A stretch of 64,000 nt of DNA from Candidatus Kapaibacterium sp. (GTDB lineage Bacteria; Bacteroidota; Ignavibacteria; Kapaibacteriales; JAEUSM01): positions 62,001 through 126,000 of the forward strand of contig JAEUSM010000016.1 in NCBI GenBank assembly GCA_016788785.1, in the 5' to 3' direction. The first letter of the stretch is position 1, and the number at the start of each line of letters is the position of its first letter. Under the pieces are notes generated by a model. That model worked only from the letters and a program-made list of their open reading frames with translations, ran no database searches and was not told the origin of the DNA. The translations under genes and the position numbers were made by a program. Of the stretch, positions 1 to 64,000 are shown piece after piece.

Positions 1-1103
1 TGGAATCGATCGGTACACTTGCTGGTGGGATTGCCCATGATTTAAACAATGTACTTACTCCAATATTACTTAGTATTGAAATTCTCAAACTTCAAACGAA
101 AGATGATAAGTTTCTACGTCGATTAGAACTAATTGAAAATTCCACCAAACGAGGTGCAGAACTCATCAAACAAGTTCTCCATTTTTCAAGGGGTGTTGAG
201 GGTGAGCGAACTTCAATTCCATTAACAAAGCTAACTGACGAAATGGTCATGATTATGACATCAACCTTCCCAAAGAACATTCACCATTCTATTATGATTG
301 AACAAAATATTCCCGATATAGTTGGTGATTATACTCAATTACATCAAGTGTTGCTCAATTTATGTGTGAACGCTCGTGATGCAATGCCTGAAGGTGGATT
401 GATTTCTATAAGTATAAAGAAAATAACTAATTCTCATGAAGGTAAATTTTCCTATTTGGGACTTCAAGAAGAAGAATATATTCAATTGTCTGTTTCAGAT
501 ACTGGAACAGGAATGCCAAAAGAAGTTCGTGAAAAAGTCTTCGAACCATTCTTTACCACCAAAGAAATTGGTAGAGGTACAGGTATTGGACTTTCCACAG
601 TGATGTCAATTGTTAAAAGCCATAAGGCTACAATAGATCTTTCCTCCGAAGAAGGAAAAGGAACGACTTTCGATATTTATTTTCCAATAGTCTCTCATAA
701 TAATGAAGAACACCATATTGAACAAATACATACTACAGCTAAAACAGATACTGGAATTTTAGTCGTCGATGATGAAGATGCTATTCGTGAATTTTCAACC
801 CTGGCTTTAGAACCTTTAGGATTTACGGTATTTACAGCATGTGATTTCAACGATGCCTTAAATATCTTTAACCAAAAAAAGAATCAGATTTCTTTGTTAA
901 TCATTGATATGATTCTTCCTGGGCCTGATGGAAAAGAAATCATTAAAACTATTCGTTCTGAATATCCTACAATTCCATGTTTAGCAGTAAGCGGGGTTTA
1001 TCATACTTTTGACGAAGATGCTTGTTTTAACAATGTAGTATTTTTACAAAAACCATATACAACTTCTCAATTTATTTCTGCAGTACAAAATCTGCTAAAA
1101 TGA
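1..1103 (+). CDS. Hybrid sensor histidine kinase, C-terminal part (5' end outside window)
   Basis: The frame is open from base 3, so this is the C-terminal part of a longer gene. It begins inside the dimerisation/phosphoacceptor helix: GGIAHDLNN, with the phospho-accepting His at bases 36-38. A HATPase domain follows, with N-box NLCVNARDAM, G1 DTGTGM and G2 GRGTGIGLST. The protein ends in a receiver domain (GILVVDDED, acceptor Asp in LIIDMILP at about 906-908, conserved Lys in FLQKPY). It would autophosphorylate and pass phosphate to its own receiver. It is a close paralog of the downstream kinase over the whole visible part, so the pair looks like a tandem duplication. The input domain lies outside the window and the signal is unknown. 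Confidence 0.93.
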   Translation, partial: ESIGTLAGGIAHDLNNVLTPILLSIEILKLQTKDDKFLRRLELIENSTKRGAELIKQVLHFSRGVEGERTSIPLTKLTDEMVMIMTSTFPKNIHHSIMIEQNIPDIVGDYTQLHQVLLNLCVNARDAMPEGGLISISIKKITNSHEGKFSYLGLQEEEYIQLSVSDTGTGMPKEVREKVFEPFFTTKEIGRGTGIGLSTVMSIVKSHKATIDLSSEEGKGTTFDIYFPIVSHNNEEHHIEQIHTTAKTDTGILVVDDEDAIREFSTLALEPLGFTVFTACDFNDALNIFNQKKNQISLLIIDMILPGPDGKEIIKTIRSEYPTIPCLAVSGVYHTFDEDACFNNVVFLQKPYTTSQFISAVQNLLK

Positions 1104-1142
1104 ATTTGAAAATACTACAAGATAAAAATTTACTTAAAAAGT

Positions 1143-1187
1143 ATGAGAAAACTAATTGTATTTGCATTATTACTTTTAATGTGGTAA
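1143..1187 (+). pseudogene. Possible signal-peptide remnant (15 codons)
   Basis: A start codon is followed by a very hydrophobic run (MRKLIVFALLLLMW) and an immediate stop. Read one base out of frame, the sequence continues as NVVTCIDTE, which resembles a lipobox. This could be the decayed 5' end of a small lipoprotein gene between the two kinases, or chance. There is no clear ribosome-binding site. Confidence 0.2.
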
Positions 1188-1277
1188 CTTGCATCGATAC
1201 AGAATTAAAAAAAAATATATATTCGGTTTTTGAGTTCGTCTCCTTCAATCAAAAACCATTCTTTTGAGAGGTCTAAA

Positions 1278-3956
1278 ATGAAGTTAAATGTTTATTTCAT
1301 TTCTAAGAACGAACAATTTCTTTCGAATTTGCAATTTGAGTTTGTATTACCCAAATTGAACCAAAAAATTGAGTTAAGCTCAAACTCTATCAAATCAATT
1401 TCTGATTTTCCTATTGAAAAACACTTTCCAAACATTGATTCCGTTTTTTTTGAATATCAACAAACTGAAGTTACATCACAAGAAGTAATGGAATTTTGTT
1501 CTAATGTAAATACGCTCAAAATTCCAATCATATTAGTTGTTAGTTCGCCGGAAGATTTATCAATACTGGATACCATACCAGTAAAATTATGGAGAATAAT
1601 CAAAACATACCAATCAAAAAAAGAAATTTTCTTTGACATTTGTTCCGCTATAAATACTTTAGTTGAATATATTCGGATTATAAAGGAAAAAAGAATTTTT
1701 CAAGAAACCTTGCTTGTTTCTTCACACATGTTAACATTAATAAACGAAAAATCCGAATTTGTCTACTCTTCTCCGACTATGAAAAATCTACACGGATATG
1801 AAGAAGGAGAACTACAAGGTAAATCATTCATAAAGTATATTCATCCTGAAGATTTGTATTTTGTATTAGGTGAATTTCAAAAAGTAAAAACTTCCAAAAA
1901 TTACAGTCCAACCTTAGAGTTTAGAATTCTCACAAAAAAAGGTGATTACCTTCGTTTAGAATCTGTTGTCAATAATCAGTTAGATAACCCCATTTTACGT
2001 TCAATTGTCATTAATTCTAAAGATGTTACCAAACTTAAAACAATTGAATCTACATTAAAATTTCAAGAGGAAAGAGTCGCAAAAGTATATTCATTAACAA
2101 GTTTGGGTATTTGGGATTGGGATATTATTAATGATCATGTACTTTTAAGTCCACACCTATATTTCTTATTCGGTTCATCATCATCTGAAGAAATTTTTAC
2201 ATTCAATGAGTTTTTGCAATTTTATCATCCTAAAGATAGAGAAGATTTTAAAAATGCAATTTTAGAATCATACAGTAATAATCCTGATTTTTATCATGAA
2301 CATAGAGTCATCCATATTGAATCAAAACAAGAAAGATGGTTGTTGGACAGAGGTTCTGTGGTGGAACGAAATGAAGTAGGTGAGGCTTTACGTATAGTAG
2401 GAACAACAACAGACATCACTAGTCGCAAAATTGCAGAAATACAACTCCAGGAAATGAACGAAAAAATGAGAAAACTAACGAATAGTCTTCCCGGTATGTT
2501 ATATCAATTTATTCGATTTACAGATGGCAATATGGCATGTTTGTACGTTAGCAAAGGAATTGAAGAGTTATATGAAATTTATGATTCGGGTGATACTGTC
2601 GATTTAGAACTTTTTATTAGTAGAACCCACCCTGATGATGTTCAATCAGTCATTGACACTATCAATGAATCTGCAGATACATTAGGTGTTTGGGAATTAG
2701 AATATAGGTTAGTACTACCAAAAAAGAAAACTCGATGGGTTCATGGAAAATCTCGTCCTGAATTACTTGATGATGGTTCCATTGTATGGCATGGATATAT
2801 TTATGATATAACGGAAAGTAAACGCAATTCCGAACACATACTACGTAACCAAAGAATGGAGAGTATTGGAACCTTGGCTGGTGGAATTGCTCACGACCTC
2901 AATAACGTTCTTACTCCCATTTTGCTAAGTATTGAAATTCTAAAATCTCAAATTCATGAACCAGCATTACAGAAACGATTAGAACTTATTGAATCATCTA
3001 CTCTTCGAGGTGCAACAATGGTTAAGCAAGTGTTGCATTTTTCACGTGGAGTTGAAGGGTCATATTCAGCAATTGAAGCGAAACTTCTTGTAAAAGAAAT
3101 TTCTATTTTGGTGCAATCTTCTTTCCCCAAAAACATTCAATACATTGCTCACATTGAAGATGATTTACCGTATATTTTAGGAGATATAACTCAATTACAT
3201 CAAGTTCTTTTGAATTTATGTGTTAACGCCAGAGATGCAATGCCTAATGGTGGGAAATTAGAAATTGAAGTCAAAAAATTTATTATCAATGATGAGCGTG
3301 AATATCGTCATTTGAGCTTACAAAAAGGGGTTTATATTCTTATCATTGTATCTGATACTGGTGAGGGGATGTCACCAGATGTGAAATCAAGAATATTTGA
3401 ACCTTTCTTCACTACCAAAGAAATTGGTTCGGGTACAGGTCTTGGGCTTTCTACAGTTCTAAACATTGTTAAAAGCCACAAAGGATATATAGATGTCTAT
3501 AGTGAAATTGGCAAAGGTTCATCTTTTAGAATTTATTTACAAACAACCACGGATGAAGTTCAATCACAATATGATAAAACAATAGAAGAATTTTCAGTAA
3601 GTAACTTAGGAGTTTTGGTTGTCGATGATGAAGAAATGATACGTGATTTTACTCGATATACACTCGAATCTATTGGTTTTAAAGTTTATGTTGCTGAAAA
3701 TGGTGCCGAAGGAATTACAGTTTTGTCTCAAAATTTATCGAATATAACTTTAATGATTGTCGACACAATGATGCCTATTATGGATGGTAAAACAACAATT
3801 TCAATTGCAAAAAAACTCAATCCAGACCTTAAAATCATTGCCGTTTCGGGAATAACACAAAAATTCGACCATACTGAAGAATTCTCAAAAGTACTCTTCC
3901 TACAAAAACCCTACTCTTCAAAACAACTTCTTGCAGCAATCCACTCATTAATATAA
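1278..3956 (+). CDS. Multi-PAS hybrid sensor histidine kinase
   Basis: About 892 residues. I start at the ATG at 1278 because GAGAGG lies six bases upstream; a TTG at 1230 would add 16 unlikely residues. The first ~130 residues resemble a degenerate receiver domain. Three PAS-type sensor domains follow (each with a PED/PKD/PDD-like turn; the last ends GYIYDITESK), then HisKA (GGIAHDLNN, His539), HATPase (NLCVNARDAM, DTGEGM, GSGTGLGLST) and a C-terminal receiver (LVVDDEE, acceptor Asp829 in MIVDTMMP). No membrane segment is visible, so it is probably cytoplasmic. It is a hybrid kinase feeding a phosphorelay. No response regulator or Hpt gene lies beside it, so its partner is unknown. Confidence 0.93.
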   Translation: MKLNVYFISKNEQFLSNLQFEFVLPKLNQKIELSSNSIKSISDFPIEKHFPNIDSVFFEYQQTEVTSQEVMEFCSNVNTLKIPIILVVSSPEDLSILDTIPVKLWRIIKTYQSKKEIFFDICSAINTLVEYIRIIKEKRIFQETLLVSSHMLTLINEKSEFVYSSPTMKNLHGYEEGELQGKSFIKYIHPEDLYFVLGEFQKVKTSKNYSPTLEFRILTKKGDYLRLESVVNNQLDNPILRSIVINSKDVTKLKTIESTLKFQEERVAKVYSLTSLGIWDWDIINDHVLLSPHLYFLFGSSSSEEIFTFNEFLQFYHPKDREDFKNAILESYSNNPDFYHEHRVIHIESKQERWLLDRGSVVERNEVGEALRIVGTTTDITSRKIAEIQLQEMNEKMRKLTNSLPGMLYQFIRFTDGNMACLYVSKGIEELYEIYDSGDTVDLELFISRTHPDDVQSVIDTINESADTLGVWELEYRLVLPKKKTRWVHGKSRPELLDDGSIVWHGYIYDITESKRNSEHILRNQRMESIGTLAGGIAHDLNNVLTPILLSIEILKSQIHEPALQKRLELIESSTLRGATMVKQVLHFSRGVEGSYSAIEAKLLVKEISILVQSSFPKNIQYIAHIEDDLPYILGDITQLHQVLLNLCVNARDAMPNGGKLEIEVKKFIINDEREYRHLSLQKGVYILIIVSDTGEGMSPDVKSRIFEPFFTTKEIGSGTGLGLSTVLNIVKSHKGYIDVYSEIGKGSSFRIYLQTTTDEVQSQYDKTIEEFSVSNLGVLVVDDEEMIRDFTRYTLESIGFKVYVAENGAEGITVLSQNLSNITLMIVDTMMPIMDGKTTISIAKKLNPDLKIIAVSGITQKFDHTEEFSKVLFLQKPYSSKQLLAAIHSLI

Positions 3957-3976
3957 ATACGTAGAAAGGCACGACA

Positions 3977-4888
3977 ATGGCAAACAAAAATCTTATCTTC
4001 GTTCATGGTATGGGCGAGGGTGAATATCAAAATAGTTACTTAAATCTTTATACTTTAATTTCTAAAAGATATTTTGAATTTCATAATATTGAACTAAACA
4101 ATCGTTATAATTTTATAAAAGATATTAACTGGTCAATAGGAACAGATCGTTTGCAGTTAAATATTTTTAATAGAATCTTTCCATATACTAATTACAATTC
4201 TGATCCTATTTCTGCAAGTGGAGTAAGTGATCTCATAGAACTTGGAAAAGAAATAGGAACAAGATTAAGAAATTTTGTACATTTTTATATCGGGGATGTA
4301 ATAGCTTATACTACAATGCATGATAATAAAATAAGAGAAAATTATATTAAATCAATTGTTCCTTATGTAACAAAACCATTTACTATAATCGCACATTCTT
4401 TAGGTTCAGTTATATTCAATGATATACTATATCATACTAAAATTTGGAAATCATATAAAACTTATCTATCAAAAGGTTTGACCGTGGAAGAGTTTGAGTT
4501 ATATAATAAAATGAACCTAACGAATAAAGTAAATACTATTAAAAAATTCGATGATTTTGTAACTGAAGTTCAGAAAAATTTTGAAAACTTTGTTTCTTTA
4601 GGGTCACCTATTGGGCTTTTTTTACAACAAGATTTATCAAAATTTGGGGAAATTCCTCACGGTTATGCTAATTCACCATTAACTGAAGGACTTAATCAAT
4701 TTTGGTATAATATTTATAATGATGATGACTACTTTTCGTATCCGGTAGAACCATTTTTTAATGACCCTAAATCTAAAACCAAACAAACAATTTTTGATTT
4801 AAAAGTTTCAAATAGTATGTCGTTAAAAGCTCATGGTAAATATTGGGATGATCAAAATGTTGCAAATCATATTACTAGAATTCTCTAA
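3977..4888 (+). CDS. Alpha/beta hydrolase-like serine hydrolase
   Basis: 303 residues, 20 bases after the kinase. The N-terminus NLIFVHGMGEG matches the oxyanion-hole HG motif of alpha/beta hydrolases. AHSLGS is the nucleophile elbow, with Ser141. His286 in KAHGKYWDD is a plausible catalytic His, and an acid residue lies in between. No signal peptide or membrane helix is seen, so a cytoplasmic lipase/esterase-like enzyme is likely; the substrate is unknown. AAAGG precedes the ATG. It borders the defence-type island and could be an accessory gene, but its spacing suggests co-transcription with the kinase. Confidence 0.75.
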   Translation: MANKNLIFVHGMGEGEYQNSYLNLYTLISKRYFEFHNIELNNRYNFIKDINWSIGTDRLQLNIFNRIFPYTNYNSDPISASGVSDLIELGKEIGTRLRNFVHFYIGDVIAYTTMHDNKIRENYIKSIVPYVTKPFTIIAHSLGSVIFNDILYHTKIWKSYKTYLSKGLTVEEFELYNKMNLTNKVNTIKKFDDFVTEVQKNFENFVSLGSPIGLFLQQDLSKFGEIPHGYANSPLTEGLNQFWYNIYNDDDYFSYPVEPFFNDPKSKTKQTIFDLKVSNSMSLKAHGKYWDDQNVANHITRIL

Positions 4889-4900
4889 ATTCCTTCTTCA

Positions 4901-4934
4901 TTGTCATTCACTGACTATTCGAGGTGTATATTTG
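4901..4934 (+). promoter_or_regulatory. Bacteroidota-type promoter candidate
   Basis: TTGTCA at 4901-4906 and TATATTTG at 4927-4934 fit the -33 TTG and -7 TAnnTTTG elements of the Bacteroidota primary sigma factor, with a 20-base gap. The site lies 33 bases before the small gene at 4968. Confidence 0.45.
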
Positions 4935-4967
4935 TAATTATTATTTCAGTAATTACAAGGAATGACA

Positions 4968-5270
4968 ATGGAAAAAGAACAAAGTTACGAAATGTGCCAA
5001 ATTATTGATGGCTATGCAACCGATATGTTTATGTTTTTGGACGAGGACATCTTGGGTGCCGAAACAGTAGCAAGAATCAAAGCAATGACCGACGAAGAAT
5101 ACGAAGAGTATACCAAAGAATGGGTAAGAATGCGTCGGAAAGAATTAGAGTGGCGGAAAAAGTATGATGAACGAAACCAAATTACTCCAGAAAAATCATT
5201 CAATCCATACATCAAAACTCCAATAATTTTAGATGATGTGGTCAATCCACCCAAAAGTAACGAAGAATAA
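4968..5270 (+). CDS. Small charged protein of unknown function
   Basis: 100 residues, rich in Glu, Lys, Arg and Met, with no signal peptide or recognised motif. Two in-frame ATGs exist, at 4962 and 4968. AAGGA at 4957-4961 is six bases from the second, so I use 4968. The central segment (DEEYEEYTKEWVRMRRKE) should form a charged amphipathic helix. It has its own promoter candidate and lies directly before the methyltransferase genes, with a dispersed-repeat fragment in between, so it may be part of the island. I do not recognise the family. Confidence 0.6.
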   Translation: MEKEQSYEMCQIIDGYATDMFMFLDEDILGAETVARIKAMTDEEYEEYTKEWVRMRRKELEWRKKYDERNQITPEKSFNPYIKTPIILDDVVNPPKSNEE

Positions 5271-5279
5271 TTTTCCTTC

Positions 5280-5330
5280 TAACCCCTCTCCCCTTGAGGG
5301 AGAGGGCTGGAGTAGGTGGTCATTCTGAAG
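5280..5330. repeat. Dispersed palindromic module (short copy)
   Basis: The sequence reads CCCCTCTCCCCTTGAGG followed by GAGAGGG and a tail ending GGTCATTCTGAA. It matches modules near 29170-29215 and 62955-62995. It marks the boundary between the small gene and the methyltransferase operon. Confidence 0.7.
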
Positions 5331-5387
5331 AAGAACACCCAATAGCTTTTTTCAAAACAAAAAACATTTTCGTTCGATACTATTTTG

Positions 5388-6053
5388 ATGAAGAATGAAC
5401 AACAATTTGTTAAATCAAAACAGCGTGTTGCTGACCACGGCGAGGTGTTTACACAACCTCGCGAAGTGAATGCAATGTTGGATTTGGTCAAAGAAGAAAC
5501 AGAACGTATCGAATCACGGTTTTTAGAACCAGCTTGTGGGACTGGGAATTTTTTGGTGGAAATTTTGCGTCGAAAACTGGCAGTGGTCGAACGAAAGTAC
5601 AAAAACAACCAATTTGACGCCGAACGATATTCGTTTTTGGCAGTGTCATCGATGTATGGTATTGATATTTTGATGGATAATGTGATAGAATGTAGAAATA
5701 GACTCTTGGAGCAGTATACTGATTGGTATACTGCTTTGTACAAAAAAACGTATAAAGAGGAACAATTGATTGCTATAGAATTTTTGTTGCATCTCAATAT
5801 TTTGTGGGGTGATGCACTGACTTTGGAAACGCCCGAAGCTACTCCAAAACCTATCATATTTTCGGAATGGTCATTGGTCAGCTCAACGCAAGTTCAACGC
5901 CGTGATTTTACGCTTGATATGTTGTTGCGTTCTCAGCCTATGGAAGGTGATAATTTGTTTTCCGATTTAGGTGAAGAAGCCTTTATTCCTACTCCCATTC
6001 GAACATACCCATTATGTCATTATCTGGAGGTAGCCAATGAATCTGTCCATTAA
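5388..6053 (+). CDS. DNA adenine methyltransferase-like SAM-binding subunit
   Basis: 221 residues from the ATG at 5388; a TTG directly before it is not needed. Visible motifs are those of gamma-type N6-adenine methyltransferases: motif X-like GEVFTQPREVNAMLDL, motif I FLEPACGTGNFL for S-adenosylmethionine, and motif II-like MYGIDILMDNVIECRNRLL. The chain ends without the catalytic motif IV (NPPY), where family members normally continue. It is therefore probably one half of a two-protein enzyme with the next gene, which it overlaps by 17 bases in another frame. It is much shorter than complete enzymes. A SAM-sensing or structural role instead of catalysis is possible. Confidence 0.8.
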   Translation: MKNEQQFVKSKQRVADHGEVFTQPREVNAMLDLVKEETERIESRFLEPACGTGNFLVEILRRKLAVVERKYKNNQFDAERYSFLAVSSMYGIDILMDNVIECRNRLLEQYTDWYTALYKKTYKEEQLIAIEFLLHLNILWGDALTLETPEATPKPIIFSEWSLVSSTQVQRRDFTLDMLLRSQPMEGDNLFSDLGEEAFIPTPIRTYPLCHYLEVANESVH

Positions 6054-7602
6054 TTATAATCCTGATATTTTGACGTGTTTGGCGAATTTGAGTAACGACG
6101 AGGTTTTTACTCCGCCACATATTGTGAATCAAATGTTGGATTTGCTTCCGCCACAACTTTTCAATGACCCTCGAACGACGTTTTTGGATCCAGTTAGTAA
6201 AACTGGGGTGTTTTTGCGAGAAATTGCAAAACGCTTGATGGTTGGTTTGGCACCAATTTATCCTGATGAGCAAGAACGTCGCAATCATATTTTGCAAAAC
6301 CAAGTTTTTGGTATTGCCATTACTGACCTTACGTCGTTACTTTCTCGAAGGTCGCTTTACGGAAGCAAAAAAGCAAACCACCCAAAATATTCGTTTTGTA
6401 CTAACTTTGGCGACAATGAACAGGGAAATATTCTTTACAACCGCATTGAACATACCTTCAAAAATGACAAATGTATCTTCTGTGGTGCCAACAAAGAAAC
6501 CTACGGACGTGACGACACTCGCGAAAACTATGCCTATCAATTTATCCACACAGACAATCCAGAAACACTCTTCAATATGAAATTTGACGTCATCATCGGA
6601 AACCCACCCTATCAATTAAGTGATGGAAGTGGTAACAATGGAAAGGGAGCAATTCCATTGTATCATTTATTTGTACAACAAGCTAAGAAATTAAATCCAC
6701 GTTTTTTAAGTATGATTATACCTGCAAAATGGTATAGCGGAGGAAGGGGCTTAAATGATTTTAGACATGATATGTTAAATGATGATAAAATTAGTACCTT
6801 AGTTGATTTTTCAGATTCTAGAGATTGTTTTACTGGAGTAGACATTGCTGGTGGAATTTGTTATTTTTTAAGAGATCAAAACTTCAGTGGAGTATGTAAT
6901 GTTATAAATGTAAACAAACAATCCAAGAACATTACTCAGAGAAGGCTTAATAAATTTGACCTTTTTGTCAGAGACAATTTATCTCTTGATTTAATTGACA
7001 AAATCATTAATAAATCTAATTTATTTCTTTCATCAATAGTTTCTAGTAAAAATCCATTTGGATTTCCTACCAATTTCATTGGTAAAGATTATAAGTTCGA
7101 AAATTCACTTTCATTAGTTACCAGCAAAGGAATTACTTATGTAGACTATAATGAAGTATTAACTGGTTCAGATTTAATAAAAAATTGGAAAGTGCTTCTT
7201 TCAGAAGGATCATTTGATCATGGTGGACAACCTGACAAAGAAGGAAAAAGAAGAATATTTTCTAAAGTAGAAGTTCTCATGCCAAATGTAATTTGTACAG
7301 GTACTTATCTTGTTATAGGTAAATTTCAAAATAAAGAAGAGGCATTTAATTTAGCAAATTATCTTAAAACTAAATTCTGTAGATTTTTAGTTGGTACTAT
7401 TCTTTTAACCCAACATATTTCGAAAGACAAATTTCAATTCGTGCCAATGCAGGACTTTACAGAAGAATGGACGGACGAAAAGCTGTATAAAAAATACGGT
7501 CTCACGGAAGAAGAAATCGCATATATCGAATCCATCATCCGACCAATGGACGCCACCCTCTTCGACGACACCCCACAGGAGATAGAAGATAATGACGAAT
7601 GA
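6037..7602 (+). CDS. Eco57I-like N6-adenine DNA methyltransferase
   Basis: 521 residues with an excellent ribosome-binding site, GGAGG at 6026-6030, six bases before ATG. Motif X-like DEVFTPPHIVNQMLDLL is followed by a divergent motif I (FLDPVSKTGVFL). A CxxC-containing segment (CIFCGA) comes next, and then catalytic motif IV as FDVIIGNPPYQ. The C-terminal half is probably the target-recognition region. It transfers methyl groups to adenine in a specific DNA site, protecting host DNA. The N-terminal half is paralogous to the preceding protein. The stop codon overlaps the next gene by 11 bases, indicating translational coupling. The helicase-nuclease at 12166 is the likely restriction partner. 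Confidence 0.88.
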   Translation: MNLSINYNPDILTCLANLSNDEVFTPPHIVNQMLDLLPPQLFNDPRTTFLDPVSKTGVFLREIAKRLMVGLAPIYPDEQERRNHILQNQVFGIAITDLTSLLSRRSLYGSKKANHPKYSFCTNFGDNEQGNILYNRIEHTFKNDKCIFCGANKETYGRDDTRENYAYQFIHTDNPETLFNMKFDVIIGNPPYQLSDGSGNNGKGAIPLYHLFVQQAKKLNPRFLSMIIPAKWYSGGRGLNDFRHDMLNDDKISTLVDFSDSRDCFTGVDIAGGICYFLRDQNFSGVCNVINVNKQSKNITQRRLNKFDLFVRDNLSLDLIDKIINKSNLFLSSIVSSKNPFGFPTNFIGKDYKFENSLSLVTSKGITYVDYNEVLTGSDLIKNWKVLLSEGSFDHGGQPDKEGKRRIFSKVEVLMPNVICTGTYLVIGKFQNKEEAFNLANYLKTKFCRFLVGTILLTQHISKDKFQFVPMQDFTEEWTDEKLYKKYGLTEEEIAYIESIIRPMDATLFDDTPQEIEDNDE

Positions 7603-9037
7603 TGAATTAATGCGGTTGATACTAACTTTAGTTAAAGAAAAAGATGAAAATGAAACTTTGGAGTTTAAAGAAAATTTTCATGGTGAAGAAGAATTGGGTA
7701 AGTGTATTTCTGCTATTGCAAATTCAGCACGATTGTTAGATAGAGATTATGGTTATATTGTTTTTGGGATAATTGACGAAAGTAAACAGATAGTCGGTTC
7801 TGAATTTAATCCAGATACTAAAAAGGTAAAAAAAGAAAATTTAAAACATTGGTTACAACAAAGATTACATCCAAGCATAAATATCGCAGATTTTGAATGT
7901 CTATTGGATAATGATAAACGGGTAGTATTATTCAAAATACCTGCATCCAATCAATATCCTGTGCAATTTATGAAAGAGGCATATGTTCGATTAGGTTCAT
8001 CAAATAGAAAACTCAATGATTTTCCTGAAAAACTAAGAGCATTCTTTTTGAAAGGAGCTAAACAATTTGAAAAAGCAATTGCCAAAGAAAATGTTACAGC
8101 TTCAGAAGTCATTGAACTGTTAAGTACAGAAAGTTATTTCAATTTGATGAAAATACCATACCCAACAAGTCAAGAATTGGTATTAGAAAAATTGATTTCG
8201 GAAGATTTAGTTATAAAATCTACACCATATTCGATAACGAATTTAGGAGCAATTCTTTTTGCAAAGAATTTGAAGGATTTTGATTTACTATATCGAAAAT
8301 CTTTACGAATTATAGTATATAAGGGAAAAAGCAAGGTTTCAACTGAACGTGAAAGAACTGTTGAAAAAGGATATGCTATCAGTTTAAAAGATGAAATAGA
8401 TTGGATAAAAAGCCAAATACCTTCTAATGAAGAGATAAGTAAAGTAATCCGAAATAATGTAGAAATGTATCCTGAAATTGCATTAAGGGAATTAATTGTC
8501 AATATGTTGATACACCAAGATTATAATGAACAAGGATTTCCAATGGTTGAAATTTATTCAGATAGAATTGAAATCTCAAATCCTGGCAAACCACTTATCC
8601 AACCTGACCGGTTTATCGATGAGTATAAATCTCGAAATGACAATTTAGCCGACAAGATGAGAAGAATGGGATTCTGTGAAGAAAAAGGTAGTGGCTTGGA
8701 TAAAGTGATTAACTATATAGAATTGTTTCAATTACCGCCAATGTCTATTTTAATTGACGAAGTTCGTACAAAGATGACATTATATAGTTATAAAAAGTTA
8801 AATGAATTAGACAAAAAAGAAAAAATCCTTGCTTGTTACCAACATGCATGTTTAAAATTTGTATCTGCAGAGAGAATGACAAATGCTTCTTTGAGAGATA
8901 GATTTAAAATAGAAAATAGAAATTATGCTATTGCTTCCCGGATTATTAAAGATGCCATTGATGAGGGGAAGATTAAAAATGAAGACCCTAATAACTCATC
9001 AAGAAAACATGCAAAATATATTCCTTACTGGGCTTAA
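7592..9037 (+). CDS. AlbA_2 (Schlafen-like)/HATPase_c_4 protein 1
   Basis: 481 residues; AGGAG lies about ten bases before the ATG. The N-terminus (ENETLEFKENF, then GYIVFGIIDESKQIVG) matches the Schlafen AlbA_2 domain. The middle holds a RecG C-terminal/HATPase_c_4-type region: ALRELIVNMLIHQDYNE, EISNPGKP and EEKGSGLDKV. The C-terminus looks helical and may hold a winged helix. Such proteins are usually annotated as ATP-binding transcriptional regulators and are frequent in defence islands; some act as RNases. Translational coupling to the methyltransferase suggests it controls, or is an effector of, this locus. A tandem repeat array starts four bases after its stop codon. Confidence 0.85.
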   Translation: MTNDELMRLILTLVKEKDENETLEFKENFHGEEELGKCISAIANSARLLDRDYGYIVFGIIDESKQIVGSEFNPDTKKVKKENLKHWLQQRLHPSINIADFECLLDNDKRVVLFKIPASNQYPVQFMKEAYVRLGSSNRKLNDFPEKLRAFFLKGAKQFEKAIAKENVTASEVIELLSTESYFNLMKIPYPTSQELVLEKLISEDLVIKSTPYSITNLGAILFAKNLKDFDLLYRKSLRIIVYKGKSKVSTERERTVEKGYAISLKDEIDWIKSQIPSNEEISKVIRNNVEMYPEIALRELIVNMLIHQDYNEQGFPMVEIYSDRIEISNPGKPLIQPDRFIDEYKSRNDNLADKMRRMGFCEEKGSGLDKVINYIELFQLPPMSILIDEVRTKMTLYSYKKLNELDKKEKILACYQHACLKFVSAERMTNASLRDRFKIENRNYAIASRIIKDAIDEGKIKNEDPNNSSRKHAKYIPYWA

Positions 9038-9040
9038 CAT

Positions 9041-9416
9041 TCTTATGTGACGGTTATGTGATAGATTTTCACATACGCAAATAATGGAGATGGGAAAATG
9101 GGCAAAATCTTATGTGACGGTTATGTGATAGATTTTCACATACGCAAATAATGGAGATAGGAAAATGGGCAAAATCTTATGTGACGGTTATGTGATAGAA
9201 TTGCACAATCGCACACAATGGAGATGGGAAAATGGGCGAATTCTTATGTGACGGTTATGTGATAGAATTGCACATACGCAAATAATGGAGATGGGAAAAT
9301 GGGCAATATCTTATGTGACGGTTATGTGATAGATTTTCACATACGCAAATAATGGAGATGGGAAAATGGGCGAATTCTTATGTGACGGTTATGTGATAGA
9401 TTTTCACATACGCAAA
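9041..9416. repeat. Tandem array of 67-bp direct repeats (5.6 units)
   Basis: Units begin at 9041, 9108, 9175, 9242, 9309 and 9376. The spacing is exactly 67 bases each time, and the last unit stops after 41 bases. Each unit carries TATGTGA twice, 11 bases apart (in unit 1 at 9044 and 9055), and an inverted TCACATA (9069-9075). Units 3 and 4 vary at the inverted copy. There are no unique spacers, so this is not CRISPR. The array fills nearly the whole gap between two genes. It looks like an operator or iteron array for the gene at 9443. Confidence 0.95.
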
Positions 9417-9442
9417 AGATTACAATACAACGAAAGTATACT

Positions 9443-10120
9443 ATGGGATTAACTACTAGAATTTACAACAAAAAGGTAACAGGCTTTTGCGACAAAGATG
9501 AATGTTACAATCAGTATATAGTTGGTAATAAACTGGCGTTATCCTTTCAGATCAAAACTGGTGAAGACTATATGGAAGAATTTACCATTGGAAGTATACT
9601 TGATGAAAATACATCTGTTCAACTTGACGATGGAATCAACTATTTTCAACGTTGTTGGAAGTGTGATAAGATGTTTTATGTGTATGTTATCCGTAAAACA
9701 ATCACAAAACGTGGTAAACCGAAAGAAGTTCAAGAAATCAAAGATATTGGCGTACTTAGTTATGAAACGTATAAAGAGATTAAAGATAGTTTTCAGTCAG
9801 AAAGAGAAGCATTAGAAGCAAAAATACTCAGTTCATTCCATCAACACAGTTTACATAATGCATTTCCCAAACAACGAGTAGAAACAGATGATCTAAAGGG
9901 AGAGGATATCAAAAATCCCGTTTTTATGGTTTCTTTTGGAAATACAACAGAAAATGAGACAGAAGAAGAAACAGAACTCAAAGTTCCAGATAAATTTATT
10001 CATCTTTTTAACTCTATGAATGAAATTGCTAACGAAGAATTAAACTCTAAAAAGAAAACCAAAAAGAAAAAAGACATTTCTCATAATGAGGAAAATTCTA
10101 TTGAAAAGAATGATGAATAG
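9443..10120 (+). CDS. Zinc-ribbon-like protein of unknown function
   Basis: 225 residues. Two Cys pairs (CDKDEC near residue 16 and CWKC near residue 73) could bind zinc. The rest of the N-terminal half is predicted beta-rich. The tail is strongly basic then acidic (KKKTKKKKD, then SIEKNDE), suggesting nucleic-acid contact or disorder. No strong ribosome-binding site precedes the ATG at 9443. It lies directly after the 67-bp array and 25 bases before the second Schlafen-like gene, so those two form an operon. I do not recognise the family. A DNA-binding repressor of the array is one possibility. Confidence 0.65.
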   Translation: MGLTTRIYNKKVTGFCDKDECYNQYIVGNKLALSFQIKTGEDYMEEFTIGSILDENTSVQLDDGINYFQRCWKCDKMFYVYVIRKTITKRGKPKEVQEIKDIGVLSYETYKEIKDSFQSEREALEAKILSSFHQHSLHNAFPKQRVETDDLKGEDIKNPVFMVSFGNTTENETEEETELKVPDKFIHLFNSMNEIANEELNSKKKTKKKKDISHNEENSIEKNDE

Positions 10121-10123
10121 ATT

Positions 10124-10150
10124 GCAATTGAAATAGAAAAAGAATATGAA
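10124..10150 (+). promoter_or_regulatory. Translation leader shared with the helicase gene
   Basis: The 27 bases running into this start codon match the 27 bases at 12144-12170 before the helicase gene at 25 positions (core AAATAGAAAAAG, then ATGAA). No classical Shine-Dalgarno is present in either. Confidence 0.55.
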
Positions 10151-11777
10151 AGAATCATCAATATTTGAAAAGAAATCACTACGGTTTTTAAAACAAAAGA
10201 ATCCTAATTGGAAAGAATTAGCAAAAGATTGTGTAAGTTTTGCTAATACTGAAGGCGGAACTATTGTTATCGGAGTAGAAGATACAGAAATGTTACCACC
10301 CATCGGTCAAGTAATACAAGAAAAGGAAGTTGAGTTGATTCGAAAGCAAATTTCATATTCCACATTGAATGTTAGTTTTCTTGTTTCTTTAGTAATAGTA
10401 AAAAATGATTCTCAATACATTCAAATAGTGATTGAAAAAAACCACAATATTTTAGCATCAACATCAGATGGTAGATATTACTATCGAAATGGTCAATCAT
10501 GCAAAGCAATACAGCCAGAAGATTTGGCAAGAATGTTTTCAGAAAGAAGTGGTTATGTTTGGGAGGCAAAAGAAAGTACTGTCTCCATAAGCGAAGTATA
10601 TGAAAACAAAAAAAGGACCTTCATAAACAATATTAGAAATTCAGATAGAATTAGTGAATTTATTCGTGAAAAATCTGATAATGAGTTATTAGAGTATTAT
10701 TTTTTACAATCCAAAGGTTATTTGACAAATTTAGGAATCTTGTGGATAGGACAGAGACATCATCGAGCGTTGATGCAATACCCGCCATCAATACAAGTGA
10801 TACGCTATAATGCTCAAGGTGATAAGATCTGGAAATTAGTCATGGATGAATATTATGAAAATCCAAAAGAATTATTAGAACGAGTTATCAAAGAGGTCCC
10901 AGATTGGGAAGAAACAATTGAAATTTCTGATGGAATATTTCGAAAAAACATCCCAATTTATCCAATTCCAATCATTCGAGAATTGGTAGTAAATGCATTA
11001 GTTCATAGATCGTATGCAATGCGAGGTGATATTTTTATCAGGATAAAACCGGATACATTAGAAATAGAAAGTCCGGGTAGTTTACCAATGGGTGTTACTC
11101 CCCAGAATATATTAAGTCAAACAAAACGTCGAAATGAACATTTAGCAAAGGTGTTTTATGACCTTGGTCTCATGGAGAAAGAAGGAAGTGGGTATGATGA
11201 AATATACTCATTACTATTAATGAATGGCAAGCCTATCCCAAAAATTCAAGATCAAGATGATAAGGTTGTAGTTTCTATTCAAAAAAATGTTATCAGTAAA
11301 GAAGTAGTTCAACTAATGGATGAATTACAAACACAATATAACCTATCAAAAAAACAACTTCTCATTTGTGGAGTTGTCTCCCAAGAACAGTCTTTAAGTT
11401 TTAATGAAATTGGAACCATCCTTAATTTGTCTGTAGACAATGAATTAACCGCATTAGTTCAACATTTGAGTAAAATAAATATTCTGAAAAAAACCGGTAA
11501 TACTCGTGGAACACAATATTCAATAAATCCAATTCTCATAAAAGAGCTAAACTTTAAAGTAAAAACAACCTTGAAGAATATTGAAAATCATCGTTTGGAA
11601 GAATTAATCTATAAAGATATTTCCAGTTATCCAAATAGTTCGTTTGCAGAAATCCACCAACGAATTGGTGAAGAAATTAATCCCAAACGAATTAAAAGAT
11701 TTTTAAGGGAAATGGTATTGAATGGAAAAATTTCAATTATTGGAATGAAAAGGTGGGCAAGATATACTTCTAAGTAA
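10146..11777 (+). CDS. AlbA_2 (Schlafen-like)/HATPase_c_4 protein 2 with winged-helix tail
   Basis: 543 residues. The N-terminal AlbA_2 domain reads ELAKDCVSFANTEGGTIVIG followed by VEDTE. The central RecG C-terminal/HATPase_c_4-type region shows IIRELVVNALVHRSYAMRG, EIESPGSLPMGV and EKEGSGYDEI. The last ~170 residues contain two probable winged-helix segments (SLSFNEIGTILNLSV and SFAEIHQRIGEEINPK). It belongs to the same family as the protein at 7592 but is only distantly similar. COG2865-type proteins are annotated as HTH regulators. It lies 25 bases after the zinc-ribbon-like gene and directly before an iteron-like array, so a role in binding that array is plausible but unproven. Confidence 0.85.
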   Translation: MKESSIFEKKSLRFLKQKNPNWKELAKDCVSFANTEGGTIVIGVEDTEMLPPIGQVIQEKEVELIRKQISYSTLNVSFLVSLVIVKNDSQYIQIVIEKNHNILASTSDGRYYYRNGQSCKAIQPEDLARMFSERSGYVWEAKESTVSISEVYENKKRTFINNIRNSDRISEFIREKSDNELLEYYFLQSKGYLTNLGILWIGQRHHRALMQYPPSIQVIRYNAQGDKIWKLVMDEYYENPKELLERVIKEVPDWEETIEISDGIFRKNIPIYPIPIIRELVVNALVHRSYAMRGDIFIRIKPDTLEIESPGSLPMGVTPQNILSQTKRRNEHLAKVFYDLGLMEKEGSGYDEIYSLLLMNGKPIPKIQDQDDKVVVSIQKNVISKEVVQLMDELQTQYNLSKKQLLICGVVSQEQSLSFNEIGTILNLSVDNELTALVQHLSKINILKKTGNTRGTQYSINPILIKELNFKVKTTLKNIENHRLEELIYKDISSYPNSSFAEIHQRIGEEINPKRIKRFLREMVLNGKISIIGMKRWARYTSK

Positions 11778-11804
11778 TAAGAACTATTTGTTATGAATGT
11801 AGAA

Positions 11805-12140
11805 TGAAATAGTTTATAGAAAGTTTATAGAATTGTTTATAGAATTTAACAAAAGAAAGAAAGAAATCTATTATTCTCTTGTATCTACCCCATAAACCGA
11901 GAAGAAGAAAATTGAAATAATTCTACTTTTTGTCAAACAATCTGATTGAAATAGTTTATAGAAAGTTTATAGAAAGTTTATAGAATTGTTTATAGAATTC
12001 AACAAAAGAAAGAAATAAAATCAATTTTACCTTTGTATGTATCCCATAAACCGTGTAGAAGAAAAATAAAAATAATTCTACTTCTTATCTCAATAAAGTT
12101 CTAAAATGGGTTATAGAATTGTATAAAATGGGTTATAGAA
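11805..12140. repeat. Two ~135-bp direct repeats with phased iterons
   Basis: Copies at about 11805-11936 and 11947-12092 share most of their sequence. Each starts with GTTTATAGAA decamers spaced 11-12 bases: 11812, 11823, 11835 in copy 1 and 11954, 11965, 11976, 11988 in copy 2. Copy 2 has one extra decamer. Two related GGTTATAGAA elements follow at 12109 and 12131, 22 bases apart. A CCCATAAACC segment in each copy resembles the motif in inverted orientation. The region ends just before the helicase start codon. It fills the 388-base gene gap. Confidence 0.9.
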
Positions 12141-12143
12141 ATC

Positions 12144-12170
12144 GCAATAGAAATAGAAAAAGTATATGAA
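12144..12170 (+). promoter_or_regulatory. Translation leader shared with the Schlafen-like gene
   Basis: This is a near-copy of 10124-10150 with two mismatches in 27 bases. It runs directly from the last iteron into the start codon of the helicase gene. Confidence 0.55.
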
Positions 12171-14667
12171 TAACAATGTATCTCCGAAAAAATCAACCTC
12201 AGAACCAAAAATCTATGCGTATGAATATGTGAACCATCCAGATTCGATTGGTTGTCTCAAAGTTGGCTATACAACAAGAACAATACAAGAGCGAATCCAT
12301 GAACAATTAGGTTCACAAATAATTGAATATAGAATAGTTCTTGAAGAAGATGCCATAAAAGAAGATGGGAGTACCCCATTTTCCGATAAAGTACTCCATA
12401 GGCATTTGAAAAATAAAGGTTTTGAACATATCAACAATGAATGGTTTCGTTGTACAGTCAATGATGTCAAAATTGCGATAGAAGAAATCAAAACAGGAAA
12501 ATCCAATGATGAAAACAGAACTTTCAATTTTCCAATGCGTCCTGAGCAATTGGAAGCAGTAGAAAAAACAATGGCGTATTTCAATAGCGTCAAAAAAGAA
12601 GATAGTGGCAAAGCTCCCCACTTTTTATGGAATGCAAAAATGCGGTTTGGCAAAACGTTCACAGCCTATCAATTAGCCCTAAAAATGGGTTGGACTCGCG
12701 TTTTAGTTCTTACCTTCAAACCTGCAGTACAAACAGCATGGGAAGAAGATTTATTGAACCATCAAGACTTTACTGGGTGGCAATTTGTGAGTAAATCAAC
12801 CATTTCTATCACTGACGCTGATTTGACAAAACCCTTAGTATGTTTTGGATCATTTCAAGATTATCTCGGCAAAAACCCTTTGGGTGGCATAAAAACCAAA
12901 AACGAATGGGTACATACGATCAATTGGGATTGTATTATCTTAGATGAGTACCATTTTGGTGCATGGGGCGAAAATGCCAAAGAATTGATTGATGCGGATT
13001 TGCAGATAGAAGATGTGAATTACAAGGGAAATGGTCAGGAGTACTTTGATGAAGAGTTAATGCCGATTACCACTAAACATTACCTCTATTTATCAGGTAC
13101 ACCCTTTCGAGCAATTGCCTCTGGTGAATTTATCGAAGAGCAAATATTCAATTGGACCTATTCTGATGAACAACGAGCAAAAGCTGAATGGGTTGGTGAG
13201 AAAAATCCGTATCTTGCTTTGCCCAAAATGGTACTTATGACGTATCAAATGCCTGAACAAATTCGCAATATTGCCTTAAAAGGAGAATATAATGAATTTG
13301 ATTTGAATGTATTCTTTTCTGCAGAAGGAGAAGGTGATACTGCACGGTTTGTCTTTGAAAATGAAGTACAAAAATGGTTAGACTTAATGAGAGGACAATT
13401 AAAAGAAACCATTGAAGAAGGACTCAAACAACGAGATGAGAAACCACCATTCCCATTTTCCCATCTACCGTTTTTGGAGTATTTACAACATACATTATGG
13501 TTTTTGCCAAAGGTAAATTCTTGCTATGCAATGAGAAATTTGATGCAAAAACGGAACAACACATTTTACCAAGATTATACCATTGTTGTTGCAGCGGGAA
13601 CTGAAGCTGGAATAGGAATGAAAGCATTGACTCCAGTCAAAAAGGCAATGCAAAATCCATTAAAAACAAAAACAATAACGCTCACCTGTGGTAAACTCAC
13701 GACTGGTGTTACAGTAAAACCATGGACTGGAATATTAATGTTACGAAATACAAATAGTCCAGAAACCTATTTTCAAACTGCATTTCGCGTTCAATCTCCG
13801 TGGACAATTCATAATCCTGATAACAAGTCACCAAATAATGAAGAGATAATAAAAGAAGTGTGTTATGTTTTTGATTTTGCACTTGATAGAGCATTAAAGC
13901 AAATAGCAGATTATTCTTCGCAATTAGACACTTCTGATATTTCCATAGAACACAAAGTAAAAGACTTTACAGCATTTATGCCTGTACTTGCTTATGATGG
14001 TTCTATGATGCGAGAAATAAATGCATCCGAAATTTTAGATATGGTAATGAATGGCACTACAGCAACCTTACTTGCTAAGAAGTGGGAAAGTGCCTTATTA
14101 GTGAATGTGGATAATGCAACCTTAGAACGACTCAAAAACAATCCTCAAGCACTTGAAGCACTAATGAGAATTGAAGCATTTCGCACATTGAATAAAGAAA
14201 TTCAAACCATCATCAACAAATCAAATGCTGTTAAAAAATTGAAAAAAGAATCAACAGAACGAGATTTGACAGTCGAAGAGAAGAAAGAACTTTCCAAGGA
14301 AGAAAAAGAATACAAAAACTTACGAAAACAAATTCAAGAAAAACTAATCAAATTCGCAACTCGCATTCCAGTGTTTATGTATTTGACAGATTACAGAGAA
14401 GAAACACTTCGAGATGTTGTAACAAAGTTAGAACCTGGTCTTTTCAAAAAAGTAACTGCGTTAGAAATAGATGAATTTGAACTCTTAGTTTCCATTGGCG
14501 TTTTTAACGGTCCTTTGATGAATGATGCAATCTATAAATTCCGAAGATATGAAGAAAATTCTTTGGAGTATCTTGGTATCAATCTCCATATAAATGATAA
14601 GATAGGGTTACTCGATACCGTAATAAATAAAGAATCTAAACTTAGTATTGGTGAACCTCAATTGTAA
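12166..14667 (+). CDS. GIY-YIG-type nuclease fused to superfamily 2 helicase (restriction subunit)
   Basis: 833 residues. The first ~110 residues resemble the T5orf172/Mug113 branch of GIY-YIG nucleases: IYAYEYV, then CLKVGYTTRTIQERI with the expected Arg, and NEWFRC with the expected Glu. A superfamily 2 helicase core follows: Walker A-like AKMRFGKTFTAYQL, DEYH box ILDEYHFGAWG, motif III SGTPFRA, and motifs V-VI TTGVTVKPWTG and YFQTAFRVQ. The C-terminal ~200 residues contain a charged coiled coil. It likely translocates on and cuts unmodified DNA, pairing with the methyltransferases at 5388-7602. It is separated from them by two Schlafen-like genes and two repeat arrays. Confidence 0.85.
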   Translation: MNNNVSPKKSTSEPKIYAYEYVNHPDSIGCLKVGYTTRTIQERIHEQLGSQIIEYRIVLEEDAIKEDGSTPFSDKVLHRHLKNKGFEHINNEWFRCTVNDVKIAIEEIKTGKSNDENRTFNFPMRPEQLEAVEKTMAYFNSVKKEDSGKAPHFLWNAKMRFGKTFTAYQLALKMGWTRVLVLTFKPAVQTAWEEDLLNHQDFTGWQFVSKSTISITDADLTKPLVCFGSFQDYLGKNPLGGIKTKNEWVHTINWDCIILDEYHFGAWGENAKELIDADLQIEDVNYKGNGQEYFDEELMPITTKHYLYLSGTPFRAIASGEFIEEQIFNWTYSDEQRAKAEWVGEKNPYLALPKMVLMTYQMPEQIRNIALKGEYNEFDLNVFFSAEGEGDTARFVFENEVQKWLDLMRGQLKETIEEGLKQRDEKPPFPFSHLPFLEYLQHTLWFLPKVNSCYAMRNLMQKRNNTFYQDYTIVVAAGTEAGIGMKALTPVKKAMQNPLKTKTITLTCGKLTTGVTVKPWTGILMLRNTNSPETYFQTAFRVQSPWTIHNPDNKSPNNEEIIKEVCYVFDFALDRALKQIADYSSQLDTSDISIEHKVKDFTAFMPVLAYDGSMMREINASEILDMVMNGTTATLLAKKWESALLVNVDNATLERLKNNPQALEALMRIEAFRTLNKEIQTIINKSNAVKKLKKESTERDLTVEEKKELSKEEKEYKNLRKQIQEKLIKFATRIPVFMYLTDYREETLRDVVTKLEPGLFKKVTALEIDEFELLVSIGVFNGPLMNDAIYKFRRYEENSLEYLGINLHINDKIGLLDTVINKESKLSIGEPQL

Positions 14668-14676
14668 GCCTAAAAC

Positions 14677-14704
14677 AAAAAAGCCCACGAAAGTGGGCTT
14701 TTTT
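14677..14704. terminator. Bidirectional terminator
   Basis: Stem GCCCAC/GTGGGC with loop GAAA is flanked by six A and six T, so it works for both converging genes. The same stem recurs at 29377 and 34055. Confidence 0.9.
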
Positions 14705-14721
14705 GTTGATGCTATAGAAGA

Positions 14722-17664
14722 TTATTCGTATTCAGGACCGAAGAGTTCTTCGATTGTATATTCTTTGATTGGACCGAATTGTTTGAGGGTGTTCATATCC
14801 AATTTGTCTTTTGCACCTAAGACCATCAATGTCATTGGTTTGCCTTGAATTTCCGATTTGTGGAACGACTCTAATGTTTTGAAGGTATAGTTTTTCACTT
14901 GTGGAAATTGCTCAATTCGAGGGTCTGTAGTATTACCTTTGTCCAATTGAGAAGTGTAATAAAACAAAATTTCGTCCTTGGTAACACGCTCTGTTTGGAA
15001 TTTATTGAGCATTCCACCTTTTGCGTTTGCAAAACGTTGCTCTGAGGTTCTCAATGAAGAATTGATAAGATCAGTCATAGCTGCAGTTGCATCGGCTAAT
15101 TTATCGGCTTGTGTACCAACAAATGCCATAAAATAAGTTGGGTCACTTTGTTTTCTACCTGTTCCAACAAATGCGTAGGTACTATATGCTAATGCTTTAG
15201 CCTCACGAATTTCTTGGAAGACTACAGAAGACATTCCACCACCAAAATATTCATTGTACAGGTTACGAATTGCTTCTTTTTTCGGGTCTGTTATTGGTTC
15301 TAAAAATCGATACCAAGTGATATCTGCTTGAACCATTTCTGGATAATACCCTATTGCAACAGATGCTGTGGGAGCATCTTTCATTGTATAACTTTTAAAT
15401 GGTGTTGGCTTTTGTAAAGCACCTTTTGGTTCGAATTTGTTTAACAATGAAACATACGTCGCTAATGGATTTTTGCCGTACACCAATATTCTATGCTCTG
15501 TTGTAAGGTATTTTTTCACGATAGAAAGCAATTGTTCAGCAGTAAGTGCTTTCAGTTCTTTTAATGGAGTTATGTTTTTGATTGGGTTATAATCTCCAAA
15601 CGCTGTTGCATAAAATAATGCTTGTGATATTGTGTTTTTGTTCTTTTTAGCATCAGCACGTCGTTTCAATCTATCTTGAATAAGATTTTGTAGAATTTGT
15701 GGATCAGCTTTGGCGTTCATTAGTTTATCAAAAACCAATGAAATTGCTTTTTCTGCATTTTCTTCTAATCCAGAAATAGTAATCATTGTACGTTCACTAG
15801 TTGCAGATTGCGACATTTTACACCCCAAACCGTACAACTCAACGTTGATTTCCTCAGCAGATTTTGTATTTGTTCCCAAATAATTGATATAATCAAAAGC
15901 AATTTGAGCATTTTTATCAACGATAGTTCCTTGTTCATAAACATATGATACAGAAAAACGACCGTTCAATACGTTTGGCGTATAAAGAACTTGCGAGCCA
16001 TTGGATAACGATGCTTTTTGGATATCTTTCGAAAAGTCCAAAAACAACGGTTGTAATTCTGGCATTGGTTCATTATTTACCATTGTTACAAAATCAGAAA
16101 CTTGATCGTTGTTCAATTGGATTGGAGTAATTGCCGGTTTTGGAACTTGAACTGCAGCTTCTTTTTCTCCAGTTTTTTTGTAAACAATCACGTAGTTTTG
16201 ATAATATTTTTTTGCAGCGTCAATGATTTGTTGCTTTGATACTTTCCGTAAATCTTCAATAGCAGTTACTGATTTTTCCCACGGTTCATTTTTGGTGAAG
16301 GAATTCATTATTGAAAACACTCTATTACTATTGCTTTCAGAACCAGTCATTTCAGAAAGGGTAAAGTCATTCAAAATAGAAGGAAGTAGCTTTTCATCGA
16401 AATTACCATTTTTTACATTATCAATTTGTTCTATGATTAATTTTTCAACCTCTTCTAAGGTTTGACCTTTTCTCGGGTTTCCAGAAAACGTATGCAAACC
16501 ATAATCAGCCATAAATGTAGGGCTACAATTTGCTTTAGCAACGGCTTGGCGTTGATTGAGATTGATATCAATAAGTCCTGCAGAACCATTTGCCAACACC
16601 ATATCTACCATTTTTAATGCTGGAACATCTGTATGTTGGCTGCCAGGTAAACGGAATAGTAAGGTCAAAGATTCAGGTTCAGGAGAAGTAATGGTTGCTT
16701 GAACTTTTGAAGTTAGTGGTTTTTCTTCAATAACCTTCCATTGAGGAACTGGTTTTGAAGCCATTGAACCTAAGTTCTTTTCAATATGTTCAACAGCTTC
16801 ATCTACATCAAAATCACCAGCTAAAATAACAGCCATATTATTTGGAACATAATAGGTGTTGTAGAACTTTCTTATTTCTTTCAATGAAGGATTTTTTAAA
16901 TGTTCAATAGTACCAATAGTAGTTTGAGTTCCATACTGATGATTTGGGAACAACAATCCCCAAGAAGTCTCATACATTTTTGAACCGTCATTATCTAAAG
17001 AGATGTTTTTCTCTTCATACACTGCTTCTAACTCTGTATGAAACAAACGGAATACAGGATTTCTGAAACGCTCTCCTTCAACCATCGCCCATTTTTTGAG
17101 ACCATTAGCTGGTATATCATTTATATAAACAGTCTCTTCATTAGAAGTGAATGCATTCGTACCAACAGCACCAATGGAGGCTATCATTTTATCATATTCA
17201 TTCGGAATAGCAAGTCCAGAAGCAATATTGGAGATAGAATCTATCATTTTATAAATGGCTGTACGTTTTGCTTCATCCTTGGTAGCTCTATAATCTTCAT
17301 AGAGTGACTCAATTTTTGAAATGTACACTTGTTCTTTGGCAGCATCCGTTGTACCATATTTATCAGTACCTTTAAAGAGCATATGTTCCAAATAATGCGC
17401 TAAACCCGTTGCATTTGCAGGGTCATTTTTACTACCTGCTCTTACGGCAATAGCAGTATAAATACGCGGTTCGGATTTGTTGACAGAACAATAAATTCGC
17501 AGTCCATTTGACAAGGTAAACATCTTTACTTGTAATGGGTCATTTTTTACCGTTTGATATTTTCTCCCTTTAGGAGTAGTTAAAGTTTCTACTTGGGAAA
17601 ATGTTGATAATGTACTTGCTACAAATAGAAGTAAAACAAGTAACGAACGCTGAAGAGTAAGCAT
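14722..17664 (-). CDS. M16 family zinc metalloprotease (insulinase-like), secreted
   Basis: 980 residues with an N-terminal signal peptide ending near TFSQ. The inverted zinc motif HxxEH is seen as H90-Y-L-E93-H94 in GLAHYLEHMLFKG, and the distal Glu is probably in ELEAVYEEKN. The length fits a fused pair of M16 halves, the second inactive half carrying the usual GGGMSS region. It would degrade peptides in the periplasm. It converges with the helicase gene through a shared terminator and stands alone, so it marks the return to core-type genes after the island. Confidence 0.93.
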   Translation of the reverse strand: MLTLQRSLLVLLLFVASTLSTFSQVETLTTPKGRKYQTVKNDPLQVKMFTLSNGLRIYCSVNKSEPRIYTAIAVRAGSKNDPANATGLAHYLEHMLFKGTDKYGTTDAAKEQVYISKIESLYEDYRATKDEAKRTAIYKMIDSISNIASGLAIPNEYDKMIASIGAVGTNAFTSNEETVYINDIPANGLKKWAMVEGERFRNPVFRLFHTELEAVYEEKNISLDNDGSKMYETSWGLLFPNHQYGTQTTIGTIEHLKNPSLKEIRKFYNTYYVPNNMAVILAGDFDVDEAVEHIEKNLGSMASKPVPQWKVIEEKPLTSKVQATITSPEPESLTLLFRLPGSQHTDVPALKMVDMVLANGSAGLIDINLNQRQAVAKANCSPTFMADYGLHTFSGNPRKGQTLEEVEKLIIEQIDNVKNGNFDEKLLPSILNDFTLSEMTGSESNSNRVFSIMNSFTKNEPWEKSVTAIEDLRKVSKQQIIDAAKKYYQNYVIVYKKTGEKEAAVQVPKPAITPIQLNNDQVSDFVTMVNNEPMPELQPLFLDFSKDIQKASLSNGSQVLYTPNVLNGRFSVSYVYEQGTIVDKNAQIAFDYINYLGTNTKSAEEINVELYGLGCKMSQSATSERTMITISGLEENAEKAISLVFDKLMNAKADPQILQNLIQDRLKRRADAKKNKNTISQALFYATAFGDYNPIKNITPLKELKALTAEQLLSIVKKYLTTEHRILVYGKNPLATYVSLLNKFEPKGALQKPTPFKSYTMKDAPTASVAIGYYPEMVQADITWYRFLEPITDPKKEAIRNLYNEYFGGGMSSVVFQEIREAKALAYSTYAFVGTGRKQSDPTYFMAFVGTQADKLADATAAMTDLINSSLRTSEQRFANAKGGMLNKFQTERVTKDEILFYYTSQLDKGNTTDPRIEQFPQVKNYTFKTLESFHKSEIQGKPMTLMVLGAKDKLDMNTLKQFGPIKEYTIEELFGPEYE

Positions 17665-17741
17665 ACGATTTGATAATATTTTAAAAAGTGTAAACGAATA
17701 TATATAGACGAGTATGGAGTTACTTTGAGTGATTTTATGAC

Positions 17742-17776
17742 AAAAAAAAAAGCGACGTATTCGAAAATACGCCGCT
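17742..17776 (-). terminator. Rho-independent terminator of the sigma-factor operon
   Basis: On the minus strand, AAGCG-CGTATT pairs with AATACG-CGCTT around one mismatch and a TCGA-like loop, followed by a long T run. Confidence 0.85.
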
Positions 17777-17796
17777 TAGAATCAAATTAGCAACTA

Positions 17797-19929
17797 TTAC
17801 CGAACGATGCTCATACCAACAGTTGAAACAGTATTGTTATGTTTCAAAGTGATTCTGTAGCTTCCAACAGGTAATGATGTTGTAGAAAACTGTACTGAAT
17901 GATCGCCTTCGGTAACGAATCTATTCATTACGTTCGCAACTTTTTCACCAGTCATCGAATACACTTCAATTGTAGCAACTCCTAAAGAAGTTACATTGAA
18001 ATTTAATGTAGCTTGGTTTGAAACAGGATTTGGAGTAAGAAGAACATTCAAAGAATTTCCTTTAGCCAAATTGTTGTTTTTATTGTTTTCTCTTACTGAA
18101 ACTGGACGCCCTAAACCAGGAGTAGATTCATTCAAATCATTGATACTCAATCCTGCCATATAAATTTTCGTTTCTTCAGGATTGATTTTGATTGTATTTT
18201 CCAATCCAGAGTTTGTGATGTAACTTCCTGGAGTTGCATCAGCACTATAACCATAAAATAATGTATTTTTTACTACATCATCGCAAAGAGTAGAGAACAA
18301 ACAATCAGAACCATCTGGAGTCAAGCTTACAGGAGCTGACCAAGCAAAATCACCAGCTTTTTTGTGTGTCATGTACAAATGACCAAACAATGCAGTAACT
18401 ACAGTATCTTCTTGAGGTGTAGTTAGACCTGAACGAATCAAAGTAACATCCTTTGTATCGCCATTTTTAACAGAAGTATACACCATATAGAGTGTATTAT
18501 CATTATCAATAGCCAAATTAGGGAATCGAGACATATTGTTAGATCCAACAGCACTTAACACAGTGTGTTGACCATCCCATTTTCCACCAGCTGGAGGTCC
18601 ACAACGATAGAGACTATAATCACCATTGGCAGCAGTATCACCTTCAATAGTGTAATAGAACCCTTCATTTTGGAAGAAATTAGGATCAGGTATATTTTCA
18701 ACAACATCCTCTGGACTGAAATTAAAAATTGTATCACCAAATCCTTGAACTCTTGCAAGTTCACCAGTAAGTGGGTCAATAGTTCTTCTTCCACGCAAAT
18801 ATGCAACTGTTGGGTTGAAGACAAAATGTCCACGACCATTTGCATCAAGTTGAACATCCATGTGGTAACCAGGTGTTATAAACGTATCAGAAATAACCCA
18901 TATATTACCTTCGGTAAACTCAATTGTTCCTTTTTGATGTAATCGAGTGTTATTACCAGAAAAAACTAAACCTGATTCTGTAAATGTTTGACCATTATCA
19001 TAAGATTTCAAATAAATCAAATCTGTAATACCATTTATGAATAATGCAATTACAATATTATCACGTGCATCAATGGCATAACAATCTGCACCAGCTGTTG
19101 CTTGTGTAAGAATTAACTCACTGAACGCTTGTTGTGCTGAATCAAAAACAACCCATTCAGAACCTTTGTTCGTTGATCGAGTGTACGTTAAATATCTACT
19201 TTTTGCTCCACCACCGAAATTAGCAGTGTAAGTTTGAATTGCATGGATATAATCTTTTGCACAAACATCGCCACGTGACCATAAAGCAGAAGTCATCGGA
19301 CCTTCGTTGACATCACGAGCTTGAAAAGCAGATGCTAAACCACTTGAAACATTGAAATTTAATGATTTTTCAGAGCGGTGCGTAAGAATAGCTGAATTTG
19401 CATCCTTCATTGCCATGATTGAAGGCCAACCAGTTCTTTGATTAGACTCAGAAGTTAAATTTTCAGAATTATTCTCAGAACCAATCAAAAAGGTTGGAGT
19501 TTGAGGATTATCTATTTCAAATAATTCATAAATAGTTCTTCTTGATGGATTACCCGTTGAAGGACCATTGACATCCTTTTCTCCCATCCAAACCATTTGC
19601 AAATAATCAACACCACCTTCAGGAGTATAGACAATTCTATCCTGAGAAGAGGCATTGGTTTGTAAATCATAATACGTAGTTCCCAATGAAACTCCAGGCA
19701 AGGTGTTTTTTACAGATTCTGATTTTTTTGATGGAACAATTGCTCCCATTAAACGATTTTGTAATGGCACCATCACCTCACCAGAGATTATATGCATCCC
19801 GTCAATATAATCAATTGCGTTGAGTTTTTTGTATGTATGATTTAACTGAAGTACCTGAGAAATTGTAGGTATAACACCTATGCAGAACAAAACAAAGACT
19901 AAAATTGCTTTTTTTGTTGAAAACACCAT
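17797..19929 (-). CDS. T9SS-secreted beta-propeller-like (sialidase-fold) protein
   Basis: 710 residues with a signal peptide (KKAILVFVLFCIGVIPTIS). The body contains Asp-box-like and propeller-like segments such as SYDNGQTFTESG and RFPNLAIDNDNTLYMVY, suggesting a sialidase-type fold, though no sialidase active site could be confirmed. The last ~85 residues form a type A sorting domain (TPNPVSNQATLNF, VEVYS-like, LPVGSYRITL). It is therefore exported by the type IX system and probably attached to the surface. It lies 33 bases after the anti-sigma gene, suggesting it is a product of the sigma operon. Confidence 0.85.
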   Translation of the reverse strand: MVFSTKKAILVFVLFCIGVIPTISQVLQLNHTYKKLNAIDYIDGMHIISGEVMVPLQNRLMGAIVPSKKSESVKNTLPGVSLGTTYYDLQTNASSQDRIVYTPEGGVDYLQMVWMGEKDVNGPSTGNPSRRTIYELFEIDNPQTPTFLIGSENNSENLTSESNQRTGWPSIMAMKDANSAILTHRSEKSLNFNVSSGLASAFQARDVNEGPMTSALWSRGDVCAKDYIHAIQTYTANFGGGAKSRYLTYTRSTNKGSEWVVFDSAQQAFSELILTQATAGADCYAIDARDNIVIALFINGITDLIYLKSYDNGQTFTESGLVFSGNNTRLHQKGTIEFTEGNIWVISDTFITPGYHMDVQLDANGRGHFVFNPTVAYLRGRRTIDPLTGELARVQGFGDTIFNFSPEDVVENIPDPNFFQNEGFYYTIEGDTAANGDYSLYRCGPPAGGKWDGQHTVLSAVGSNNMSRFPNLAIDNDNTLYMVYTSVKNGDTKDVTLIRSGLTTPQEDTVVTALFGHLYMTHKKAGDFAWSAPVSLTPDGSDCLFSTLCDDVVKNTLFYGYSADATPGSYITNSGLENTIKINPEETKIYMAGLSINDLNESTPGLGRPVSVRENNKNNNLAKGNSLNVLLTPNPVSNQATLNFNVTSLGVATIEVYSMTGEKVANVMNRFVTEGDHSVQFSTTSLPVGSYRITLKHNNTVSTVGMSIVR

Positions 19930-19962
19930 AGTTTTTCCTTTTAAATGTTAAAATTGTTTTTA

Positions 19963-21279
19963 TTAAAATTTGATTGTTATTCCAGTTTGGATTGACATCA
20001 TTGAAGATGCTCGGGTGTCTTGTTGTAATGCAGAACCTGCATTCCCTGTAAGAACTCTATATTCAGCTCCCCCAAATATAGATAGATTGTCATTTGGTTT
20101 TACTTCAACAATTGCTTTTGTATATGAAGTGATTCCAATATTTGTAACACCAACACCAACTCTAGAGTTGATTGCTAAAAAAGGTGTATCAAATAATTCT
20201 CTTTCAAAGAACACTGAACTTTGATAAATTTGAATGTTTTTTCTAAACTCTATATCTTCACAATAATATTTATTTGGATTATTAGGTTTAATTTTTGTAT
20301 TATCACCACGATTTTCAGGAGATTCATCATTACTGTTCGAAGCATTTTGTATACCAGAACCATAAACATTTTCATCATTTTGTGGTTTAGTAATAGCTCC
20401 ATATGCTAGACCAATAAATGATGTAGATCCAAATTCTATTCCAAATCGATTGTGATTATCTATACCATAATTTATTGCTAAATACTGAGAAATGATTGGA
20501 TTTGATCTGATTGATCCAAGGGTATTAGAATTTTGAAAACTTGCTGATACGGTAAACTCAAATTTTATAGGAACATTGTTCGATATAAAAGGAGTGAACG
20601 GCAACTTCGATGCATTAGAATTGAAAGCATCGTTAGTTTCCATAATTGGAAGAACTGATACTTTTTCATTATTTACAAATTCATTTTCATTTAACCAATT
20701 ATTTGTCTCCATTGAAGGTAGTATCGTCGATATGACTGGTTGATGTTCGTCAGAATTCTCTATATTCAATTGTAATTCGGAATTAAAGTTAGAATGTTGT
20801 TTTGAGCTTACAAAACTACTGTTTTCTATTCTAATAGTATTTTCAATTCGACTTTTATCAATAGTTTGAAAAGAGTTTTTTTCAATAGATGCAATCAAAG
20901 AATTTGGAGATTGAAAAGCAACATATTTTAAAAGAGGTGACGTTGCATTATTGGGAGAAATGAGAAAAAACAATGAAATGAGAATAGGTAATACAACATT
21001 AGAAGCTACAGCAATAAAGGATGATGTAGTCATTGGTGCATGAGCCGTTGATGCGATAGAAGCAACCATAGCAATTTTCAAAGTATCGAAAATTGCAGCA
21101 GAATCTTTTTCGTTCAACAATGGCTTTGTTGACTGTGAATATGCATGTTGAATATGAACGATATTATCAAATTGTGCACGCAAATAGGGACTCTCCTTCA
21201 TTAGCTGTTGCAGCTGAAGATCCTCTTTGGGCGTAATTTCACCATCAATATATCGTTGAACTAAGTATTCAAAATTCAT
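19963..21279 (-). CDS. Putative anti-sigma factor with outer-membrane-like C-terminal domain
   Basis: 438 residues. Residues ~1-60 (LVQRYIDGEITPKEDLQLQQ, then SPYLRAQFDNI) resemble anti-sigma N-termini, without a clear zinc motif. One membrane helix follows near residues 85-108 (NVVLPILISLFFLIS). A long Ser/Asn-rich linker leads to a C-terminal half with alternating hydrophobic strands and a final aromatic residue (TGITIKF), like small outer-membrane barrels. It overlaps the sigma gene by ATGA, so translation is coupled. I infer that it sequesters the sigma factor and senses the envelope. The topology is unusual and the barrel assignment is uncertain. Confidence 0.7.
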   Translation of the reverse strand: MNFEYLVQRYIDGEITPKEDLQLQQLMKESPYLRAQFDNIVHIQHAYSQSTKPLLNEKDSAAIFDTLKIAMVASIASTAHAPMTTSSFIAVASNVVLPILISLFFLISPNNATSPLLKYVAFQSPNSLIASIEKNSFQTIDKSRIENTIRIENSSFVSSKQHSNFNSELQLNIENSDEHQPVISTILPSMETNNWLNENEFVNNEKVSVLPIMETNDAFNSNASKLPFTPFISNNVPIKFEFTVSASFQNSNTLGSIRSNPIISQYLAINYGIDNHNRFGIEFGSTSFIGLAYGAITKPQNDENVYGSGIQNASNSNDESPENRGDNTKIKPNNPNKYYCEDIEFRKNIQIYQSSVFFERELFDTPFLAINSRVGVGVTNIGITSYTKAIVEVKPNDNLSIFGGAEYRVLTGNAGSALQQDTRASSMMSIQTGITIKF

Positions 21280-21848
21280 AAATACCGCAATTCCTCAGCA
21301 ATTGGTTCTAATATTTTACGCAATGAAAGTCTTGCTCTGTGAATTCTTACTTTCACTAACGACAAATCTATATCTAATAACACAGCAATTTCTTGGTAAC
21401 TATATCCATCATACTCTCGCAAAATTACTACTTCTCGCAACGATGGAGGTAATTGAAGTAAGGCGTTTTCCAAAACTTCTTTCAGCGAAAAGTCTTGTTC
21501 CTTACTGTACGGCGAAATTGTACAAATTTCATCATTATACTCTAAATAATCTTTTTTCTTCCGTATCAGATTCAAACATACTGTTCGAGTAATTCGGAAC
21601 AACCAAGCAGGGAAATGACTAACTGGAGCAGAAGTTCTATAGTCAATGACACGAAGAAAGACTTCCTGTACGGCATCTTTTGCTTCACTCTTATTACCCA
21701 TCATTCTTGCACAATATGAGTATACAGATTGTTGGAATTTTTTATAAATTCTTTCCAAAGCTGTCATATCTCCATTTTGAAATAAGAGAATGTCAGCTTG
21801 TAAGGCAGGGTCATCGTGAGAATGCCTTGGTGAATATTGAGTACTCAT
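21276..21848 (-). CDS. ECF-type RNA polymerase sigma factor
   Basis: 190 residues from the ATG at 21848, preceded by GAGGTG; a TTG 12 bases upstream overlaps that ribosome-binding site and is unlikely. Region 2 shows SEAKDAVQEVFLRVIDYR. Region 4 shows the helix-turn-helix YDGYSYQEIAVLLDIDLSLV with VRIHRARLSLRKIL. No region 3 is present, as expected for ECF factors. The overlapping next gene is the likely anti-sigma factor. The regulon is unknown, but the co-transcribed T9SS protein suggests surface or secretion functions. Confidence 0.93.
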   Translation of the reverse strand: MSTQYSPRHSHDDPALQADILLFQNGDMTALERIYKKFQQSVYSYCARMMGNKSEAKDAVQEVFLRVIDYRTSAPVSHFPAWLFRITRTVCLNLIRKKKDYLEYNDEICTISPYSKEQDFSLKEVLENALLQLPPSLREVVILREYDGYSYQEIAVLLDIDLSLVKVRIHRARLSLRKILEPIAEELRYL

Positions 21849-21979
21849 ATCACACCTCAAGACCTTTTGGGTTAATTAAAGATTACGATTATTTAATAGT
21901 ATATAGTTGCAAGTTACGAAAATTTTATGGATATATTACTATATTTCTCAACGAATAACTTTGTAAGAAATTTCACAAT

Positions 21980-22516
21980 TTACATTTGGCTTCTATATTC
22001 AGCAACATAGTCAACATAATTTTGAGCTGATTGATCAAATCGTTGTAATTCGTCCTCGCGTAATTCTCTAACTACTTTTGCTGGTACACCTGCAACTAAT
22101 GTTCCTGATGGTACAACAAATCTTTCTGGTACGACAGTTCCCGCAGCAACTAACGAATAGGATTCTACAACAGCTTGATCTAACACCTTCGCTCCCATCC
22201 CAATTAGGGTCAAATCTTTTATCGTACAACCATGTAACACCGCAGAGTGTCCAATTGTTACAGAATCCCCAATATTTAATGGATATTTTTTATGTGTTAC
22301 ATGCAACATTGATAAATCTTGAATATTTGTGCGTTTACCAATTCGAATATAGTGAACATCTCCTCTGATGACGCAATTGTACCAAATTGATGAATCTTCG
22401 CCAATCTCAACATCTCCCAATATTACTGCTCCAGAACATAAAAAAACACTTTCATGGATTTTGGGAGTCATTCCTTTATATGTTACAATTTGAGCATTAT
22501 TACCTGTTTCTATCAT
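21980..22516 (-). CDS. Gamma-carbonic anhydrase family protein
   Basis: 178 residues of left-handed beta-helix hexapeptide repeats (VILGDVEIGEDSSIWYNCVI, then RGDV). The zinc-binding His pattern is visible in MLHVT and IGHSAVLHGC. Members act as trimers; many bind zinc and catalyse CO2 hydration, while others have no proven activity. It is the last gene of a minus-strand cluster after the lipoprotein and CCA-adding enzyme genes. It ends before the sigma-factor promoter region. Confidence 0.92.
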   Translation of the reverse strand: MIETGNNAQIVTYKGMTPKIHESVFLCSGAVILGDVEIGEDSSIWYNCVIRGDVHYIRIGKRTNIQDLSMLHVTHKKYPLNIGDSVTIGHSAVLHGCTIKDLTLIGMGAKVLDQAVVESYSLVAAGTVVPERFVVPSGTLVAGVPAKVVRELREDELQRFDQSAQNYVDYVAEYRSQM

Positions 22517-22555
22517 TGCATTCCTTTAAAATTTGTATCTAAAATATTATAACAA

Positions 22556-23764
22556 TTATTTTCTTGTTCTCAGTAAACGTAACGTTTTTTGAGTACCAAA
22601 AACTACTTCTCCATTAGGAGTAATTCCAAGTTTTAAATGAGCGATAATGTCTTGTTGCAGCAAAAGGCTTCCTCTAAATTGTCCTGAATTGTGCAGAAAG
22701 TACAAACCACTATTGAATTGCGTACTACCCATAAACACCATATCATTTTGACTTACAAAAACTGGTGAAATTATTCTATGATCAAAAAACTTTTTCCACT
22801 CAACAACTCCATTCTCATTCATTGAAAGCACACAACTACGGTATTCTGCAACTCCTGGTTCATATAAAGACACAATTATTTTCCCAGAATCAGAGATACT
22901 AATAGATTTTGGATACATTGTGAGTGAAGTATTCTCCCATATTACTGTGGAATTAAATGCTATACGTTTACAAACAGTATTCCCAAATTCTTTTCCAATA
23001 AGTAACAAAGATTCCTTAAATAACATTGGAGAATGAACAACTTCAAAGCTTTTCGGTAAAGCTATTCTATGTAAAACGGTATTATTTGCCAGAGATCGTA
23101 ATTCAATATTAGTTAGAGAGATTTCATCGTATGGAGAATTAAAACAAACAAGTATATCATTTTCTGTAAAAGCCGGAAAAGGAGTTCGAATGGAAGTATC
23201 TCTAAATTCCCAGATTTTTTTTCCATCAAAGGAAAAATACCTTTTATATCCTCTATTATTTTGTATTACAACCCCTTTTTCCGTAGCTAATAATCCGTGA
23301 AAATATTCAAATCTATTCGGAGTGTATAACGGTAATTCAAAGCGAAATATTCCATCCTTTGTTAGTGAAAGCAGACTATTTTGGGACGTTAGTGCATAGA
23401 TATTTCCCATTGGATCTACAGCCATGGTTGCAACAACAAACCCTGAATCTTTTAGTTGGTACTGCCAATCAACTGTTGCAAAAGTTGTTTGCAAAATTTT
23501 GCCAGTTTTCGTTGAGATAATCGTTTTAGAAGATGATATCGGCAAAGGATTTCCTAAGAAACCTTCAGTTGAATCTTCAGAAAATCCAGAGATTTGTTCA
23601 ATAGCAAAACCACCATTCACAAAGGTAGATATCGAAGAGAAAAAATTCGAGCCATTTGGGTTACCAATTGAATTTATACTACCATTTGGGAAATTTACTT
23701 CTCGTTGACATGCACTTACTAGCACAAGTACCAATATCATCAAACCAAAGATTCTGCTAACCAT
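22556..23764 (-). CDS. Lipoprotein with repeat propeller-like body
   Basis: 402 residues. The N-terminus (IFGLMILVLVLVSACQ) is a lipoprotein signal with the lipid Cys in VSAC. The body has repeated beta-rich units (DPMGNIYALTSQNSLLSLTK, SISDSGKIIVSLYEPG, GITPNGEVVFGTQK) like PQQ/WD-type propellers. It probably sits on an envelope membrane as a binding or scaffold protein. Its start overlaps the upstream gene by 25 bases, so they are co-transcribed. The function is unknown. Confidence 0.75.
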   Translation of the reverse strand: MVSRIFGLMILVLVLVSACQREVNFPNGSINSIGNPNGSNFFSSISTFVNGGFAIEQISGFSEDSTEGFLGNPLPISSSKTIISTKTGKILQTTFATVDWQYQLKDSGFVVATMAVDPMGNIYALTSQNSLLSLTKDGIFRFELPLYTPNRFEYFHGLLATEKGVVIQNNRGYKRYFSFDGKKIWEFRDTSIRTPFPAFTENDILVCFNSPYDEISLTNIELRSLANNTVLHRIALPKSFEVVHSPMLFKESLLLIGKEFGNTVCKRIAFNSTVIWENTSLTMYPKSISISDSGKIIVSLYEPGVAEYRSCVLSMNENGVVEWKKFFDHRIISPVFVSQNDMVFMGSTQFNSGLYFLHNSGQFRGSLLLQQDIIAHLKLGITPNGEVVFGTQKTLRLLRTRK

Positions 23765-25152
23765 ACTTCTTTATTTTTGTGTAAAAATTCTAAAGCTTCA
23801 TTGTAATCATTTGCAATGATTCCATCAAGGATTGCTTCTTCGATATTCTTTTTGATATAACCAACCGTTTTTGAAGGTGTCAAATTGCAAATGTTCATTA
23901 TTTCTTCACCACGAACTGGAGATTGGAATGCTTTTAATTGATCTCGTTCTTGAACTTCCAAGACTTTCTTTGCAACAATATCATAATTTTGCAAATATTT
24001 TTCCACCTTTTTTTGATTTTTCGAGGTAATATCTGCTCTACATAATTTGAACAAATCCTCCAAAGCCTCACCTGCCGTTGCAGCTAATCTTCGAATAGCA
24101 GAATCTGTTACCTCTTCATCAACTAACGCCATTGGACGCTGATGTAAACGTATAAGCATTTCTACATATGGCAAATGTTCCAAAGGAAACTTCATTCTGC
24201 GAAAAATCTTCGATTGCATTCTTGCACCAATTTCCTCATGACCATGAAATGACCAACCTACTCCCTCAATAAACTTCTTTGTACGTGGTTTGGCAATATC
24301 ATGCATCAAGGTAGCATAACGCAACCACAAATTTTCACTCGTCAACGCCAAATTGTCCAAAACTTCTAATGTATGCCAAAAAACATCTTTGTGTTTATAT
24401 CCAACTCCATTGATTTGCACCAAATCGACTCCATTGAGAGCATAGACTTCAGGAAATATAATTTCCAATATCCCAGTATGAAACAACAACCCAAGTGCAA
24501 TTGATGGTTTTGGACTTGACAACATTTTCAAAAATTCTGAACTAATTCGTTCTTGTGAAATTATCGTTAATCTATGTTTGTATCGCGATAACGCTTCATA
24601 TGTTATTGGCTCAATAGTACACTGCAACTGAGATGCAAATCGAATACATCGTAATATTCTTAGGGGATCATCATCAAAAGTTATATCAGGATCTTTTGGT
24701 GTTCGAATAATTTTTTCTTCCAAATCCTTTTTACCTTTAGTCAAATCAATGAGTTCACCAAAAGATTGTGAGTTTAGTGAAACAGCCAATGCATTGAGTG
24801 TAAAATCACGACGAAAAATATCATCCTCAAATGTTCCCTCTGTAACAACTGGATTGCGACTTGTTTCATCGTAGGTCTCTTTTCTGGTTCCAACAAATTC
24901 CAACAAATACCCATTATAATGTATCATCGCCGTTCGAAATCTGGGGAAAGTATTTGCTGTTACGCCAATGGAAGCGGCAAATTGTTCTGCAAATTCAACT
25001 GCATCTCCACCAACAGTGAAGTCAATATCATAAACAACCCTGTCAATGAGTAAATCTCGAACAAACCCACCAACAACCCATATAGGAACACCAATTTGGT
25101 CAGCAAAAGAACCAATTTTACGAAAAAGAGGGATTTGCAAATCAACAATCAT
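23740..25152 (-). CDS. cca: CCA-adding tRNA nucleotidyltransferase / poly(A) polymerase family with HD domain
   Basis: About 470 residues. I start at the Met at 25152 because the 27 residues before it (from 25233) are aromatic-rich and not family-like. The nucleotidyltransferase core shows VGGFVRDLL and the catalytic YDIDF pair, then RDFTLNALAV and LRILRCIRFAS. The C-terminal HD domain shows LMHDIAKPRTK and HGHEEIGARM. It adds or repairs CCA at tRNA 3' ends, although poly(A) polymerase members look alike. It is divergent from rplM. Confidence 0.88.
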   Translation of the reverse strand: MIVDLQIPLFRKIGSFADQIGVPIWVVGGFVRDLLIDRVVYDIDFTVGGDAVEFAEQFAASIGVTANTFPRFRTAMIHYNGYLLEFVGTRKETYDETSRNPVVTEGTFEDDIFRRDFTLNALAVSLNSQSFGELIDLTKGKKDLEEKIIRTPKDPDITFDDDPLRILRCIRFASQLQCTIEPITYEALSRYKHRLTIISQERISSEFLKMLSSPKPSIALGLLFHTGILEIIFPEVYALNGVDLVQINGVGYKHKDVFWHTLEVLDNLALTSENLWLRYATLMHDIAKPRTKKFIEGVGWSFHGHEEIGARMQSKIFRRMKFPLEHLPYVEMLIRLHQRPMALVDEEVTDSAIRRLAATAGEALEDLFKLCRADITSKNQKKVEKYLQNYDIVAKKVLEVQERDQLKAFQSPVRGEEIMNICNLTPSKTVGYIKKNIEEAILDGIIANDYNEALEFLHKNKEVWLAESLV

Positions 25153-25238
25153 GTGCAGTAAAAATATCTTATAAACGGAAAAACGGTATACAAAAGTACG
25201 GAAATTAAACCGTATAGCATAGAAAAAGTTCATAATAG

Positions 25239-25269
25239 TTGGCAGTTTGCAAAGAATTGCTTATATTTG
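25239..25269 (+). promoter_or_regulatory. Promoter candidate for rplM-rpsI
   Basis: TTGGCA at 25239-25244 and TATATTTG at 25262-25269 match the Bacteroidota TTG/TAnnTTTG promoter, with a 17-base gap, about 50 bases before the rplM start. Confidence 0.65.
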
Positions 25270-25320
25270 TAGTCTTTACGAAAATTTCATTTTCTAAACA
25301 TAACCTTAAGAAAGGCACCT

Positions 25321-25767
25321 GTGAAACCATCAACAAAAATCACGCGTTCAATACGCGATGAAGAAGTACCAAGAGCATGGTTAGTAGTTGACGCTGAAGG
25401 ACAAACGTTAGGAAGACTTGCAACACAAGTAGCAACACTTATCCGTGGCAAACACAAAGCATTGTACACACCCCATGTAGATTGCGGAGATTTTGTTATC
25501 GTATTGAATGCTGACAAGATTCAATTGACTGGTAAGAGAACCGAAATGAAGCAATATTTCCATTACACTGGGTATCCAGGTGGTGGTAGAATCCAAACGT
25601 TTACTGACCTCGTTAAACGCAAACCCGAATTTGTCATCGAACACGCTGTTAAAGGGATGCTCCCAAAAACTCGTCTTGGCAAAGCTATGGTCAAAAAACT
25701 AAAAGTGTACCGTGGAGATACACACCCGCATGAAGCACAATCTCCTCAACAATTTAATTTACTGTAA
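25321..25767 (+). CDS. rplM: 50S ribosomal protein L13
   Basis: 148 residues with a GTG start preceded by AAAGG. The family signature is clear: WLVVDAEGQTLGRLATQVA, RGKHK, then GDFVIVLNADKIQLTGKR and VKGMLPKTRLGKAM. It is a large-subunit assembly protein. rpsI follows after 22 bases, the common rplM-rpsI operon. Confidence 0.98.
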   Translation: MKPSTKITRSIRDEEVPRAWLVVDAEGQTLGRLATQVATLIRGKHKALYTPHVDCGDFVIVLNADKIQLTGKRTEMKQYFHYTGYPGGGRIQTFTDLVKRKPEFVIEHAVKGMLPKTRLGKAMVKKLKVYRGDTHPHEAQSPQQFNLL

Positions 25768-25789
25768 TTTTTAACAAATTTCAATCCCA

Positions 25790-26173
25790 ATGGCAAATAC
25801 TGGAACAGGAAGACGTAAAACTGCTGTTGCACAAGTTCGTTTAACTCAAGGGACAGGTAAAGTGCTTATTAATAAAAGAACACTTGAAGAATACTTCCCA
25901 GTTGAAACAACACGCAATGATGCTTTTTTACCGTTTACAGTTACGAACACTATGGGTCAATTCGACGTTTTTATCACCGTCAAAGGTGGTGGAAAAACTG
26001 GTCAAGGTGGTGCTGTAAAATTAGGCATCGCTCGTGCATTAGTTGAATATAACGAAGAATTCCGTACTGTGTTACGAAAGTTTGATTCCCTTACTCGTGA
26101 TCCAAGAATGGTTGAGCGTAAAAAATACGGCTTGAAAAAAGCTCGTAAACGCTTCCAATTCTCAAAACGTTAA
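25790..26173 (+). CDS. rpsI: 30S ribosomal protein S9
   Basis: 127 residues. The N-terminal GTGRRKTAVAQVRL and C-terminal RDPRMVERKKYGLKKARK with the ending RFQFSKR are diagnostic. The basic tail reaches the P-site tRNA in ribosomes. It is co-transcribed with rplM. A hairpin lies 17 bases after the stop. Confidence 0.98.
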   Translation: MANTGTGRRKTAVAQVRLTQGTGKVLINKRTLEEYFPVETTRNDAFLPFTVTNTMGQFDVFITVKGGGKTGQGGAVKLGIARALVEYNEEFRTVLRKFDSLTRDPRMVERKKYGLKKARKRFQFSKR

Positions 26174-26190
26174 TCGGAATTTCGGACTTT

Positions 26191-26220
26191 CACCCCAATT
26201 CCCTTTTTCGAATTGGGGTG
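26191..26220 (+). terminator. Hairpin after rpsI (atypical terminator)
   Basis: CACCCCAATT pairs perfectly with AATTGGGGTG around a ten-base T-rich loop, but no T run follows. It may be a processing or weak termination site. Confidence 0.5.
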
Positions 26221-26334
26221 GCTTACAAAATAATCATGTATACGAATTCTTTTGTGTGTGGCTTTTTGAATTGCAAAAGGTTAGCGAAAGTGAGAAGTAT
26301 ACAGTAGTTTAATAACACAAACATTACATTTACA

Positions 26335-27153
26335 ATGAAAAATTACGTTGAAATTGAAGGGTTGCTCGAATCCGGTGCTCACTTTGGTCACCTAACTCGT
26401 CGCTGGAACCCAAAAATGAATCCGTTTATCTTTACTGAAAGAAGCGGTATTCACATTATCGACCTTCGTAAAACTCAAGCGTTAGTCAATGTTGCTCGTG
26501 AAGCAGCTTATGAGTTCTCCTCTGAAGGAAAATCGATTCTATTTGTTGGTACTAAAAGCCAAGCTAAAGAAATTGTCAAAATTCAAGCTCTTCGTTGCAA
26601 CACACACTATGTTGCAGACCGTTGGCTTGGAGGAATGTTAACAAACTTCCCAACCATCCGTAAATCTATCAAAAGACTCACTACTATCGACAAAATGCAG
26701 GTCGACGGTACTTTTGAAAAAGTAACTAAAAAAGAACGTTTGATGTTATCTCGTGAAAGAGAAAAACTTCGTCGTGTATTCGGTGGTATCGAAGAAATGC
26801 GTCGTTTACCGTCAGTACTTTTTGTTATTGATATTAAAAAAGAACACATTGCAATCAACGAAGCTCGTTCATTGGGTATACCTGTTATCGGTATCGTTGA
26901 CACAAATTGCGACCCTACATTAGTAGATTATCCAATTCCGGCAAATGATGATTCTATCAAATCAATTGAGTTAATCACTTCTATCATTGCTGATGCAGTA
27001 TTAGAAGGTAACGAAATTGCTAAAACTCGCCAACTTGACATCCCACCTGCTGATAAAGATGCAGAAGAAACAGATCGTCAACCGAAGCGTAAATTCCGTG
27101 AACGTCGCCCAGGTGGTGGAAATAATCCTCGCCAAGGTCAAGACAACGGTTAA
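26335..27153 (+). CDS. rpsB: 30S ribosomal protein S2
   Basis: 272 residues. Signatures are [19 protein letters not shown], then [26 protein letters not shown] and [14 protein letters not shown]. The C-terminus has a charged Arg/Gly-rich extension of about 35 residues ([11 protein letters not shown]), common in this lineage but variable. It is followed by tsf at about 50 bases, the usual rpsB-tsf operon. Confidence 0.98.
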
Positions 27154-27204
27154 TTCTAACTACGATATTTTATATAACCCTTAAATAGAAATTTGGATAT
27201 TACT

Positions 27205-28068
27205 ATGGCTACAATAACGCCACAAATGGTAAAAGACTTACGTGAACGCACCGGTGCAGGTATGGCTGAGTGCAAAAAAGCATTAGAACACTCTGAAGGT
27301 TCTATGGAAGGTGCTATCGAATTTTTAAGAAAACGTGGTGCTGCTTCTGCTGAAAAACGTGCTGACAGAAATGCAAACGAAGGTATGGTTGTTGCTCTTT
27401 CTTCTTCTGATTTGAAAGAAGCTGCAATCGTTGAAGTAAATTGTGAAACTGACTTTGTTGCTCGTAACGAAGAGTTTGTACAGTTTGTTGACTCAATTGC
27501 TTCTACAGTATTAAGCTCTAAAGCTGCTGATGAAAACCAAGTTTGGAATTCTTCCGTTGGTGAGAAAACTTTAGGAAATCTTCGTGATGAAATCCTTGCG
27601 AAATTTTCTGAAAAAATCGAACTTCGTCGTTTTTCAGTTGTTTCTCAACCTTCTGGTTATGTAGCTTCTTACATCCACCCTGGTAACAAACTTGCTGTGT
27701 TAGTTGAATTCAATCAACCGCTTTCTGATGCAGGGAAAGTACTTGCTCGTGATATCGCTATGCAAATTGCTGCTATGCGTCCTATCGCTGTTAGCAGAGA
27801 AGGTGTTGATACTGCTGTGTTGGAAAAAGAAATTGAAATTTACAAAGACAAAGCCTTAGCAGAAGGAAAAAAACCTGAAATCGCTGAGAAAATTGCTCAA
27901 GGTCAATTGAACAAATTTTACCAAGAAAATTGTTTATTAGAACAAGCTTTTGTAAAAGATTCAAAAATGACAGTCAATGATGTTGTTGCTCAAATTGGAA
28001 AAGAATCTGGCAACGATGTTACAATTACAGCGTTCAAACGCTTTGCATTAGGCGAGTCGCTTTCCTAA
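27205..28068 (+). CDS. tsf: Translation elongation factor Ts
   Basis: 287 residues from the ATG at 27205; a TTG 12 bases earlier is less likely, since the family begins with the UBA-like segment [19 protein letters not shown]. The [10 protein letters not shown] motif that contacts EF-Tu is present. It recycles EF-Tu-GDP to EF-Tu-GTP. A strong terminator follows immediately, ending the rpsB-tsf unit. Confidence 0.98.
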
Positions 28069-28079
28069 TTGTTTTTTTT

Positions 28080-28112
28080 AAAAAGGTAACCAAATTGGTT
28101 ACCTTTTTTTTT
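28080..28112 (+). terminator. Rho-independent terminator of rpsB-tsf
   Basis: AAAAAGGTAACC pairs with GGTTACCTTTTT around loop AAATT, with a T run. It separates tsf from pyrH and rules out upstream in-frame starts for pyrH. Confidence 0.95.
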
Positions 28113-28133
28113 ACCTTTTATTTCGTTATCTCT

Positions 28134-28859
28134 ATGCAACATCCTCGTTTTAAAAGAATACTACTCAAATTAAGTGGTGAAGCACTTATGGGTAATCAAC
28201 AATATGGTATTGATGCGAAAGTATTGACTGCCTTTGCTCAAGAAGTTGCTGAAATTCACCGTATTGGCGTGCAAATTGGGCTTGTCATTGGTGGTGGGAA
28301 CATTATTCGTGGTGATCAAGCGGCCGCTCAAGGTATTGACAAAGTCTCTGGTGATTATATGGGGATGTTAGCAACCGTCATCAATGCTATTGCGATGCAA
28401 AATGCTTTGGAGCAACAAGGCGTTCCTACCAGATTGCAAACTTCCATTGCTATGGCTCAAATTGCCGAACCGTACATACGCAGACGAGCTATGAGACATT
28501 TGGAAAAAAATCGTGTTGTTATTTTTGGTGCTGGAACTGGTAACCCTTATTTTACAACAGATACAACCGCTGTTCTTCGTGCGATTGAAATTGAATCCGA
28601 AGTTGTCATCAAAGGCACTAAGGTTGACGGTATTTATGATGCTGACCCAGTAAAAGTCCCAACGGCAAAGAGATTTGATAGAGTTTCCTTTGACCATGTC
28701 ATTGAAAACAAACTCTCAGTAATGGATTTTACTGCCATGACACTTTGCCGTGAAAATGGTTTACCAATATTGGTATTCAATATGAACGGTGAAGGAAACC
28801 TCAAAAAACTCATCCTCGGAGACACCTCCATAGCCACCATCGTCGGTAATCTGTCGTAA
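28134..28859 (+). CDS. pyrH: Uridylate kinase (UMP kinase)
   Basis: 241 residues from the ATG at 28134; the open frame to 28095 runs through the tsf terminator. The amino-acid kinase fold is clear: [45 protein letters not shown], and [10 protein letters not shown]. It phosphorylates UMP to UDP in pyrimidine nucleotide synthesis. It has its own transcription unit, with a hairpin terminator 27 bases after the stop. Confidence 0.97.
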
Positions 28860-28885
28860 AATAAAATTTCATAGTCCATTTATTG

Positions 28886-28912
28886 AGACGCCCATATCGG
28901 GCGTCTTTTTTG
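28886..28912 (+). terminator. Terminator of pyrH (repeat-like hairpin)
   Basis: AGACGCCC pairs with GGGCGTCT, loop ATATC, followed by seven T. The hairpin sequence matches dispersed modules at 50699-50726, so the terminator may derive from that repeat family. Confidence 0.85.
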
Positions 28913-28916
28913 TTAG

Positions 28917-29225
28917 GAAGAAGATATTCACTTCTTGAGGGGTGCCGTCTTCGGCGGGGTGGCTTTTAATAAAAAAAACATCACCCTCTCCACTTGTAGG
29001 AGAGGTGTCATTCAGTTAAAATACCACCCCGACCTTCAGGCACCCCTCCTAATTTAGGAGGGGAGTTTTAAACTGCTCCCCTTTGAGGGGAGCTGTCCGA
29101 AGGACTGAGGGGTTTTCTTCACACCCAAGACGCAAAGCATTGCCTCTCTACGAATACGAATGGAAATCTCCCTCTCCCCTTGAGGGAGAGGGTTGGGGTG
29201 AGGGGTAATTCTGAAAAAAAAAACA
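28917..29225. repeat. Mosaic of dispersed palindromic modules
   Basis: No gene was seen here. The region holds several inverted-repeat modules in a row, including CCCCTCCTAATTTAGGAGGG, TGTCCGAAGGACTGAGGGG, GACGCAAAGCATTG and CTCCCCTTGAGGGAGAGGG. A 138-base block (29024-29161) recurs almost unchanged at 30933-31069. Confidence 0.85.
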
Positions 29226-29229
29226 TCAT

Positions 29230-29376
29230 AGGAGCGAGGTCACTTCGAGCGGTGATAGAACATGCGATGCTGCCGATAATGTACGTTCCCCGACAAAAAG
29301 GGCGTACTCACCTGCACCATCACCAAAGACGTCATCACCAATAAAGCCGAACCATTCTACACCTTCAAAAAATAAC
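29230..29376 (+). pseudogene. Duplicated 3' fragment of clpX
   Basis: This is nearly identical to the last ~145 bases of clpX (33909-34054), with about six substitutions and a net two-base loss that shifts the frame. It starts abruptly after a repeat module and has no start or catalytic domain. The copied segment continues through the clpX terminator, and a lipoprotein gene of the same family as the one after clpX follows. Confidence 0.93.
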
Positions 29377-29405
29377 AAAAAAGCCCACGTAAGTGGGCTT
29401 TTTTT
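29377..29405. terminator. Bidirectional terminator (copy of the clpX terminator)
   Basis: GCCCAC/GTGGGC stem, loop GTAA, with A and T runs on either side. It serves the minus-strand lipoprotein gene. Confidence 0.88.
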
Positions 29406-29425
29406 GGGTGTTGATGGTGGTAAAC

Positions 29426-30514
29426 TTAATTAGTATAATTTGTAAGAACTCTTTTTAAAGTTCCATCAAAACTAATTTCATAGAGGTTTCCATAAGGATT
29501 ATCATATTTAAATACACAAACTCCTAAAGTTGAATCAGATAAAAAACAAGCTGACAAACTAGAAAAAAAAGAACAAAAATTGTTAGACAAATCAATTCTG
29601 TTTATGAGTTTGACGTTTCCGTCATCTAAAACAGAATATCTGTAAACAAAGTTGTGACCATTTTCTCCATAAGCAACAAAGACAAAAGATTTAGAATCAC
29701 TTGACCAATGAATTATGCCATCAAATTCTCTAATTTCTAAATCTACTTTAGTATTGTTTATGTAAGACTCTGTACCAATTTGGTAAAAAGCAAACTTACC
29801 ATTTGGACTTAATGAAGAAATTCTATATCCAGGTGGCAAAGTTATATTAGGTATACCTATAGTTTTGGTTCCTTTTTGTAAATGTAATATTGAATTATCA
29901 TTTAAAAAGAAATAGTCATTTCCCGGAGTAGAATTTGGTAACCAACTAATTATACCTACAGCTCCTTGACCTTGAGGAAGATTTCGAACAGGAAACAATT
30001 TATTGTCAATAGTAATTTCCACTTCCTCAACTTCACCACTTATAGGATCGAATATTGCCCAATACGCATAATCTTTAACTTCTTCATTAGAATTAGTTGG
30101 ATCACCTGAATACATAGGACTAAAAAACTTGTCCTTATTGTATGGACATGAGTTAAAAGTTGTATTGCTTGGTAATATTCGCCAAGTACTTCTTTTATTA
30201 TCCCAAAATTTGTTAGCCATTGTAATTTCAATATTTGAACCCCTATCAATCATAACAAATCCACCCATTGACATTCCTTTAGAAATAAATACTTTACTTC
30301 TATCGGAATTGAAAGATATAAAATCTATTGGCACAAACCAAATATCTGGACTCTTATTAATACAAGAATCATGATTAATCCAATAATCCTTTATTGTATC
30401 TTTAGGTTCTATTGGGTTGTGATTTATTGGACTTTTATCTTCACAACCCAATAACAAAATCATTAAAGTTGTAAAAATAGTAGATCTAATTAGCAAATTA
30501 TTTAAATTTTTCAT
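29426..30514 (-). CDS. Lipoprotein, paralog of the clpX-adjacent lipoproteins
   Basis: 362 residues from the Met at 30514, which gives a normal lipoprotein signal (IFTTLMILLLGCED); a Met ten codons earlier is less likely. The segment PIEPKDTIKDYW matches PVEPKDTIKY and IKEPKDTVTY of the two lipoproteins at 34097 and 35172. The body has propeller-like repeats (SLSPNGKFAFYQIG, HWSSDSKSFVFVAYG) and ends in a strand (EISFDGTLKRVLTN) matching their EITIDGKYVRQLTF. It is probably an envelope beta-propeller. The function is unknown. Confidence 0.75.
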   Translation of the reverse strand: MKNLNNLLIRSTIFTTLMILLLGCEDKSPINHNPIEPKDTIKDYWINHDSCINKSPDIWFVPIDFISFNSDRSKVFISKGMSMGGFVMIDRGSNIEITMANKFWDNKRSTWRILPSNTTFNSCPYNKDKFFSPMYSGDPTNSNEEVKDYAYWAIFDPISGEVEEVEITIDNKLFPVRNLPQGQGAVGIISWLPNSTPGNDYFFLNDNSILHLQKGTKTIGIPNITLPPGYRISSLSPNGKFAFYQIGTESYINNTKVDLEIREFDGIIHWSSDSKSFVFVAYGENGHNFVYRYSVLDDGNVKLINRIDLSNNFCSFFSSLSACFLSDSTLGVCVFKYDNPYGNLYEISFDGTLKRVLTNYTN

Positions 30515-30660
30515 TTTGCTATTTTCTCGTTTTTTGGCATACATAACTATTCAATACATCAGTAGCTTTATCATCTAAAAAGTAAAGTTACAACAAAGGA
30601 TTCAATATTCCTAATTATTTCTATATTTTTTTGATAGTAAGAGAAAATAATATGGAATTT

Positions 30661-31069
30661 GTTTTTTGATGTCCCCCTCACCCCAACCCACTCCCTCGTA
30701 GAGGAGAGGGAGATTGATTGCTTATGCCCACTCACCCCCACTTCGACTACGCTCAGTGACCGTTATCCCTCGTAGGGGAGAGGGAGATGTGTAGTAATGA
30801 CCTCATCACTCTCACTTCGGCTCCGCTCTGTGGCCGTTATCCCTCGTAAGGGAGAGGGAATAAGTTGGTATGTTTTGGTAAGGATTCCACCCCGTCACTT
30901 CGTGCCACCCCTCAAGAGGGGAACCCAGAAAGCCACCCCGACCTTCGGTCACCCCTCCTAATTTAGGAAGGGAGTTTTAAACTGCACCCTTTGAGGGGAG
31001 CTGTCCGAAGGACTGAGGGGTTATCTTCTATGCTGAGACGCAAAGCATTGCGTCTCTACGAATATGAAT
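30661..31069. repeat. Mosaic of dispersed palindromic modules
   Basis: No gene was seen in this ~410-base stretch. It contains repeated CTCCCTCGTAGGGGAGAGGG modules, CACTTCGACTACGCTCAGTG, CACTTCGTGCCACCCCTCAA and a near-copy (30933-31069) of 29024-29161. The two copies flank the clpX fragment and lipoprotein gene as direct repeats. Confidence 0.88.
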
Positions 31070-31078
31070 ATTTTATTT

Positions 31079-31579
31079 CTAAAACCTTACTGTAAACCTA
31101 AAGCCAATATCATTCGAACCCATATACGGTAATATGGTTAGTTTCGAATTGTCGCTGACGGTGAAGTCGAAAAGATGGGCGTCGGTGTAGGCGTCGATTG
31201 CTCCTACGCCATAGATGAGAAGCGTGAAAAATGCGAACAAATCGCGTTGGTTACGGCTGTTTTCTTTTTGCTGAAGCAAAATTGATTTGGCGAATTGATT
31301 TGTCGTTGTGTCAAATTCACGTTGTCGTGTAGTGAATTGGTTGTGCTGATAGATGACATTCGTGATGGTAAAGGCGGTTGCTCCCAAAAACAATGGTGCT
31401 TTCCAATATCGTTCTACGTACCACTGTCCCCAACCCGGAAAGGCAATCGAACGAACGATTGCCCCTGTCGGTGATTTGGTCATTGTGAATGGTTTTTTCT
31501 CTGTTGTACTGTCACTTGGCTCTTGGCTCAAAAGCGACAGTGGGAGAACGAACCATAGTAGGTAGAACAACGTTTTCAT
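31079..31579 (-). CDS. DUF5683 family membrane protein
   Basis: 166 residues with a signal peptide (LFYLLWFVLPLSLLSQ). The DUF5683 hallmark is seen in RSIAFPGWGQWYVERYWKAP, followed by two hydrophobic segments (PLFLGATAFTITNVIY and LFAFFTLLIYGVGAID). The function is unknown. Its ATG overlaps the ridA stop codon by one base (TAATG), so the two are translated together. Confidence 0.85.
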   Translation of the reverse strand: MKTLFYLLWFVLPLSLLSQEPSDSTTEKKPFTMTKSPTGAIVRSIAFPGWGQWYVERYWKAPLFLGATAFTITNVIYQHNQFTTRQREFDTTTNQFAKSILLQQKENSRNQRDLFAFFTLLIYGVGAIDAYTDAHLFDFTVSDNSKLTILPYMGSNDIGFRFTVRF

Positions 31580-31956
31580 TAGATAACAGCGATTGCTTCG
31601 ATTTCGATGAGAACATCTTTCGGTAAACGCGATACTTGAATGGTTGTTCTTGCAGGTGGATTTTCCGTAAAATACTCTGCATATACCGAATTAAACTCAC
31701 CAAAATGGTTCATATCTTTTAAATAAACCGTTGTTTTCACGACGTTTTTTGCTGTTGCATTTGCTTCTTTGAGAATTGCATCAATGTTTTTCAGAACTTG
31801 TGCTGTTTGTTCTTTGATACCACCCTCAACAACTTCACCAGTTGGAAGAAGTGGAATTGAACCTGACAGAAAAATGAATGTTCCTGAAGTTTGAACAGCT
31901 TGGACATACGGTCCTATTGGTTGTGGTGCGTTTTGCGAATTGATTGTGTTTCTCAT
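31579..31956 (-). CDS. ridA: RidA family reactive-intermediate deaminase
   Basis: 125 residues from the Met at 31956; a longer frame to 32028 adds a non-family extension. Signatures are [44 protein letters not shown] and the C-terminal [20 protein letters not shown]. The conserved Arg in PART binds the carboxylate. RidA hydrolyses 2-aminoacrylate and similar enamine/imine intermediates to ammonia and keto acids. It is divergent from clpP. Confidence 0.95.
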
Positions 31957-32086
31957 GTTTTTGTTGGTATTTGTTGCTAAAAACCATAGTAACAACCAAT
32001 CTCGGTTTTTATTGGACAATGGAAACAATTCTGTCTACTACGTAAACGTCAATGTTAACGATTTTTTTACTAATTGAAATAGCACT

Positions 32087-32725
32087 ATGCAAAATTCTTA
32101 TTTGGTTCCAATGGTTGTGGAACAAACTTCTCGTGGCGAACGCTCCTACGATATTTACTCGCGTTTGCTCAAAGAACGTATCATTTTTCTTGGTACTCCC
32201 ATCGATGATGGTGTAGCGTCATTGGTTGTCGCTCAATTACTCTTTTTGCAATCCGAAGATCCGAAAAAAGATATTCATTTGTATATCAATTCACCGGGTG
32301 GATCAGTTTCTGCAGGGTTTGCAATTTACGATACAATGCAGTTTATTTCTCCTGATGTATCCACTATTTGCGTTGGTATGGCAGCGTCAATGGCACAAGT
32401 TCTTTTGTGTGCAGGTGCCAAAGGAAAACGTTTTGCGTTACCGCATTCAAAAATTATGATGCACCAACCTCTTGGTGGTACCCAAGGTCAATCGTCTGAC
32501 ATCGAGATTTACACTCGTGAGATGATTCGAACTCGTGATAGTTTGTATAGCATCATTTCTCAACACTCTGGCAAAGATATCGAAACGATTCAAAAAGATG
32601 CTGACCGTGATAACTATATGTCTGCTCAACAAGCGATGGACTATGGTTTGATTGATACTATTTTTGATACGTCCAAAAAAGCGTCAAAAAATGGTGATGC
32701 CAAAGCTGAGGAAAAGAAAGACTAA
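32087..32725 (+). CDS. clpP: ATP-dependent Clp protease proteolytic subunit
   Basis: 212 residues. The catalytic triad is Ser101 (GMAASMAQ), His126 (MMHQPLGG) and Asp175 (ADRDNYMS), at the standard spacing. It forms the tetradecameric chamber that degrades proteins fed by ClpX. clpX follows with only two bases between, so they form an operon. Confidence 0.98.
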
Positions 32726-32727
32726 GA

Positions 32728-34056
32728 ATGCCGAAAACATCCTCAAAAACATTGCAATGCTCTTTTTGCGGTCGCAATGATGAAGAAACCGATATGATGA
32801 TTGCAGGGAACGACTGTTATATCTGCAATCATTGTGTCGAATCCGCTACCTTGATGCTACAAAAGCAAGGTATTGACCAACCAGTACTTGATGCTGCAAT
32901 TCGTTCTATTTTAGAAACACAAGGAATGAACAAACGCTCAGCTAATGGTAGTCAATATGGCAAAGCATCGTCGAATATTCCTGCTTTGACTTCTCTTCCA
33001 ACTCCGTCGGAAATGAAGGCGAAATTGGATCAATATGTCATTGGTCAAGATACTGCAAAACGAATTATCTCCGTTGCGGTGTATAATCACTACAAACGAT
33101 TGCAACACAATTTCAATTCGAAGCTCAAAGATGATGAGATAGAAATTGAAAAGAGCAATATTTTGCTCATTGGTCCAACTGGAACTGGGAAAACGCTTAT
33201 TGCCCAAACCCTTGCGAGAATACTCAATGTTCCGTTTGCCATTGCTGATGCGACAACAGTTACGGAAGCTGGGTATGTGGGTGATGATGTCGAAACTGTC
33301 CTACTCAATTTGTATCAAAATGCTGATTTTGATGTGGATAGAGCATCGATGGGTATTGTGTATATCGATGAGATAGACAAAATCGCACGTAAATCTGAAT
33401 CGACTTCCATTACTCGAGATGTATCTGGCGAAGGTGTGCAACAAGCGTTGCTGAAAATATTGGAAGGAACTGTCGCAGGTATACCGCCAAAAGGTGGACG
33501 CAAACACCCTGACCAACCACTCATTCAATTGAACACAAAAAATGTATTGTTTATTTGTGGTGGTGCATTCGACGGTATAGAAAAAATCATCGAAAAACGG
33601 AAACGTACTGTTTCCATTGGTTTTACGGCTGAAACACAAGATTCCATCAAACAATCAGTGGAATTGCTTTTGGATACCGAACCAGATGATTTGGTGAAAT
33701 ACGGATTTATCCCTGAGTTGGTGGGGCGTATACCGGTTATTTCCCCACTCCATGCACTCACCGACGAAGCATTATTGGAAATACTCACAAAACCAAAAAA
33801 CGCCATCGTCAAACAATACCAAAAGCTCTTCGAATACGAAGGAGTTGACTTATCCTTCACCCCAGATGCTTTGGAGGCAATCGTACAAATTGCCAAAAAA
33901 CGCAATACAGGAGCGAGGTCACTTCGAGCGGTGATAGAACATGCGATGCTGCCGATAATGTACGATGTCCCCGACAAAAAGGGCGTACTTACCTGCACCA
34001 TCACCAAGGACGTTATCACCGAAAAAGCCGAACCATCCTACACCTTCAAAAAATAA
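32728..34056 (+). CDS. clpX: ATP-dependent Clp protease ATP-binding subunit ClpX
   Basis: 442 residues. The N-terminal zinc-binding domain has [10 protein letters not shown] and CYICNHCVE. The AAA+ core has Walker A GPTGTGKT at residues 149-156, Walker [10 protein letters not shown], the GYVGDDVE pore-loop region, and sensor-2 [10 protein letters not shown]. It unfolds substrates and threads them into ClpP. Its last ~145 bases and terminator are duplicated at 29230-29405. Confidence 0.98.
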
Positions 34057-34085
34057 AAAAAGCCCACATACGTGGGCTTTTTTTT
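34055..34085. terminator. Bidirectional terminator between clpX and lipoprotein gene
   Basis: GCCCAC/GTGGGC stem, loop ATAC, seven A before and eight T after. Confidence 0.92.
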
Positions 34086-34096
34086 ACGAATTAAAT

Positions 34097-35167
34097 CTAC
34101 TTCACAAAAGTTAGCTGTCTCACATACTTACCGTCGATGGTGATTTCGTGGAGATTTGCTATATCTCCGTTATGGTCTCGCATGGAAACTGCTAATGTTG
34201 TTGGTGAAAGGAATGCAAGTTGTCGGTGGTTCTCACTTCCATATACATATTTGCAGAATTGTTTCCTTGCATTAATCATGTACTTGTAAGTAAATGACGA
34301 AGTAAACGGATTAGACTCTTGTAAATCAAAAATATAGGTATTTGTAAATCCTTGTATAGCCAAATATCTGCTGTCTGGGGACCAAGCCATCGAAAAAGTA
34401 TGACTATTGACTTCCAAATTTTTTACGCGAATACCATTTATGGTATAATAGTCGTAGTTCAGATTGTAATCTCTGTATTTTCTTAAGGTATATTTTTTAT
34501 CTGGGCTTATAGAAATACTTTGTACATTCTCAGTTGAAACATTTACAAACCTATCTTCTTGAACTATATATTCTCCTAAAGTATCCAGAGAATGTAATCT
34601 ATCCGTCAAAGTTGCATTATCAAAAGTCCAATTAGTAAATCCACCTCCACCTTGATATTCTACACCGTATTTACCCCATGTTGAAGGAGTAACTTCTACA
34701 AACTCTTTAGATATAATATCAACTATAAAATAGGTTTGTCCACCAACAATTTTACCCTTGCTGTTTTTATGATAACCACTACACCCTAGTAGAATTTTTG
34801 AATTATCTTTAGGTGAAAAACATACTATATAGCCAAAGTCTATATTATACTCTTTTGGTATAATTTCAAATGGATTAATATTTATAATTTGTAAAGATTT
34901 AGTATTTAGCAAAGTTCTATGTGCAATTACAAGTAAGTCTCCATTAACGGATGTTCCAAGTGCGTCATGAATAAAGTTTGGTAAATTCTTATTTTTTGGC
35001 AGTGGACATTCATTTTCATCATCAAATGGAACACCATCAGGGCATGTAGGACAAATGTATTTAATTGTATCTTTTGGCTCTACAGGGTCTGGTTGATTAT
35101 TATGTTCATTACAGGATGTAACGAACATAAATATTAGAATAAGATTTAATAATAGAAATGTTTTCAT
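34097..35167 (-). CDS. Lipoprotein, propeller-like, family member 2
   Basis: 356 residues. The signal LLLNLILIFMFVTSCNE has the lipid Cys in TSC. A short Cys motif follows (CPTCPDGVPFDDENECPLP), then a beta-rich body (SISPDKKYTLRKYRD, MAWSPDSRYLAIQGF) ending EITIDGKYVRQLTFVK. It is closely related to the next upstream gene (35172) and more distantly to 29426. It lies four bases after that gene, in an operon headed by the T9SS protease. The function is unknown. The CPxCP segment is odd for an exported lipoprotein and could hold a disulphide. Confidence 0.78.
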   Translation of the reverse strand: MKTFLLLNLILIFMFVTSCNEHNNQPDPVEPKDTIKYICPTCPDGVPFDDENECPLPKNKNLPNFIHDALGTSVNGDLLVIAHRTLLNTKSLQIININPFEIIPKEYNIDFGYIVCFSPKDNSKILLGCSGYHKNSKGKIVGGQTYFIVDIISKEFVEVTPSTWGKYGVEYQGGGGFTNWTFDNATLTDRLHSLDTLGEYIVQEDRFVNVSTENVQSISISPDKKYTLRKYRDYNLNYDYYTINGIRVKNLEVNSHTFSMAWSPDSRYLAIQGFTNTYIFDLQESNPFTSSFTYKYMINARKQFCKYVYGSENHRQLAFLSPTTLAVSMRDHNGDIANLHEITIDGKYVRQLTFVK

Positions 35168-35171
35168 AAGA

Positions 35172-36320
35172 TTACTTTACAAAAGTTAACTGTTTCACAT
35201 ACTTACCATCTAAAGTAATCTCATGTATATATGCATAGTTTGAATTATGATCTTGCATAGCAATTGCCAAATTATTTGAAGGCAAAAATGTGATATTTCT
35301 ATAGATATCATCCCAAATATATTTGCAGAATTGTTTTCTAGGTATAATTTTATTTACAAGAGAATAATTTACTGGACCACTTAAAGGTGGTTTATTTTCA
35401 TCTAATAGTTTGTATACCCAAATTCCCGAAAATTCTTCAAGCTCATAATTTGAACCAAAAGTTTTAGAATATATTGATCCAGTTATGGCCATATATTTAG
35501 AATCGTTAGACCAAGAAACACCAGTAATTTTTTCAATAGTAGAATCTATTGCAATTTGTTGAGTATTTATGTATAAATGTTGCGTATTTAAATCAGGAAA
35601 TTGATATCTAATTTCAACTGTGAAATTCGCATTAGGACTTTTCGAAATTATTTTTCCCGGATAACCAGAAGGAATAATAAATCGGTCTGCTTTGATATAG
35701 TAACTACCCCAATCATCACTAAATTCTAATGAGGTGGCATTTCCAGAATGCCCAATCCACGAAACTATTGAACCTTTCTCCCAACCTAAATTTCCTGCTT
35801 TACCAAATAAAGAAGGCGATATTTTTTCAACAGATTTATCAATAAAATCAATTATAAAAATTCCTCGACCTTTAACTATAATTCCAGATTCATCCGGTAA
35901 ATTCGTTTCTGTTGTCATTAAAACTTTAGTATTTTCAAGAGGGCTAAAAGCAATTAAACTCGCATCAACATTCGAAGCACCAAATTCAAGAGGTATAACT
36001 TCGCTTGGTAACAAAGAATAAATTTGTTTTGAGAATAAATTCATTACCCTAGTACTATCAATTATAATATAATCACCCTTAAAGGAAGTAGCCACTGCAA
36101 ATTGATTAAACTCTCTAAGATTTCTCCATTGGTAATTGTTGAGATTATATGGTAAAGGACATTCTTCAACGCTATCAAATGGTACACCATTAGGACAACT
36201 AGGACACTTATATGTTACAGTATCTTTTGGTTCTTTAATATCTGGTTGATTACCTTGGTCGTTACACGAAGTAACGACCATAAGTAATAGAAAAAGACTT
36301 GAATAGTTTATGGTTTTCAT
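35172..36320 (-). CDS. Lipoprotein, propeller-like, family member 3
   Basis: 382 residues. Signal YSSLFLLLMVVTSCND, then CPSCPNGVPFDSVEECPLP and a beta-rich body with GVSWSNDSKYMAITG, ending EITLDGKYVKQLTFVK. It shares these blocks with 34097, so the pair is a tandem duplication. It starts four bases after the protease gene, making a tight three-gene operon. It may be a surface partner or immunity-like companion of the protease; that is inference only. Confidence 0.78.
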   Translation of the reverse strand: MKTINYSSLFLLLMVVTSCNDQGNQPDIKEPKDTVTYKCPSCPNGVPFDSVEECPLPYNLNNYQWRNLREFNQFAVATSFKGDYIIIDSTRVMNLFSKQIYSLLPSEVIPLEFGASNVDASLIAFSPLENTKVLMTTETNLPDESGIIVKGRGIFIIDFIDKSVEKISPSLFGKAGNLGWEKGSIVSWIGHSGNATSLEFSDDWGSYYIKADRFIIPSGYPGKIISKSPNANFTVEIRYQFPDLNTQHLYINTQQIAIDSTIEKITGVSWSNDSKYMAITGSIYSKTFGSNYELEEFSGIWVYKLLDENKPPLSGPVNYSLVNKIIPRKQFCKYIWDDIYRNITFLPSNNLAIAMQDHNSNYAYIHEITLDGKYVKQLTFVK

Positions 36321-36324
36321 AATA

Positions 36325-39036
36325 TTATCTCACTATCATAATTTTGTAACTATAAACTTTATTGTCATTAACAACATCAACAAAATAACTACCAATCGGA
36401 AGTTTTGAAACATCAATTGAAATAGGAGTATTGATCTGTGATGGTTCAATTTCTACAGAATTTATCACTTCACCTAATAAAGTACGAATTTTTACCTGAT
36501 TTTTAGAAGTTAATGCTTCTTTCCATTGAACATTAATGTATGAATGTGCAATTGACGGATAAACAAAATGAAGTTCTTCCGCAGTTCCTTTTGCAACTGT
36601 TGTTGGAGTGATCACTTTTGCAAATATCGATAGATTTACTCCTAAATCACCTGTCGCTGGCAATAAAGCAATTAGTGCGTTTTTATTATCGTAAAGTGCA
36701 TATTGAAATGTACTAACATCAACAATACCACTTTTCATGTATGGACCTCCTCTATGATGTATAATACCAGGCAATAAATTATGACCTGGTGTCAATAAAT
36801 GACCTCCATCATCTTCAGAATTATTATGACTACCTGGTAGTACGACAGAATACCCATGTTGCATTTGAGGATTTGCAAGTGACCATCCTGAAGGTTTTGT
36901 TCTACCACTTACACCCCAAGTATAAATTGGAGAAGTATAATCAATATTAGTAGGTAATACAATTTGACCTGTTACTTTTCTTACTTTTACACGGTAATTT
37001 CCAAAATATTGACTTTCATTCCAATCTGATGCTTCTGCAAAAGACATAGTCCAATTTGGATTTCCCTTTGCAAGTGGATGAAGTTCCCATTCTCCAAATC
37101 CAAGAGTCACAGTACTTCCCTTTAAAACTCTATATCCATCATGTAACATTCTAAATGCATCACCTGCATTAACTTGACCCCAACCTGAATAAATATCAAA
37201 ATCTTCGAGATGATTATTAAATCCTCTTTGTCCTATTCTATCTTCAGCACTTGCCTTTAATATACCTTGATAATCTTCAGGTTCTAAATCATTAAAAAAA
37301 CCGTAGTTTACTGCATATGACCTTAACAAGCCATATATACCAGAGGTAATTGCTGCGGAAATTGATGTTCCCTCAGTTTGTTCAAAACCAATGTTAACGT
37401 TATTCCCTGGATCTGCGATTTCGGATATTAAGACTGCTCTATTTAAATCTTGGACAGGATCTGGATAAGGGTGATTTCTTCTTTCACCTGTTGACACTAT
37501 AAAGTCAAGAGTTCTACCAAAATTAGAATATCGTACTCGATCTTTTTGATATGTAGTATTTCCTTGTAAAGTTGGATGTCTTTCACCAGCAGCACCAACA
37601 CAAGTGATTAAATGTTCTTCGTAACTAGCTGGATATCTTGGAAATCCATCTTTTTGATATTCATAAGTATTGTAATTTTGATATCCTGATAATTCACAAT
37701 TACCATTACAACCAGCAGTATCTGCATCATTTCCCCTTCCCGTAACAACACTAACATTATTTACAAATGCATACTGAATAGCATGTTGAAGGCTTGAAGA
37801 TGGAAATGTAACCCATGAACAGTTTAGTATATCTACTTGATTCCCATATCCAGTACGTGGATTTCTTGAAGAATTTTCAAGGATGGCACTTATAAAAGCA
37901 GAAGGCGTTCGATTTTTGTATGGATCTGGATCAATGTCCCATTGTACAACTTTTAGGGCATATAATTTACACCCAAAATTATTTCCACCCCAGCCTCCAG
38001 CTACACCTGCAATTCCATCATCACATTGAGATGTACGATCATTAGTTCTAGCCGCTGCTACACTAGCACATAGTGTACCATGCCAAGCCCAACGATTAAT
38101 CGTTGTAAAATCAAAACTAGGAGGAAGATAGTTAAAGCCATATGCAACTTTATTATTTGGTAGAATACCACCATTAGGAAGATTAAATTCACACTTATCA
38201 TATTGAATGCCATCGTCAATTATCCCTATTTCTATTTCAGGAAGTCCTGTTTCATATGCCCATACACTTTCAATGTCTGTCAATTGAGGTTGAAAGGCTT
38301 TTTGATTTCCATACCTTAAATCACTAGGAATTGTAGTTGGTTTATAATAAAAACAAGGTTCTACATAATACAATGAATTCTGGTATGCAACTGTTAATGC
38401 AAAACTAGATGATAAGACACTAGTATCATTTGAAAGAATTCCTTCGAAATACAAATAATCTTGACAAACAACAGTATCACCAAGAATAGAAATAGAGATT
38501 GTATCTTCACAAGGATTAGCAGAGGTTAATCTTCTTAATGTATCTATACCTTTTGCTAGCATTGCATTTGCTAATAATGAATCTGAAGTAACTTGATGAG
38601 GGGTAAATCTTTGAGAAAATAAGTAGATTTTTTGATTTGTTGTCAATAGACCCATTTGAGTTTCAGAATTTTTAGCTTTATTAGATAAGTTATCATCAAA
38701 ATTATAAGTGTAACATAGATTTTCTAACCGTAAAGCATTTCGTTTGAACTTGATGATAACTGTATTTGGTGAATATGAAGTATCAGGTGGAGGCCATGAA
38801 ACTACTTGAGCATTACCTAGTGCATCACTAAGCCGGATGTCCCAACCTTGCCCATAACTTTGCGGAGTAGTTATGAATGTAGAGCAAATCATAAGGAAAG
38901 CAAAAAGCAGGGTTTGCTTATACCAATTGATATTGCCGGTCTGCCGGTCTGCCGGTCTGCCGGTCTGCCGAAAGTGTTGAAGAAAGAGAGAAACTACCAA
39001 TATTTTTGGTAGTGGTCGAAGGGTTAAATAAACCAT
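36325..39036 (-). CDS. T9SS-secreted subtilisin-like serine protease (S8), start uncertain
   Basis: Up to 903 residues from the ATG at 39036. The catalytic triad is Asp274 (IGIIDDGI), His319 (WAWHGTLCAS) and Ser558 (TEGTSISAAI), with oxyanion Asn436 (GRGNDADT). A signal-peptide-like stretch (KQTLLFAFLMICSTFITT) begins near residue 40, which is unusually late. The last ~85 residues are a type A sorting domain (VSKLPIGSYFVDVV). The extra N-terminus includes an 8-bp tandem repeat (38935-38970). A second ATG at 39040, better placed after GAGG (7 bases, versus 11), is in another frame and stops after 40 codons, so expression may depend on repeat number. Confidence 0.88.
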   Translation of the reverse strand: MVYLTLRPLPKILVVSLFLQHFRQTGRPADRQTGNINWYKQTLLFAFLMICSTFITTPQSYGQGWDIRLSDALGNAQVVSWPPPDTSYSPNTVIIKFKRNALRLENLCYTYNFDDNLSNKAKNSETQMGLLTTNQKIYLFSQRFTPHQVTSDSLLANAMLAKGIDTLRRLTSANPCEDTISISILGDTVVCQDYLYFEGILSNDTSVLSSSFALTVAYQNSLYYVEPCFYYKPTTIPSDLRYGNQKAFQPQLTDIESVWAYETGLPEIEIGIIDDGIQYDKCEFNLPNGGILPNNKVAYGFNYLPPSFDFTTINRWAWHGTLCASVAAARTNDRTSQCDDGIAGVAGGWGGNNFGCKLYALKVVQWDIDPDPYKNRTPSAFISAILENSSRNPRTGYGNQVDILNCSWVTFPSSSLQHAIQYAFVNNVSVVTGRGNDADTAGCNGNCELSGYQNYNTYEYQKDGFPRYPASYEEHLITCVGAAGERHPTLQGNTTYQKDRVRYSNFGRTLDFIVSTGERRNHPYPDPVQDLNRAVLISEIADPGNNVNIGFEQTEGTSISAAITSGIYGLLRSYAVNYGFFNDLEPEDYQGILKASAEDRIGQRGFNNHLEDFDIYSGWGQVNAGDAFRMLHDGYRVLKGSTVTLGFGEWELHPLAKGNPNWTMSFAEASDWNESQYFGNYRVKVRKVTGQIVLPTNIDYTSPIYTWGVSGRTKPSGWSLANPQMQHGYSVVLPGSHNNSEDDGGHLLTPGHNLLPGIIHHRGGPYMKSGIVDVSTFQYALYDNKNALIALLPATGDLGVNLSIFAKVITPTTVAKGTAEELHFVYPSIAHSYINVQWKEALTSKNQVKIRTLLGEVINSVEIEPSQINTPISIDVSKLPIGSYFVDVVNDNKVYSYKIMIVR
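38935..38970. repeat. Octanucleotide tandem repeat (GCCGGTCT, 4.5 copies)
   Basis: Four perfect copies of an 8-base unit plus half a unit lie inside the 5' coding region of the serine protease. The unit length is not a multiple of three, so any copy-number change shifts the frame. Confidence 0.97.
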
Positions 39037-39293
39037 TCATAGGGTTACCTCATATATAAAGGTTGATAAAAAAATGTATATTACAATGTGTATCCTGATT
39101 TTATGTGAAGAAAGTAAAAATATGCACCCCTTTTTTCTCTTAACTCTCGCTTTTTCGTTTACATCACTAATTAACTATTTATATCTTTAGTCTCTTCTTG
39201 GATTAAATTACTGCATTAATTTGAATTCTCCAAATTTTTTGTATAATTTTTTGATATTTCGTGAAATTAATATTGATTTTGTTGATTATATGC
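39037..39293. other. AT-rich leader region of the protease operon
   Basis: About 250 bases without a gene. On the minus strand it holds GAGG seven bases before the ATG at 39040. No convincing promoter or hairpin was seen. Confidence 0.4.
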
Positions 39294-39720
39294 CCCCTCA
39301 CCCCTGCCCTCTCCCTCGTAGGGGAGAGGGAGAAGTGTAGTAATGACCCCCTCACTCTCACTTCGGCTCCGCTCAGTGACCGTTCTTGCTCGTTGGGGAG
39401 TGTGGGATTTTGCAGTATGCCCCCTCTCCCTAACCCTCTCCCCAAAGGGGCGAGGGAATGTGACGTTGTGTTTTGGGAAGGATTCCACCCCATCACTTCG
39501 TGCCACCCCTCAAGAGGGGAACCCAGAAAGCCACCCCGTCACACTTCGACTCCACTCAGTGACCGTTCTTGCTCGTTGGGAAGTGTGGGATTTTGCAGTA
39601 TGCCCCCTCTCCCTAACCCTCTCCCCAAAGGGGCGAGGGAATGTGACGTTGTGTTTTGGGAAGATACCACCCCGCCACACTTCGACTACGCTCAGTGACC
39701 GGTGGCTCTCATCCAAAGAA
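39294..39720. repeat. Dispersed modules arranged as a 183-bp tandem duplication
   Basis: A block starting at about 39361 (CTTCGGCTCCGCTCAGTGAC) recurs 183 bases later at about 39544 and includes TTTTGCAGTATGCCCCCTC and GGGAATGTGACGTTGTG. Single copies of other modules (CTCCCTCGTAGGGGAGAGGG) precede it. Open frames here are products of the repeats and are not genes. Confidence 0.88.
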
Positions 39721-39741
39721 GCGGTGTATGTTATAAATTTT

Positions 39742-41775
39742 TTATTTGATGATGTGGAGTGGTTTGGTGTAGCTTTGGGTTGAGGTTAGGATTTCTATGA
39801 AATACAGACCTATCGGTAAGGATGGAAGGTCAATTGTGTTTGTTTTGAATGTTCCAATTTCTTTTCCTGCAAGATCTCGAAGGATGGCTTGTTGGAATTG
39901 TTGGTCATTAGGAATTACTATTTGAATGCGTTGCGATGAACTTGCTGGATTGGGGTAAGGTTCAATGATAGAATTATCATCTACAACTGAACTTGGTGTA
40001 CTGGTTTTGAAGGATTGAATATTCGACCATTGCCCTACATTTTGTGTGGAGACGGATTGGACTCGCCAATAATAGGTAGTTTCTGGTTTTAAGACGCTAA
40101 GTTGGAATTGCCGTTGTGTCAAATTTGCATCATCGACAACAAGATTAGTCATCGAACTATCAAATGCAATTTGAATATGATAGCGTTCTGCACCTCCAAC
40201 AGGCAACCATGACATTGTAAGAAAATATGGAGCAACAACGGCATTATTTGCTGGTTGAAGAGATTTTGGTTTATCCATTATGGTGAGAAACCGTTTTGTT
40301 TCTGACCACGGACTCAGCTCACCATCTTTTCTACTTCGTATTTGCCAATAGTACAATTTGTTATGACCTAATTGCTGAAGTGAAGCTTTGGTTGTTTTGA
40401 CATCGAAACTTTGTTCGAAAACAACAGGAGAAAAGTCTGGATTTGTTGCAATTCGAAGTACATAACTATCTGCATCCTCTTTGAATCCCCATTCTATAGT
40501 GGTATCCAAAGGAATTCCTTTTGAATTGTCGTAAGGAAAGAGTGGAGTTGTAGGTAGTAATGTACCAACGGTAAATCGCCAAGTATCTGACCACAAGCTG
40601 GTATCAGCACCTATTAATTGCCGCACTCTCCAATAATAGGTTACATTCTGATTGAGTATAAAAGAACCATCGTATTGATAAAAGGTATCAATAGTTCCGG
40701 GAATATCCAAAAATAGGTTAGAAAAGTCAGGTTTATCGGAGATTTGAAAAAACGAACGTCCAGTTCTCCCACCATTCCGTTTCCATTCAAATGCAATTTG
40801 TTTCGACATATTTTTTTGTCCATTTGCTGGTTGGAACAAAACAGACTTCGATAAATTTGAGAAGCTCCATGTAGTAGATGGAAAAACACCTACATCCGTA
40901 TGGGCAGTAATTCCCCAAAAGTATTGTGTATTTTGCTCCAATCCTTGTAATACATAGAATGGATTTTGAACATTCGATACAGTGAGAAATGGTGACGATA
41001 AATTTGAAAAATGAGAAACTACAACGGTATAATAATTTGCTCCCTCAACCGCATTCCAAAGCAATGCCAAAAAGGACTTATTTACAATTCCTGCAGAATC
41101 TGGAAGTACTTGTTTTATCTTAGGATCCCTTACTAACAACGATCGATAGGGCGACCAAGTACTGGTTTTATTCCCAATGACCGCTTGTACTCTCCAATAT
41201 AACTGTCTATTTTTTTCTAATAATGTCGTAGGATATTTGTGATAAGTAAGTCCTTGAGCAAAAACTACAAAGTCTCGTGAAAACATCGAATCTGAAGAAA
41301 CTTGTAGATTATATTGAGATACTCCATTCACTCTATTCCAAATCAACGAATCTGGTTTCACAATAGAATCGTATTTGTCAAAGGGATAACTCAAAGTAGT
41401 TTGCGGTAAAAATGTTTTGAAAGTCCAAACATTCGAAGGAGTTGTAGCTCCACCAGTTGCAGTAACATACCAATAATAGGTAGTATTGAAATCTAAATGT
41501 TCATCAAAACGATAAATGGTATCCAAAACAGTAATTACTTTGATAGTATCAGTGAGGGCAATATCTCTATACACATTTATTGTGTACGATGTAACAGCTT
41601 GTTTTTTCCATTGAAGGGTAGGAAGTAGCGTTTGAATGGTTGAACTACTATCTGGAGCAAGAAGTTCATTTTTTGCAGGTACACTATAGGATGAATGCAA
41701 CATAGCATAGCCTTGCTGTGAAGATATGAAAACACCTATCACCAGAGAAACCCAAATAAGTAGCCGATTTCTCAT
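39742..41775 (-). CDS. T9SS-secreted protein with fibronectin III-like repeats
   Basis: 677 residues. The N-terminal signal (LIWVSLVIGVFISSQQGYA) is followed by about six repeats of a fibronectin III-like pattern, each with a Trp near the start and a YWRVQ/YYWYV strand near the end (for example FNTTYYWYVTATG and TTYYWRVQSVS). The last ~80 residues form a type A sorting domain (EPYPNPASSSQRIQIVIP, LPIGLYFIEIL). It is probably a surface adhesin or scaffold. No catalytic domain was seen. It stands alone between repeat regions. Confidence 0.85.
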   Translation of the reverse strand: MRNRLLIWVSLVIGVFISSQQGYAMLHSSYSVPAKNELLAPDSSSTIQTLLPTLQWKKQAVTSYTINVYRDIALTDTIKVITVLDTIYRFDEHLDFNTTYYWYVTATGGATTPSNVWTFKTFLPQTTLSYPFDKYDSIVKPDSLIWNRVNGVSQYNLQVSSDSMFSRDFVVFAQGLTYHKYPTTLLEKNRQLYWRVQAVIGNKTSTWSPYRSLLVRDPKIKQVLPDSAGIVNKSFLALLWNAVEGANYYTVVVSHFSNLSSPFLTVSNVQNPFYVLQGLEQNTQYFWGITAHTDVGVFPSTTWSFSNLSKSVLFQPANGQKNMSKQIAFEWKRNGGRTGRSFFQISDKPDFSNLFLDIPGTIDTFYQYDGSFILNQNVTYYWRVRQLIGADTSLWSDTWRFTVGTLLPTTPLFPYDNSKGIPLDTTIEWGFKEDADSYVLRIATNPDFSPVVFEQSFDVKTTKASLQQLGHNKLYYWQIRSRKDGELSPWSETKRFLTIMDKPKSLQPANNAVVAPYFLTMSWLPVGGAERYHIQIAFDSSMTNLVVDDANLTQRQFQLSVLKPETTYYWRVQSVSTQNVGQWSNIQSFKTSTPSSVVDDNSIIEPYPNPASSSQRIQIVIPNDQQFQQAILRDLAGKEIGTFKTNTIDLPSLPIGLYFIEILTSTQSYTKPLHIIK

Positions 41776-41924
41776 AGAAAAACCTATGAATAAAAAGACA
41801 AATTGTACGATGAATTAAATAGTAACAACTAAATTACGATATATTCTGTTAAAATCAAAATTTTAGTTGCAAAACTTAACGTATTTAGATGAATTATGGT
41901 TCCAAAACGAAGAAAGAAAGCCAC

Positions 41925-41985
41925 CTTGCCACACTTCGACTACGCTCAGTGACCGTTGGCACCTCTCCAAAGTAGGGGAGTTTTA
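41925..41985. repeat. Dispersed palindromic module
   Basis: CACTTCGACTACGCTCAGTG followed by a CTCC/GGGG module, the same combination as near 30740 and 39670. Confidence 0.75.
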
Positions 41986-42003
41986 TACTTGGTTATGCAA
42001 AAA

Positions 42004-42041
42004 AACGAAAGAGCCATACATTTCGGTATGGCTCTTTCGTT
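42004..42041 (-). terminator. Terminator of the yej-type transporter operon
   Basis: A perfect 16-bp stem (AACGAAAGAGCCATAC with its complement) around a six-base loop. On the minus strand it is followed by a run of seven T. Confidence 0.95.
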
Positions 42042-42069
42042 GAAAGGTGATTAGGTTGCAAGAAGCAAC

Positions 42070-43839
42070 TTATAAAGATAGACGTTGTTTGATACCTTCT
42101 AATGTTCCATGAGGTATAGCTTCAATGAGTTTTTGTGTATATTCTCTTTTCGGATTTTCGTATATATCGTTAGCGTAACCAATTTCCTCTATTTTCCCTG
42201 CATTCATTACGGCGATTCTGTCACTTAAGAATTTGACGACCGATAAATCGTGAGAAATGAAAATATAGGTTAGGTTAAATTCTTCACGCAATGAGGTAAG
42301 CAAATTGAGAACTTGTGCTTGTACCGACACGTCAAGTGCCGAAACAGACTCATCGCAAACGATGAATTTTGGCTTGAGTGCCAAAGCACGTGCAATACAA
42401 ACACGCTGACGTTGACCTCCAGAAAATTCGTGAGGATAATTGTCAAAATGTCGTTTCAAAAGACCTACTTTGTTCATCAAATCCAATACATATTCTTTGC
42501 GTTCTTTGTCATTGGACATAACATTATGGATTTGCAAACCTTCCATAATTGCGTTTCCAACAGCAATACGAGGATTCAGCGATGCATAAGGATCTTGGAA
42601 GATAATCTGCAAATCTTTGCGTAAATCTTTCAATTGCGATGAAGAATATTTCGAAACATCTTTACCATCAAACAATACTTGACCGCCAGTTGGATTTACT
42701 AAACGTAGTAATGCTCGACCAGTTGTAGTTTTACCGCAACCAGATTCACCAACAAGTCCAAGCGTTTCACCGGGTTTGACATCAAAAGATACATCATCTA
42801 CTGCTTTGACATAGCCGGAAACAGTTGAAAAAACACCCTTAGTAATTGGGAAATATACTTTAAGATTGTTTACTGATAATAAAGTTTCACGGGATTGTAA
42901 TTTTTGGTTCCTTGAATCAGTTTCATCCTGCGAAATGATAACTTCTTGAATTTTTTCACTGACAGAAATATTCTTTTCAACAATACTTCCATCAGGTTTT
43001 TCATCCATAAAGTCAGAAACAGTAGGTAAGATTTTGAATTTCTTATCTAAACGAGGTCGACAAGCTAAAAGACCTTTCGTATAAGGATGTTGAGGGTTAC
43101 CAAAAATCTCCAATACTGTACCTTGTTCAACAATTTTACCTTTGTACATGACAATGACTTCATCGGCAATCTCAGCAATAACACCAAGATCATGGGTGAT
43201 AAACATCATTCCCATATTGTTTTTTTGTTGCAATTCACGCATCAATTCCAAAATGGTCAATTGCACAGTAACATCCAAAGCAGTCGTCGGCTCATCTGCA
43301 ATCAGCAAATCTGGTTTGCAAGACATTGCCATTGCAATCATCACTCGTTGTTTTTGTCCACCAGAAATTTGGTGAGGATAGGAATTGAAAATGTTTTCAG
43401 GACGAGGAAGCTTTACTTCATTGAACAGTTCAATCGTGCGTTGTTTTGCTTCAGCTTTTGTTACATTTTGATGCAACATAATTGTTTCTGCTACTTGAAA
43501 CCCACAGGTAAAGACAGGGTTCAACGATGTCATTGGTTCTTGGAAAATCATTGAAATCCTGTTCCCACGATAATGGTACATTTCTTCGTGAGTAAGTTTC
43601 AATAAATCTTGTGTAGGTCCATCAGATGGAGTAAAGAGAATCTCACCAGAAGTAATTTTCCCAGGAGGCATTGGAATTAAACGCATAATGGAAAGTGAGG
43701 TAACGGATTTTCCAGACCCAGATTCACCAACTATTCCTAAGGTTTTTCCACGCTCTAATTTGAGAGACACATTTTCAATCGCTCGAACAGTGCCCGATTC
43801 GGTTTCAAACTCAGTAGTAAGATTACGAACTTCTAACAT
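42070..43839 (-). CDS. yejF: Peptide ABC transporter ATP-binding protein, two fused ATPases
   Basis: 589 residues with two ABC cassettes. The first has Walker A GESGSGKS, signature ISGGQKQR and Walker [13 protein letters not shown]. The second has [16 protein letters not shown] and [12 protein letters not shown]. Each carries the extra C-terminal segment of oligopeptide transporters ([27 protein letters not shown]). It powers uptake through the two permeases encoded directly upstream. The fused architecture matches YejF. The gene symbol rests on operon architecture. Confidence 0.9.
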
Positions 43840-43847
43840 TGCAACTC

Positions 43848-45005
43848 CTATCGTAAACGAGAAAATGTACGTGGGTCAAACGCTTCTCTAATCGCTTCCC
43901 CAATAAAAACAACCATTATAAGAGTGATAGCCATTGCTGACATTGGAACAACAACAAGCCACCATTTAGAAAGATTTTGTAAACCAACACCAATCATTTG
44001 CCCCCAAGATGGAGTTGGAGGTTGAAGTCCAAATCCAAGGAAATCTAACGATACCAAGTAACCAATACTGCCAACAATTGTAAAAGGAAGGTAAGTTATA
44101 ACAGGTACTAATGAGTTTGGTAAAATATGTTTAAAAAGAATTGATTTCGTTGAAGCACCCATTGAAACGGCTGCAGCAACGTAATCACGAGCTTTTTCAC
44201 GATAGAATTGTGCTCTCATTTGAGAAGAAATTCCAATCCAACCAGTAAGAGCAACTAATGCAACCAACAAAACAAAATTCGGAGTAGTAATAGAAACGAC
44301 AATAATAATGATAAATAACATTGGTAAAGTAGACCAAATTTCTTTGAACCGTTGCATAACAACATCAAACCAACCACCCCAATATCCCATCGTTCCACCA
44401 ATAATAATACCAATCACATACTCAATAAAAGCAAGCAGTAATGCGAATGAAAGCGAAACTTGGAAACCATATGACATTCGCGAAAGGACATCTCGACCTC
44501 TGTCATCAGTACCCAAAATACGCATAGAACCTGAAGTGTTTTCTTCAAATGGAGCTAAAAACGCAACATTCCCATCAGTAGAAATATCTTCTAAAGGATC
44601 ATATGGGTAAAACGGCATTACAATAGTACCCGAATTATCTTTATCAAAAGATTCTTGGATTTTTCGGTAGTTAGCATTTCCTTTATTTCCAACTTCACCT
44701 AATTCTTCACCGGCAACAAAACTTTTGTCAATCATATAACTCAACAATGGCAAAGACGATCCCAAATCTCGAAAAGCAGGGAAATACGTTTTGTCTTTGT
44801 AAGAAACATACAAAGGTTTATTATTGATTAGAACAGGCAAAAAGAAGGAAATGAAGTATAAAACGATAAGTATAATGAGAGAGTAATACCCACGTTTCAA
44901 ACTTTTGAAACGACGCCACCTCCGTTGATTGATCGACAGTGATTGTATGACACTGCCTTTTGTCTGTGGGTCTATTTCTTCTTTATCTATTGTAATATCA
45001 GCCAT
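43848..45005 (-). CDS. yejE: Peptide ABC transporter permease, YejE-like
   Basis: 385 residues. A first membrane helix (GYYSLIILIVLYFISFFLPV) is followed by a long periplasmic loop characteristic of YejE (NNKPLYVSYKDKTYFPAF). Four to five C-terminal helices carry the permease loop (SMGASTKSILFKHILPN). RILGTDDRGRDVLSRM is the DppC/OppC-type motif. It lies 20 bases after yejB and eight bases before yejF in transcription order. Confidence 0.9.
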   Translation of the reverse strand: MADITIDKEEIDPQTKGSVIQSLSINQRRWRRFKSLKRGYYSLIILIVLYFISFFLPVLINNKPLYVSYKDKTYFPAFRDLGSSLPLLSYMIDKSFVAGEELGEVGNKGNANYRKIQESFDKDNSGTIVMPFYPYDPLEDISTDGNVAFLAPFEENTSGSMRILGTDDRGRDVLSRMSYGFQVSLSFALLLAFIEYVIGIIIGGTMGYWGGWFDVVMQRFKEIWSTLPMLFIIIIVVSITTPNFVLLVALVALTGWIGISSQMRAQFYREKARDYVAAAVSMGASTKSILFKHILPNSLVPVITYLPFTIVGSIGYLVSLDFLGFGLQPPTPSWGQMIGVGLQNLSKWWLVVVPMSAMAITLIMVVFIGEAIREAFDPRTFSRLR

Positions 45006-45025
45006 ATATTTTACTTTGTAACTGT

Positions 45026-46267
45026 TTATTTGAAACGAATTCTTGGGTCAACTAAAGCCAATGCCAAATCAGAAATGATAGAACCAATCAAGGTAATTAT
45101 AACCGAAATGACCGTAAAAGAAAACACAATCGGATAATCACGAGAACCAATAGCACTGAAAGATAATTTTCCAATTCCATCAATATTGAACACTGTTTCA
45201 ATCAAATAATTGGATGTTAAGAAAATACCTATGATATACCCAATATTTGCAGTAATAGGAATAATCGAGTTTCTCATTGCATGAACCCAAATTACTCGTT
45301 GTTCACGAAGCCCTTTTGCAAATGCAGTCCGGACATAATCTTGGCTAAGGTTATCTAACAAAGAGTTTTTCATTAACATTGTCAACCCTGCAAATGACGG
45401 AATAGTATACGCCAAAGTAGGAAGGACAAAATGGTACATTCTGTCAACAATTTTTTCACCCAAACTTAACGAAGAATAATCTTGTGAATACATTCCTCCA
45501 AGTGGAAATACATCGAAGAACGAACCACCTCCTAATAAGACTAATAGCATTGCACCCAATGCCCAACCGGGAATGGAATATCCAACGATTACTAACGTAG
45601 AAGTAGCAAAATCGAAGGCACTATTATGTCGTAGAGCTTTTTGAATACCTAAATAAATACAAACGGTATAACTTATGACAAATCCTAAAAACCCAAATTG
45701 AAACGATACTGGAATTCTCGCAGAGATTAAATTTATGACAGGTTCACGATAATCGTATGATTTTCCAAAATCGAAGGTAAGAATACCACTAAATCCAGTT
45801 TGATAAACTCGAACTCTTTCTTCACCAGTTTCACTTTTTTGTGGTTCAATCATCCAATCATCTGAACTTTTTTGCGATTGATTCTCTCCATCATAAACAA
45901 TATAGGAACCATCTTCTTTTTTAACAATGATGGTTTTATTATTTCCAACAGAGCGTTTCGTTTCTGGTTCAACGATGAAAGATTCTGTTTCACGTGGATA
46001 AACACCCAACCATGTTAAGTATTGAATATAGATTGGTTTATCAAAACCATAATATCGTTTTAACTCCAACAAAGCAGATTCTGGTATCACTGAACCACCA
46101 GTAGAACTAGCACCAGAAGCCTCCCCAGCTCCGATACCACGCAATGCACGAATTTGTTGTTCTAATGGACCGCCAGGTGCCAAGGTAACTATAAAGAAAA
46201 CTACTATTGTACATCCAAAAAAAGTTGGAATTGTTAACAGTAGTCTTCGTATGAAATATTCTAACAT
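45026..46267 (-). CDS. yejB: Peptide ABC transporter permease, YejB-like
   Basis: 413 residues. The N-terminus (YFIRRLLLTIPTFFGCTIVV) and APGGP motif are typical of OppB/YejB permeases. The core has the usual binding-protein-dependent loop (FAKGLREQRVIWVHAMRNS). A periplasmic insertion (residues ~90-160) is somewhat longer than in E. coli YejB and rich in charged residues. It pairs with YejE. Confidence 0.9.
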   Translation of the reverse strand: MLEYFIRRLLLTIPTFFGCTIVVFFIVTLAPGGPLEQQIRALRGIGAGEASGASSTGGSVIPESALLELKRYYGFDKPIYIQYLTWLGVYPRETESFIVEPETKRSVGNNKTIIVKKEDGSYIVYDGENQSQKSSDDWMIEPQKSETGEERVRVYQTGFSGILTFDFGKSYDYREPVINLISARIPVSFQFGFLGFVISYTVCIYLGIQKALRHNSAFDFATSTLVIVGYSIPGWALGAMLLVLLGGGSFFDVFPLGGMYSQDYSSLSLGEKIVDRMYHFVLPTLAYTIPSFAGLTMLMKNSLLDNLSQDYVRTAFAKGLREQRVIWVHAMRNSIIPITANIGYIIGIFLTSNYLIETVFNIDGIGKLSFSAIGSRDYPIVFSFTVISVIITLIGSIISDLALALVDPRIRFK

Positions 46268-46315
46268 ATTTTTTTCTTTTACATCAAAGAATCAGATGAT
46301 TTATTTTTCGTACAT

Positions 46316-46341
46316 AAAGGTCTGACAATTGTCAGACCTTT
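46316..46341. terminator. 26-bp perfect palindrome between yejA and yejB
   Basis: AAAGGTCTGACAA followed by its exact complement. On the minus strand only a few T follow. It is probably an mRNA-stabilising or attenuating hairpin that keeps binding-protein mRNA above permease mRNA. Confidence 0.6.
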
Positions 46342-46369
46342 AATTGTTCAACAATGTTTTTTGGGAAAT

Positions 46370-48340
46370 TTATTTACCCGAAAATTCTTTCCAATATTTC
46401 ACTTCAACTATTTCAGTTTTTGCATTTGGTAATTGAGATTTTGATTGTTTTGCATTTTCTAATGCAGCAACTTTTTCTTCATCAACCCACCATAGACCTT
46501 GAGCAACTGGATATAAGTATGATAATTGAGTATAACGACCTAATGCGTATTCTGGCATTCCGAATTTATTCCAAGCAGCGAAACGTATTCCACGAGGATT
46601 CCAACTGAACGCATTCATATAAGTCTCAGCAGCAATTTTATCTATTTCTTGAATGATTTCCACTTGGCGTTTTACATCGAATGTTCTGTCATATTCATCA
46701 CACAATTCATCAACTCGCTTGTTTTTGAAACCTTGAATGTTATTGTTGTTGTTTTTGTCCGCTAACGATGATTTCAAAGATGTTTCAGGGTTTGGAGTAA
46801 GTAAACCTCCATAACCAAAGAAGAATAATTGGAAATTACGTTCATCAATATTTTTGATAATCGTATTCCAATCTTGGAATTTAATTTCCAATTTGATACC
46901 TGCTTTTTCCAATTCCTGTTGGTATGGAGTAACAAAACGTTCAGCGATCTTGTGTAATGCCATTTCTAAAACAAATGGTTTACCGTCTTTCATCAGAATA
47001 CCTTGACTGTTTCTTGTTGTCCACCCAGCTTCAGCCAATAATTGTGCTGCTTTTTCTGGATTATAATCAATTTGAGGGTTTGCAGGATTTTCGTACACAG
47101 TATTTGGATACAATGAATTATAAGGAGCGTATTCGTTATACAATAGTTTTTCTACGATTGATTTTCTATTGTGTAAAAACGTAAAGGCTTGACGTACTCT
47201 AATATCGTCAAATGGTGGTTTTCTCATATTGAAAGTGTACCCAGCTGTGCCCATTGGGCCATCTGTAAATACGCGGTAACGAGTAATCCAACCATTCTTC
47301 AGAGCATCATATTGTAAGTCTTTTACCCATTTTTCTGTATTAGCTTGGTTATAACGGAATAAATCAACTTCACCTTTTTTGAATTTTTCATATTCTAATT
47401 CAACGTTATCTTTTACGACTTCAGTAATTAATCTATCAATATTTCCAGTATATTTTGAAGCAGAATAATCTTTTGCCCAATAGTCATCGCGACGAGTTAA
47501 GGTGTAAGAAATACCTTTTTTGATATCATTTTCTAATAAAATATACTCACCAGAGCCAACAGGCATTTTGTAGTTGAATTTTTCTAAAAATTCTTTGCCA
47601 GTTATTCCACCAATTTCTTTGTGGCTCATTACCTGTAAAGCCTGACCAAAATAAAGTAAATTTCTGAAGTTTAAAGATTTGCTTTTAACTTGCACAATGT
47701 ACTTGCTGAGAGCAACAGGCTGTTCAAATTTACCATAAACTAATTGTGAAGAAGGTTCTAAAATCGTTTCATCCATCATCAACTTCCATGTTGCTACGAC
47801 ATCCTCAGCGACAACTGGATTTCCATCAGAAAAACGGGCATTAGGGTCAATTCTAAAAGTAAATGTTAATTTATCTTCTGAAATTTTCCAATGTGATGCT
47901 AATGCTGGGATGTATTGTCTTGTAATGGGGTGAGTGGCTAACAATGTTTCAAAAACCAATGCTGAAACAGATTGATTGATAACGGTACCTGATTGTTGAC
48001 CAATTGGACGGAATGTTGATGGAAATTGCGATTCTAACGTTCTAATTTCACCACCAGTTTTTGCTCGTGAATCACCAAAATATTTCATTTCATCTTCTTT
48101 AATAACATAGGTTTCAAAACCTAAACTGTCTGCAATTACTTCAAACCCTTTTCCACCATCAGTAGCAGATACCGCAGGATCAGCTCCCGGAGGAGTATTA
48201 ACTTTTTTCCATAATTCTGTTTTACTTGAAATGGAATTTGTTTTTGAGGCAGATCCACTATCGGATTTTTTTCGAGAACAACTCGACAATATAACTACAA
48301 CGGATAGAAGAATGATAAAGGGTGTTAAATACTTTTGCAT
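46370..48340 (-). CDS. yejA: Peptide ABC transporter substrate-binding lipoprotein, YejA-like
   Basis: 656 residues. The lipoprotein signal (FIILLSVVVILSSCSRK) has its Cys in SSC. The solute-binding protein family 5 body shows LTFTFRIDPNARFSDGNPVV, RQAFTFLHNRKSI, and RTFDVKRQVEIIQEIDKIAA. AGGAG precedes the ATG by about 12 bases. It captures oligopeptides in the periplasm and delivers them to YejB/YejE. It is first in a four-gene operon and is divergent from the flavin reductase-like gene. Confidence 0.9.
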   Translation of the reverse strand: MQKYLTPFIILLSVVVILSSCSRKKSDSGSASKTNSISSKTELWKKVNTPPGADPAVSATDGGKGFEVIADSLGFETYVIKEDEMKYFGDSRAKTGGEIRTLESQFPSTFRPIGQQSGTVINQSVSALVFETLLATHPITRQYIPALASHWKISEDKLTFTFRIDPNARFSDGNPVVAEDVVATWKLMMDETILEPSSQLVYGKFEQPVALSKYIVQVKSKSLNFRNLLYFGQALQVMSHKEIGGITGKEFLEKFNYKMPVGSGEYILLENDIKKGISYTLTRRDDYWAKDYSASKYTGNIDRLITEVVKDNVELEYEKFKKGEVDLFRYNQANTEKWVKDLQYDALKNGWITRYRVFTDGPMGTAGYTFNMRKPPFDDIRVRQAFTFLHNRKSIVEKLLYNEYAPYNSLYPNTVYENPANPQIDYNPEKAAQLLAEAGWTTRNSQGILMKDGKPFVLEMALHKIAERFVTPYQQELEKAGIKLEIKFQDWNTIIKNIDERNFQLFFFGYGGLLTPNPETSLKSSLADKNNNNNIQGFKNKRVDELCDEYDRTFDVKRQVEIIQEIDKIAAETYMNAFSWNPRGIRFAAWNKFGMPEYALGRYTQLSYLYPVAQGLWWVDEEKVAALENAKQSKSQLPNAKTEIVEVKYWKEFSGK

Positions 48341-48556
48341 TGTAAAAAAGACTCCTGAAATATGTACAAGATTTTGAATTTAAAGTAGAATATACCGAAA
48401 TTTTACGAATAAAATTACAATTATATTCTGCAAAGATAACGAGTAGAAAATACTTTACAAAGTTTCCTGCAATCTTTTCCTGAAAAGTACCGTTTTTTCT
48501 CAAATTGTTTGTACTTTTGTACGAATTTTATTGAAAAATCATCTCATTCGATTCAT

Positions 48557-49393
48557 ATGATACTTACACCAAAAGATGTTGAACATAGAGAGCTTCACAA
48601 CATATTGTTAAGTGGAGTCGCACCTCGACCTATTGCATTAGTTGCTTCACAAGATAGTGAAGGTAATGTCAATTTGTCTCCTTTTAGCTTTTTTAATTGT
48701 TATGCTTCCAAACCACCAATTATTGCCATTGGACCTGCTTTTAGTGCAAAAACTGGTAAAGCTAAGGATACATATTTGAATATATTGGAAACAAAGATTG
48801 CGACTATCAGTGCAGTTACTTACTCAATGGTTGAGGCAATTTCATTGGCTTCTTGTGAATACCCAAAAGGTGTTGATGAATTTGTAAAATCTGGACTTAC
48901 AAAGAAAGAAAGTCAAACAATTCCTATTCCCGGAGTAGCCGAATCCCCTTTTATAATGGAATGTACACTGTTAGAAAATATTCCTTTGGGACGTGAAATT
49001 GGTGGAAATGGCAATTTGATGTTGTTAGAAGCACATTCATTTACCATCGATGATAATATGATTGTAGACGGAAAATTGCATCCTCATAAAATGGATTTGG
49101 TTGCTCGTATGGGGTATAATTGGTATGCACGATGCGATGAACACTCAGTCTTTGAATTACACAAACCACAATGGAATGGAATCGGTGTTGACGCATTGCC
49201 ATCTTCTATTCGTCAATCTTCAATTCTCACCGGTAATAACTTAGCAAAGTTGGCTGGAGTAAAGGAAATTCCTGAAAAGGATTCTAATTTTTCTATTTTA
49301 TTTTCTTCAATCGAAGAACAGCACCTTTTAGCTCAACAATTTTTAGCCAATGGTGATCTTCACTCTGCTTGGCAAACCTTACTACTTTCGTAA
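48557..49393 (+). CDS. Flavin reductase-like FMN-binding protein
   Basis: 278 residues from the ATG at 48557; the frame is open further upstream but family members begin near ILTPKDVEHRELHNILLSGV. APRPIALVAS and the NLSPFSFFNCYASKPPI segment match the split-barrel flavin reductase family. The chain is longer than typical (~200) because of a C-terminal helical extension. The likely role is an NAD(P)H-flavin oxidoreductase, substrate unknown. The next gene starts five bases after its stop, so the two are co-transcribed. Confidence 0.88.
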   Translation: MILTPKDVEHRELHNILLSGVAPRPIALVASQDSEGNVNLSPFSFFNCYASKPPIIAIGPAFSAKTGKAKDTYLNILETKIATISAVTYSMVEAISLASCEYPKGVDEFVKSGLTKKESQTIPIPGVAESPFIMECTLLENIPLGREIGGNGNLMLLEAHSFTIDDNMIVDGKLHPHKMDLVARMGYNWYARCDEHSVFELHKPQWNGIGVDALPSSIRQSSILTGNNLAKLAGVKEIPEKDSNFSILFSSIEEQHLLAQQFLANGDLHSAWQTLLLS

Positions 49394-49397
49394 AATA

Positions 49398-50573
49398 ATG
49401 GAAACAATAACGATAAAACGAATGCACGATGAGCGCATAAAAAGTGGTCATTTGTGGGTATTTAGCAACGAATTGGTCGACGTCCCAAAAACAATTCCCC
49501 CTGGATCTATTGTACGAGTGAAAAATTCACGTGGTGATGATTTTGGTCAAGCATTTTTTAACGCAAATTCGCTCATTGCAGCCAGAATTTTACAATGGAA
49601 AGATTCTGCTCCAATATCTGTCGATTTTTTTGTTGAACGGTTTCAACAAGCTTTGCATCGTCGAAAAAAACTGCTTGGAAATGAAGAATGTTTTCGATTA
49701 GCATTTGGAGAATCCGATTTACTTCCTGGATTAGTAGTGGATATCTATGGCAATTACGCCTGTGTTCAAACACTGAGTTTTGGAATGGATGTTTTACTAA
49801 ACGACATTATTACAGCTCTTACAATTGTATTCCCTCAACTTAAAGGGATTGTTGAGAAAAACAAATCATCATTACGGGATTTGGAAGGACTTCAACCACG
49901 TGAAGGAGTGGTTTGGGGAGAGGTTCCTGACGAAATTCTTGTAAAAGAAAATGATTTCATCTATTCAGTACAACTCATTGACGGTCAAAAAACTGGTCTC
50001 TTTTTAGACCAAAAGCTCAATCGTCGTGCGGTTGAACAGTTGAGTGAAGGATTGCGAGTATTGGATTGTTTTACAAACCAAGGTGGTTTTGCAATGCACG
50101 CTTCTCGTGGAGGAGCGAAATATACTCTTGGTGTTGATTCCAGCAAAAAAGCGATTGAACGTTGCAACGAAAACGCAAGGGTGAATAATTGCAGTAACAT
50201 TGAATTTCGAGTAGAAGAAGTATTTGCTTTTTTGGATAAACAATTAGAAACCAACCAAAAATGGGATATGATTATTCTCGATCCTCCATCATTCACCAAA
50301 TCAAAAAAGAACGTTCCTGAAGCTCGTCGTGGTTACGAACGCATCAACCGAGTAGCATTGTGTTTAGTAGAATCCGGTGGGTATCTGGTAACAGCATCGT
50401 GTTCACATCACATTTTTGAAGACGTATTTTTGGAAATCATTACCCAATCTGCCGAAAAAGAAGGTCGCCAACTTCAATTAGTCCATCGTGGTATGCAATC
50501 TCCCGATCACCCTATTTTGCTTTCTATGCCCCAAACAAAATACCTCAAATTCTACATCTTTCAGGTATTGTAA
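49398..50573 (+). CDS. 23S rRNA cytosine-5 methyltransferase, RlmI-like
   Basis: 391 residues from the ATG at 49398. The N-terminal PUA domain shows SGHLWVFSNELVDVPKTIPP and GSIVRVKN. The Rossmann methyltransferase domain shows motif I VLDCFTNQGGFAMHASRGGA, VDSSKKAIE, motif IV ILDPPSFTKSK, and motif VI TASCSHH with a Cys. This fits the RlmI (YccW) family acting on 23S rRNA cytosine; related YwbD-type enzymes have unclear targets. Confidence 0.9.
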   Translation: METITIKRMHDERIKSGHLWVFSNELVDVPKTIPPGSIVRVKNSRGDDFGQAFFNANSLIAARILQWKDSAPISVDFFVERFQQALHRRKKLLGNEECFRLAFGESDLLPGLVVDIYGNYACVQTLSFGMDVLLNDIITALTIVFPQLKGIVEKNKSSLRDLEGLQPREGVVWGEVPDEILVKENDFIYSVQLIDGQKTGLFLDQKLNRRAVEQLSEGLRVLDCFTNQGGFAMHASRGGAKYTLGVDSSKKAIERCNENARVNNCSNIEFRVEEVFAFLDKQLETNQKWDMIILDPPSFTKSKKNVPEARRGYERINRVALCLVESGGYLVTASCSHHIFEDVFLEIITQSAEKEGRQLQLVHRGMQSPDHPILLSMPQTKYLKFYIFQVL

Positions 50574-50584
50574 CCATTTTCTGA

Positions 50585-50735
50585 ATTCCCCTCTTGAGGG
50601 GTGCCACAAAGTGGCGTTGTGAAATCTTCTATAGTATATCGTAGAGACGTCCTATATGGGCGTATCAAGTGAGTGAACTATGTTTTCAATGATTTGGTGA
50701 GACGCCCATATAGGGCGTCTCTACGACAAATGAAG
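50585..50735. repeat. Dispersed modules between convergent genes
   Basis: A CCCCTCTTGAGGGGTGCCAC module is followed by GAGACG hairpins at 50643 and 50699. The second (GAGACGCCCATATAGGG) is nearly the pyrH terminator stem. Confidence 0.8.
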
Positions 50736-50779
50736 GGAAATTATGCATCAATTGTCAGATACAAAGGTCTGCCCTTACG

Positions 50780-51733
50780 TTATTCCAAACGTTTTGAAAA
50801 ACTAAGACCTACTCCTGTGGTATTTCCTTGTGTTGGAAAACTATACAAATTCCAAGATGTTGATGGATTTTCTTCAAATTTTTTATTAGTGATAAAATTC
50901 CAAGTACTGAGAATAAGTGTAGTCGATCCAAGTCCAATATTCACAAGCGATAAATCTCTTTGACTAAGATTATATGTATAATTCCCATTTATACCAGATT
51001 CACTTGGATAATTATTTACGCCATAAACAATTTGTATACTACCAGAAAGTAGTCCTAACATAGAAATCAAAGGAGATTTGTTTCCATTTGCAATTTGAAT
51101 TCCATTAATAGCGTTCAATGAAAGATTTGCTCCACTCATCATTGCAGAAGTTATCCCATATTCTTGTGAAATATAATTGTCTATTTTATAATTAGGAGGT
51201 CCATACATCGGCTGTATCATTGCACATTCTTCTTTTGTTAGTCCACTTGATTGAATCCATGTATCAATTATCGGATCATTCATGGACTGAAGATATTCGT
51301 ATTGGTATTTTTTGTTGATGTTTTCGGAAACTTCTCTTCCAGCAGTTCGCTCAATCAAATAACCAACAGCACAAATATTTCCGTCTTTGTCTATAAAACA
51401 CGGTTTTCTTTGGTTAGAATATTTAGTGTTTTTTGGAAAAACTCCAGCCTGAGTATACTCATGAAGGATATCGAGTAGTTTAGTTCTTGATTGTTGTTGT
51501 TCTTCTGAAAGCGAAGAAACATCTTTTTTTCGTAACAACTGCTCGACATACTCTAAATGCGTTTGAAGACGTACCTTTTCAATACTGTTTTTGGTTGGTT
51601 GTTTGCCAAATTTTTCAAAATAACTTATGTCACCAAGAACTACATTGACAGTTTGTTGAAAATCATTTGTTTTAGCGATGCAATTTGCGATGACAACCAA
51701 GTAGCAAATTGTAAGAATTAGACTTGTTTTCAT
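50780..51733 (-). CDS. Secreted protein of unknown function
   Basis: 317 residues from the Met at 51733, which gives a clean signal peptide (SLILTICYLVVIANCIAK). A conserved-looking segment reads CFIDKDGNICAVGYLIERT, then QYEYLQSMNDPIIDTWIQSS and GLTKEECAMIQPMYG. I recall similar blocks in uncharacterised Bacteroidota proteins. The C-terminal half has weakly hydrophobic segments (KSPLISMLGLLSGSIQIVYG) and may form membrane strands. The function is unknown. Confidence 0.6.
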   Translation of the reverse strand: MKTSLILTICYLVVIANCIAKTNDFQQTVNVVLGDISYFEKFGKQPTKNSIEKVRLQTHLEYVEQLLRKKDVSSLSEEQQQSRTKLLDILHEYTQAGVFPKNTKYSNQRKPCFIDKDGNICAVGYLIERTAGREVSENINKKYQYEYLQSMNDPIIDTWIQSSGLTKEECAMIQPMYGPPNYKIDNYISQEYGITSAMMSGANLSLNAINGIQIANGNKSPLISMLGLLSGSIQIVYGVNNYPSESGINGNYTYNLSQRDLSLVNIGLGSTTLILSTWNFITNKKFEENPSTSWNLYSFPTQGNTTGVGLSFSKRLE

Positions 51734-52009
51734 AGTAAAACCCTTTATAAATGAAAGAAGAAATGAATCTTTTTTCGATGTAAACACAAAATGTGGATAT
51801 AAGTTACAAAATAATTTTGTAATAGATGGGTATTTTACTTAAAATTGAAAGATAATTGTGAAATTTCTATGTCTTTTTGAAAAATGAAATCTATTGATTG
51901 AATTTATAATCTGCACAAAAAATGGGTAACAACACATAGACTGATGGGTTTTCCACATGGTAGAGACACAAAATCTTGCGTCTCTTCGCAAACCGAGATA
52001 AATCCTAAC
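51734..52009. other. Intergenic region without a gene
   Basis: AT-rich, with one short dispersed module (GAGACACAAAATCTTGCGTC, ~51964-51984). No gene was found. Confidence 0.5.
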
Positions 52010-52037
52010 AAAAAAGCCCCAAATTGGGGCTTTTTTT
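52010..52037 (-). terminator. Terminator of rpsD
   Basis: GCCCC/GGGGC stem, loop AAATT, with A and T runs. It acts mainly on the minus strand. Confidence 0.9.
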
Positions 52038-52056
52038 GAATATATTTCGATAATGA

Positions 52057-52662
52057 TTATCGTGAGTAGAACTCGACAACAAGTGGAAGTTCACAGATTG
52101 CTGGAATTTCTTCTCTTGGTGGCAAGTACAAATATTTCACTGTTAAATCTGCTTTTGCAACTTCCAAATATGCTGGAGCAGCTGCTGTTGAGCGGATTGC
52201 GTCGTGGAAACATTCCATTTTTTTCGATTTGTCGCGTACTGAAATGACATCATTTACTTGTACTGAATACGAAGGAATGTCAACTGGTTTTCCGTTTACT
52301 AAGATGTGCTTATGACGTACATATTGACGTGCAGCATACATAGAACGAGCTAAACCTGAACGGTATACTAAAGCATCTAAACGAGACTCAAGAAGTTGCA
52401 CTAAGATTTCCCCAGTGTTTCCTACCAAACGAGTAGCTTCTGCTACATAGTTTGTCATTTGACGTTCGTGGATGTTGTATTGAAGGCGTAAACGTTGTTT
52501 TTCCAACAATTGTTTACCGTAATCAGATTGTTTCTGACGTTTTTTTGATGCTCCGTGTTGTCCCGGAGGGTATGGAGCACGCTCCATATACTTAGCAGAT
52601 TTTGGTGCTAAGGCAAATCCCAATTTTCTTGAGAGTTTGACTTTTGGTCCGTTGTAATTCAC
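52057..52662 (-). CDS. rpsD: 30S ribosomal protein S4
   Basis: 201 residues from a GTG at 52662, preceded by GAGGT; an ATG 39 bases earlier would add residues not found in S4. Signatures are YNGPKVKLSRKLGFAL, then YPPGQHGASKKRQKQSDYG, QLLEKQRLR, and the S4 RNA-binding fold SRLDALVYRSGLARSMYAAR with RHKHILVNGKPVDIPSY. It is a primary 16S rRNA-binding protein. It is transcribed alone here, away from the alpha operon. Confidence 0.97.
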   Translation of the reverse strand: MNYNGPKVKLSRKLGFALAPKSAKYMERAPYPPGQHGASKKRQKQSDYGKQLLEKQRLRLQYNIHERQMTNYVAEATRLVGNTGEILVQLLESRLDALVYRSGLARSMYAARQYVRHKHILVNGKPVDIPSYSVQVNDVISVRDKSKKMECFHDAIRSTAAAPAYLEVAKADLTVKYLYLPPREEIPAICELPLVVEFYSR

Positions 52663-52821
52663 TATTACCTCGCTACGAAAGATATTGGTATCTCTGTGCA
52701 ATCATCAGTAGGCACTTCCTACCGAATCTAAGTATCGCAATTGCAATACTGGCGTTGAGAACAGAAAAGAGTACAAAAATACGGCTTTTTCACCACAATT
52801 CCAAAAATTGTTGGTATTTTG

Positions 52822-53658
52822 TTAATTTTTCGATTTGACTGATGCGATTGCAAATAACTCAACACTATTGAGATAGTGCCAAATACTTCGTGCAATGGCT
52901 TTGAATGTAGCCATTATTCCTCGTTTGCTATAATTTGACTCTACTGCAAGTGCAAAAAAGCTTCCGAATATCGTTTTGAGTGAATTTGGACGTTGAGATT
53001 GAAGAAATTTCACTTCAAACCCGGCAAGTTCTAAAGCATTGTGTAATGATTTTTTCGTAAAATGTAGATGATGTTGTTTCGGCTGAAACCATATCCATTT
53101 TGATTTGAATAGTTTTGATGGAAGTGAATAGTAGTTTGGAACTCGAATACATATTATTGTTTCATTGGAACAATGCTTTGATGCAATTTGAAGAAGAAAT
53201 TGAACAGGAAACTCAATATGCTCTAAACAATGCCACAACGTTATGACATCATACTTCTTTAATGGAAGATCTCTAATCTCTTTGTAGGTTTCTATTCCAA
53301 TTTGTGAACAGTACGCTCTTGCAGTTTTCGAAGGTTCTACACCAGTAACGTAGTATCCATTTCTTCTGGCAATATCAAGAAAATGTCCAAAATCACAACC
53401 AATATCAAGTAAATTTTTGCCCTTTGAAAACTGTTCGATTGTAGAAAGTAATTTCCATTGTTCCGGTAAACGTTCTATGTATCGACGTTGATGCTCAAAA
53501 TCAGAAAGTTGATGTACTAATTGATATTGATGTGAATAATACTCGGTTGAAACGACTGTTGGTGTCCATATTGCAGTACATTGTGTACAGTAATGTAACG
53601 CATAAGATCCATTTTTACAGAAATCAACAGCAGTTGATGAACAGATTGGGCAGGTCAT
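52822..53658 (-). CDS. Class I SAM-dependent methyltransferase with N-terminal Cys pairs
   Basis: 278 residues. The N-terminus has two Cys pairs (CPIC, then YCTQC) like a small zinc ribbon. The SAM-binding motif is LLDIGCDFGHFLDIARRNGY followed by VTGVEPS, and the post-II region reads YDVITLWHCLEHIEFPVQFL. This fits Methyltransf_23-type enzymes, often linked to polysaccharide or small-molecule O-methylation; the substrate is unknown. It is flanked by rpsD and a T9SS gene, with no functional link seen. Confidence 0.85.
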   Translation of the reverse strand: MTCPICSSTAVDFCKNGSYALHYCTQCTAIWTPTVVSTEYYSHQYQLVHQLSDFEHQRRYIERLPEQWKLLSTIEQFSKGKNLLDIGCDFGHFLDIARRNGYYVTGVEPSKTARAYCSQIGIETYKEIRDLPLKKYDVITLWHCLEHIEFPVQFLLQIASKHCSNETIICIRVPNYYSLPSKLFKSKWIWFQPKQHHLHFTKKSLHNALELAGFEVKFLQSQRPNSLKTIFGSFFALAVESNYSKRGIMATFKAIARSIWHYLNSVELFAIASVKSKN

Positions 53659-53741
53659 TGTTTGTAGTAGTTAGAGTTTGACTAAATACGAAGCCATCAA
53701 AACTATATTATTCTGATGGCTTCAATTAAGGTAACTAGTCG

Positions 53742-55382
53742 TTACTCTCTCAAGAATTTGGAGTAGCTATATTGGAATCTGCCTTTACCTCGTATTGCAA
53801 TTGTGTAAAGCCCTCGAGGCAATGAACGAACATTTATTTTCGATTGAGAATGAGATATTGATAGAACTTTTTCCCCTAAAAGTGAAAAAACTTCTACTTG
53901 CTCGATTTCAAAAGGAGTTGATATAGTAATAATGTCATTCACTGGATTCGGAGAAATTAGAACTTCAGATTTTGAAGTATAATCAAATTGAATAGAAGTC
54001 TCAGTTGAATCATTTGGGTCAGTTTCAGTTGTGTCTGAATTGTCAGAACTATCAGCTTCACCTAAGTAGGTATATACTATGATTCGATTCGGTTCATTAT
54101 TGAAATTATTTGTGATTAAAAAAAGTTTTGTACCATCATGATTTGTGGCAATATCACGTAATCTACCATTGAACGGATTATCCTCAACGAATAATCTTCG
54201 TGGGTTTGGTTGTTTTGCCGTTGAAGGTCGGAGTGTCTTTTTGTCTTCATTTAAATGAAACACATAAAGCCCACTTGTGACCAAATCTGATGTTTTAAGA
54301 GTTGTAACTAATATAGTATTGTGTAAACTTGGAATTGTTGTATCTGCATAGTACATTCCATCACTTGGTGCAACTGTACACCAAGTGCTATTGTCTTTGG
54401 TATTTTCAGGTTTGGGAACTGCACACCAAGAGTATAAAGGCTCAACTAAACTATCATTGAGAATTAAGAGATGAGGTGTATAATTTGCAATAAAATCAGC
54501 TTCCCCTGGAAAATTATCATCATGATGATACCCATGAACATTTTTAAATCCATAGTTCATTCCAGCATACAAAGGATTGATTTCATCATCAGTAAAATCC
54601 CCATGTTCCGTATTGTAGACTGTTTTTGTATCTGGTATATAAAACAATCCTTGTGGGTTTCTATGTCCACGAGTAAACATTGAATTTCCAGGAATAGGAT
54701 TCGACCAAGGAATATCACCATTTATATTGATTCTATGTGTTTTACCATTTTTTGTTGTTGGATCTTGTGTAAAATTGTCTGGATTTAATGATTGATCAGG
54801 AAAACATTCGGGTTTTGAAAATTCCGAAACTCCGCAATCCCCAACAGTAAAATACAAATACGATGTATCATTTTCAACAACTGCAATCATTCGACCACCA
54901 ATATGATCCATTCCAGAAGGAATATCGAGATACAAATCTCTTACAAATGTTGCAGTTTCGGTTTCTTTATTCCAATGGAGTTGAACAATCTTATTTGTTG
55001 TTTTAGGCATCGAATCTGTTCCAGCATTGTAGGAATAAATATAGTAGATAAAAGAATGACCATCCTCCATGAATTTTGGATCCAATGCTAACCCTAAGGT
55101 GCCACTTATCACAAATTTTTGACATGGAGATTGTAAATATTCGAATTCACTTCCCCAGAAAAAATCAGGTGCTTGATAGATAATTGTTTTGTTTCCAAAT
55201 GTATCAACTCTGGCAACGACACCATTTCTATCTGTTAACCAAAGATGGTGATCAGGACCATATTGAATTTCCCATGGAGCAGTAAATTCGGCTGGTAGAA
55301 CCTTTCGTTCAAATCGTTGTGAATATGCAGAAATTGAAGTAAATAGACATGCTAACGTGAAAAACATAAACCACTTTTGCAA
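53742..55382 (-). CDS. T9SS-secreted PQQ-dependent sugar dehydrogenase-like protein
   Basis: 546 residues. Signal peptide (FTLACLFTSISAYS), then a glucose/sorbosone dehydrogenase beta-propeller: FTAPWEIQYGPDHHLWLTDR, GTLGLALDPKF, GMDHIGGRMIAV, FTRGHRNPQGLFYI and NTEHGDFTDDEINPL. These segments carry the cofactor and calcium contacts of soluble glucose dehydrogenase. A linker rich in Asp/Ser/Thr leads to a type A sorting domain (ISPNPVNDIITIS, LPRGLYTIAI). It may oxidise sugars at the cell surface. The real substrate and cofactor are untested. Confidence 0.88.
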   Translation of the reverse strand: MQKWFMFFTLACLFTSISAYSQRFERKVLPAEFTAPWEIQYGPDHHLWLTDRNGVVARVDTFGNKTIIYQAPDFFWGSEFEYLQSPCQKFVISGTLGLALDPKFMEDGHSFIYYIYSYNAGTDSMPKTTNKIVQLHWNKETETATFVRDLYLDIPSGMDHIGGRMIAVVENDTSYLYFTVGDCGVSEFSKPECFPDQSLNPDNFTQDPTTKNGKTHRININGDIPWSNPIPGNSMFTRGHRNPQGLFYIPDTKTVYNTEHGDFTDDEINPLYAGMNYGFKNVHGYHHDDNFPGEADFIANYTPHLLILNDSLVEPLYSWCAVPKPENTKDNSTWCTVAPSDGMYYADTTIPSLHNTILVTTLKTSDLVTSGLYVFHLNEDKKTLRPSTAKQPNPRRLFVEDNPFNGRLRDIATNHDGTKLFLITNNFNNEPNRIIVYTYLGEADSSDNSDTTETDPNDSTETSIQFDYTSKSEVLISPNPVNDIITISTPFEIEQVEVFSLLGEKVLSISHSQSKINVRSLPRGLYTIAIRGKGRFQYSYSKFLRE

Positions 55383-55499
55383 GATTCTGTCCTCCTATTA
55401 TTAAGAATTAGTAATATTATGATTACGTAATATTCAAAAGGATATTATTTCAATGACATAACTTACTGAATTTGTTGTGGTTTTTTCTTTCATTTAACA

Positions 55500-55600
55500 A
55501 CCTCAATTTCCCTTCCTAATTTAGGAGGGATGCCACGAAGTGGCTGGGTGGTTTTTACTAAAATGAGACAGGGTTTGTCTTGTCTTAACGATGTAAGATT
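55500..55600. repeat. Dispersed palindromic module
   Basis: CTTCCTAATTTAGGAGGGAT followed by GCCACGAAGTGGC, the same pair as near 62860 and 63250. Confidence 0.8.
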
Positions 55601-55629
55601 TGCCTATATACACTAGATTTTAAAATTTG

Positions 55630-56943
55630 CTATTGTTGGTAGCGGTATTTGTCTGTAGAGAAGAGTGGGGTGTTGAGCCGAAAATCGTTGAAGCCTGAAA
55701 AATCTACGAAGGTGAATTGTCTGTTTGGATACACCCACACGACAACTTGTCGACGATCTGTGGGGAAGTTCTGATTTTGAGTGTTTGTCGGGGGTCCAAA
55801 TATAATATAGACCATTCCCATATCGCTCAGCCATCCTTCACCTGCTGAGCGAAATAGCTCATTTGCCCTTTCAACGCGTGCATAGAATTGTTCGAATGCT
55901 TCATTGCGATTAGTTGAGGGGGTTGGGTCGAATCGTCGCCAAAATTCTTCGAATTTTGCAAATCGAGCTTCTTCAGTTGGCATTCTTTCAATTTCATCTA
56001 TTTCAGCACTTGTTCCTACGTATCGTAATTGTCGAATTGCTTTGGCAATATCAGGTACAGATAATCCGGCAACAGAACGTTCAAAATATATAGACCTTGA
56101 AACGGAAAATAATTGCTCATTTTTTGCTTGTGTGGAACTTGAAGTTGCCTTTTTTAGAAGTTGTATTTTTACTGTATATCTACCTGCTGGTATATTTTTC
56201 GGTAAATCAATTTTTTCATACACTGGTGTTGACTGTTTTAGCAACGAAATAGTTCTTCGTTTTGAAGTATAGACAACAACATTGGATTGACTTTCGATAG
56301 TTGAAAGTATATCCACTTCAAAAGGAACAGTAGAGGAATATACTTGCAAGAAGGTAAAGAATCCATTGGGGAAAAGTGATACATTATCCGACAAATGGGG
56401 GGTAATGATGTATTTGGAATCTTGTTGTTCCAAATCTGCCAAAAGCATTATTGAACTTGACGAGACTGGATTTTCAAGAGAATATCGTTGTGCAGACACC
56501 TGTCTGGATTTTTGCATTGTCGTTTTTGCCACCTCATCGGAAATAGTGACATCAATTCTGTAATCTCCTGGAGGAATATTTTTCGAAAATTGAATTATTT
56601 CTGAATTACTTCGTTCACTTGCTCCATTTTGTGTTATTGGGAAGGATAATTTCTTTTCCTTTTTTAGAGTAATAGCATTACCAGTTACGATGTTTTTGAT
56701 AGTAACTTCTACTAAAAAATTCACTTTATAGTCATTTCCGGATTGAATTTTTTGAATATTTTTAAACGGAACTTGTACAAAAACATCTAATCGATTGGAG
56801 TCCAAATTTTGACCTTTGAATATTCCAATATCAAAGAAAAATTGGTCACGTTCTTGCGACAATTGAGAAATTTGAGCATTTGCAGATATGTTGATTAGAA
56901 CAATCAACATCAATAGGATAAGTGAAAAGACTTTATACTTCAT
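55630..56943 (-). CDS. GWxTD domain-containing protein
   Basis: 437 residues from the Met at 56943, giving a signal peptide (LILLMLIVLINISANA); a start at 56973 would lie deeper in rimO. The C-terminal domain reads RRFDPTPSTNRNEAF and GEGWLSDMGMVYIIFGPP, the GWxTD region with Ser for Thr. The rest is beta-rich. Such proteins are common in Bacteroidota/Chlorobi-type genomes and have unknown function. It overlaps rimO by 11 bases. Confidence 0.85.
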   Translation of the reverse strand: MKYKVFSLILLMLIVLINISANAQISQLSQERDQFFFDIGIFKGQNLDSNRLDVFVQVPFKNIQKIQSGNDYKVNFLVEVTIKNIVTGNAITLKKEKKLSFPITQNGASERSNSEIIQFSKNIPPGDYRIDVTISDEVAKTTMQKSRQVSAQRYSLENPVSSSSIMLLADLEQQDSKYIITPHLSDNVSLFPNGFFTFLQVYSSTVPFEVDILSTIESQSNVVVYTSKRRTISLLKQSTPVYEKIDLPKNIPAGRYTVKIQLLKKATSSSTQAKNEQLFSVSRSIYFERSVAGLSVPDIAKAIRQLRYVGTSAEIDEIERMPTEEARFAKFEEFWRRFDPTPSTNRNEAFEQFYARVERANELFRSAGEGWLSDMGMVYIIFGPPTNTQNQNFPTDRRQVVVWVYPNRQFTFVDFSGFNDFRLNTPLFSTDKYRYQQ

Positions 56944-58246
56944 ATGTAGCAAATAGATCGTGTTCTGCAGCATCTTCGATAGTTACTTTGATGAATTCAC
57001 CAACATTCAAAGGAGTTTTAGAACGTATATACACTTCATTATCAACTTCAGGTGCGTCAAATTCTGTTCTTCCTTGATATTCACCATTGATAATTTCGTC
57101 GATAAGTACATTCATTTCTGTACCAATGCGGTTAATATTTCGCTCTTTGGAAATGTTTTCTTGAATTTTCATCAATATTTCTTTCCGTTCTTCTTTGACT
57201 TCTTGTGGAATTGGGTCACCAAGTATATCAGCGTAAGTGTCATCCTCTTGAGAATAGGTGAATACGCCCATTCTATCCAAATATCCTTGTGAAACAAAAT
57301 CACATAATTCTTCAAAATCTGCTTCTGTTTCAGCTGGATACCCAACAATAAATGTAGTTCGAAGACTAATTCCCGGAACTTCTGTTTTGATAGTATTCAT
57401 CAGCTCTTCCAATGTTCTTCGAGTTATACCTCGTCGCATTGATTTCAACACATTAGTTGAGATATGTTGCATCGGCATATCGATATATTTGCAAATATTT
57501 GCACGTGAATTAATTACTGGCAATATATCTTGTGGAAACTTTGCAGGGTATGCGTACATTAAACGAATCCATTCAACACCCTTAACATCACTCAAGGCTT
57601 CAAGCAATTGTGCAAGTGTTCGTTTTTTGTATAAATCCAAACCATAATAGGTAGTATCTTGACCTATGACAATAAGTTCTTTCACACCTTGTGCAACCAG
57701 CATTTCCGCTTCACGTATAATATCCTCCATCGGACGAGAGCGATGTCCACCTCGCATTAATGGAATTGCACAAAATGAACAAGGATTATCACACCCTTCT
57801 GAAATTTTCAGATAGGCAAAGTGTTTCGGAGTAGACAACGCACGTTCACCTAACAACACATGCTTTAAATCTGGTGAAATTGATTTTATAATTTGTGAAA
57901 ATGCTTCCGTTCCAAAAAAACGGTCTACCTCGGGAATTTCTTTTTCTAACTCTTCACCATATCGTTCGGATAAACATCCTGCAACAATAAGGGTATCCAA
58001 TTTACCTTTTTGCTTACGTTTAGCTAACTCGATGATAGTATTGATACTTTCTTCTTTGGCTGCATCAATAAACCCACACGTATTTACAATTACAGTATCT
58101 GCTTTTGCGATATCGGGGGTATACAGCAAATTGTTTGCGGACAATTGACCCACTAATATTTCAGAATCATAAGTGTTTTTAGAACAACCTAAGGTAACAA
58201 CAGATACTTTTTTGGGCAAGATAAGAGCAACTTCTTTTGTATGCAT
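56933..58246 (-). CDS. rimO: Ribosomal protein S12 methylthiotransferase
   Basis: 437 residues. The N-terminal UPF0004 domain has VTLGCSKNTYDSEI and NTCGFIDAAKEESI, with three cluster-binding Cys in total. The radical SAM motif CxxxCxxC is seen in SEGCDNPCSFCAIP. A TRAM domain ends the protein (EGQ-like GEYQGRTEFDAPEVDNEVYI). It adds a methylthio group to an Asp of ribosomal protein S12. KISEGCDNPC and GHRSRP favour RimO over MiaB. Confidence 0.96.
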   Translation of the reverse strand: MHTKEVALILPKKVSVVTLGCSKNTYDSEILVGQLSANNLLYTPDIAKADTVIVNTCGFIDAAKEESINTIIELAKRKQKGKLDTLIVAGCLSERYGEELEKEIPEVDRFFGTEAFSQIIKSISPDLKHVLLGERALSTPKHFAYLKISEGCDNPCSFCAIPLMRGGHRSRPMEDIIREAEMLVAQGVKELIVIGQDTTYYGLDLYKKRTLAQLLEALSDVKGVEWIRLMYAYPAKFPQDILPVINSRANICKYIDMPMQHISTNVLKSMRRGITRRTLEELMNTIKTEVPGISLRTTFIVGYPAETEADFEELCDFVSQGYLDRMGVFTYSQEDDTYADILGDPIPQEVKEERKEILMKIQENISKERNINRIGTEMNVLIDEIINGEYQGRTEFDAPEVDNEVYIRSKTPLNVGEFIKVTIEDAAEHDLFATYEV

Positions 58247-58448
58247 TTGTGATTGGATATGTATATTTTTTGATTTACTTTAAACTAAAGTACAACGATG
58301 TACGAAAATCTAAGTTAAAATTTAGAATTTTGGATTATACGCGTTTTTCTATAATGATGTATAAACGATTATTCATTGTTATTTGTGTTAAAACATTGTC
58401 CATTAATACAGATTTTACAACCATTCCAAATTAAGAAAAAAGCTAAAT

Positions 58449-59186
58449 ATGATACTTTACGGAAGAAATCCAGTCAAAGAAGCAATAGTTGCAAATCAAA
58501 AAATTGAAAAAATCTACATCCAATATGGTACACAAGGTGCTGGAATTGATGAAATTTACACCCATGCAAAGAAGAATCATATTCCAATTTCCACAATGGA
58601 TAAACGAAAGTTTATTGATTTTGCAAAAACAAATGGAATCAATATTGATTCCTCACAAGGTGTCATTGCAGTTACTCCGTTAGTGAAGTTTTTAACATTA
58701 GAAGAACTGATAACGCTTTCCTTTGAATCAGAATCAAAAACTATTGTTGCTGTAGATGGCATAACAGACCCGCAGAATTTGGGAGCAATCATCCGAACTA
58801 TAGAATGTTCTGGTGCTATTGGACTTATATTACCGGAGTCTAATTCCTCGCCTATTAATCCCACAGTAGCAAAAGCTTCTGCTGGTGCTTTGGCACATTG
58901 TACTATTGCAAAAGTTCATTCTCTTCCAATAGCTTTGAAAGATATTGCAAATGCAGGTTTCAAAATCATTGGAACAGATGCAAATAGTACCACAATGTAT
59001 AACCAGATTGATTATTCAGAACCACATTGTATCATCATTGGTTCAGAAGGTTTTGGAATGCAGTCACAGGTTAAAAAACAGTGTACTCAATTAGTTTCTT
59101 TACCGCTCAAAGGAAAAGTTGATTCACTGAATGCGAGTGTTACAGCTGGAATTATGCTCTATGAAGTACTACGACAAAAGGGATGA
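58449..59186 (+). CDS. rlmB: 23S rRNA (guanosine-2'-O)-methyltransferase RlmB-like
   Basis: 245 residues. The N-terminal substrate-binding domain (ILYGRNPVKEAIVANQKIEK) is followed by a SPOUT domain with VDGITDPQNLGAIIRTIECS, IIGSEGFGM and LPLKGKVDSLNASVTAGIML. These are the TrmH/RlmB motifs. It probably 2'-O-methylates 23S rRNA. Its end overlaps a long upstream frame of the next gene. Confidence 0.95.
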   Translation: MILYGRNPVKEAIVANQKIEKIYIQYGTQGAGIDEIYTHAKKNHIPISTMDKRKFIDFAKTNGINIDSSQGVIAVTPLVKFLTLEELITLSFESESKTIVAVDGITDPQNLGAIIRTIECSGAIGLILPESNSSPINPTVAKASAGALAHCTIAKVHSLPIALKDIANAGFKIIGTDANSTTMYNQIDYSEPHCIIIGSEGFGMQSQVKKQCTQLVSLPLKGKVDSLNASVTAGIMLYEVLRQKG

Positions 59187-59272
59187 TAATTCTTTCGAAG
59201 CTTACCGAAATCTTCAATGAAATGAACATTTATACGTTCTTAGTGATTGAAACTATAGTAAAACAACATCTA

Positions 59273-60088
59273 ATGAAAACACCTACTTTTCTTGTAATAT
59301 TAATTTCTGTTTTAGTAGTATCTTCTTGCAGTTCGACAAAAACTGTTCAAAAGGAAAATGTTACAACATTGAAAAAAGAAGTACCTGTAGTTTCTCAAGA
59401 AACTAAAAAGGAAAGTGAAAATAATCAGTTGTATTATTTTTCTAAGGATAAATTACGTCAATTAGAAATTAACGGAAAAATAGTTTCAACTGTTGATGGT
59501 TCAAAGCAAAGTGCTTCTACGTCTGTTTTAGTAAAAGAACGCGATTCCATCGGTATGACAATTTTTGGTCCCTTTGGTATTTTAGTAGGCCAATTAATGG
59601 CATCACCCGCAAATTTTATGTTCTACAATGCGTTTGGAAATGAAGTTATCGAAGGTGAACCATCTTCTGCTAATATAAATTCTGTCACTGGAATGCCAAT
59701 TTCTTTTGATGATATTATGACATTACTTCGTGGTGAAGTTCCTTTTGGAATGAAGGGTTATCAAAAAGTGAAAACATTAGAATCTGGTGAGACTTTGTAC
59801 TCATTCAAAGATCAAACACAAACTCATTTTGTTACAACTGCAGTAAATGGTAATGATATCTCACAGTATCAACGTAAAAACAATGATGGAGAATTACTTT
59901 TTCACATTCGATATGCAAATTACAAGAATGTGAATAATATATCAGTTGCAACTGAATCTACCTTACAAATCCCCAAAATGAAAACTTCTATTTCCTTTGT
60001 TGCAGATGAAGTTTTCATTAACGAGCCATTTCAATCAAAATTGACCTTTCCTGTACCCTCCGGTGTTAAACGGAAAAAATTAAACTAA
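59273..60088 (+). CDS. DUF4292-like outer-membrane lipoprotein
   Basis: 271 residues from the ATG at 59273; the 30 codons before it have no lipoprotein signal form. The signal TFLVILISVLVVSSCSS carries the lipid Cys. The body (LEINGKIVSTVDGSKQSAST, RDSIGMTIFGPFGILVGQLM) resembles the LolB/DUF4292 fold, which binds lipid moieties. Its position directly before lptD, with TAATG overlap, suggests a role in outer-membrane lipid or lipoprotein assembly. Its exact role is unknown. Confidence 0.85.
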   Translation: MKTPTFLVILISVLVVSSCSSTKTVQKENVTTLKKEVPVVSQETKKESENNQLYYFSKDKLRQLEINGKIVSTVDGSKQSASTSVLVKERDSIGMTIFGPFGILVGQLMASPANFMFYNAFGNEVIEGEPSSANINSVTGMPISFDDIMTLLRGEVPFGMKGYQKVKTLESGETLYSFKDQTQTHFVTTAVNGNDISQYQRKNNDGELLFHIRYANYKNVNNISVATESTLQIPKMKTSISFVADEVFINEPFQSKLTFPVPSGVKRKKLN

Positions 60089-62733
60089 TGTATTTTTTTC
60101 GCGAATTAACGATTGTCTTCCCAATCGTTGTAATTTGGTTTTTGTGCAGTACATTTGCATTTTCCCAGCAAAATGATAGTTCTTCACGACTGAGAATCGA
60201 AACAAACGATACAACTTCTCAAGCTGCTCCAAAAAAAAATACATCCTCTTTGGATACCATTGTTACCTATTATGCTCGAGATACTGCATCATTTTCATTA
60301 GGAAAAAAACGATTACGATTAAAGGGAAATTCGAATATAATTTTTGGCAAACAGAAAATTGAATCGGAAATTATCACGATTTATTTTGATAAATCAGAGT
60401 TATATTCAACCTATGGGACTGATACTGCGGGTAAAAATGTTGGTTATCCTAAATTCACCGATAATGGCAATGAATATGTAGGTTCCGAAATCTCTTTCAA
60501 TTTTAAAACCAAAGAAGGTTCTGTTTCGATGGTAGAAACTAAAATTGGAGAAGGTTACTATTTTGGCTCTAAGATTAAAAAAGTATCTGAAAACGAAGCC
60601 TTTATTCAAAATGGATGTTACACAACGTGTGATAAACCTCATCCACATTTTTACTTCGGTTCGCCAGAAATGAAGGTAGTTGCAAAAGACAAAATTTTCA
60701 TCGACCCGGTGATACTCTATGTAGAAGATATGCCCATATTTATGTTACCACTCGGATTGTTCTTTCCTTCAAAAGGTGGTACACAGTCGGGAATTATTGT
60801 TCCCTCGTATTTTTTCAGTGCAAATCGTGGTGTGGTTTTACAAAATTTGGGATATTATTTTGCCATTTCTGATTACTTTGATACACAAGTAAATGTCGAT
60901 ATATTTTCTAAGGGTGGGGCATTACTAAAAAGTCATAATCGCTATAATATACGAGGCGTAATTGATGGTACAGTACATGCTGAATATGGACAGACCAGAC
61001 AAAGTTCAGAAGATCCTTTTCTTACAAATTGGTCTTTTGGTTGGCAACATAATCAAACGATTGATCCTCAAACAACAGCTACAGCGAATTTGCAATTTTC
61101 TTCTGAAGATTTCTTTCGAAATGTAGCTACAGATATAAATTCACGTGTTACACAAAATCTTCAATCTCGTGCATCATTGTCTACAACTTTTGATAATGGA
61201 ATGGCATTGAGTATAAATTTGAATCGAGATCAGAACATTATAACCAAAGAAGTTACCCAGACACTTCCACAAGTGTCTCTTACGATACCGAATTTTTCCC
61301 TCTTGAAACCATTTGGTTTACAATCTGAAACAGGTAGTATTAAAGACATACAATTTTCGTACAATCTTGGTAGTTTTTACACCAATAGATCAACTCGATT
61401 GAATGATTCAACCTTTGTAAATACGTTTAGTTCTAATATTTCGCATTCACCTACTATCAATATACTGACGCAAAAATTTGGATTTTTCACTGTAAATCCA
61501 TTTGTTTCCATGAGAGCTCAGACGTATTTTCGACGTGTAACAAAAAGTTTTAACACTCAAACAAATTCCGAAACTGAATCATTTGAAAATGGCATTTTCA
61601 ACGAAGTTTCCTATTCAGTTGGTGCAAATGTTCAAACGACTATTTTTGGTGTTATCAACCCCAATATCCTTGGTGTATCCTCTATTCGCCATGTGGTTAT
61701 TCCTTCTATTGGATGGTCATTTTCACCTCAATTGGATAACAATGGTGCATGGACAAGTTATTTCAATCCGATAACTGAACAGGATGTAGAATATTCTCGA
61801 TTTTCTAATGACCAAGGTGGTATCACTCCCAGAATTACACAGCAAAATCTGAATTATAATGTTATCAACCGATTTGAAATGAAGGTTCAACAAGGTGATA
61901 CGTTGCCTGACAAACAAGTGGAACTTCTAACAGCAAATGTAACGGGAAATTATAATTTTGCGGCAGATTCTTTGCAATTTTCAGATATAAATATTTCTTT
62001 TCGTACTCCACCAATAGGTTTTTTGAATTTTACAGTCGATTCTAGATTTACACCGTACAAAGATACTCCTATTTTCAATAGTAGTGGAGACCGTGTTGGA
62101 TTTCGAAAAATCAATCAATTTTTAGCGTCCGAAGGGTCACTTCTTCATGCTCAAAGTATTCGATTACAAATGTCTGCTTCCATAAATTCTGAAACATTTT
62201 CAGGAAGTTCTACCGGAACAACCATTGCTTCTTCAACAATCAATCCAATTGGTTCCAACAGAACTGGCAGAACAGTTCCTGATTCTACAGAAAAACAAGA
62301 CGTTGACAACAATTTAGGTGAAAGATTCAGAAATCGCGTCGAATATGTACCAGAATATTCAGATTTATTTGGCGAAAATAGTAGTGGTTATACACCATTA
62401 GCGTTAAATTGGTCTGCTACAACTTCCATAAACTATGATTACAATCATGAATTTCAGTCGGATTTAGTTCGCAGGACTGTTTTGGGTAGTGTCAATTTTT
62501 CCTTAAGACCCACACAAACATGGTCTGTAGAAGGAAATTTTTCGTACGATTTTATTACTGGAACCGTCATAACTCCCCAAATCAATTTACGAAAAGACCT
62601 ACACTGTTGGGATCTCATCTTCACATGGACGCCAATTGGATTCAGCCAAGGATTTTATTTACGATTTGGCATCAAATCTCCACAAATGCGTGATCTCCAA
62701 TTAGAAAAACGCAGTCTACCAATTTTCAGATAA
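60088..62733 (+). CDS. lptD: LPS assembly outer-membrane protein LptD
   Basis: 881 residues with a signal peptide (FPIVVIWFLCSTFAFS). The N-terminal OstA-type beta-jellyroll (FGKQKIESEIITIYFDKSEL) contains the LptD motif GCYTTCDKPHPHFYFGSPEM. A large beta-barrel with many alternating strands follows, and the chain ends in an aromatic-containing strand (LPIFR). It inserts lipopolysaccharide or equivalent glycolipid into the outer leaflet. Length and motif order fit Bacteroidota-type LptD. Confidence 0.93.
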   Translation: MYFFRELTIVFPIVVIWFLCSTFAFSQQNDSSSRLRIETNDTTSQAAPKKNTSSLDTIVTYYARDTASFSLGKKRLRLKGNSNIIFGKQKIESEIITIYFDKSELYSTYGTDTAGKNVGYPKFTDNGNEYVGSEISFNFKTKEGSVSMVETKIGEGYYFGSKIKKVSENEAFIQNGCYTTCDKPHPHFYFGSPEMKVVAKDKIFIDPVILYVEDMPIFMLPLGLFFPSKGGTQSGIIVPSYFFSANRGVVLQNLGYYFAISDYFDTQVNVDIFSKGGALLKSHNRYNIRGVIDGTVHAEYGQTRQSSEDPFLTNWSFGWQHNQTIDPQTTATANLQFSSEDFFRNVATDINSRVTQNLQSRASLSTTFDNGMALSINLNRDQNIITKEVTQTLPQVSLTIPNFSLLKPFGLQSETGSIKDIQFSYNLGSFYTNRSTRLNDSTFVNTFSSNISHSPTINILTQKFGFFTVNPFVSMRAQTYFRRVTKSFNTQTNSETESFENGIFNEVSYSVGANVQTTIFGVINPNILGVSSIRHVVIPSIGWSFSPQLDNNGAWTSYFNPITEQDVEYSRFSNDQGGITPRITQQNLNYNVINRFEMKVQQGDTLPDKQVELLTANVTGNYNFAADSLQFSDINISFRTPPIGFLNFTVDSRFTPYKDTPIFNSSGDRVGFRKINQFLASEGSLLHAQSIRLQMSASINSETFSGSSTGTTIASSTINPIGSNRTGRTVPDSTEKQDVDNNLGERFRNRVEYVPEYSDLFGENSSGYTPLALNWSATTSINYDYNHEFQSDLVRRTVLGSVNFSLRPTQTWSVEGNFSYDFITGTVITPQINLRKDLHCWDLIFTWTPIGFSQGFYLRFGIKSPQMRDLQLEKRSLPIFR

Positions 62734-62744
62734 TAAATTTATTG

Positions 62745-63345
62745 ACAATACCCCTCCTTTGGAAGGGTACCACGAAGTGGTGAGGTAGTTTCTTCCGCAA
62801 ACTCTAGAGACGCAATATTTTGCGTCTCTACAAAAACATGATATCAAATTCCCCTCCTATTTTAGGAGGGGTGCCACGTAGTGGCGGGGTGGTATAGCTT
62901 CCTGACCACGGAGTGGTCACATATTTACAGAACGAATTCCCAAAAAAACTTCTCCCTCCCCCCTTATGGGGAGAGGGTTTGGGAGAGGGGTCATTCTGTA
63001 TCAATGGGCAGACACATAGGTCTGCCCATTCAATAAATCGAACACTGAGGCTCTTGAAGTGTAGCGGATGGAATCTGGGTTCCCCACTTGTGGGGTGCCA
63101 CGAAGTGGCGGGGTGGAATATTCCACAAACCGTAGAGACGAAAATTTTGCGTCTCTACAAAAACATGATATCTACCTACTGGGGAGAAGGGCATTCAGAA
63201 TCAATGGGCGAAAAATGTTTCGCCCCTACATCTTCATACTCCCCTCCTAAATTAGGAAGGGTGCCACGAAGTGGCGGGGTGGTATTACCTTACTAAACCC
63301 CTCAGTCCTTCGGACAGCTCTCCTTGAAGGGGAGTAGTTGTAGTT
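62745..63345. repeat. Long mosaic of dispersed palindromic modules
   Basis: About 600 bases without a gene. Visible modules are CCACGAAGTGG (62770), GAGACGCAATATTTTGCGTC (62812), CCCCTCCTATTTTAGGAGGG (62851), a GGCAGACACATAGGTCTGCC hairpin (63006-63025), AAAATTTTGCGTCTC (63140), CCCCTCCTAAATTAGGAAGG (63242) and TCAGTCCTTCGGACAGCTC (63302). Short open frames here are repeat-derived. Confidence 0.88.
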
Positions 63346-63400
63346 GTATTCTAATAATATTTCCATCCTGAATCTATCAAAAAGTGTTTGTTTTTTTTTC

Positions 63401-63436
63401 TTTGATTGAGATATTACCTATAATGTAGTATTTTTG
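63401..63436 (+). promoter_or_regulatory. Promoter candidate for the bestrophin-like gene
   Basis: TTG at 63406-63408 and TATTTTTG at 63429-63436 match TTG/TAnnTTTG with a 20-base gap, 34 bases before the start codon. Confidence 0.5.
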
Positions 63437-63470
63437 TAAATTGATATGTAAAGTTTTTGAGGTTGTTTTT

Positions 63471-64000
63471 ATGGTACAAACAGAACAGAAGGGTTTGAGA
63501 GAACTTATTCGCTTCTGGATTCCTTATTTTATTGGGTGTTTTTTATACGGTTGTTTTTTTATTCTGATAGAGTTCAATTATAGTAGTTACATTCACAATG
63601 TACCGTCACAAATTGGGAACGTTTTGGGTTTGGCGATTGCCTTCTTTTTGGGATTTCGTATGAATTCTGCTTATGATCGTTGGTGGGAGGCTCGTAAAAT
63701 CATCGGTGAAATGTCCAATACTTCTCGTGCTATGTTTTTAAAATTAGTGTTATTTGTATCTGACCCAAAAAATCTCAAAGATGAGTATCATGGAAAATCT
63801 TCTGAATTATCGAAAGAATTTTTACTCCTATTGCAAACATATTTAGATAGTATCACTTCTATTTTAAATTCTTCTTCTACAAATCGACCTGAAAAATATT
63901 TGTTTACATTGTTGCAACGATTTAAAACGGTTTGTGTAAATGAAAACACATTACCAGTTTTAGATATTTATCAACTGTTTACTGTTTTTTCTGATTCACA
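63471..64000 (+). CDS. Bestrophin-like (RFP-TM) chloride channel family protein, 5' part
   Basis: The frame is open from the ATG at 63471 to the window edge (~176 residues). TTTTTGAGG precedes the start. The first helix (FWIPYFIGCFLYGCFFILIE) and the highly characteristic segment GLAIAFFLGFRMNSAYDRWW followed by EARKIIGEMSN identify the bestrophin/UPF0187 family. Members form pentameric anion or cation channels. The C-terminal part lies outside the window. Confidence 0.9.
   Translation, partial: MVQTEQKGLRELIRFWIPYFIGCFLYGCFFILIEFNYSSYIHNVPSQIGNVLGLAIAFFLGFRMNSAYDRWWEARKIIGEMSNTSRAMFLKLVLFVSDPKNLKDEYHGKSSELSKEFLLLLQTYLDSITSILNSSSTNRPEKYLFTLLQRFKTVCVNENTLPVLDIYQLFTVFSDS

Follow-up and report, generated by a model that had tools for sequence, protein, structure and literature searches.

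A putative octamer-repeat frame switch on paralogous T9SS-exported subtilases in a Candidatus Kapaibacterium genome

Phase variation through repeat slippage is familiar mostly from host-adapted pathogens such as Neisseria, Haemophilus and Campylobacter, and switching in the Bacteroides group is known mainly through DNA inversion. NalP is a subtilisin-like serine protease, and Dixon et al. reportedly found in 2007 that the initiation codons of lic2A are functional, with potential for differential expression. The opa genes of Neisseria are dispersed paralogs, each put in or out of frame by a tandem repeat within its signal-sequence-coding region, with recombination and gene conversion among the copies (PMC13183285). 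NalP of Neisseria meningitidis, a surface protease subject to phase variation, cleaves other proteins of the surface and remodels both the surface and the secretome (PMC3723659). For Haemophilus influenzae lic2A, functional initiation codons with the potential for differential expression appear as a cited result in passages of PMC6479036 and PMC6625227, octanucleotide tracts with a putative role in phase variation occur in Haemophilus (PMC2651432), and stochastic, invertase-driven switching of surface functions is reviewed for the Bacteroides group (PMC11868660). Among the titles and abstracts that an open-access library returned on slippage or repeat-based phase variation with T9SS, Bacteroidetes or Flavobacteria, none described a repeat switch on T9SS cargo; the mechanism that we propose below is of a known kind, and its cargo class and lineage are new.

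We analysed a stretch of 64,000 nucleotides, hereafter the window, which corresponds to C12:62001-126000 in a genome of 18 contigs and 2.97 Mb. It carries an octamer array in the 5' part of a protease gene, and we consider it likely that this array acts as a slipped-strand translational phase switch on paralogous S8 proteases exported by T9SS. Each of four such proteases would then probably be switched on and off at random, in the manner of surface genes in some pathogens. The features of the window copy are the following.

34097..35167, minus strand: lipoprotein 2, a paralogue of lipoprotein 1 (40% identity), 4 bp after lipoprotein 1
35172..36320, minus strand: lipoprotein 1, resembling beta-propellers (weakly TolB-like) and beginning 4 bp after the protease stop
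36325..39036, minus strand: S8 subtilase with a T9SS C-terminal tail (Pfam), 903 aa from ATG2
38848..38928, minus strand: signal-peptide segment NWYKQTLLFAFLMICSTFITTPQSYGQ, wholly 3' of the array and near-identical in four loci
38848..39290, minus strand: conserved leader block, compared by blastn, with 5' flank/promoter region, ribosome site, starts, hairpin, array and signal peptide
38918..38920, minus strand: stop codon of the ATG1 frame at the present array length, from frame reading
38934..38971, minus strand: octamer array (CCGGCAGA)n, 4.6 perfect copies preceded on the 5' side by one degenerate base; the putative frame switch
38993..39013, minus strand: hairpin-forming inverted repeat CTACCAAAAATWTTGGTAG with a T-rich tail, lying between ATG1 and the array and conserved at four loci
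39034..39036, minus strand: ATG2, start of the protease-reaching frame in the window, present in C12, C3 and C15 and absent from C16
39038..39040, minus strand: ATG1, the start conserved at all four loci; in the window copy its frame does not match that of the protease
39048..39051, minus strand: GAGG, a ribosome-binding-like site read from the sequence, 7 nt before ATG1 and 11 nt before ATG2

The original prediction had placed an octamer repeat within the 5' coding region, and Tandem Repeats Finder indeed reports, at window 38934-38970, a repeat of period 8 with 4.6 copies and a 100% match, whose unit on the gene strand, 5' to 3', is CCGGCAGA; the 5' side of the array bears one extra degenerate unit, TCGGCAGA. 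A comparable run was never obtained in the shuffled window (expected 0.00), and these shuffles, together with read-backwards controls of 0, rule out an artefact of chance or composition. As in SSR contingency loci, the unit has 8 bases, not a multiple of 3, and it lies inside the 5' reading frame, between the start codons and the signal peptide; it contains no stop in any of the three frames. Elsewhere in the window, a 67-bp unit is repeated 5.6 times at positions 9041-9416, the copies being 92% alike.

Two ATGs in different frames precede the array, as had been predicted, and GAGG is better spaced for the first of them. At the present array length, the ATG1 frame (39040) stops after 40 codons, with a product ending in YQLV, and the ATG2 frame (39036) runs for 903 aa through the protease; the window copy can thus be translated from ATG2 and is not simply off. 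The predicted frame arithmetic also holds: one more unit brings ATG1 in frame, a state that occurs in the five-unit paralogs on C3 and C15, and one unit fewer leaves ATG1 and ATG2 both out of frame. After such a loss an ATG at 39053 enters the body frame, but it meets a stop after two codons. Termination in the wrong frames is early, with products of 40, 51 and 57 aa, as in contingency loci.

The next body-frame ATG falls within the hydrophobic core, and starting there would destroy the signal peptide. Since a start after the array would lose the export signal, a secreted product must be translated through the repeat. It is very improbable that the frame of the array is irrelevant, the protease being translated from a non-standard start downstream or by re-initiation once the short upstream frame has ended, and the array being an mRNA element or spacer. 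Coupling of this kind is conceivable because the stop of the ATG1 frame (38920-38918) lies close to the start of the signal-peptide segment, but from the array to the hydrophobic core the body frame holds no ATG, GTG or TTG, and the conserved ATG1 reads straight through in C3 and C15.

In the slippage switch that we favour, gain or loss of one unit would shift the frame by 8 bases (2 mod 3), because the array sits between the start codon and the signal peptide. With five units the well-spaced ATG1 would be in frame, giving full output; with four, the frame in use would be that of ATG2, 4 nt past ATG1 and at a greater distance from the ribosome site, and output would probably be lower; with three or six, neither ATG would be in frame, both wrong frames would stop soon after the array, and the gene would be off. 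Such a tuning of output by two ATGs of presumably different strength is plausible, its basis being three closely similar leaders; the fourth has no ATG2.

A pattern search of the 2.97 Mb genome found the array at exactly four loci, on contigs C3, C12, C15 and C16 (read-backwards control 0), and a protein search with the window protease independently gave the same four loci as paralogs. In all of them it occupies the same position, separating the start codon from the signal peptide of an S8 protease, and the distance from ATG1 to the array is the same, 69 nt, in C12, C3 and C15. GAGG is retained in C3 and C15 and is AAGG in C16. The array has 4 units in C12, 5 in C3, 5 in C15 and about 8, preceded by a degenerate stretch, in C16, counts that compare paralogs of one genome in one assembly rather than strains, and that could be misstated by assembly from short reads. 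Between these paralogs, as expected of contingency loci, the different lengths correspond to three kinds of phase. The well-spaced ATG1 reads into the protease in C3 and C15, and in C12, the window copy, only ATG2 does so; in C16 neither conserved start does, ATG1 stopping after 57 codons and ATG2 being absent. The sole remaining in-frame ATG of C16 is internal, within a degenerate repeat unit, and might give some product.

Mixed phases across the loci are to be expected of a single snapshot if the loci switch independently. The original proposal that repeat slippage acts as a frame switch is strengthened by the three paralogous loci, which bear the same array at other lengths and in other phases. 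If the four proteases are switched independently, as is probable, a population would carry mixed repertoires of surface or secreted proteases, presumably to its benefit. Slippage would be expected to go on within the species; four to five octamers are a short tract, it may be slow, and the differences in unit number between paralogs could be old rather than ongoing.

The body of C16 is open over 860 codons, its pairwise dN/dS against C12 is 0.16, and in the tree its branch (0.17) is no longer than that of C12 (0.20); C16 is therefore not decaying, and a pseudogene is ruled out by the dN/dS value and the branch length. Near the end of the C16 contig, L097:15314-15353 holds four copies of a 10-bp unit, CGATAATGTA.

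The array was not found in 122 other genomes of the order (read-backwards control 0), nor in 394 other genomes sampled from the phylum. The leader block gave only short AT-rich chance matches in other genomes of the order and no match among the viral contigs scanned. At the homologous loci of relatives, none of the 7 checked had a 5' tandem repeat; close relatives were sought among named genomes and none was found, and a profile scan returned only distant S8 proteases. An array known from 1 of 123 genomes of the order and 1 of 395 of the phylum sample, together with a fifth locus, C17, that is a decayed relic, fits a tolerated, slowly drifting insertion in a dispensable n-region of the signal peptide, with the in-frame copies simply expressed, C16 as a recent frameshift on its way to a pseudogene and no selected switching. 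We judge this unlikely: the body of C16 is intact and has evolved no faster, at least two deep lineages of the family have acquired the array with its leader, and the unit has no stop in any frame; an insert that breaks the frame should have been purged, yet it is retained at four loci. The relic itself, L091:5570-7360 (G000:C17:159574-161360), consists of the leader 5' flank, a 140-aa fragment of a protease tail and an intact lipoprotein gene.

Returning to the phase switch, we compared the leader with the genes behind it. The leader block is present in the four protease loci, and its 5' part also in the truncated locus C17. Its blastn identity to the window is 90-92% in C15 and C3, 74% in C16, and 87% over the first 174 bases in C17. 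C12, C3 and C15 are 89-92% identical over the 260 bp upstream of ATG1 and 93-100% identical over 45 nt of the signal peptide; directly after the signal peptide the protein sequences of the four loci diverge, and the protease bodies of C12, C3 and C15 share 43-58% DNA identity and about 30% protein identity. In a maximum-likelihood tree built from the mature proteins, C12 groups with C16, and C15 with C3 and the array-less C6 pair, so that the genes bearing the switch form two groups; the exact placement of C3 is unsure because the branches are long. As the similarity of the leaders exceeds that of the bodies, and the genes are not one clade, the leader appears to have been moved or homogenised between old paralogs after the bodies diverged. 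Gene conversion is the simplest route to infer, and the module has apparently spread between deep paralogs.

Such a leader could also be chiefly a recombination handle, serving gene conversion or exchange of protease bodies behind one expression site, with the frame effects secondary. In its favour, C12, C3 and C15 share about 90% DNA identity between -260 and the signal peptide but 43-58% in the bodies, and the switch-bearing genes are scattered over more than one clade. We hold it doubtful, though with a real chance, as each of the loci, at its separate site, comes with a complete gene and a lipoprotein of its own, silent promoterless cassettes were not seen near the loci read, and a frame-breaking 8-base array is not needed for recombination. 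A recombination role can coexist with phase switching, as in opa genes. We keep the phase switch as our reading, and extend it tentatively, at somewhat less than an even chance, to a transplantable module of promoter region, paired starts, array and signal peptide that would have been gene-converted onto deeply diverged T9SS protease-lipoprotein operons, creating a three-level (full, low, off) combinatorial switch of the surface proteases that a T9SS bacterium displays.

The inverted repeat is terminator-like in the window and folds at each of the four loci, C16 showing one compensatory pair change, and inverted repeats like CTACCAAAAATWTTGGTAG are not rare by chance in the window; the conserved element might be a protein site or a hairpin of the attenuator type. 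No sigma-70 promoter was found on the gene strand of the leader. Dispersed CCCTCTCCCC...GGGTGAGGGG repeats lie at window 39300-39700 and 30692-30859, and several of the five loci have them directly upstream of the leader; they may mark duplication or recombination ends.

The identity of the cargo was assessed by domain searches. Pfam finds Peptidase_S8 at residues 268-608 of the window protease (E 1.6e-18) and Por_Secre_tail at residues 825-901 (E 7e-7). All four array-bearing proteins have the S8 domain, and three have the T9SS tail above the Pfam cut-off, that of the C3 paralog being weak (17.5 vs a cut-off of 27 bits). In alignment A1 the predicted catalytic His (HGT) and Ser (TS) are invariant, and the putative Asp is kept in the four switch-bearing copies. 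The genome encodes a T9SS, with SprA found and about 145 tail-bearing frames, so that export of the proteases by this route is reasonable; by its domains and the T9SS of the genome, the window protease is predicted to be a T9SS-exported S8 subtilase. In the array-less C4 paralog, L094:4487-7033, the catalytic Asp position is Glu (GVLEVG) in the same alignment, and the protein may be inactive.

At all four array loci a lipoprotein gene of one family follows the protease gene within a few bases or overlaps it. The 4-bp spacing in the window suggests that the lipoproteins are likely coupled to the switch, and their output would then follow that of the protease. Structure modelling of the lipoprotein (mean pLDDT 73) matched tricorn, TolB and other beta-propellers at TM-scores of about 0.25-0.44; as these scores are low, we claim no function from the matches. 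The same genome has array-less protease-lipoprotein pairs, three at C6 and one at C4, which start with ordinary signal peptides. At L092:2295-7995 an array-less protease paralog is followed by three tandem lipoprotein paralogs, and other loci have one or two.

If the proposed switch is real, the presence of these genes cannot tell whether the proteases are expressed, and a T9SS bacterium would show opa-like combinatorial switching on secreted proteases, for which the four loci offer a ready test set within one genome.

The nearest family-level likeness is to Neisseria opa, in that several dispersed paralogs carry a repeat in the signal-peptide leader and in- and out-of-frame loci occur within one genome. 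Here, four loci lie on four contigs, with a conserved leader, diverged bodies and genes that do not form one clade. Membership of the Neisseria Opa family itself is excluded by the S8 protease with its T9SS tail and by the octamer CCGGCAGA; the two work alike. They differ in the repeat (octamer vs CTCTT), in the number of loci (four vs about 11) and in the two ATGs in different frames here; moreover, the cargo here is T9SS-exported S8 proteases and partner lipoproteins rather than adhesin barrels, in another lineage, and the switch here is predicted from sequence. The nearest functional parallel is NalP, likewise a surface protease under frame switching through a coding tract, which is a single autotransporter gene with a polyC tract, whereas here an octamer array serves four genes and export is by T9SS. 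With lic2A and the other lic genes the locus shares a tandem repeat early in the reading frame, but these are glycosyltransferase genes with CAAT tetramers in larger numbers, and their start-codon usage is experimental where ours is predicted. The Bacteroides invertase systems act by site-specific DNA inversion, whereas the switch proposed here would act by tandem-repeat slippage in the reading frame.
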